Origin: a virus
Virus record (IMG/VR): IMGVR_UViG_3300045008_000161
Coordinates: 1-26,363 of that record
Direction: 5' to 3' (one strand)
DNA length: 26,363 bases
Positions 1 to 26,363 of the stretch are shown piece by piece. Position numbers and translations under genes: made by a program. The notes under the pieces are model-generated. The model saw only the letters and a program-made list of their open reading frames with translations, was not told where the DNA came from and searched no databases. Position 1 is the stretch's first letter. Each line of letters starts with the position of its first letter.

Positions 1-1
1 T

Positions 2-583
2 GACCGGCCGTTGCGATGGAAGAAGCCACGTACGATCCTGGTGAGCCTGATGGGGGACTGGCTTGACCCTGGCGTGTCGGACGGGCACGCCCAGAGCATC
101 TTGGATTGCGCCCGCCTCTTTCGGCGGCATACCTTCCTGACAGTGACAAAGCGGGCGGCACGACTGCCTGTGTTGCTCGCTGAAGAGAGGCCACTGCCGA
201 ACATCCTCCACGGCGTCTCCGTCTGCGACCAAGCCGACGCCGACGAAAGGCTGCCGCACCTGTTCACTCTCAAGGCGCAGGGCTGGCGCGTGTGGGCCAT
301 CGCCGAACCCTTGCTTGGCCCCATCGTGCTCGCGCCGAATCTGACGCACCGCGTGGCTCACGACGACGGGGGTACTTTGCGCGTGTCCGAGCAGTGCCCG
401 TCGCTCGACTGGCTGGTTGTGGGCAAGGAGAACCACGCTGGCGCTCGGCCTTGTGACCCCGTTTGGATCAAGAGCATCGTGCGCCAGTGCAGAGAGGCGA
501 AGGTGCCCTGTTTTGTGAAGGGTGGACTGCCCGAGGCGGACCCCGATTTCGTACAGCAGAGACCGGAGGAAACGCCCGCGTGA
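2..583 (+). CDS. DUF5131 (phage Gp37/Gp68-like) protein, 5'-truncated
   Basis: The frame is open to the left edge (codons from position 2, 193 residues visible), so the N-terminus is missing. Family members normally carry an N-terminal three-cysteine motif (CxxxxxCxxC type) resembling a radical-SAM/Fe-S site; that part lies outside the window. What remains matches the family's conserved core in order: SLMGDWLDP, then HTFLTVTKRAARL, PLPNILHGVSVCDQ, ADERLPHL, AEPLLGPI, LDWLVVGKENHAGARP and a final VPCFVKGG. Biochemical function is not established for the family, which is common in phages and prophages. The TTG at position 11 is an internal codon rather than the true start. The stop precedes the next gene by 22 nt. 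The family call is from recognised motifs and is fairly secure; the role is unknown. Confidence 0.85.
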   Translation, partial: DRPLRWKKPRTILVSLMGDWLDPGVSDGHAQSILDCARLFRRHTFLTVTKRAARLPVLLAEERPLPNILHGVSVCDQADADERLPHLFTLKAQGWRVWAIAEPLLGPIVLAPNLTHRVAHDDGGTLRVSEQCPSLDWLVVGKENHAGARPCDPVWIKSIVRQCREAKVPCFVKGGLPEADPDFVQQRPEETPA

Positions 584-605
584 CGGGCTGGAAGAGAGGT
601 AGAGT

Positions 606-998
606 ATGAAAATCGAACTGGAACCGGGAGACGTGCAGGCGGCGCTGGGCAAAGCCGTGGTGGACGGCATGCAAGAGGCAGCCGGGTCCTACGCGGTCAA
701 GGATGCGGTCCGTGCGGCGACGGCCAGGGCAATCGAGGACGCAGGGTTGCTTGTGCGCGTCACAGAGCAGGCCCTCGCCTCGGTGCAGGCGCAAGTCGAG
801 CCGCTCGCCGAGGAGGTGGCGCGGTCCGTCGTACCGGCCTTGCAGGAGTCGCTGCGCGAGGTCGCGCTTGCCCAGGCAGTGGGCATCGTTTGCGCAGTGC
901 AGGAGCGCCTCCACGGGTACATGGACGAGGCGGCCCGCAAGGCCCTGTGGCGGGAGGTCGAGGCCAACCTGCGGGCCAAGATCGGCGCGGCCTCATGA
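606..998 (+). CDS. hypothetical helical phage protein
   Basis: A 130-residue protein starting at ATG 606 behind a purine-rich AGAGAGGT ribosome site. It is rich in Ala, Glu, Val and Arg with few aromatics, and the regular hydrophobic spacing suggests long amphipathic helices, possibly a coiled coil across the middle (about residues 40-110). There is no signal peptide, membrane segment or cysteine motif. The next start codon overlaps its stop (ATGA at 995-998), so it belongs to the early polycistron. I do not recognise the family. A frame on the opposite strand covers much of it but lacks the start context, so the + frame is preferred. Confidence 0.7.
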   Translation: MKIELEPGDVQAALGKAVVDGMQEAAGSYAVKDAVRAATARAIEDAGLLVRVTEQALASVQAQVEPLAEEVARSVVPALQESLREVALAQAVGIVCAVQERLHGYMDEAARKALWREVEANLRAKIGAAS

Positions 999-1063
999 CC
1001 GACGCCGAGATACGGCCAGGGATGCGCGTGCAGACGAAGCGCTACGGCGAGGGGACCGCATGA
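995..1063 (+). CDS. 22-residue mini-ORF with a truncated Tudor-like motif
   Basis: ATG 995 overlaps the upstream stop, and its own stop overlaps the next ATG at 1060, so it is coupled by ATGA junctions at both ends. The peptide contains PGMRVQTKRYGEGTA. This resembles the start of the small 'G-x-RV-x-H-x-x-FG-x-GTV' Tudor/SH3-like barrel seen at the C-termini of UvrD-type helicases and in short phage proteins, but it ends where that barrel would continue. It may be a real micro-protein, a leader that links translation of its neighbours, or a remnant. Support comes only from the junction geometry and the motif. Confidence 0.4.
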   Translation: MTDAEIRPGMRVQTKRYGEGTA

Positions 1064-1251
1064 CCACGCGCCAACGTAGGCGGCTGGTCCGAGAGAGCCG
1101 GCTGAACCGAAAGTTCATCGTCTGCACCAATGGCGTCCGCATCGAGACGACGACGTGCGTCTGGTGCACGGATCGGACAGTGTGTTCGGCCTGCCACGCC
1201 CGCGCACTGCGGGCTGAGCAGAAACGCAGGGAGGCCCATGAACGGCTCTGA
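1060..1251 (+). CDS. small zinc-ribbon-like protein
   Basis: A 63-residue basic protein. The start is placed at ATG 1060 because it overlaps the previous stop (ATGA), although the frame stays open further upstream. The N-terminus is very Arg-rich (residues 3-20). The middle holds a cysteine cluster: one Cys near residue 24, then CVWC and CSAC about ten residues apart, followed by a His. That arrangement fits a single structural zinc site. The C-terminus is again charged and helical. It overlaps the following nuclease gene by 14 nt. A nucleic-acid-binding role is likely by composition only; no specific family is recognised. Confidence 0.65.
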   Translation: MTTRQRRRLVRESRLNRKFIVCTNGVRIETTTCVWCTDRTVCSACHARALRAEQKRREAHERL

Positions 1252-1912
1252 AACCGCTCTCTGCCGCACCGTCGTGGCCTGGCTTCAGGCCGAAGGCTGG
1301 GACGTGTACCAGGAGGTAGAGACGCGCGGCTCTCGTGCCGACATCGTAGCATGCAAGGGCCGTCTCCGATGGGTTATCGAGGCGAAGCGCTCATTGAGTC
1401 TGGCCGTGATCGAGCAAGCAGAACACTGGATCGGCGCGGCGCACATGGTCTCTGTCGCTGTCCCTTCTGCGGGCCGTGGCGGCTTCGGCGAGCGGGTATG
1501 CCGAGACTACGGCATCGGCGTCTTGACTGTGTGGACGACGGTGCGTATTTCGCAGCCCGCGCCATTCCATAGGCCGCGCCTTCACTGGTTCGACACGATC
1601 CCCGAGGCGTGCAAGACCTTCTCCGAAGCCGGCAACGCAACGTCTTCGTACTGGTCTCCGTGGCGCGAGACGTGCATGGTAGTGCGAGAGCGGGTCGCAC
1701 AGGGCAGGGTGCTGGTCAAGGATCTCGTGGACGGTATCAAGCATCACTACGCGAGCGATGCTTCGGCGCGGGCGTGCCTTGTTGCGCAGGCGCTCCGTGG
1801 CGACATCAAGGGTGTGCGCGTTGTGCGCGACGGAAGGCGGCTCTACTTCGAGCAAGAGGTTGGCGTGCTTGGGTGGGCGATGACAGACCGCGAGAAGCCG
1901 GAGGGAACATGA
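1238..1912 (+). CDS. PD-(D/E)XK-like nuclease domain protein
   Basis: A 224-residue protein. ATG 1238 is preferred over upstream starts because an AGGGAGG ribosome site lies just before it. Residues 1-85 look like a restriction-endonuclease fold: a helix (LCRTVVAWLQAEGW), a strand with Glu26/Glu28, then SRADIVA with Asp35, and VIEAKRS with Glu48 and Lys50, that is the E...D...ExK signature. The C-terminal ~100 residues form a separate region without a recognised motif. It sits two genes upstream of a C5-cytosine methyltransferase, so an endonuclease/methylase pairing is conceivable; VRR-NUC or Holliday-resolvase-like repair nucleases are alternatives. The catalytic signature is visible; substrate and role are inferred. 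Confidence 0.65.
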   Translation: MNGSETALCRTVVAWLQAEGWDVYQEVETRGSRADIVACKGRLRWVIEAKRSLSLAVIEQAEHWIGAAHMVSVAVPSAGRGGFGERVCRDYGIGVLTVWTTVRISQPAPFHRPRLHWFDTIPEACKTFSEAGNATSSYWSPWRETCMVVRERVAQGRVLVKDLVDGIKHHYASDASARACLVAQALRGDIKGVRVVRDGRRLYFEQEVGVLGWAMTDREKPEGT

Positions 1913-2100
1913 CTGAGGCCGAGAAGCGGGTCGAGGAAGCTTGGGAGGAACTCTACTGCACGCGGATGCACGGGACGCGCACCACGGCCGTCCTGGGCGT
2001 CCAGGTGTGGGCGCACGAGGTCGAGGAGGGCGAGTGCGCTGCCCGCGCCCTGGCCGACGCCCTAGCGGCGCTGCGGCGAGAGCGGGAGGAGGAGCCGTGA
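1909..2100 (+). CDS. hypothetical small acidic protein
   Basis: A 63-residue protein starting at ATG 1909, overlapping the nuclease stop (ATGA) and itself overlapped by the GTG start of the methyltransferase (GTGA at 2097-2100). It is strongly acidic, begins TEAEKRVEEAWEELY, and the C-terminal ALADALAALRREREEE is an amphipathic helix. No cysteine cluster or catalytic motif is seen. The tight coupling to both flanking genes suggests co-translation with the nuclease and methyltransferase. Function is unknown. Confidence 0.6.
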   Translation: MTEAEKRVEEAWEELYCTRMHGTRTTAVLGVQVWAHEVEEGECAARALADALAALRREREEEP

Positions 2101-3005
2101 CCATCGGCTCACTGTTCAGTGGGATCGGCGGCCTGGAGCTTGGCCTTGAGCGCGCTGGCCTCGGGCCGACGATCTGGCAGTGCGAATGTGACCCGTACTG
2201 CCGCGAAGTCCTGGAGCGGCATTGGCCCGGCATGACGAGGTATCCCGATGTCAGAGCAGTTGACGCTTCTGCTGTCCGACCCGACCTCATCTGCGGCGGC
2301 TTCCCCTGCCCGCCCGTCTCGTGTGCGGGCAAGGCCCGAGCGCAAGCCGATCATCGGTGGCTGTGGCCGGAGTTTGAGCGGGTTCTGTGCGTGCTACGAC
2401 CGCGCCTTGTCGTCGTGGAGAACGTACCCGGCCTGCTCCGGGCAAACCGGGGCACCGCCTTCGGAGACGTGCTCCGTTCGCTGGCCGACCTCGGGTACGA
2501 TGCGGAGTGGTGTCGTATCGGAGCGTGCGACGTTGGAGCACCGCACAGACGGCACCGGATCTTCGTCGTCGGATGGCTGGCAGACGCCGGGCGCGGATTC
2601 GTTTCGCAGCCGGGGTGGCGAGCGGAAGGGGGAGGCGGGGCTGGACAGGCAGGCGAGGACATGGCCGTCGCCGACCGCAGGGATGGAGACGCCAGAGGAC
2701 ATGGCGCAGGCACGATACGCAGGGAACGGCGGCAAGCGACCAGCGTATGCCATGACTGGCCTCCCGGGCCCGACGACGCAGACGGATGGCGCGACTATCT
2801 CCAGCGGCATCCCAACTGTGCGCCCACCCGGCCGCGTGCTTTCTCCTTCGTTCGTGGAGGCCCTGATGGGGTTCCCGGATGGCTGGACGCTCGTGCCCGC
2901 CGTGCTCGCCTCCGTTGTCTTGGCAACGCGGTCGTGCCGCAGGTCGCGGAAGTTGTCGGACGGTGGGTCCAGAGCATTGCGGAACGGGAAGGGCTGACGG
3001 CATGA
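2097..3005 (+). CDS. C5-cytosine DNA methyltransferase (Dcm family)
   Basis: Transfers a methyl group from S-adenosylmethionine to C5 of cytosine in DNA, most plausibly to protect phage DNA from host restriction. The 302-residue protein starts at GTG 2097 (GTGA overlap) because motif I, SLFSGIGGLELGLERAG, follows at once. Other motifs in order: GGFPCPPVS with catalytic Cys71 (motif IV), VVVENVPGLL with Glu108 (VI), GAPHRRHRIFVVG (VIII, with HRR where QRR is usual), and LGNAVVPQVAE (IX/X). The region between VIII and IX, which chooses the target, is short and of low complexity (LADAGRG, VADRRDGDARG). Length is at the short end of the family. The 3' two thirds also has a recognisable protein in the +1 frame (2248-2997). 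No frameshift is needed to complete the enzyme. Confidence 0.93.
   Translation: MTIGSLFSGIGGLELGLERAGLGPTIWQCECDPYCREVLERHWPGMTRYPDVRAVDASAVRPDLICGGFPCPPVSCAGKARAQADHRWLWPEFERVLCVLRPRLVVVENVPGLLRANRGTAFGDVLRSLADLGYDAEWCRIGACDVGAPHRRHRIFVVGWLADAGRGFVSQPGWRAEGGGGAGQAGEDMAVADRRDGDARGHGAGTIRRERRQATSVCHDWPPGPDDADGWRDYLQRHPNCAPTRPRAFSFVRGGPDGVPGWLDARARRARLRCLGNAVVPQVAEVVGRWVQSIAEREGLTA
2248..2997 (+). CDS. overprinted +1-frame protein, 'WPxPTA ... MGFPxGWT' family
   Basis: A 249-codon open frame lying wholly inside the C5-methyltransferase gene, shifted +1. ATG 2248 has GAGG seven bases upstream. The translation carries the ordered motifs of a phage family often loosely labelled 'DNA methylase': AAASPARPS near the N-terminus, ALSSWRT, WPTSGTMRSG, LEHRTDGTGSS, DGWQTPGADS, TWPSPTAGME, and RVLSPSFVEALMGFPDGWT near the C-terminus. 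Bases encoding LADA or VADR in the methyltransferase frame read WQTP or WPSPT here, so the two families look like alternate readings of the same DNA. It may be a real dual-coded gene, or the named family may itself derive from misread methyltransferase genes. No catalytic residues can be assigned. Motif resemblance is from memory; translation is unproven. Confidence 0.4.
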   Translation: MSEQLTLLLSDPTSSAAASPARPSRVRARPERKPIIGGCGRSLSGFCACYDRALSSWRTYPACSGQTGAPPSETCSVRWPTSGTMRSGVVSERATLEHRTDGTGSSSSDGWQTPGADSFRSRGGERKGEAGLDRQARTWPSPTAGMETPEDMAQARYAGNGGKRPAYAMTGLPGPTTQTDGATISSGIPTVRPPGRVLSPSFVEALMGFPDGWTLVPAVLASVVLATRSCRRSRKLSDGGSRALRNGKG

Positions 3006-3346
3006 GTAGCCTGCTGGCAGCATTGTGGCTCGTGACGGAATGTTTCTCCGCCCTCCCGGCCCCCGTCTGCGCGCGGCTCTGGCACCGATGCCTGCACGTG
3101 GAGAGCGGGTTCGATCCGGAGGCGGTCAACCCGCGCTCTGGAGCCTGCGGTATCGGCGGCGTGATCCCGCGCTGGTCCCGCTACTCGTGCGAGCAGCAAC
3201 GCGATCCGCGAACGAGCGCGCGTGCCGCTGTCGAGGCGGCGGCGGAGTGGCACGGGATGGCGGGCGAGTGCTGGGAAGTGGGGTACAGCGGGAGAGGATG
3301 GGGCAAAGTGAGGGAGTGCAGACAGCGGGGAGGCGACCATGAGTAG
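3002..3346 (+). CDS. lytic-transglycosylase-like (SLT/lysozyme-fold) protein
   Basis: A 114-residue protein whose ATG overlaps the methyltransferase stop (ATGA at 3002-3005). The first ~22 residues (SSLLAALWLVTECFSALPA) form a hydrophobic N-terminus that could be a signal or membrane anchor. It is followed by HVESGFDPEAVNP and SGACGIGGVIPRW, the Glu-Ser-Gly and GxxGIGQ-like pieces of goose-type lysozyme/SLT folds, with Glu34 as the likely acid. This fits a peptidoglycan-cutting enzyme used in lysis or entry. It is shorter than a typical SLT domain (about 130-150 residues), and its place among DNA-metabolism genes is unusual for a lysin. No holin is seen nearby. Confidence 0.6.
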   Translation: MSSLLAALWLVTECFSALPAPVCARLWHRCLHVESGFDPEAVNPRSGACGIGGVIPRWSRYSCEQQRDPRTSARAAVEAAAEWHGMAGECWEVGYSGRGWGKVRECRQRGGDHE

Positions 3347-3491
3347 GAGGAGCCGGCAGCCGAGTCCGCTGAAGTGCGACAGTCGCCGCACCTGTATGGT
3401 GAGAGAAGACACCAGGCACAAGACAAGGCGGCGCAAGGCAGCGGCCCGGGCAGCGCGGAAAGCCAGACGGAAGCAGAGGCGGCGACAATGA
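3339..3491 (+). CDS. 50-residue highly basic protein
   Basis: ATG 3339 overlaps the end of the transglycosylase-like gene by 8 nt, and its stop overlaps the next start (ATGA at 3488-3491). GGAGG-like purines precede it only weakly. About half the residues are Arg or Lys, especially the C-terminal half (KTRRRKAAARAARKARRKQRR), which would bind nucleic acid nonspecifically. Two cysteines lie near the N-terminus (Cys13, Cys19). Function is unknown. The junction geometry supports it, but such Arg-rich frames arise easily in GC-rich DNA. Confidence 0.45.
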   Translation: MSRRSRQPSPLKCDSRRTCMVREDTRHKTRRRKAAARAARKARRKQRRRQ

Positions 3492-3937
3492 CTCGCTCCC
3501 GCATTGAGACACCGCTCGCCCCGCTTGCGCGAACGGTGAATCGGCAGACGCGCCCGGTCCGGGGCATGGGCGCGGTCAAGCAGGCGCTCGCGACAGAGTG
3601 GCGTCTCTTCCGCGAGGGGCCGTGCCTCCAGGGCAAGGTCTGCGTCCTTTGGATCGTGAGAGGTGGCGCGGACGCGAGCAACGCCGTCAAGGTGCTCGAA
3701 GACGCCTGCCAGGGCATTCTCTTCGGCCGCGTCGAGCCCGGCGGCAGGCGCGGAGAGGGGCGGGTCACAGGCGATGAGGACGTGGTAGACCACCACGTGC
3801 ACCGGGCGACGGACGCGGGGCCGCCTGTCGAGGTCCAGGTCTATTCGGTCTCGGAGTGGCGCGAGTACGTGGCGGCAATAGAGGCGCTTGGACCGATGGG
3901 GCCCGCGTGGCTGCGCGGGTGCGGAGGGCCGGCATGA
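3488..3937 (+). CDS. RusA-like Holliday-junction resolvase
   Basis: RusA-type enzymes cut four-way DNA junctions using metal-bound aspartates, helping phage recombination and packaging. This 149-residue protein has the family layout: an N-terminal strand after PLAPLARTVNRQTRP, a strand VCVLWIVRG, then ADASNAVKVLEDACQGILF with Asp62, Asn65, Lys68 and Asp72 matching DxxNxxKxxxDxxxG, and GDEDVVDHHVHR followed by VEVQVYSV matching the late acidic pair and final strand. Length is close to the usual 110-150. The start is fixed by the ATGA overlap at 3488. The classic second Asp is partly replaced (DED), so activity is likely but not certain. Confidence 0.65.
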   Translation: MTRSRIETPLAPLARTVNRQTRPVRGMGAVKQALATEWRLFREGPCLQGKVCVLWIVRGGADASNAVKVLEDACQGILFGRVEPGGRRGEGRVTGDEDVVDHHVHRATDAGPPVEVQVYSVSEWREYVAAIEALGPMGPAWLRGCGGPA

Positions 3938-4524
3938 AGGACAAGCAGAAGCCGCTCACGCTGAGCGGGCCAGGCCGGATCAAGCTGTCGGCCTGGCGCA
4001 GCGAGCATTTTGAAGATCTGTGCGCCGCCAAGGCGGATACGAACATCCGTCCGCGAAAGCACGGAAGCCGGGCCGATCTCGTAGAGGTCGCACGAGTGAA
4101 GCCCCGATTCGGCGGCTACTGCGACTGCGTCGTCATCGCCCTCGGCAAGCGCCCGCATCCGTGGAGTCCGCCCGATGCGCCGCGCAAGCCGCTGGCGCTG
4201 CTGCTCACGCCGGGCGCGTGGTACGAGCGGCGTTACGGCGGGCAGCCGGGAGAGCGAATCGATCTCCTGCGGTGGTGCCAGGAGGACAACGAGAAGGCCC
4301 TCCAGGAGTTCTATGAAGAGGGCGAGGTGCTGGCCGGGCTCGCGCGCGTCATGCGGGCTGCCGCCCGCTATTGGGGCTGGCGGCAACGGCGTGCTCGACA
4401 GGAAGCGGACATGCTCATGGAAGCGGCGCGGCGGAAGGGCATTGAGCCGTCGAAGCGGAAGGCGAAGCGCGGCCCGCGCTGTGCGACGATAGAAGAGGTC
4501 TTCGCGGAGCGCGACGCGCAATGA
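3934..4524 (+). CDS. hypothetical phage protein
   Basis: A 196-residue protein starting at ATG 3934, overlapping the RusA-like stop (ATGA). The N-terminal 60 residues are basic and polar. The centre holds FGGYCDCVVIALGKRPHPWSP and LALLLTPGAWYERRYGG, which look like a small beta-rich core. The C-terminal third (from about residue 115) is a long charged helix with many Arg, Lys and Glu. No catalytic motif, zinc cluster or membrane segment is evident and I do not recognise the family. Its place next to the resolvase suggests a DNA-related accessory role, by context only. Confidence 0.65.
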   Translation: MKDKQKPLTLSGPGRIKLSAWRSEHFEDLCAAKADTNIRPRKHGSRADLVEVARVKPRFGGYCDCVVIALGKRPHPWSPPDAPRKPLALLLTPGAWYERRYGGQPGERIDLLRWCQEDNEKALQEFYEEGEVLAGLARVMRAAARYWGWRQRRARQEADMLMEAARRKGIEPSKRKAKRGPRCATIEEVFAERDAQ

Positions 4525-4697
4525 GCGAGCATCGGCACTTCTGGCACGAGGTCTACGTGGACTCGGAGGACGACCGCAACGCGAACTACCTGTCGCTCTG
4601 GGCATGCAGGTGCGGCGCGGAGCTGTTCCCGCACGACATACTCGCCATCTTGAACGACGAGGCGACGGTAGAGGAGATCCTGGCGGAAAGGGGCTGA
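4521..4697 (+). CDS. small Cys/His-containing hypothetical protein
   Basis: A 58-residue acidic protein from ATG 4521, overlapping the previous stop (ATGA). It has HRHFWHEVYVDSEDD at the N-terminus and a CRCG pair around residues 29-32 preceded by a Trp, then FPHDILAILNDEATVEEILAE as a helix. The N-terminal histidines plus CRC could form a small metal site. The next gene starts 67 nt later, a larger gap than elsewhere in this block. Function is unknown. Confidence 0.6.
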   Translation: MSEHRHFWHEVYVDSEDDRNANYLSLWACRCGAELFPHDILAILNDEATVEEILAERG

Positions 4698-4764
4698 GGT
4701 GGACGCCGGGGCGCCACGGCGGTAGAATGAACACGCGCCACGGGGGAGGCGCATCGGGGGGAGA

Positions 4765-5016
4765 ATGGCTCGCGGGGCAGCGGCGGCAAAAGCGACAACG
4801 CCGCGAGATCCAGTATACGAGGCCGGGGAGAGGGTGCGCCGGATGGCTGGGGCCATCATGCGCGCAGTCTTCATCGAGGACAAAGACACTGACATGATTG
4901 CGGAGTTGTCCGGCAAGCTGGCCGAGGCCGCCAAGGCCCTGGCCGTAGCGAGGGCCAACGCGCTTGTGGCCAGTTGCTTGTCGGTTCGCAGATCAAAGCC
5001 AGGGAGCGAGAAGTGA
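4765..5016 (+). CDS. hypothetical helical protein
   Basis: An 83-residue protein with ATG 4765 behind a GGGGGGAGA ribosome site. It is Ala-rich; residues 22-72 (RVRRMAGAIM ... LAEAAKALAVARANALVAS) form a near-continuous amphipathic helix. The GTG of the ParB-methyltransferase overlaps its stop (GTGA at 5013-5016), so the two are probably translated together. No known family is recognised. An overlapping frame from ATG 4727 has a less protein-like composition and was not chosen. Confidence 0.55.
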   Translation: MARGAAAAKATTPRDPVYEAGERVRRMAGAIMRAVFIEDKDTDMIAELSGKLAEAAKALAVARANALVASCLSVRRSKPGSEK

Positions 5017-6245
5017 GAAGGGAACAGACTTCGCGGGACATCGCCGACCTCGCTCCCGACCCGCGCAACCCGCGGCGGATCACCGCCGAAGCCGCGGCCG
5101 GACTCGGGGAGAGCCTGCGCCGCTTTGGTGACATCGCGGGCATCACATGGAACAGGCGCACCGGGCACCTGGTCACGGGACACCAGCGCATTGCGCAACT
5201 ACGCGCGGCCGGGGCGACCGAATGGATCGTGGACGGCGAGCGGCGCTGGATAGAACACCCTGCCACGGGTGAGCGCTTCTCCGTGCGCGTGGTGGACTGG
5301 GATGAACAGACGGAGCGGCAGGCGAACATCGCAGCGAACAACCCGAGCATCGGCGGCGAGTTTACGGAAGACGCGCTCAGGCAACTTGAGGAGCTTGCGT
5401 CACAGGAAGTAGACCTCGGGCCGCTGCGGCTCGACGTGCTCATGGACGAACTGGCGCAGGCGGCGACAACGTCCGAGGCGTCGGAGCCGGATGGCCCGAC
5501 GGCCGAGGACGAGGCTCCGGCTGCGCAGGAGGCCACGGTTTCGCGACCGGGCGACCTGTGGATGCTCGGGCGGCACCGGCTTTTGTGCGCGGACTGCACC
5601 GATCCGGCCGCTGTTGCAAAATCCATGAGTGGGGAAACCGCTGATGTTTGCCTGACGGATCCGCCGTACGGCGTGGGCCTGGGATATAGATCATTTGACG
5701 ATTCAGAGGAGGCCGCACGTGCGCTCGCGGCAAGGTGGCTGCCGCTCGCACGCGAGGCGGCACATGCCGTTGTTTTCTCGTGTGGGATAAGAGAGCAATG
5801 GTTATATCCGTGTCCCGATTGGGTGCTTTGTTGGTTCTATGGTGCAGGTCCGTTTCCGTCACCATGGGGTTTCAACTGCTGGACCCCATTCCTGGCCTAT
5901 GGTAAAGATCCGAGGTCGCGCGCCGGGCGAGGATCTTGGCCCGATGCGCTGAATCTCAATGTGCCCGCCAATGCCGCCGACATAGACCACCCATGCCCAA
6001 AGCCGGTAGCTCTGTGGGGATGGATGATCAAGAGGCTTTCGACGCGCGGCCAGACGATTCTTGACGTGTTCGCGGGCTCGGGAACGACCCTCATCGCGGC
6101 GGAGCAACTGGGTCGCATTGCGCGCCTTGTCGAACTTGACCCGCACTACTGCGACGTGATCATCCGTCGCTGGCAGCGGCTCACAGGCAGGAAGGCGACG
6201 CGCGAGGACGGGGCGGCGTTCGATGATCTGGAGCCGGCCGCATGA
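5013..6245 (+). CDS. ParB-like domain / N6-adenine or N4-cytosine DNA methyltransferase fusion
   Basis: A 410-residue protein from GTG 5013, with AGGGAG upstream. Residues 1-100 are ParB-like: IADLAPDPRNPR, SLRRFGDI, then LVTGHQRIAQLRAAG with the GHxR nucleotide-binding motif. Residues 190-400 are an amino-methyltransferase of the beta class: DPPYG (from Asp216) is the catalytic motif IV and DVFAGSGTTLIAAEQLGR (from about 351) the SAM-binding motif I. This domain pair is common in phages and modifies DNA, probably against restriction. An acidic linker (about 145-185) joins the halves. From about 5615 to 5910 the codons are conspicuously AT-ending (TTA, ATA, AGA, GGT, TAT), unlike the flanks; this covers the segment between the two motifs that sets target choice, suggesting a recombined specificity region. 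Confidence 0.92.
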   Translation: MRREQTSRDIADLAPDPRNPRRITAEAAAGLGESLRRFGDIAGITWNRRTGHLVTGHQRIAQLRAAGATEWIVDGERRWIEHPATGERFSVRVVDWDEQTERQANIAANNPSIGGEFTEDALRQLEELASQEVDLGPLRLDVLMDELAQAATTSEASEPDGPTAEDEAPAAQEATVSRPGDLWMLGRHRLLCADCTDPAAVAKSMSGETADVCLTDPPYGVGLGYRSFDDSEEAARALAARWLPLAREAAHAVVFSCGIREQWLYPCPDWVLCWFYGAGPFPSPWGFNCWTPFLAYGKDPRSRAGRGSWPDALNLNVPANAADIDHPCPKPVALWGWMIKRLSTRGQTILDVFAGSGTTLIAAEQLGRIARLVELDPHYCDVIIRRWQRLTGRKATREDGAAFDDLEPAA

Positions 6246-6811
6246 CTGACCACGCCGCCGAGTTGCGCTCCATCCGCCGGTCGCTTGACAGCCGATCCCG
6301 TGCGCTCGTATCCTGTGTTCGGCGCGTACCCGGTCGCGCCAACGCGCTGTCAGCACGGCCCCAAGAACGGGCACAAGTGGCCGGGCGGTTCGTGAATGAC
6401 AAGTGGCGGCGGTGCGGTGCGACGGTGCTGCGGCAACTCGGGCGATGGTGCGCCCGAGGCCGTCGCGTCTGCTTGCGGGGGGAGGTCCGAAACAGGACGC
6501 CGGACACGACTCACCGCCTTGCGTTCACGGGCGACATGCGCTCGACTGACCTGCCACGAGGGCGGAACGGCCGCGTTCCACACCACAGCCCCGTAAGAGA
6601 GCAGGCTACAGGAGAACATGGGTTTCGGCAGGAGCTCGCCTCCGGGGGCGGGCGGAGTAGGGCGTCCTCTGCCCCGCCCTCAGCGACGACACGGCGCGAC
6701 ACCAACGCGCACGCCGTCGCCCCCTGGAGGGGAGTCCTTGCCGAGACGCTCTCTCTCGACCCGCGCCTTGATCCCACGTCGTGCGAGCCGCGGATAGGCG
6801 CCCATGGCTGA
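6242..6811 (+). CDS. hypothetical protein, possibly frame-disrupted
   Basis: A 189-codon frame whose ATG overlaps the methyltransferase stop (ATGA at 6242-6245) and whose stop overlaps the next start. The start geometry and G/C-rich third positions favour coding, but the translation is Arg-rich and matches nothing I know. Within 6285-6395 another frame (0) reads DPVRSYPVFGAYPVAP then CQHGPKNGHKWPGG, more protein-like and ending just where the annotated frame resumes with VNDKWRRCGAT. Together these would resemble a small Cys/His zinc module, so the locus may be a decayed gene or contain two compensating frameshifts. Treat the product as uncertain. Confidence 0.4.
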   Translation: MTDHAAELRSIRRSLDSRSRALVSCVRRVPGRANALSARPQERAQVAGRFVNDKWRRCGATVLRQLGRWCARGRRVCLRGEVRNRTPDTTHRLAFTGDMRSTDLPRGRNGRVPHHSPVREQATGEHGFRQELASGGGRSRASSAPPSATTRRDTNAHAVAPWRGVLAETLSLDPRLDPTSCEPRIGAHG

Positions 6812-7379
6812 GAAGCTGACACCCGCCCGGATAGAGGAAATGTTCGCGGCCTACTGCGAACACCCCACCATGGAACATGTCCGCCGAGCATGCAAGGTCA
6901 ACGAGAACACGGTCCGCAAGTACATTCTCCATGGCGACCCTTCTCGCGGCATCGAGCCGCTCATAGTGCGACTGCGGCGATTCACCGCAGCAGGCCAGCG
7001 CGCGACGGAAGACCGGCTACTCAAGGCCAAGGACCGCGCTCTGCTGCTGATCGATGCACTGGTCAGCAAGATTATACAGCGCGTCTCGGGCGTGAAGGAG
7101 GGCGGCGTCTGGAAGGTGGAGCCGCTTGACCCGAGGGATATTGAGCCGTCTGACCTCGTGCCCATGATCGACAAGCTCATGCGGCTGTATGCGTTCCTCC
7201 ACGGCGAGCCAGACCAGCGAGTGGCCTTGCAGGCGGACACTCCGGAGGCACGCGAACGGCGCTGGCTTGCGCTCCAGGAGCGGCTCGACTCCTTGCCTCC
7301 CCACGTGCGGGAGCGGGCCAAGGAGCGGCTGCGGCTCATCGTGGGGGGCGCGCCCGAGGCGACGGAGAAGACAGCATGA
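6804..7379 (+). CDS. helix-turn-helix protein, candidate small terminase subunit
   Basis: A 191-residue protein starting at ATG 6804. Residues 8-45 (EEMFAAYCEHPTMEHVRRAC then VNENTVRKYI) form a typical HTH that reads as 'response to missing partners' in small terminases (TerS) and related DNA-binding phage proteins. A central helical stretch (about 55-95) and a charged C-terminal helix (about 140-180) could drive ring assembly. It lies about 1.3 kb upstream of the large terminase with three genes between, a common relaxed arrangement. TerS would recognise the packaging site and regulate the motor. A transcription regulator remains possible. It overlaps the PP-loop gene by ATGA. Confidence 0.6.
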   Translation: MAEKLTPARIEEMFAAYCEHPTMEHVRRACKVNENTVRKYILHGDPSRGIEPLIVRLRRFTAAGQRATEDRLLKAKDRALLLIDALVSKIIQRVSGVKEGGVWKVEPLDPRDIEPSDLVPMIDKLMRLYAFLHGEPDQRVALQADTPEARERRWLALQERLDSLPPHVRERAKERLRLIVGGAPEATEKTA

Positions 7380-8083
7380 ACCTCGCGCCGCAATGGCCGA
7401 CTGGCCTAGAAGTCGCGCGACAGGTGCGAACGGAAACACCGCGGACCCTGCTGGCCTTCTCCTGCGGCAAGGACTCGCTCGCGGCGTGGTTGGTGCTTCG
7501 CCCCGTCTTCGACGAGGTGATCCCGTTCTACAAGTACCTGGTGCCCGACCTGGAGTTCGTCGAAGAGGGACTGCACTACTATGAGCAGTTCTTTCGTTGT
7601 CACATTATCCGCGTTCCGCACCCATCCCTGTATCGGATGCTCCGCAACCGAGTGTTTCAGCCGCCGGAGCGCGGCCCGATCATCGCGGCGTGCCGCTTGG
7701 CGCGGTTCTCGGATGACGACGTGCGGGACGACGTGGCGGAAGACGTGGGCCTGTCTGTCTCCCCGTGGAACGCGGTCGGGACTCGGGCCTGCGACAATAT
7801 ACAGCGCCGCATGGCGTTCACGAAGTACGGCCCGATTCGGCGAAAGAAGCACACGTACTTCCCGGTGTGGGACATGAACAAGGCGGCGGTAGTGGACCTG
7901 ATTCACCGCTGCGGAACGAGGCTTCCGGCCGAGTACCGCATCTTCGGCCGGAGCTTCGACGGGCTCGACTTTCGTTTCCTCTACGGCATCAAGCAGTGGT
8001 ATCCACGAGATTATGCTCGCATCCTGGAGTGGTTCCCGATGGCAGACCTGGAGGTGTTTCGCTATGAGTGCTCCCGACGCTGA
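7376..8083 (+). CDS. PP-loop ATPase, phosphoadenosine-phosphosulfate reductase-like
   Basis: A 235-residue protein in the adenine-nucleotide alpha-hydrolase superfamily. FSCGKDSLAAW (Ser29 to Ser34) is the SGGKDS PP-loop that grips ATP pyrophosphate. The strand FDEVIPFYKYLVPDLEF and helix HYYEQFF follow as in PAPS reductases and DndC/IbrA-like phage proteins. The centre (about 130-165) has Arg/Lys-rich CDNIQRRMAFTKYG and the C-terminal part (RIFGRSFDGLDFRFLYGI) is typical of the phage subfamily. A cysteine needed for classic PAPS reduction is not obvious, so nucleic-acid or nucleotide modification is more likely than sulfate assimilation. A ParB-like protein lies upstream, as in IbrA/IbrB-type pairs. 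The start is set by ATGA overlap. Confidence 0.8.
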   Translation: MNLAPQWPTGLEVARQVRTETPRTLLAFSCGKDSLAAWLVLRPVFDEVIPFYKYLVPDLEFVEEGLHYYEQFFRCHIIRVPHPSLYRMLRNRVFQPPERGPIIAACRLARFSDDDVRDDVAEDVGLSVSPWNAVGTRACDNIQRRMAFTKYGPIRRKKHTYFPVWDMNKAAVVDLIHRCGTRLPAEYRIFGRSFDGLDFRFLYGIKQWYPRDYARILEWFPMADLEVFRYECSRR

Positions 8084-8537
8084 CCCTGACATCGAGGCAT
8101 TGCGTCGTCTCGGCAACGATGCGGCGCTCGCGGCATTGGCACAGACCGACTTTGGCTCCGACGATGGAGCGGTGGTTCTGGCGCCCGCGCGACCAGATCC
8201 TCTCGCGGGAGTGGTCCGGACCAACAACACGGAGGCCGATTGCAAGGCGGAGCTGAATGCCGTGCAGCGGGCATTCGCCGAACGCCGAGCGCAGGACATC
8301 CGGCGATTCGTGGCGGCAACGGATTCCGAGTATTGGTGCTGCTTGTGCTTTCAGTCGCGCGAGCAGAAAGAGGCGTTCTTGTGCGCGAAAGGCTGGTGTG
8401 GGGACAAGTACCTCGACGGCCTGACCGTGGCGAGACAGGAAGGGATTGCCCTTCCGGAGGCGAGCATTCGATTCTTGACAAGCAAGCCCGATGCGGCGTC
8501 GAATGATCTTGCGCTTCCATTGAGGCGGCAGGAGTAG
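8064..8537 (+). CDS. conserved phage hypothetical protein
   Basis: A 157-residue protein. ATG 8064 is favoured by GGAGGTG seven bases upstream, although it lies 20 nt inside the PP-loop gene. The C-terminal half contains DSEYWCCLCFQSREQKEAFL, then GDKYLDGLTVARQEGI, a pattern I associate with small proteins found near terminases in many tailed phages: the 'YLDG ... VA ... GI' segment is characteristic. The N-terminus is acidic and Ala-rich. Function is unknown. Three cysteines cluster around residues 92-95 and 108-113. Confidence 0.75.
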   Translation: MSAPDADPDIEALRRLGNDAALAALAQTDFGSDDGAVVLAPARPDPLAGVVRTNNTEADCKAELNAVQRAFAERRAQDIRRFVAATDSEYWCCLCFQSREQKEAFLCAKGWCGDKYLDGLTVARQEGIALPEASIRFLTSKPDAASNDLALPLRRQE

Positions 8538-8541
8538 AGCG

Positions 8542-8670
8542 ATGGCCAAGAAGACATCAAGCGGCAAGGGCGGCAAGGGCGGCAAGGGCGGCAAGGGCGG
8601 CAAGGGCGGCAAGGGCGGCAAGGGCGGAGGCGCGAGGGCGGCGGCGGGCGCGCGCAGTTCCGGGACCTGA
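8542..8670 (+). CDS. 42-residue Gly/Lys-repeat peptide
   Basis: ATG 8542, behind GGAG, encodes a seven-residue lead (MAKKTSS), seven copies of Gly-Lys-Gly, and an Ala/Gly/Arg-rich tail. It is a strongly basic, disordered peptide that would bind DNA, RNA or an acidic surface. It lies 4 nt after the preceding gene and 34 nt before the large terminase, so it is probably co-expressed with packaging genes. The repeat is in frame, so copy-number change by slippage would alter length without breaking the frame. Expression is inferred from the start context. Confidence 0.5.
   Translation: MAKKTSSGKGGKGGKGGKGGKGGKGGKGGGARAAAGARSSGT
8563..8625 (+). repeat. 9-bp tandem repeat, seven exact copies
   Basis: Seven perfect head-to-tail copies of GGCAAGGGC, each coding Gly-Lys-Gly inside the 42-residue peptide. 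Perfect identity at DNA level, including wobble bases, points to recent slippage expansion. The unit is far too short, and lacks spacers, for a CRISPR array. Confidence 0.97.
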
Positions 8671-8704
8671 GCCACTCCGCTCTCTGCCCATAGGGGCCTG
8701 ATCC

Positions 8705-10246
8705 ATGGCCCGCCGGCATCGTCTCAGGGGCTCCCCGCAAGAGAAGACGCAGTGGTGTGGCGAGTCCGACTTCCTCGCGGAGCACGAGGCCGTGCTGGCT
8801 GCGTGCGAGGACGAGGCAACCGAGGAGTCCCGCGACGACCTGGACGCACTCACGCAGTTCTGCTTCGCCGATCAGAAGAAGCGACCGTGGCGCAACGCGG
8901 ACTGTCATCGGCGCTGGCAAGCGCTCGTCTCCGCGCATCCGCGGTCAGTGATCCTGGCGCCCATCGAGCACGCGAAGACGGAGCAGCTCGCCATTGCCCG
9001 GACGCTCTGGGAACTCGGCCGAAACCCGAACCTGCGGGCCGGCCTGTGCTGCAACACGTACTCCCAGGCGGCCAAGGTGCTCGGAGCAATCCGGGACCAC
9101 GTGGCGCGCAACGAGAAGCTCCGGCGCGTGTTCCCGTCTCTCCGGCCCGGCGAGCCGTGGACAGGCAGTGCAATCAATCTGGCCGGCCGCGCCGTGGGCA
9201 TCAAGGACTACAGCATCCAGGCGTTCGGCGTCCACGGCTCCGTGCTCGGGACCCGGCTCGACTGGCTCGTGATGGACGACGTGTGTGACTACGAGAACAC
9301 GCGCACACCGGCCGGACGCGCGGACGCCGTGGGCTGGATCAAGGCCACGCTCCTGGGGCGACTCACGGCCGACGCACGCGCCGTTCTGATCGGCACGTCC
9401 TGGCATCCCGACGACGTGCCGCACACGTTCATGCGCGAGGGCTGGCCCGCCATTGTGGACAGAGCCATCGTCGCGGACGGCACGCCGCTCTGGCCCGAGC
9501 AGTGGCCGCTCGCCCGCCTGGAGGCCAAGCGGCAGGAGATCGGCAGTTGGGAGTTCGCGCGGCAACTCCTGAACGAGCCGCACGACGAAGCAACATCGCG
9601 GGTCAAGCGCGCGTGGATCGATGCTGCGCTGCACAAGGGGACGCGGACTTCGGACGGTCGCGGCGGGGTTGCGCTGTCCGCGGTGGACCTCAAGCGCGAG
9701 GGCGACGGCGACGGGCTCATCCTCGTGGGCATGGACCTGGCCGCGTCGCGTCGCGCCGCGGCGGACGACGCGGCGATGGTGTCGCTCCTGGTACGGCGCA
9801 ATCGTACCCGGCGTCTGCTCTGCGTCGAGGGAGGCAAGTGGACCGCGCCGGAAATGGTGCAGCGGATCGCGGACCACAACGCCCGCTACAGCCCGATCTT
9901 CTGGGTCGAGAACAACGCGACGCAGGATTTGCTTTTGCAGACCGCGCGCTGGCTCACGACAGCTCTGGTCCGGCCGCACACGACTGGCTCGGGCCAGGCG
10001 TCGTTGCAGTTCGAGTTCGAGAAGTTCGCCGTCGAGCTTGAACAGGGCCTCTGGGAGATCCCAAGCATCAACGGGCAACCCGCGAGCGGAGAGGTCGCGA
10101 AGCTCATCCAGGACATCCTCTACTATGCGCCGGACAAGCATATGGGCGACCGCCTTGCCGCCCTTCTCATCGCGCGGGCTCACGCCGACGAGAACTTCGG
10201 GGCCGTGATCCCCATCGGTGCAAGCCAGCTCATGGGGCGGTGGTGA
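8705..10246 (+). CDS. terL: large terminase subunit (TerL)
   Basis: The packaging motor and headful or site-specific nuclease of tailed phages. The 513-residue protein has an N-terminal ATPase: the deviant Walker A APIEHAKTE (Ala85 to Glu93, Lys91 for phosphate contact), adenine-binding aromatic region before it, Walker B DWLVMDDV (Asp191/Asp192), and motif C LIGTSWHPDD. The C-terminal RNase H-like nuclease shows GMDLA (Asp344), a middle VENNATQDLL, and MGDRLAALLIA (Asp482). Length is normal for the family. ATG 8705 follows AGGGGCC. The spacing to the next gene holds a promoter-like element, so this may end a transcription unit. Confidence 0.95.
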   Translation: MARRHRLRGSPQEKTQWCGESDFLAEHEAVLAACEDEATEESRDDLDALTQFCFADQKKRPWRNADCHRRWQALVSAHPRSVILAPIEHAKTEQLAIARTLWELGRNPNLRAGLCCNTYSQAAKVLGAIRDHVARNEKLRRVFPSLRPGEPWTGSAINLAGRAVGIKDYSIQAFGVHGSVLGTRLDWLVMDDVCDYENTRTPAGRADAVGWIKATLLGRLTADARAVLIGTSWHPDDVPHTFMREGWPAIVDRAIVADGTPLWPEQWPLARLEAKRQEIGSWEFARQLLNEPHDEATSRVKRAWIDAALHKGTRTSDGRGGVALSAVDLKREGDGDGLILVGMDLAASRRAAADDAAMVSLLVRRNRTRRLLCVEGGKWTAPEMVQRIADHNARYSPIFWVENNATQDLLLQTARWLTTALVRPHTTGSGQASLQFEFEKFAVELEQGLWEIPSINGQPASGEVAKLIQDILYYAPDKHMGDRLAALLIARAHADENFGAVIPIGASQLMGRW

Positions 10247-10253
10247 AGAGCGC

Positions 10254-10283
10254 TTGACAAGCGTTCCGGCAAGCATGTAGCCT
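10254..10283 (+). promoter_or_regulatory. sigma70-like promoter, possibly giving a leaderless mRNA
   Basis: In the 44-nt gap after terL, a perfect TTGACA (10254-10259) is followed after 18 nt by TAGCCT (10278-10283). The ATG of the next gene lies only seven bases past the -10-like box and has no Shine-Dalgarno, so transcription would begin at or beside the start codon. The -10 match is modest. A second CTTGACAA element at 14889 looks similar. Confidence 0.45.
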
Positions 10284-10290
10284 CCTCGGC

Positions 10291-10494
10291 ATGGCGGGCC
10301 GCACCCATCATGTCTTGCCATTAGAGATTCAAGGCGGTCCGCCCCTTACTGTCACTGACCTCGCCCGCATGGGCGGCTTGGCCGCCGCGCGCAAGGCCAC
10401 GCCGAAGCAGCGGAGCGAGCGAGCGCACAAGGCAGCAAGGGCAAGGTGGGGAGCAACGGAGCGGCCGAGACCAAGGGGCAAGAACGAAGTATGA
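10291..10494 (+). CDS. small basic protein with GG-x-A-x-A ... KAARARWG motif
   Basis: A 67-residue protein from ATG 10291. The C-terminal half reads MGGLAAARKATPKQRSERAH then KAARARWG, a short basic helix motif found at the ends of many small bacterial and phage proteins and thought to bind nucleic acid. The N-terminal part is less distinctive; a start at ATG 10369 would keep only the motif. There is no ribosome site before 10291, consistent with leaderless initiation from the promoter at 10254. Its stop overlaps the first glycosyltransferase (ATGA), placing it as first gene of the accessory cassette. Confidence 0.6.
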   Translation: MAGRTHHVLPLEIQGGPPLTVTDLARMGGLAAARKATPKQRSERAHKAARARWGATERPRPRGKNEV

Positions 10495-11609
10495 CCGGCC
10501 GCCTCTGGTTTGCCTGTCTCTCACTTGGGCTCGGCGGTGCTGACCGCGCGGCCATGGGGTGGATCAACGCGCTGGCCGATGCGGGCGTGCGGATCGCGGT
10601 CCTGGTCTGCCATCCGGGCGGCATCTTCGAGCGCATGCTGCGGCCGTCCGTGCGGGTCATTGACGCGCGCGGACTGACGACCGCGTGGCTTGCGTGCCAC
10701 CTGGAGCCTGAAGATGCGTTTGTCTGCGACATCGCGGAGCCGCTTATCCCGCTTCTGCCGCGCGCTCGGCCGCTCGTGCGGCACATGTCCTGCGTCCTGC
10801 ACTCGCTCGGCACCTGGTCGCGGCGGTTCCTCACTCCAGATCTGCTGCCTCTCTGGGATCGCGTCGTGGTCATCGCCGAGCACGAGGTCTCCGAGGCCAT
10901 CGCCGCAGGCGTGCCGAGCCAGTGCGTCGTCTGCGTCCGCAACCGCTTCGACGCGGCGGAGTTCGCGGCCCTCAGTCAGGCGGCGGCGCGCGTTGCCCTG
11001 GGCCTGCCCGCTCGCGGCTTCATCGTAGGGTATGCAGGTCGGGCCTGTTGGGGCAAGCGCGTGGTCACGCTCGTAGCGGCGGTCGAGATCTTGCGGCGTC
11101 TCGGGCTCGACGCTCACCTGGCCCTGGCCGGGCTCGTAGACGAGCGCCAGGCGCCCGAGTTCGTCCGCTACTGGTCCGACTGTCGAGACTCGATGCGCAC
11201 CCTCGCCCGCAATCTGGGCATCGCGGATCGCGTACATGAGCTTCCGCCGACCGCGGACATGCGCCCGTTCTATTCGGCCTGCGACGCGACCTTGCTGCTC
11301 TCGTTCGCGGAGGGCTCGCCTTGCATGGTCTGGGAGTCTCTCGCCGCCGGCGTGCCTGTGGTTTCGACGCACGTGGGCGACGTGCGGAATGTGGCGACGC
11401 CAGAGACGGGAAGTTTCGTCCTGCCAGACCTTGGCGATCTGGCGACCGTGGCGGCTGGCGCGCTCAACTCAATCGCGACGCGAGCACCGGCGATCCGCGA
11501 GCGCTGTCGCCAGGCGGCCGTGCGTCGCGTCCGCGACCTCGCGGACGTTGACCGCTGGCAACGAGAGGATCTGCCGCGCATGATCGAGGCGTTGACAGGA
11601 GGAACATGA
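10491..11609 (+). CDS. glycosyltransferase, GT4-like (GT-B fold)
   Basis: Moves a sugar from a nucleotide-sugar donor to an acceptor. The 372-residue protein starts at ATG 10491 (ATGA overlap). The N-terminal Rossmann half has LGLGGADRAAMGWINALADA, the glycine-rich acceptor-domain loop of GT4 enzymes. The C-terminal half begins at GYAGRACWGKRV (the usual G-R-x-x-x-x-K-G/R region), followed by LALAGL, VHELPPTADMRPFYSACD, and FAEGSPCMVWESLAAGVPVV, the EGxxxxxxE donor-sugar motif with Glu-Gly and Glu. All key pieces are present at normal length. No membrane anchor is seen, so it acts in the cytoplasm. The acceptor could be a virion protein, modified DNA base or host surface glycan; context does not decide. 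Confidence 0.87.
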   Translation: MTGRLWFACLSLGLGGADRAAMGWINALADAGVRIAVLVCHPGGIFERMLRPSVRVIDARGLTTAWLACHLEPEDAFVCDIAEPLIPLLPRARPLVRHMSCVLHSLGTWSRRFLTPDLLPLWDRVVVIAEHEVSEAIAAGVPSQCVVCVRNRFDAAEFAALSQAAARVALGLPARGFIVGYAGRACWGKRVVTLVAAVEILRRLGLDAHLALAGLVDERQAPEFVRYWSDCRDSMRTLARNLGIADRVHELPPTADMRPFYSACDATLLLSFAEGSPCMVWESLAAGVPVVSTHVGDVRNVATPETGSFVLPDLGDLATVAAGALNSIATRAPAIRERCRQAAVRRVRDLADVDRWQREDLPRMIEALTGGT

Positions 11610-12535
11610 AGGCTGTCTTCGTCGTTGACGTGCCAGGATGGGCGCTGGATTCGTTCGCGCGCCGGGTGATTCCGCACCTGGGGCGCGGCATCGAGGCGAG
11701 CACGCACTACTTGATCCCATCGCTTGCGGCGCTGCGAGAAGGCCACCAGCCCAACTATGCGGGCATGCCGCACGCGGACGTGGTCTACTGCACGTCCTGG
11801 TGGTTTCTGGCCGAGCTGCATCAGCGCGGGCTCGCGCGGCCCGGCTGCAAGTATCTCGCGGACGTAGTGGATGACTACTCCTGGCACAACCGCGAGCCAT
11901 TCGCCTTTGCCCTGGCCCTGGCGGACGGGTTGCTCACGCAGTCGATTCGATTTCTGGTCGTGCGGCCCGATGCCGTGTTCCATCCGTTCCCGTCCGACCC
12001 TGTGCACCCGAAGCGGGAGCGGGTCGTGACGCCCCATGAGGGCCTGCGCGTCGGCATGATCAGCAACGGCTGGTCTCATAACGCGCTGGATCACAAGGGC
12101 GTGGGCGTGATGCGCGAGGCCATCACGACGGCGCGCGATATGGGCGTGGCCGTCACGCTCGAAGTCGCGGGTCTTGACATACTCCTGCGGCCCGAGGACA
12201 TGCCAGCGTGGTACGACTCGCTGGACGTGTTCGCGTCGCTCTCATTGCACGAGGGCTTTTCCGCGGCGGTCGTGGACGCGGCGGCCCTGGGCTGCCCGAT
12301 CCTGTCATGCGGGGCATCACCAGCGCGGCCCTTCATGGGCCATGGCGGAGAGGACGGCGCCTACATTGCCGAGACGCGCCAGGCGGATGACCTGGCCTGT
12401 AGGCTCCGGGCTCTTGCGGAGGAACCGCGCGAGGCCCTGGACAAGCGAGCAGAAGTGGCCCGCGAACTCGCGCGCGGCTGGTCAGCCGTCCATGTAGGCG
12501 GGCTGATCGGTACGATCATGAGGGGGCTGGAGTGA
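11606..12535 (+). CDS. second glycosyltransferase-like protein (GT-B, GT4-like)
   Basis: A 309-residue protein whose ATG 11606 overlaps the first glycosyltransferase stop, with AGGAGG upstream. The N-terminal half is short: VVDVPGWALDSFARRVIPHL, VVYCTSWW, and KYLADVVDDYSW. The C-terminal half resembles GT4 enzymes: RVGMISNGW as the first strand/loop, HKGVGVMREAI, then PAWYDSLDVFASLSLHEGFS and AAVVDAAALGCPILSC, matching 'Y-x-x-x-D-x-x-x-x-P-S-x-x-E-G-F' and 'E-A-x-A-x-G-x-P', although the second Glu is replaced by Asp. It is shorter than usual for the family. It likely works on the same substrate as its neighbour, in a chain-building or branching step. Confidence 0.8.
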   Translation: MKAVFVVDVPGWALDSFARRVIPHLGRGIEASTHYLIPSLAALREGHQPNYAGMPHADVVYCTSWWFLAELHQRGLARPGCKYLADVVDDYSWHNREPFAFALALADGLLTQSIRFLVVRPDAVFHPFPSDPVHPKRERVVTPHEGLRVGMISNGWSHNALDHKGVGVMREAITTARDMGVAVTLEVAGLDILLRPEDMPAWYDSLDVFASLSLHEGFSAAVVDAAALGCPILSCGASPARPFMGHGGEDGAYIAETRQADDLACRLRALAEEPREALDKRAEVARELARGWSAVHVGGLIGTIMRGLE

Positions 12536-13200
12536 CGGACCGCCCGCTCCTCTCCGTTGGCTGTGTGGGCCTGCCGTGGGCCGCGACGCATCCGTGTGTG
12601 GCGACGCAATATCTCCGCTCTGACGTGGTGCGCGCGCTCGTATCAGGCGACCGGGACTGCGCAGAGCGATACGCGGCCGCCTGTGATGCGCTGCGCTCGT
12701 TCGGTTTCTCGTACTTCGGCGATCTGCCCGCGGAATCGGAGCACATAGGCGCCGTCCTTTGGTCTCCGTTTGCGGACGCGATGTATCACTACTACGACGT
12801 GGACGGCGTCCCCATCCGGCCGGAGGGCGCGCCATGGGAGACGCCGGACTGGAAGGGCTTCCGCGCTCGATATCCGGGCCTGCCGCAGCGTTCCGTCGAG
12901 GATGTCCGCGCGGACTGGCTCGCGGTCCACCACGCACTGCAAGTAAGCGGAGGTCGTGGCGGCATCGTGCTCTACCATTCGGGGCGATACCGCGTGCACG
13001 GCGAGAGCGAGTATCGGGCCAGGCTCATGGAGCACCAAGCCGAGATGGTGCATACGCTTGCGCCGCTCGGATGGCCGGTGTTCGCTGTTCCCTGGGACGC
13101 ACCGCCGCTCTCGCCGACGTGCTCCTGGGCGCACTACGATCAGGACTGGGCGCGACGCTTCGTTGGCAAGGCCGTCGCGGCCCTGAAGAGAGGTGCCTGA
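12532..13200 (+). CDS. unknown protein of the glycan cassette
   Basis: A 222-residue protein from GTG 12532 (GTGA overlap, AGGGGG-like purines upstream). It is rich in Trp, Tyr and His: DAMYHYYDVDGVPIRPEG, WETPDWKGFRARYP, IVLYHSGRYRVHGESEYRAR and LGWPVFAVPWDAPP. Aromatic residues of this kind are common in carbohydrate-binding or sugar-processing proteins, and LGWPVFAVPW could be a barrel strand, but no known catalytic motif is visible. It sits between glycosyltransferases and methyltransferases and its stop shares a base with the next start (TGATG), so it is probably translated with them. Function unknown. Confidence 0.7.
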   Translation: MTDRPLLSVGCVGLPWAATHPCVATQYLRSDVVRALVSGDRDCAERYAAACDALRSFGFSYFGDLPAESEHIGAVLWSPFADAMYHYYDVDGVPIRPEGAPWETPDWKGFRARYPGLPQRSVEDVRADWLAVHHALQVSGGRGGIVLYHSGRYRVHGESEYRARLMEHQAEMVHTLAPLGWPVFAVPWDAPPLSPTCSWAHYDQDWARRFVGKAVAALKRGA

Positions 13201-13841
13201 TGGACTTCGGCGCGACATGGAATCGGCTCCACGCGGAGCACGGACGCAAGGCCATTGACGGCGGGGCGAACGCCACGGACGAACAGTATTGGCTCTCGGG
13301 CGTGGCTTCGGCGGATATGGTCTGCGGCCTCGCCGGCCCGCCGCACGGCAAGGACCTGCTCGACTACGGCTGCGGCGACGGCCGTATCGCCAAGGCCGTG
13401 GCGCCTCGTTGCAAGTCGCTCGTCTGCGCCGACGCCTCGGCGGACATCCTCGCTCGCTGTGCCGCAAACGTCCCGACTGCGCGGTGTCTGCGCGTGGACT
13501 GGCCCCAGGACTTGCCCGCCGACATGACGTTCGACATCATCTACTCCATGGCCGTCTTCTATCACCTGTCGAACGTCCAGGGCTTCCGCGTCCTGACGGG
13601 CCTCTTCGCGCGACTGCGGCCAGGCGGCGTCATCGTTTTTGATCACTGCAATTTCTATCATAGTTACTATGTCTCCTTGCTCTCGCAGAAGGCCGAGGTG
13701 GGCGATTGGTCAGTTCCGTGGCCGTGGGTTCCAACCTCGGGCACGGAATGGCAGCACTTCGCCCTTGCCGTGCTCCATGCCCGAGCGGTGACGCGGCATA
13801 ATGCCGACGCGATGCAGCCCGTGATCGTCGTGTGGAAGTAG
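13200..13841 (+). CDS. class I SAM-dependent methyltransferase
   Basis: A 213-residue protein from ATG 13200, sharing one base with the upstream stop. DLLDYGCGDGRIAKAVA (about residues 50-66) is SAM-binding motif I, ADASADILARC follows as motif II, FDIIYSMAVFYHL as the post-II strand, and LRPGGVIVFDH as motif III. The fold is that of small-molecule or sugar methyltransferases (Methyltransf_11/25-like) rather than DNA enzymes, which would show DPPY or PC motifs. With the adjacent glycosyltransferases, O-methylation of a glycan is the simplest role. A short stretch near 13636-13680 uses unusually AT-ending codons. Confidence 0.85.
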   Translation: MDFGATWNRLHAEHGRKAIDGGANATDEQYWLSGVASADMVCGLAGPPHGKDLLDYGCGDGRIAKAVAPRCKSLVCADASADILARCAANVPTARCLRVDWPQDLPADMTFDIIYSMAVFYHLSNVQGFRVLTGLFARLRPGGVIVFDHCNFYHSYYVSLLSQKAEVGDWSVPWPWVPTSGTEWQHFALAVLHARAVTRHNADAMQPVIVVWK

Positions 13842-13845
13842 GACC

Positions 13846-14892
13846 ATGGGCACGATCCTGTGCGTCCAGGCATCAATGGTCTACGAGTTCAACACGGGTG
13901 CGCCCGTTGCCTTGACTCCGCACCGGACCTTTGTGGACGCCGTGCTCGCGGGTCGGCCCACGCAGGGCAGTTGGTACGCGAAGGGCCTGCCCAATAGATG
14001 GGGATGCGATCCCGCGGCCGTGTCCCAGGTAGTCGCCTACCGCTCCGGGCTCATGAACGGTCCGTTCTCCCTGGATGCGCTCCCCTGTCGCATCACCGGC
14101 GACGGCCGATTCGAGCTCCTGGATGGCCACCACAGGGCAAGCCGCGCCATTGCGGAGGGCTGTGAATGGCTCCAGGTGGACATCCGCGAGGTTTCGCCCA
14201 TGTGGGCCGCCATGGAGCGGGACCTCTGGGCGATCTACGGGGGCGCATCCCTCTACGAGGAAGTCGAGCACCCCTGGTTCGGCGCCTGGCAGCAGCGCCG
14301 CTCCTCTCTGCGGGTGCGAGCGATGCGGGACGGGCTGGAGAGGCTCGGCGTGTCTTGCGGATCGGCCCTGGATCTCGGCGCGTGCACGGGCCGGTTCAGC
14401 AGAGAACTTGTGCGTCTGGGCTTCTCCGCCGTCGACTGTGTTGACCAGGATCTCCATGTGCTGCGCATCGCGGCGCGGCTTGCCGTGGCCTTCGGCCTCT
14501 CTGCTGGCTTCCGCTGGCACTGTGCTGATGCGGCAGAGTGGCTGCGGGCCAATGTGTCCGGGCGATGGAATGCCGTGCTGGTGCTCTCGCTCCTGCATCA
14601 CTGGCTGCGTACTCGGGCCGCCGACATCCGCGACGTGCTCGGGCGGCTCGACGAACAGGCTGACGTGATTGTGCTGGACGTACCCGCGCCCGCCGATGCG
14701 TGGTGTGACGGCGGCCAGGTCAAGCTCGCGGACGCCGGGCCGTTCCTGTGCTCTTGCCTGCCGGGCCGTGCGGCGCTTGAGTGGGGCACGCACGACGGCC
14801 GCAAGATGCTCGCGTTCCAGCGTCCCCGGCAACGCCGCGTTCTGGAAAGGCCAGGGGTTGTGCTCCCCCATCTTGGGTACTCGCGTCCTTGA
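13846..14892 (+). CDS. ParB/SerK-like domain fused to class I SAM methyltransferase
   Basis: A 348-residue two-domain protein. Residues 1-115 have GDGRFELLDGHHRASRAIAEG, with DGHHR at 93-97; this form of the ParB/sulfiredoxin-superfamily motif is known from ATP/ADP-dependent free-serine kinases (SerK, SbnI) and differs from chromosome-partition ParB. A linker with SLYEEVEHPWFGAW (136-149) precedes a SAM-binding SALDLGACTGRFSRELVRLG (173-192), an acidic DQD and LLHHWL. Proteins with this layout occur in polysaccharide clusters as sugar methyltransferases, fitting its place after two glycosyltransferases. Whether the first domain is catalytic is unknown. Its stop overlaps the TTGACA at 14889. 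Confidence 0.75.
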   Translation: MGTILCVQASMVYEFNTGAPVALTPHRTFVDAVLAGRPTQGSWYAKGLPNRWGCDPAAVSQVVAYRSGLMNGPFSLDALPCRITGDGRFELLDGHHRASRAIAEGCEWLQVDIREVSPMWAAMERDLWAIYGGASLYEEVEHPWFGAWQQRRSSLRVRAMRDGLERLGVSCGSALDLGACTGRFSRELVRLGFSAVDCVDQDLHVLRIAARLAVAFGLSAGFRWHCADAAEWLRANVSGRWNAVLVLSLLHHWLRTRAADIRDVLGRLDEQADVIVLDVPAPADAWCDGGQVKLADAGPFLCSCLPGRAALEWGTHDGRKMLAFQRPRQRRVLERPGVVLPHLGYSRP

Positions 14893-14917
14893 CAACGGGT
14901 GGCGCCGCGCGCATCCT
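14889..14917 (+). promoter_or_regulatory. sigma70-like promoter for the head genes
   Basis: TTGACA at 14889-14894 overlaps the preceding stop codon; 17 nt later is CATCCT (14912-14917). About 50 nt of untranslated leader would precede ATG 14970, which has GGGAGAT upstream. The CTTGACAA core is the same as at 10253. The spacing is ideal but the -10 is weak, so this is a candidate only. Confidence 0.42.
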
Positions 14918-14969
14918 TGTGCCGAAGCGCTCGCGGGATCGGGGGCCGGAGCGCGTCGGGAGATAGAAG

Positions 14970-15386
14970 ATGGCCTTCACGACCGAATACGCCCTGAACT
15001 TCTCCGACCCCAACGAAGCGGCGGACTGCCTGCGCAAGCTGCGCACCGGCACCATGCTGCGCGGCATGATCAAGCAGCAGACAGAGGTGCTCCTGGCCGT
15101 GGCGAACGTGGTCACGCTGTCGCGGAGGCCAGCGAGCACGCCCATCGTGTACGTGACCGCTGGCGGCGCAACCGGGCCGTTCACGGTCATCCCGGCGGGC
15201 GTGGCCCCTGCGGCGGGCGAGGTCGCGTGCAATCCCGACGCGCACACGTTGACGTTCAACGCGGCGGATGCCGTCGTGGCGGTCGCGGTGCAGTACAACC
15301 CGCTGCCGTCGCAGGCCGACCACATCGACTCGACGTGGCCGCATGGCGGACGCCTCGAGACCCAGGCGCCGAACGTGGAGCCGTAG
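14970..15386 (+). CDS. small structural-type protein upstream of portal
   Basis: A 138-residue protein from ATG 14970. The N-terminus is a polar helix (NEAADCLRKLRTGTMLRGM); the rest alternates short hydrophobic strands and glycines (STPIVYVTAGGATGPFTVIP, HTLTFNAADAVVAVAVQY), which looks like a small beta-sandwich as in capsid decoration or head-fibre proteins. Its position just before the portal and behind a promoter-like site supports a virion role. No cysteine site or enzyme motif is visible. Family not recognised. Confidence 0.65.
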   Translation: MAFTTEYALNFSDPNEAADCLRKLRTGTMLRGMIKQQTEVLLAVANVVTLSRRPASTPIVYVTAGGATGPFTVIPAGVAPAAGEVACNPDAHTLTFNAADAVVAVAVQYNPLPSQADHIDSTWPHGGRLETQAPNVEP

Positions 15387-15406
15387 CGGGCTGACTCGGA
15401 GGCCCA

Positions 15407-17356
15407 GTGCTGATCCGGGGCAGTTCAGTCGCCGACGCGGCAATCATGCGCGTCGCCTCTTTCCTCGGCCGCGCCTCGACCGACAGCGTGGCCGCGTTCT
15501 TCGACCGCAACCGTCGTTTCGGCGATTCGCCTCGCTTCCGCGACCTGGACCGCGCCGAGGCGTATTTCCGCGGCACGCAGCACGATCAGAAGACGGTCAA
15601 CTGGGACGGCCAGCTATACTACGACCGGGACGTCCGGATGCCATTCGTCCTGTCTGGCGGGGCCGTCTCCACGCCTCTCGACTTGACTCCCTGGTACAAC
15701 CGGCGCCCCTTTGTTCGCTCGCAGCTCTGCCATGCCATCGTGGAGCGCTTCACCGGCTTGCTCTTTGGGGAGACCCGGACGCCGGCGATCCGCGCGACAG
15801 ACGCGAACGGACAGGGATGGCTCGACGCCTGCCTCAAGGCGATGCAATGGTGGCGCGGCTGGTCTAGCGCGCGCGACTACGGCGGCAGCCAGGGCTCTGT
15901 CGTGCCCGGCGTGAAGCTTCGCAAGGGGCGACCGCTGCTCGACGTGTTGAATGCGAAGTGGTGCACGCCGCAGTGGACGGACGGAGATCCCGAGAGCGAG
16001 GAACTGGACAGCCTGGAGGTCCTCTACAAGAGGCCATTCGGGCGATACGAGCAGCAGCGAGACGGGCCAGTGTGGAAGGAGGGCCTGGAGTGGTATCGCC
16101 GCATCATCACGCGCGACGAGGACGTTGCGATGGTGGCTCCCGTCGAGCAGAAGGGAGCGGCATGGACACTGCTCGGGGAGCCCGTGGCGCATGGCCTGGG
16201 GTTCGTACCCTACGTCTGGGTCCGCAACTCCGTCGTCCTTGGCGACCCGCTTGACGGCAAGCCAGACTGCGATCAGCAGTGGGACAATCTCGACGCCATT
16301 GACGCGCTCCTGAGTCAGGCTTTCCGTGGGACGCACTACAACGCGGACCCGACGCTCGTGGTCAAGTCCAAGCGTCCGACTGCCACGGTGCGCACCGGCT
16401 CCTCGACTGCGATCACGCTTGATCCGGGCGATGATGCCTCGCTCCTCGAATTGGCCGGTTCGGGCGGCGAGGCGGCGGCGAAGCGGGCCATCGAGCTGCG
16501 CGACGCGGTGCTGGAGAACACGCACTGCGTCCTGACCATCGAGCCGTCGGGCGGGCGCACGGCGACGGAAGTGGAGCGGCTTCAGTCCGCGATGCTGGAC
16601 CGGGCCGACGAGCTGCGGGCGCAGTATGGCGATGCCATGGAGCGGCTCGCGGAGATGTTCATCCGGCTCTGCCGCAAGGTGGGCTTCGAGGCGCTGGCCG
16701 GCCCAATGGTCGGGCTCACCCCGCCGGCCGACGATGATGTGACGGTGGAGTGGCCTCCGCATGTACAAATGGGCCCGGAACAGAAGCAGGCCGTCATCAC
16801 CATGCACGGCGCGGCCATCGCGGCTGGTCTGGAGTCACGAGAGACGGCCATACGGCAGTGCGCAACGGTGCTCGGTATCCCGGACGTGGACGCAGAGATC
16901 GCGGCAATCAGGCAGCAGGCTGCGGATGAGGCGGATCGATTCGCGGCCTCTGCCGGACTTGGGACGCGGGCTGCGCCCGGCTACGAGGGCGGCGAGCCGC
17001 AGGAGCCCGAAGCGCCGCGCAAAAGGCTCCTGGGCGAGTTTGGCGAGGTCAAGGTCTGGCTTGTGGACGGCGAGGCCGTGCGCAATGCCGAGGCACAGGA
17101 CGCCAAGATTCGCTTCAGCCAGGGCGGCCACGATCTCGTCTACCCAGACATGATCCCGGAGGGCGAGGTCTGGATAGACGACGGCCAGGGAGAGGACACG
17201 ATTCCATTCACCCTTGTGCACGAGTTGACCGAGCGCTCGCTCATGGCCGCTGGCATGGAGTATCAAGCCGCGCATGCCCTGGCCGACGCGGCAGAGGCCA
17301 AGGCCCGCGAGAATCCCGCGGGCGTGGAAGATCTGCTGAAGACCAGCGGGGCGTGA
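15407..17356 (+). CDS. portal protein with C-terminal HExxE-type domain
   Basis: The dodecameric DNA channel at one capsid vertex. The 649-residue protein starts at GTG 15407 after CGGAGG. Residues 1-500 have an SPP1/gp6-like portal layout: DLTPWYNRRPFVRSQLCHAI and RFTGLLFGE near the start, a central stem region with DQQWDNLDAIDALLSQ, DAVLENTHCVLTIEPSGGRT, and a helical ELRAQYGDAMERLAEMFIRL, then LGIPDVDAEIAAIRQQ. An acidic Pro-rich linker (about 525-545) leads to residues 550-640, an unusual extra domain: KVWLVDGEAVRNAE, FSQGGHDLVYPDMIPEGEVWI, and LVHELTERSLMAAGMEY with His605, Glu606, Glu609 and His623. It resembles small stand-alone phage proteins with an H-E-x-x-E-R helix. Usual portals are 400-550 residues. 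Confidence 0.85.
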   Translation: MLIRGSSVADAAIMRVASFLGRASTDSVAAFFDRNRRFGDSPRFRDLDRAEAYFRGTQHDQKTVNWDGQLYYDRDVRMPFVLSGGAVSTPLDLTPWYNRRPFVRSQLCHAIVERFTGLLFGETRTPAIRATDANGQGWLDACLKAMQWWRGWSSARDYGGSQGSVVPGVKLRKGRPLLDVLNAKWCTPQWTDGDPESEELDSLEVLYKRPFGRYEQQRDGPVWKEGLEWYRRIITRDEDVAMVAPVEQKGAAWTLLGEPVAHGLGFVPYVWVRNSVVLGDPLDGKPDCDQQWDNLDAIDALLSQAFRGTHYNADPTLVVKSKRPTATVRTGSSTAITLDPGDDASLLELAGSGGEAAAKRAIELRDAVLENTHCVLTIEPSGGRTATEVERLQSAMLDRADELRAQYGDAMERLAEMFIRLCRKVGFEALAGPMVGLTPPADDDVTVEWPPHVQMGPEQKQAVITMHGAAIAAGLESRETAIRQCATVLGIPDVDAEIAAIRQQAADEADRFAASAGLGTRAAPGYEGGEPQEPEAPRKRLLGEFGEVKVWLVDGEAVRNAEAQDAKIRFSQGGHDLVYPDMIPEGEVWIDDGQGEDTIPFTLVHELTERSLMAAGMEYQAAHALADAAEAKARENPAGVEDLLKTSGA

Positions 17357-17357
17357 C

Positions 17358-18245
17358 GTGGCGCTTGCGGACGTGCTGAAGATCCAGCAGGCGCGTCTCG
17401 ACGCAATGAGCATGTCGGCCAAGCGGGACATGCTGGAGGCCCTGACCCGGGCCCGCGACGAAATCCTCGGTCGCATGCCGCGCACGGCTGGCCGGTATAC
17501 GCTCGATGCCCACTGGACGATGCTCGCCCAGGTCGAGGCGTCCATGGCGCGCCTTTCTCGCGATCTGGGCGGAGTGCTCGGCAAGGCCAAGGAGGACGCG
17601 CTGGATCGTTCGGCCAAGGACGCTTCGGCCAAGGTCAAGGCCATGGCGCAGGAGTTCCGGGGCGCGGAGGACGTGGCGCTGCCCGTGCCAGAGGCTCAGA
17701 AGATCGTGGATCGGCAGACCATACTTCGCGCGGTGGAGGCCGACCGCGCACGACGCGGTGCGGCGATCTACGGACTCCAGACCGTGGGCGATATCGAGCG
17801 GGAACTTGCCACCTCACTGCTGACTGGAGAGAGCACACAGGCCGCCGTTGAGCGATTGCAGCGCGCCAAGGTCTGGCCTGACGCGGCATGGAAGGCGGAG
17901 CGGATCGTGCGCACGGAGATCTCGCACGCCTACAATGCCGGGACTCGCGCGAGCCTCGATGCCGTCGCGGAGACCCGCCCGGACCTCTGGCTCATGTGGC
18001 ACGAGCACGCACAGGGACCGACGTGGGGAGGGCCGAAGAGCAAGCCGTGGCGCGGCCCGGCTCGCCCGCTCGACGACCGCGTAGGCGATGACTCGCTGCG
18101 CCTGCATGGTCAACTCCGGCGGCCTGGGCAGCCATTCACCGATCCCAAGACTGGCCGGCAATACGCGCACCCACCGAACCGCCCGCACGATAGAGCCACG
18201 CTCATCTTGGTGCGCGCGGACAAGACCGGAAGGATCGCGGCGTGA
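17358..18245 (+). CDS. Mu gpF-like / SPP1 gp7-like minor head protein
   Basis: A 295-residue protein from GTG 17358, two bases after the portal stop. ERIVRTEISHAYNAGTRA at residues 181-198 is the hallmark of the Phage_Mu_F / MuF head-morphogenesis domain; it is preceded by long helices (about 5-100) and a spacer GDIERELATSLLTGESTQAAVERL. The C-terminal end (PHDRATLILV) retains the family's final strand, and the expected cysteines and His of the catalytic-looking variants are absent. Such proteins bind the portal or enter the capsid with DNA. The order portal then MuF is typical. The Com-like gene overlaps its stop (GTGA). Confidence 0.9.
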   Translation: MALADVLKIQQARLDAMSMSAKRDMLEALTRARDEILGRMPRTAGRYTLDAHWTMLAQVEASMARLSRDLGGVLGKAKEDALDRSAKDASAKVKAMAQEFRGAEDVALPVPEAQKIVDRQTILRAVEADRARRGAAIYGLQTVGDIERELATSLLTGESTQAAVERLQRAKVWPDAAWKAERIVRTEISHAYNAGTRASLDAVAETRPDLWLMWHEHAQGPTWGGPKSKPWRGPARPLDDRVGDDSLRLHGQLRRPGQPFTDPKTGRQYAHPPNRPHDRATLILVRADKTGRIAA

Positions 18246-18478
18246 GCGACGCACGAAGCGACGCACGATACGAACTGCGTTGTGTCCGCTGCGGCGCGGT
18301 GCTCGCGTTCGCCGTGATGGGCACGATCGTGGCCCACGGCCGCGCGGTCCGGTGTGCCCACGTCGAGATCAAGTGCACGAACAATCGGTGCAAGAACATC
18401 AATCGTTTCGACGTTTTGCCAGCGCCCGACGAGATGCCGCTTGACAACTACGCCGTGCGCGCGGACGATACTGGGTAG
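18242..18478 (+). CDS. Com-like zinc-finger protein
   Basis: A 78-residue protein from GTG 18242, overlapping the MuF-like stop. ELRCVRCGAVLAF and VEIKCTNNRCKNINRF reproduce the layout of Mu Com: a first CxxC (Cys14, Cys17), a variable loop, then an 'IEIKC ... C ... N' half. The second pair is CxxxxC rather than CxxC, still able to hold zinc. Com of phage Mu binds mom mRNA and frees its translation start. No Mom or adenine-modification gene follows here; the next gene is structural, so an RNA-binding regulator of head genes, or a structural small protein, is possible. Confidence 0.7.
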   Translation: MSDARSDARYELRCVRCGAVLAFAVMGTIVAHGRAVRCAHVEIKCTNNRCKNINRFDVLPAPDEMPLDNYAVRADDTG

Positions 18479-18491
18479 ACGCCGCGCGTCT
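18477..18491 (+). terminator. short hairpin after the Com-like gene
   Basis: AGACGC, a CGC loop and GCGTCT form a perfect six-base-pair stem starting at the Com-like stop codon. It is short and lacks a following T run, so it may be an RNA-folding or mRNA-processing element instead of a true terminator. It lies in the 60-nt gap before the next structural gene. Confidence 0.3.
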
Positions 18492-18538
18492 GAAGGCCGA
18501 CGTGCTGAGCCTCTGGGTGTCGATGACCGGAGGCTCGC

Positions 18539-18907
18539 ATGTCCCACCTGCTCGATCTGGATCTCGCGATCAAGACCACGCCGCTCGCGGGCGCAACCTT
18601 TCCCGTGACGAGCCTTTCGTTCGCCTGGGACGCGGAGCAGGTTCTATTCCCCATCGCGCGAGACATCCCGCTCGCCCTGATCGGCGCCGTAAACACCGAC
18701 ATCATGCCCGTGGGCATGACCAAGGTACGCCTGCTGGTCGTCAAGGTGGAGGGCGGCATACTCACGTTCAAGATCACGACCGCCGATGGAGTCGCGCAGG
18801 TCATACCCTGCGACACGGGGCTCCTGCTGTGGTCGATCCAACATCCGATCACGGCGCTGACTGTTTCGGGGACGGGCAACGCCGACGTGCTGGTAGCCGG
18901 GGAGTAA
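18539..18907 (+). CDS. small head or decoration-type protein
   Basis: A 122-residue protein with ATG 18539 and GGAGG six bases upstream. It is rich in hydrophobic beta strands (ATFPVTSLSFAW, PLALIGAVNTDI, KVRLLVVKVEGGILTFKITTA, HPITALTVSGTGNADVLVAG) and ends in a Gly-rich strand, looking like a compact beta-barrel. The position between MuF-like and scaffold/capsid genes suggests a decoration or head-fibre protein. No enzyme motif is visible and no named family was recognised. Two upstream signals, a hairpin and a CTTGACAA element, suggest it may begin a sub-transcript. Confidence 0.68.
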   Translation: MSHLLDLDLAIKTTPLAGATFPVTSLSFAWDAEQVLFPIARDIPLALIGAVNTDIMPVGMTKVRLLVVKVEGGILTFKITTADGVAQVIPCDTGLLLWSIQHPITALTVSGTGNADVLVAGE

Positions 18908-18946
18908 TCGGGGTGCCGCGGGGGCGGCGAAGAGGAGACATCGGGG

Positions 18947-19654
18947 ATGCCAGAAGACACACCGCAGCAGATACCAGAGGGACAGATCGAAAGGCTCGCG
19001 CGGAAGGCCGCGAAGACCATGGCCACGGACATGCTCAACGACATGGCCGAGGACGCAGGGTTCAAGGACTTCGGCGATATGAAGGGCTGGCTCAAGCAGG
19101 CGCGCAAGGCGGGGACTCGCGAGCCGGAGCCGCCGGAACCAGCAGCGGACGTGGCCACGCAGATCAAGGCCGCCGTGGACAAGGCCGTGAAGGAAGTCAC
19201 GGACAGGCTCACGGCCGAGCACAAGACTGCGACGGACAGGCTCACGGCGGACCACGAGAGTGCACAGCAGCGCGCCCGCGCGGAGCGGCTGTTCGTCGAG
19301 GGCGGCGTGAAGCCCGCCGACCTGCCCTACGCCATGTCGCGCTTCGTCGCGCACGTAAAGACGCTCGACGACGCGGCTCTGGAGAAATTCGACGAAGCTG
19401 CTTTCCTCGCGACGCTCAAGACCGAGGCGCCCTACGTGTTCACGGGCGCCCCGGCTCCGGCCACGCCTCCGGCTCCGGTCTCGACCGCGCCGCCAGGTGG
19501 AGGCCCGGCCGCGCCTCCGAGTGGGGGGCCGCAGCCGTTCAACGCGCTCAAGGCGACCAAGGATCAGATCGCAGAGCGCATGAGGCAGATCCGTGCGATG
19601 CCGCACGTTCCGGCACAGGCACCGGCACCACCACCGCCGCCTGCGTCGGCGTAG
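18947..19654 (+). CDS. scaffolding-like protein
   Basis: Capsid scaffolds guide assembly of the prohead and then leave. This 235-residue protein has their usual traits: mostly helical and charged, with residues 70-115 (DVATQIKAAVDKAVKEVTDR, and the near-repeated DRLTAEHKTAT / DRLTADHESAQ) as a coiled coil, followed by a Pro/Ala-rich disordered stretch (165-195) and a basic C-terminal helix (ALKATKDQIAERMRQIR) that could bind the capsid protein. It lies directly before the major capsid gene. ATG 18947 follows GAGGAGA. No sequence motif proves the role. Confidence 0.75.
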   Translation: MPEDTPQQIPEGQIERLARKAAKTMATDMLNDMAEDAGFKDFGDMKGWLKQARKAGTREPEPPEPAADVATQIKAAVDKAVKEVTDRLTAEHKTATDRLTADHESAQQRARAERLFVEGGVKPADLPYAMSRFVAHVKTLDDAALEKFDEAAFLATLKTEAPYVFTGAPAPATPPAPVSTAPPGGGPAAPPSGGPQPFNALKATKDQIAERMRQIRAMPHVPAQAPAPPPPPASA

Positions 19655-19674
19655 CGGCGTGAAAGGGCATCTCG

Positions 19675-21078
19675 ATGTCTGACTACTTCGTCCAGAACCC
19701 GCAGGTGCGGGCCATCATCCAGGAGAACCTACTCGCCAAGCAGTTCCTCGACGCGCTGTTCCCGGAGCTCCTGTTCCGCCAGGAGTTCACGCCGGAGCAG
19801 TGGACCGACAGATCGCAGGAGGGCGTGCGGACGCGTCGCGGGCTCATCCCGCCGAAGATGCTGCGCCTTGCGCCGAAGACCGACCCGCTGCCGAGCACCT
19901 ACGGCTTCGAGCAGTGGCCGGTTCGCATCCAGGAGTATGGCGACCAGATCGGCACCGACATCGTCGTGGCCGGCCTGACGCTCGCCGACCTGCTGATGTC
20001 CGACGCGCAGGCCGTGGGTATGTCTGGCGGCCAGGCGGTCAACCGGCTCGCCAGGACCGCGCTCTACAACGCGGCCGGATACGGCCAGACCGTGACCACG
20101 AGCGTTGGCGCGGGCGTGAACAAGGTCGTGCCCTTCCTGAACGGCTTCTGCCGGGCCTTCGACGCGAACACGCGGCGCTTCCAGCCCGTGAGCGCGGCCA
20201 ACCCGCTGAACGTCTACTTCTGGACGGGCGGCGTGTGGAACGCTCGCCAGGTGATCGCGGCCACGCCGGCAATACCCGGAGACGAGTACGGGCCGGGCAC
20301 GATCACGCTCTCCGTGGCGCTCGCGACGGCGGCGCGCGACCCGGTTCTCGCCGAGTCGGCATCGTACATCGTGCGTTCGGGCGGCGGCGGATTCAGCGTC
20401 GACGTGCTCGGCGCGGCCGACTTGCTCACCCTGGCGACGATCCGCGAGGCTGTGGCTGTTCTGCGTTCGCGCAACGTCGCGCCGTTCGACGACGGATACT
20501 ACCACCTGCACCTGTCTCCGCAGGCCGAGGCCGAGATCTTCGCCGATACGGAGTTCTTGCTCCTGCATCGCGGCCGCGGGATCGACGTGGACGAGAACGA
20601 GCCCTACGCGAAGTTCGTCGTCGCGACGGTCGAGGGCTGCAAGTTCTACCGCAACAACGAAGTCCCGCAGGTGGCCAACGTCTGGCAGGGGACTGGCGTG
20701 TACGGCACGGGCGAGGATTTCTGGGCCGGCGAGCTGACGAACGCGGGTGGCTTCCGCGTGAACCGCACCGTGATCGCTGGCCGCGAGATGGGCATCGAGT
20801 ACTGGAAGGATGCCATCGTGTCCACCGAGGTCGGATTCTCCGGCAAGGTCGGCGAGTGGAACGTGACCAACGACGGCCTGATCGTGATGACCGACCGCAT
20901 CCAGCAGATCATACGGCGGCCCATGGACGTCATGCAGCGCGTGGTGACGACCGCCTGGGCGTTCCACGGCGAGCATGTGGTCGGGACGGACTACCTGACG
21001 CCGGGTCAGCCGGAGCCGACGCTGCCGGCGACGACCTCGAGCGCGTACAAGCGCGTCGTGGTCATCGAGCACGCATAG
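19675..21078 (+). CDS. major capsid protein
   Basis: A 467-residue protein from ATG 19675, 20 nt after the scaffold-like gene. It is the longest balanced-composition structural protein in the head block: AIIQENLLAKQFLDALFPEL at the N-terminus, an RIQEYGDQIGTDIVV strand region as in HK97-fold capsids, a helix AVNRLARTALYNAAG (spine-like), LTLATIREAVAVLRSRNVAPF, YYHLHLSPQAEAEIFADTEF, and a late YGTGEDFWAG segment. Order after scaffold and before neck genes supports the call. No N-terminal processing signal is obvious. A strong hairpin follows the stop, as is common after very highly expressed capsid genes. Confidence 0.88.
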   Translation: MSDYFVQNPQVRAIIQENLLAKQFLDALFPELLFRQEFTPEQWTDRSQEGVRTRRGLIPPKMLRLAPKTDPLPSTYGFEQWPVRIQEYGDQIGTDIVVAGLTLADLLMSDAQAVGMSGGQAVNRLARTALYNAAGYGQTVTTSVGAGVNKVVPFLNGFCRAFDANTRRFQPVSAANPLNVYFWTGGVWNARQVIAATPAIPGDEYGPGTITLSVALATAARDPVLAESASYIVRSGGGGFSVDVLGAADLLTLATIREAVAVLRSRNVAPFDDGYYHLHLSPQAEAEIFADTEFLLLHRGRGIDVDENEPYAKFVVATVEGCKFYRNNEVPQVANVWQGTGVYGTGEDFWAGELTNAGGFRVNRTVIAGREMGIEYWKDAIVSTEVGFSGKVGEWNVTNDGLIVMTDRIQQIIRRPMDVMQRVVTTAWAFHGEHVVGTDYLTPGQPEPTLPATTSSAYKRVVVIEHA

Positions 21079-21080
21079 CT

Positions 21081-21109
21081 GCGCGGGCGGCCACAGGGCC
21101 GCCCCGCGC
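21081..21109 (+). terminator. strong GC hairpin after the capsid gene
   Basis: GGGCGGCC (21085-21092), an ACAG loop and GGCCGCCC (21097-21104) form a perfect eight-base-pair stem, extended by GCGC/GCGC with one bulged base. It begins three bases after the capsid stop. There is no T run, so it may act as a partial terminator or a 3' mRNA stabiliser. It is a sensible point to limit read-through from capsid to neck genes. Confidence 0.6.
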
Positions 21110-21126
21110 TCGCTCTGTGAGGAGCT

Positions 21127-21720
21127 GTGGTCTCTCGGGTGGCGGCGCCCACTGCTGCCCGAGCGCTGCGCCTGGGCCCATGGGCGGACCTGGGAGGCGG
21201 CGACACGATGCACCCGGCGCGAGCCGGCGGCATCGGGGCACGTCGCGGTCCCGCGAGGGACGACGGCGGCGAGGTGTTCGCGTGTGCGATCTGTGGTGCA
21301 GGCCCGTTCCCCCGAGCGGGATTCTGCACAATGGGGCGCATGCGCGGGCGCGGAGCAACCGTGCGAGGGCGCGCAGATTGGCGCGTCGCGGGCGGCGAGG
21401 ACACGGGCGGGGGTCCGCTGGCCGTACTCCAGCGAGTATCCCGTGCGCCGCGTCCGCCCGCGCCCGGCCGAGACTGGCATGGGCATGGGGGCGCATGGCG
21501 ACGGCAGCGGTTGCTGGCCTGGATCGGATGGATCTGGAGCTATTCAAGGCGCGAGACACGGGAGCGATCGCCCGCGCCTTTGACTCATTCCGTGCGCGGC
21601 TACGCAAGGAGCCGCCACCGACTGACGAGGGCGCGGTCCAGGAGATCGATCCCGCGCGCCAGCACGAAGAGCACGCCGTTCTGCTCTCCTGCCGGATTCA
21701 CTGGTGCGGACGGATCATAG
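21127..21720 (+). CDS. doubtful ORF with a CxxC motif
   Basis: The 416 nt between the capsid stop and ATG 21495 has no secure gene. This frame starts at GTG 21127 behind GTGAGGAG and contains EVFACAICGAGPFPRAGFC, a CxxC-x-C set near residues 52-67 that could be a zinc ribbon, and third positions rich in G/C. Past about 21480 the translation turns into Arg/Trp-rich low-quality sequence and overlaps a better frame, so either the true gene ends earlier through a frameshift or the whole frame is incidental. No family is recognised. Confidence 0.3.
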   Translation: MVSRVAAPTAARALRLGPWADLGGGDTMHPARAGGIGARRGPARDDGGEVFACAICGAGPFPRAGFCTMGRMRGRGATVRGRADWRVAGGEDTGGGPLAVLQRVSRAPRPPAPGRDWHGHGGAWRRQRLLAWIGWIWSYSRRETRERSPAPLTHSVRGYARSRHRLTRARSRRSIPRASTKSTPFCSPAGFTGADGS

Positions 21721-22052
21721 TCATGCGCGCGGGGACGATATTCGTGCCGGCCCACGCGTCTCTTGCCGAGGCCAACAACTGGATCTCGACCTACGGCCTA
21801 CGGTGCAGGCCCGTTGCGGGCTCGACAAGCGGTGTGTCCGCGGGCTCATACCCCGCGCAGGCGGGTTCGACTCCCGCGCCCGCGACCGAAGAAGTAGACA
21901 AGAAGGCGCCCGATATGGCGGCGCCTGCCGAGTCTGGGCTTGTCGTTGACGGTGTGCACTACATGCCCATGCCGCACGGGCGCAAGCTGAGGGGCGCTCG
22001 CAAGATCGGCGGCGCCTACTACGTGCCGAGCAAGGAGGGCGCGTGCCACTGA
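21495..22052 (+). CDS. hypothetical protein; frame runs through the tRNA
   Basis: A frame open for 185 residues from ATG 21495 (ATG 21528, 21723 or 21915 are alternatives). The first part (MDLELFKARDTGAIARAFDS onward) is helical and protein-like; VMRAGTIFVPAHASLAEANN looks like the start of a small neck protein; the end (DGVHYMPMPHGRKLRGAR, GGAYYVPSKEG) is also plausible coding. Between them lies the tRNA at 21815-21885, read as low-complexity Gly/Ser/Pro. Hence this may be two short genes flanking a tRNA that are joined only by the absence of stops, or one gene with a nested tRNA. It overlaps the next start by 10 nt. Confidence 0.4.
   Translation: MATAAVAGLDRMDLELFKARDTGAIARAFDSFRARLRKEPPPTDEGAVQEIDPARQHEEHAVLLSCRIHWCGRIIVMRAGTIFVPAHASLAEANNWISTYGLRCRPVAGSTSGVSAGSYPAQAGSTPAPATEEVDKKAPDMAAPAESGLVVDGVHYMPMPHGRKLRGARKIGGAYYVPSKEGACH
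21815..21885 (+). tRNA. tRNA-Met(CAT), initiator-like
   Basis: A full cloverleaf can be folded: acceptor TGCGGGC/GCCCGCG (first pair T-G wobble), D stem GACA/TGTC with loop AGCGGTG, anticodon stem GCGGG/CCCGC with loop CTCATAC (anticodon CAT at 21847-21849), four-base variable loop, T stem GCGGG/CCCGC with loop TTCGACT, and discriminator A. Invariants T8, A14, GG in the D loop, T33, A37, TTC, A58 and C61 are present; CC but not CCA is encoded (next base G). Three features match bacterial initiator tRNAs: a weak 1:72 pair, A11:U24 in the D stem, and GGG/CCC at 29-31/39-41. An elongator Met or Ile-CAT identity is less likely but not excluded. Confidence 0.85.
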
Positions 22053-22462
22053 CCCTCGCCACGTTCACCGATGAGGAGCTCGCGCGGATCAGGCATCACC
22101 TGGGCTATCCGCAGAACGTGATGGCGGCGGGGATCGGGCTTGGCGTGCCGACGATCTACCAGGCCCTGTTTCCGGTTGAGGGCGCGTTGCGCCAGATCAG
22201 GGCCGAGGCCGCCGATCTGGTCCGCGTGGCCCTGGCCCGCTGCGACGCGACAGAGGAGGACCTGTACTCGGCGCAGCGACGGCTCAAGGCGGAAGGCGTG
22301 GGCGACATCAGGCTGCGCAGTGACGAGTGCGAGGCGCGGCGGCGCGAGTACCTGCACTGGGTTGGCCGGCTCTCGCAGGATACCGGCGCGCCGATCAATC
22401 CCATGTCGTGGCAGGGCGGAGGCCAGGGCGGGAACATGAACGCGACGAGGATGGCGGCGTGA
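22043..22462 (+). CDS. head-tail connector-type protein
   Basis: A 139-residue protein. GTG 22043 is chosen because a near-perfect AAGGAGG lies five bases upstream. Residues 1-110 are mostly helical (FTDEELARIRHHLGYPQN, ALRQIRAEAADLVRVALARC, EDLYSAQRRLKAEGVGDI, then RREYLHWVGRLSQ), the shape of gp15/gp16-like neck or head-completion proteins. The C-terminus is Gly/Asn-rich. Position between capsid and HK97-gp10-like genes supports a neck role. The next GTG overlaps its stop. Confidence 0.7.
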   Translation: MPLTLATFTDEELARIRHHLGYPQNVMAAGIGLGVPTIYQALFPVEGALRQIRAEAADLVRVALARCDATEEDLYSAQRRLKAEGVGDIRLRSDECEARRREYLHWVGRLSQDTGAPINPMSWQGGGQGGNMNATRMAA

Positions 22463-22923
22463 TTGACTTCGTGACCGACTTCGCGCCCATCGCCGATGAC
22501 ATCCGAGATCTGCACCGCGACTTCGGCACGCGACCGTATCGCGTCTGGCTGATCGGCACTCGCTGGTCCGGCTCGCGTCGCGGCGAGGGAAGGGAAGTCG
22601 AGCGCGCAGAGCGAGAGCTGCTGCCTACGCCGCGCCTCAGCGGCATCGAGTCCCTGGAGCGTGCCTTGCATATCGTCGGCTCGGACGAACACGGAGACAT
22701 CGAGCTGTCGGAGATCTCACTGGCCCGCGAGACGGAGGCGACGCTCATCCCGCACGTCAACGACGATATGCAATACTGGTACGAGGTCCGCTACGACGAT
22801 GGATGCAGGCGGCGCTTCTTCCCTGCTGGACCGCCAGAGCGCATGCCCGGAGAGGTCGGCTGGCGCATGCGTCTGCGCGAGCAGGACCAGGCTCGCTCTG
22901 AGCGCGGGAGGCTCGCGGCATGA
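22459..22923 (+). CDS. neck/head-closure-like protein
   Basis: A 154-residue protein from GTG 22459 (GTGA overlap). FGTRPYRVWLIGTRWSGSRRGEG is a pattern I recognise from conserved neck-region proteins of contractile and long-tailed phages, followed by LLPTPRLSGIESL. The last third, NDDMQYWYEVRYDDGCRRRFFPAG, has strand and loop character. Its order, after a connector and before the gp10-like protein, fits a head-closure or stopper protein. The exact family is not named and no catalytic residues are expected. Confidence 0.7.
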   Translation: MIDFVTDFAPIADDIRDLHRDFGTRPYRVWLIGTRWSGSRRGEGREVERAERELLPTPRLSGIESLERALHIVGSDEHGDIELSEISLARETEATLIPHVNDDMQYWYEVRYDDGCRRRFFPAGPPERMPGEVGWRMRLREQDQARSERGRLAA

Positions 22924-23486
22924 TCACGATCACGCCAGCGCAGTTCCCGGCCTGGATCAGGCGCGAATGCGCGCGACAGGGCGCGGCCATCCGTCGCGGC
23001 ATGCAGACGGCGGCTATGCTGACGCAGGGCAAGTGTGTGATGCGGACGGGCCGCACCAAGCCCTGGCCGGCGGTGGACACCGGGCGGCTCAAGTCGTCCT
23101 GGCGCGTCGAGATCTTCCCATCGGGCCCGCTTGTGGCGCGGGTCTTCAACGACGCGCCGCATGCGCCATTCGTCGAGTACGGCGTCCGGCCTGGCCGTAT
23201 CCCCACTCCGTATCGGCGGGGCTATCAGCACCCGCGACCCTTCCCGGCGCTTGTCGCATGGGTGCAGCGCAAATTCAGGCGACAACTCGGCGGAGGCGGC
23301 CGTGGGATGACCGGAGCGATCCGTGAATTCAATGCCTTCCGCATTGCGGTTGCGATCCAGCAGAAGCTCCACGCTCGTGGAATCCAGGGCCGCCACATTC
23401 TGACCGAGCCCGCTTTCGTCGCGGCCACCGGGCGACTCACGAAGCGCGAGGTCGCGGCGGAGTTGCGCGCGGGGAGGCAGTCGTGA
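22920..23486 (+). CDS. HK97 gp10-like tail-completion protein
   Basis: A 188-residue protein from ATG 22920 (ATGA overlap). VDTGRLKSSW (52-61) and PHAPFVEYG (80-88), with the intervening strand GPLVARVFND, are the signature of the HK97-gp10/minor-tail or neck family, which helps join tail and head. A basic region (about 105-130) and a C-terminal TEPAFVAATGRLTKREVAAE helix complete it. It is longer than the usual 110-150 because of the basic insertion. It is translated with the terminator-like gene that follows. Confidence 0.8.
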   Translation: MITITPAQFPAWIRRECARQGAAIRRGMQTAAMLTQGKCVMRTGRTKPWPAVDTGRLKSSWRVEIFPSGPLVARVFNDAPHAPFVEYGVRPGRIPTPYRRGYQHPRPFPALVAWVQRKFRRQLGGGGRGMTGAIREFNAFRIAVAIQQKLHARGIQGRHILTEPAFVAATGRLTKREVAAELRAGRQS

Positions 23487-24070
23487 GGACCGCCGAGCGC
23501 TACGCGCCGACCGTGGACGAGGCAACCGCCATCGGACGGGCCCTGCGCGACCTGTTCTCTGGCGCGCTTCGATGGGAGGGCCAGAGGGTCGACGCGGTCT
23601 TCTCCGAATGGCAAGAGCCCCCACAGGAGCAGGTGCTCCCGGCCATTGCCGTCGCTCCCGTCTCCGGCGAGTACTCGGGCAGCAAGCCCGTGCCCGCGGA
23701 ATGCGAGGAATCCTGGGACGGCGAGCACGTACTCATGTGCGACGGCGAGTTCACCGGCGTCCTGTCCGTCGCGATCTGGTGCACGACGCCAGAGATGCGC
23801 GGCGTGCTCGTGCGGCAGGTGCGCGAGGTCCTCCAGGACCGAGACACGCAGGAGCGCAACGTCTACGGCCGCACGATTTCCGTTCCTGACTACTTCGGCG
23901 GGGCCGCGCCTGCCGTCGTGGAGCCGCGCGCTGTCGCATACGAGGATACAGGAGACGAGACGTTCAAGCGGCACCGCATCGCCACGATGCAGGTGTCGGC
24001 GCAGTTGCCCATGCTGCGGCTGGAGGCGGTAGGCCCGCTCGAAGTCCGCGTGCGGCAAGAGGACATGTAG
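23483..24070 (+). CDS. tail-terminator-like protein
   Basis: A 195-residue protein from GTG 23483 (GTGA overlap). It has an alpha/beta mix: a first helix (DEATAIGRALRDLFSG), strands LPAIAVAPVSGEY, EFTGVLSVAIWCTT, a central helix PEMRGVLVRQVREVLQDRD, and final strands RIATMQVSAQLPML. This order matches tail terminator (gpU/Gp17-type) proteins that cap the growing tail tube. The place just before the sheath gene supports it. No motif is diagnostic. Confidence 0.62.
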   Translation: MRTAERYAPTVDEATAIGRALRDLFSGALRWEGQRVDAVFSEWQEPPQEQVLPAIAVAPVSGEYSGSKPVPAECEESWDGEHVLMCDGEFTGVLSVAIWCTTPEMRGVLVRQVREVLQDRDTQERNVYGRTISVPDYFGGAAPAVVEPRAVAYEDTGDETFKRHRIATMQVSAQLPMLRLEAVGPLEVRVRQEDM

Positions 24071-24079
24071 GAGGTAGCG

Positions 24080-25726
24080 ATGCCGATCATAAGGAGATAC
24101 ACAAGCATCCCGAGTGACGCCGTGCTCAAGGCCATTGAGGCGATCAACATCATCGACCTGACTCCGCCTGGCAGCATACAGGGCGTGGGCACGGGCATGG
24201 TCGCCGTGCTCGGCGAGTTCCTCAAGGGCACGTCCCTGGTGGGCACGCCCATCGAAGTCACGAGCGCCCAGGAGATGCTCGACAACCTCGGGGGCTGGTC
24301 TCCGTACTCGAACCCCGGCGGAGTCCGTCCTGCGCCGGGTTATCCCCCGGCCAGCCCGAAGACGGGCTACGACGGCAACGGCTTCCTGGCCGTGCGCAAC
24401 AAGAAATTCGGCCGCCTCGTGCTCGTGAACGTCAAACAGGACGTCGGCACGGCCGACATTTCGATCACGACCAACCCGCTCGGGGCCGGCTGGTATCCCA
24501 AGTTCTCCGGCAAGATCCCGGCGGGCTTGCGCGTCGAGAGCGTGCCGTTCGCGGACGGCTTCGCGCTGCTCGACGACGTAAGCTTCAACGACACCACGGA
24601 CTGGGTCGGTGCCGGACCGTACACATGCACGAAGACCGGCATCAAGATCCGCCGCTGCGTGGGCGCGGGCGCGGGGCCGTGGAACGACGCCGCGTCGGCC
24701 GTGAATGCCTACGAGGCGACGGCTTGCTTCCCCGGCTATACGCTCGACTGCGAGGGTATTTCGGCAGTGGTCGCCATTGATGAGGCGGCCATGGCGAGCT
24801 ACTACACGACCGCACTCAACGCCTTGCTGAACGACGTGTCCCCAGCCAAGGACGTGAGCGTTGTCCTGTCTGCGCGCCATCCCGGCACGACCGCGGGCGA
24901 GACGATCATCAAGGCCCTCAAGCAGCACGCGATAGACGCGTCGGCCAAGGGCAAGGGTCGGGTCGCGTGCGCCTCTCCGATCCTGGGGCTCGCCAAGGCC
25001 ACAGCAGAGGGGGCCGGCGCCGGGACAGAGGGCGTGGGCAACGTCGGTCTCTCTGACCGGCTCATTTACTGCTACCCCGGCATCCGGACCTACATCCCCG
25101 AGATGCCCGCGGCGTACATCACGTCCACCTTCGACGGGTTCATTGACACGGCCTCGGACTCCTCGCTCGCGTCCGTGCTGTCACAACTCGCGCCAGAGCA
25201 GAACCCAGGCCAGGCCAACGACTTTCTCGGCCACGTGCTCGGCATCGAGAGCGGCGTCACGGGCCTGACTGTCACGGATTACGAGGTGTTCCGGAGCAAG
25301 GGCATCTGCGCGCCGAAGATGGATTCGGCCGTGGGCGCCTGGTTCCAGTCGGGCGTCACGAGTGTTGATCCGGCGACATATCCGTCGCTGGTCAATATCG
25401 CGCGGCGGCGCATGGCTGACTACATCCAGGATAGCATCGCGGGGCGCCTCGGCGCCTTCCAGAAGCAGCTCAACACGCCCGCCCGGCGCTCTGCCATCGG
25501 GGCAGAGATTCGCGCGTTCCTGGAGGGCCTCAAGAGCCCGGAGAACCCGGCCGCGTCCCGCATCCAGGACTACCTGGTGGACGAGCAGAGTGGCAACACT
25601 ACGGCCAAGTTGGCCCAGGGCATCTTCACGATCATCACCAAGGTGCGCACGTACAGCAGCCTCGACTTCATCGTGCTCCAGACGCTCATCGGCGAGAGCG
25701 TCGAGATCAGCGAAGTCGCGGCGTAG
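24080..25726 (+). CDS. contractile tail sheath protein
   Basis: The outer tail tube that contracts to drive injection; its presence defines the myovirus type. The 548-residue protein begins at ATG 24080 after AGGAGGT. The N-terminal domain shows SIQGVGTGMVAVLGEFLKGT, the typical sheath opening; the middle has variable surface strands with Gly/Pro; the C-terminal third (VNIARRRMADYIQDSIAGRL, LNTPARRSAIGAEIRAFLEG, then IITKVRTYSSLDFIVLQTLI) is the conserved sheath domain with its handshake arm. Length is normal (about 400-660). It is followed by a small Lys-rich gene and the tube gene, the usual sheath-tube pairing. Confidence 0.93.
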   Translation: MPIIRRYTSIPSDAVLKAIEAINIIDLTPPGSIQGVGTGMVAVLGEFLKGTSLVGTPIEVTSAQEMLDNLGGWSPYSNPGGVRPAPGYPPASPKTGYDGNGFLAVRNKKFGRLVLVNVKQDVGTADISITTNPLGAGWYPKFSGKIPAGLRVESVPFADGFALLDDVSFNDTTDWVGAGPYTCTKTGIKIRRCVGAGAGPWNDAASAVNAYEATACFPGYTLDCEGISAVVAIDEAAMASYYTTALNALLNDVSPAKDVSVVLSARHPGTTAGETIIKALKQHAIDASAKGKGRVACASPILGLAKATAEGAGAGTEGVGNVGLSDRLIYCYPGIRTYIPEMPAAYITSTFDGFIDTASDSSLASVLSQLAPEQNPGQANDFLGHVLGIESGVTGLTVTDYEVFRSKGICAPKMDSAVGAWFQSGVTSVDPATYPSLVNIARRRMADYIQDSIAGRLGAFQKQLNTPARRSAIGAEIRAFLEGLKSPENPAASRIQDYLVDEQSGNTTAKLAQGIFTIITKVRTYSSLDFIVLQTLIGESVEISEVAA

Positions 25727-25737
25727 GAGGTCAACCG

Positions 25738-25923
25738 ATGGGCGAGATCGCAAAGTGGGCGAAGAGGGCGGCGGACGAAGAGACCAAGTGGCCCGCGGAC
25801 AAGCTCAAGAAGGCGAAGAAACTGGCGGGGAAGCTCGCCGAACACGAAGAGGTCGAGAACCCGCACGCGCTGGCCCGGTTCGTCGTGGCGCAGAAGAAGG
25901 CGGCGGGAGGCAAGTGCAAGTGA
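25738..25923 (+). CDS. small Lys-rich protein between sheath and tube
   Basis: A 61-residue protein from ATG 25738 with AGGAGGT upstream. It is helical and very Lys/Ala-rich (ADKLKKAKKLAGKLAEH) and ends with ENPHALARFVVAQKKA, a short motif seen in several small phage proteins where NP-x-A-x-A begins a final helix. It has no cysteines or membrane segment. It may be a chaperone or nucleic-acid-binding accessory; function not known. The strong ribosome site and neat spacing support expression. Confidence 0.75.
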   Translation: MGEIAKWAKRAADEETKWPADKLKKAKKLAGKLAEHEEVENPHALARFVVAQKKAAGGKCK

Positions 25924-25961
25924 GGGCGGCCTATACTGCCATCACAATACGGAGGTGATTC

Positions 25962-26363
25962 ATGTCTCTGCCGAGATTGAAAGGCCAGCAGGTCGAAATC
26001 CGCTTCATCAAGGGCGGCAAGATCTGGCAGGCGTACACGAACATCGTCTCGTACTCCGTGCGGCCCAAGCTCCGCGTCCTGGAGCAGGGGTTCCTCGGCG
26101 AGACGACGAACCGCCACGATGAGGTCTTCGACGGCGCAACCGGGAACATCTCGTTCCACTGCGACCGCAAGGAGGCGGAGACGCTGATCCAGGACGTGAT
26201 CGACCGAGCCAAGGGCGACATCGCCACGTTCGCGATCAACATCGTGGAGACCAACTACTATCCGGGCGGGGACACGGTGAAGTTCCTCTACCCGGACGTG
26301 AAGATCAGCGACCCGGAGAAGAACGCCTCGGGTCGCGGCGACTACGTGACACTGGGCTTCACG
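25962..26363 (+). CDS. tail tube protein, 3'-truncated by the window
   Basis: 134 codons are visible from ATG 25962, behind a strong GGAGGTGA; no stop is reached. The translated segment (LPRLKGQQVEIRFIKGGKIW, YTNIVSYSVRPKLRVLEQGF, LGETTNRHDEVFDGATGNIS, then LYPDVKISDP) is beta-rich and has the pattern of phage tail tube proteins (inner tube polymer): a loop followed by the 'D-x-x-F-x-G-x-x-G' turn. It sits right after the sheath gene. The C-terminal end is unknown. Confidence 0.85.
   Translation, partial: MSLPRLKGQQVEIRFIKGGKIWQAYTNIVSYSVRPKLRVLEQGFLGETTNRHDEVFDGATGNISFHCDRKEAETLIQDVIDRAKGDIATFAINIVETNYYPGGDTVKFLYPDVKISDPEKNASGRGDYVTLGFT

Follow-up and report, generated by a model that had tools for sequence, protein, structure and literature searches.

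In C5-cytosine DNA methyltransferases (C5-MTases) the small domain is placed between motifs VIII and X, and motif X packs back onto the large domain. In M.EcoHK31I the open reading frame (ORF) of the beta chain lies in an alternate frame inside the gene of the alpha chain. This enzyme (YGGCCR) is a two-polypeptide C5-MTase carrying motifs I-VIII and X on the large and motif IX on the small chain (PMC3404938), and its predicted target recognition domain (TRD) was placed on the large subunit (PMC3404938). M.AquI (CYCGRG) is likewise a split C5-MTase, whose second chain contains the distal variable region together with motif IX (PMC3404938). A further protein, hidden within the gene of a phage methylase but read in a different frame, was identified as an inserted homing element (PMC11855218).

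Here we describe a methyltransferase locus in a stretch of virus DNA of 26,363 bases (the window, i.e. the whole stretch that was analyzed), in which terminase, portal, capsid and sheath genes are present. The locus consists of a frame-0 gene (alpha) and of an ORF in the +1 frame of the same DNA (beta). Compared by the layout described in the literature, it exhibits the same motif split as M.EcoHK31I, the small chain containing motif IX and the large chain motifs I-VIII and X. The predicted TRD of M.EcoHK31I, however, has been assigned to the large chain, whereas in the present locus it is the frame of beta in which the TRD region is under selection; furthermore, M.EcoHK31I represents one restriction-modification system, whereas the present split is found in phages, bacteria and archaea. 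A search of E. coli for EcoHK31I-like genes yielded only four genomes, and the two loci inspected lay in prophage-like surroundings. In M.AquI, as in the Twister-type genes described below, motif X is also carried by the second chain, whereas in the window it is part of alpha and beta lies wholly inside the alpha gene. The homing element mentioned above is an insertion, whereas the DNA shared with beta encodes motifs and the recognition region of the methylase itself. The catalytic motifs of alpha are also those of E. coli Dcm and other single-chain C5-MTases; in Dcm, however, a single frame contains every motif and the +1 frame is interrupted by stops in motifs IV-VIII, whereas motif IX of the window is read in +1. 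In the papers searched, no description was found of the general pattern or its breadth, of the double change of frame or of the additional hidden protein beta' introduced below.

Results

The frame-0 methyltransferase and its missing motif

The features of the locus are outlined in Table 1. Alpha matches phrog_363 over residues 1-295 (4.3e-68) and the Pfam model PF00145 with 6.4e-42, the latter match being confined to residues 1-163. In agreement with the motifs of PF00145, motifs I, IV (GGFPCPP; PC), VI (ENV), VIII (HRRHR; RxR) and X (LGNAVVPQ; GNAVVP) were identified in alpha, and a search for the motif IX pattern in frame 0 of the gene revealed that it is absent. The initial annotation had described this frame as intact with all motifs, which has to be corrected with respect to both the missing motif IX and the limited reach of PF00145. 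A TRD and a motif IX in the same chain were not found in alpha, whose frame-0 TRD is unconstrained and predicted to be disordered: in the AF2 model, pLDDT exceeds 90 across most of residues 1-165 and in the motif X helices and falls below 50 at residues 171-226 and 239-254, which comprise most of the frame-0 "TRD". Foldseek aligned only about 166 residues of this model with M.HhaI. Elsewhere in the window, a fusion of a ParB-like domain and a DNA methyltransferase (phrog_620 and phrog_498/67) is encoded at 4974-6245 (+), with the terminase gene downstream.

Table 1 Coordinates of the overlapping methyltransferase frames and their motifs in the window.
Feature	Position	Strand	Remarks
alpha, C5-cytosine methyltransferase ORF, frame 0	2097-3005	+	GTG start after GGGAGGAGGAG; motifs I-VIII and X, motif IX absent
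alpha motif X, LGNAVVPQVAEVVGRWV	2919-2969	+	frame 0 conserved again: pi.295/.187/.656; N/S 0.24
beta, overprinted +1 ORF, 249 aa, proposed small-domain subunit	2248-2997	+	phrog_1008, 9.6e-19; conserved at >100 loci, stop avoidance, +1 purifying selection in TRD/IX
GAGG, candidate Shine-Dalgarno site of beta	2237-2240	+	7 nt 5' of ATG 2248
beta N-terminal part over alpha motifs IV-VIII (SSWRT, WPTSGTMRSG, TDGTGSS)	2248-2577	+	+1 stop-free; frame 0 dominates selection
SSWRT (beta)	2410-2424	+	
WPTSGTMRSG (beta)	2482-2511	+	
TDGTGSS (beta)	2545-2565	+	
beta target-recognition-like region (WQTP...TWPSPTA), alpha linker in frame 0	2578-2838	+	N/S +1 0.35, frame 0 1.74, close relatives
WQTP (beta)	2578-2589	+	same DNA as frame-0 LADA 2577-2588
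TWPSPTA (beta)	2659-2679	+	WPSPT on same DNA as frame-0 VADR 2667-2678
beta motif IX, LSPSFVEALMGFPDGWT	2839-2889	+	aligned by hhalign with the motif IX of phage MTases made as one chain; reversed codon-position variability
MGFPDGWT (beta)	inside 2839-2889	+	

A long ORF in the +1 frame

The initial annotation had pointed out an open +1 frame of 249 codons with its own ATG and a GAGG seven nucleotides upstream, and both are borne out by the sequence; the six motifs from SSWRT to MGFPDGWT which it had listed were all located (Table 1). Phrog_1008 was also matched in a six-frame search of the window (1.7e-16 and 6.6e-5) and matches all 13 members of set A2, with values up to 4.8e-39. Its label "DNA methyltransferase" implies a complete enzyme, whereas the members found here correspond to the small-domain part only. 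No model in Pfam or NCBIfam covers the beta family, and a search of the PDB sequences with the A3 beta profile gave no match. The segment LSPSFVEALMGFPDGWT at the end of beta fits the motif IX form L-x-P-x-x-x-x-x-[LM]-[MQ]-G-[FY]-P, and in the hhalign profile comparison of beta with single-chain phage MTases motif IX was aligned with a probability of 97.4 (E 1e-11), the alignment being restricted to motif IX, with none across the beta TRD. For beta, AF2 gave a model of low quality (mean pLDDT 58, pTM 0.24), with two hairpin-like strand pairs in the N-terminal part.

Taken alone, the window gene is only mildly unusual in the openness of its +1 frame, as 3.2% of its synonymous-codon resamplings contain no +1 stop (P = 0.032). 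The MGFPxGW of the window gene was retained in just 0.4% of the synonymous resamplings.

Distribution of the split among relatives

A first set of relatives, about 40 diverse viral loci showing both frames, was picked with +1 patterns and is hence biased. Consequently, the tests were rerun on a second set, which was picked on frame-0 patterns only from viral contigs and GTDB genomes and contains 148 loci with a frame-0 motif X. In 111 of the 148 loci the frame-0 motif IX is absent and MG[FYL]PxxW is found in +1, with a stop-free +1 frame between motifs IV and X in 93 of the 111; 13 loci carry the canonical motif IX in frame 0, none of them with an open +1 frame, and 24 fit neither pattern, whereby it has to be considered that loci within each sample are related and the counts are therefore not independent events. 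By synonymous-codon resampling, in which the expected number varies with the codon usage of the individual gene, 437.8 +1 stops were expected in the split loci versus 9 observed, and 71.5 versus 51 in the canonical ones. Frequent +1 stops in close relatives, regarded initially as an argument against a second protein, were thus not encountered; they are rare. A broad range of phyla is represented, archaea among them, and AT-rich loci also occur (L096, GC3 0.36). Openness of the +1 frame by chance or through high GC content was considered as well and was ruled out by the synonymous resampling and the low-GC loci.

Independent relatives of the +1 product, whose existence the initial annotation had left to be checked, were found: it is an annotated gene in the mycobacteriophages Twister, Phlei and Phanphagia and in Paenibacillus phages, and in Rani it appears as "g50 Internal gene". 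For Paenibacillus larvae phages the annotation lists the two overlapping genes. A tblastn search of phages gave 1 match with beta of the window as query and 206 records with a better beta query. When 299 genomes of one proteobacterial phylum were compared with the beta profile, 26 gave matches with E <= 0.001, some of them likely passive images with stops.

Natural variants of the split were observed as well. In Twister and its relatives, and in cluster A and other mycobacteriophages (L061, L062, L063, L342-L362), alpha does not extend beyond motif VIII, and the overlapping +1 gene carries TRD, IX and X, resulting in an AquI-like split. In Candidatus Megaera (L230) and in L087, L121, L196 and L218 the PTP recognition region is read in +1, and motif IX is back in frame 0 together with X. 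Close relatives such as L083 and L084 are near-identical in motifs I-VIII and continue with unrelated recognition regions, which suggests that the recognition cassette is exchanged right after motif VIII.

Selection in the two frames

For 22 close pairs the frame-0 N/S amounts to.27 (motifs I-III),.37 (IV-VIII), 1.74 (TRD), 1.86 (IX) and.24 (X) and the +1 N/S to 1.49, 1.28,.35,.27 and 1.55 for the same regions, these values being plain rate ratios, calculated with a constant weight for transitions, from pairs of which several have a member in common. Evidently, the selected frame switches after motif VIII and returns before motif X. In the TRD and motif IX of the close pairs wobble changes do not freely alter the +1 residues, in contrast to what the initial annotation had suggested would be seen for a spurious frame. 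The diversity by codon position in 95 of the loci chosen on frame 0 is in line with this switch: motif X gives.295/.187/.656 and the +1 motif IX stretch.403/.197/.240, the most variable codon position of the latter stretch being the +1 wobble position. At one motif IX site the +1 residue is M in 92 of the 95 loci, whereas frame 0 reads D, H or N there. The stop counts, the codon-position diversity and the N/S values all indicate purifying selection on the +1 frame, as is expected for an overprinted gene.

In motifs IV-VIII frame-0-silent changes that create +1 stops are rare (.110 versus.414 in I-III). The avoidance of +1 stops sets in near motif IV, where starts bearing a Shine-Dalgarno-like (SD-like) site cluster; among the 111 loci the first +1 ATG carries such a site in 37%, compared to 9% in the +2 control. 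ATG 2248 of the window lies 16 codons 5' of motif IV and within this cluster. According to the sequence data, the +1 ORF of the window is real and most likely translated.

Further overprinted methyltransferases

Classical related MTases with the canonical motif IX in frame 0 were intended as a negative control, and 1 +1 stop was observed in their motifs IV-VIII versus 236 expected. In L237-L316 (e.g. L240:685-1143 and L244:673-1179) a +1 ORF, beta', spans motif IV to just beyond VIII and is under +1 purifying selection. Beta' differs from beta: it carries SLSDILETDVPPKYYLSPKACxGILRRAxKRGKxLP (short form LSPKACxGILRRAxKRGK) and matches phrog_16143. In its C-terminal part the N/S is 1.24 in frame 0 and.36 in +1; downstream of its stop codon they change to.24 and 1.36, respectively.

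Another subfamily, the enterobacterial prophage MTases, shows 2 +1 stops versus about 290 expected over 240 codons and LMG[LFYWM]P in +1 in 65 of 73 cases. Its members L401:440-1426 and L403-L482 contain a long +1 ORF with WPTPVAND...LNPAHSRWLMGLPRAWD. The E. coli PT62 prophage carries two overprinted MTase genes of this subfamily about 2 kb apart, and in L402:3374-4135 (E. coli PCP07014) a decayed overlapping MTase copy has an internal stop in both frames. Dcm-like genes, checked for +1 stop avoidance, showed none comparable, and the avoidance is therefore not a trait of all C5-MTases. Three +1 architectures were thus observed: beta with TRD and motif IX, the same in the enterobacterial prophage subfamily, and beta' inside complete MTases. 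Judged by these sequences, the overprinting is broader than the known precedent, since beta' is found in classical MTases that are complete in frame 0. It is probable that +1 overprinting is a general and old property of much of the phage-type C5-MTases.

Discussion

The DNA of the locus is dual-coding, the selected frame changes by region, and the motifs are split between the two frames. Based on these results we propose, with a probability of about 0.83, that two overlapping reading frames of the locus together specify a heterodimeric C5-cytosine DNA methyltransferase. Alpha would provide the large catalytic domain with motifs I-VIII, an unconstrained and probably disordered linker, and motif X. 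Beta, putatively translated from the internal ATG 2248 just 5' of motif IV, would constitute the small domain with the recognition region and motif IX, and both chains would associate as one enzyme whose target is presumably recognized by beta. With the small domain as a separate chain in the other frame and motif X kept on alpha, the DNA of TRD and motif IX is consequently read in both frames. The enzyme is most likely an orphan phage methylase that would shield the phage DNA from host restriction. A separate "DNA methylase" family, to which the +1 protein had been assigned in the initial annotation, is not supported; the protein most plausibly represents the small domain that alpha lacks.

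The opposite view regards the +1 frame as passively mirroring a conserved methyltransferase and phrog_1008 as an outcome of misannotation. It can draw on the similar out-of-frame translations that are expected from homologous genes, on the +1 letters following frame 0 in IV-VIII (+1 N/S 1.28) and on ordinary MTases matching the N-terminal half of beta, with many stops. It is nevertheless extremely improbable, as merely 9 +1 stops face 438 expected ones and the Dcm-like control does not show stop avoidance. Within TRD and motif IX, where frame 0 is unconstrained and +1 constrained, this reading is refuted, and for the DNA of motif IX conservation is higher in the +1 residues than in those read in frame 0 (M 92/95 versus D/H/N). 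Of the two outcomes between which the initial annotation had not decided, misannotation is thus contradicted by the relatives and the selection tests, phrog_1008 being beta itself, and genuine overprinting is supported by the stop avoidance and the reversal of N/S in TRD and IX. Its idea of two families as frame-shifted images of one another holds for part of the gene in each direction: in IV-VIII +1 is largely the image of frame 0, although stops in it are avoided, and in TRD and IX frame 0 is the image of +1, the frame-0 LADA and VADR merely reflecting WQTP and WPSPT.

As the selected frame changes exactly at the VIII/TRD and IX/X borders, a single chain could also arise without a separate start of beta, from ribosomes that enter the +1 frame behind motif VIII and return to frame 0 ahead of motif X; the resulting chain would show the textbook motif order. 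Two opposite programmed shifts would be required for this, however, and the +1 frame is stop-free with SD-linked starts far upstream near motif IV, which a shift at VIII does not need; as annotated relatives moreover have their own starts, we consider such shifting unlikely. A real beta with another job, as a regulator or as an anti-restriction or nuclease partner rather than an enzyme subunit, would be compatible with the conserved beta' of MTases that are complete in frame 0, which cannot represent a missing domain. This assignment appears very unlikely, because beta possesses motif IX exactly when alpha is without it (111 loci versus 13 controls) and because the mycobacteriophage beta can hold both IX and X. 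The low quality of the beta model, the absence of a PDB match to the beta profile, the only mildly unusual openness of the window gene taken alone and the assignment of the M.EcoHK31I TRD to the large subunit speak against the heterodimeric reading. Against it also stands that the classical related MTases, which do not need beta, are likewise open in the +1 frame of IV-VIII. For this reason the openness of IV-VIII cannot serve as sole proof and, taken alone, is no evidence for a small-domain subunit; the results for TRD and motif IX are.

The proposed arrangement of half-enzymes in two frames looks widespread and mostly unannotated in phages and bacteria. If the proposed heterodimer is correct, many annotated phage and bacterial 5mC methylases would be present in the databases as half-enzymes, many "DNA cytosine methyltransferase" annotations would cover one of two products, and single-ORF cloning, domain models, specificity prediction and methylome assignment would be misleading. 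Beta' would be a second conserved protein hidden inside complete methylases. Furthermore, prokaryotes would offer a clear example of long overprinting on the same strand that is also widespread, in which the selected frame switches twice within one gene along structural domain borders, and a recognition domain could become a separately encoded, exchangeable subunit.
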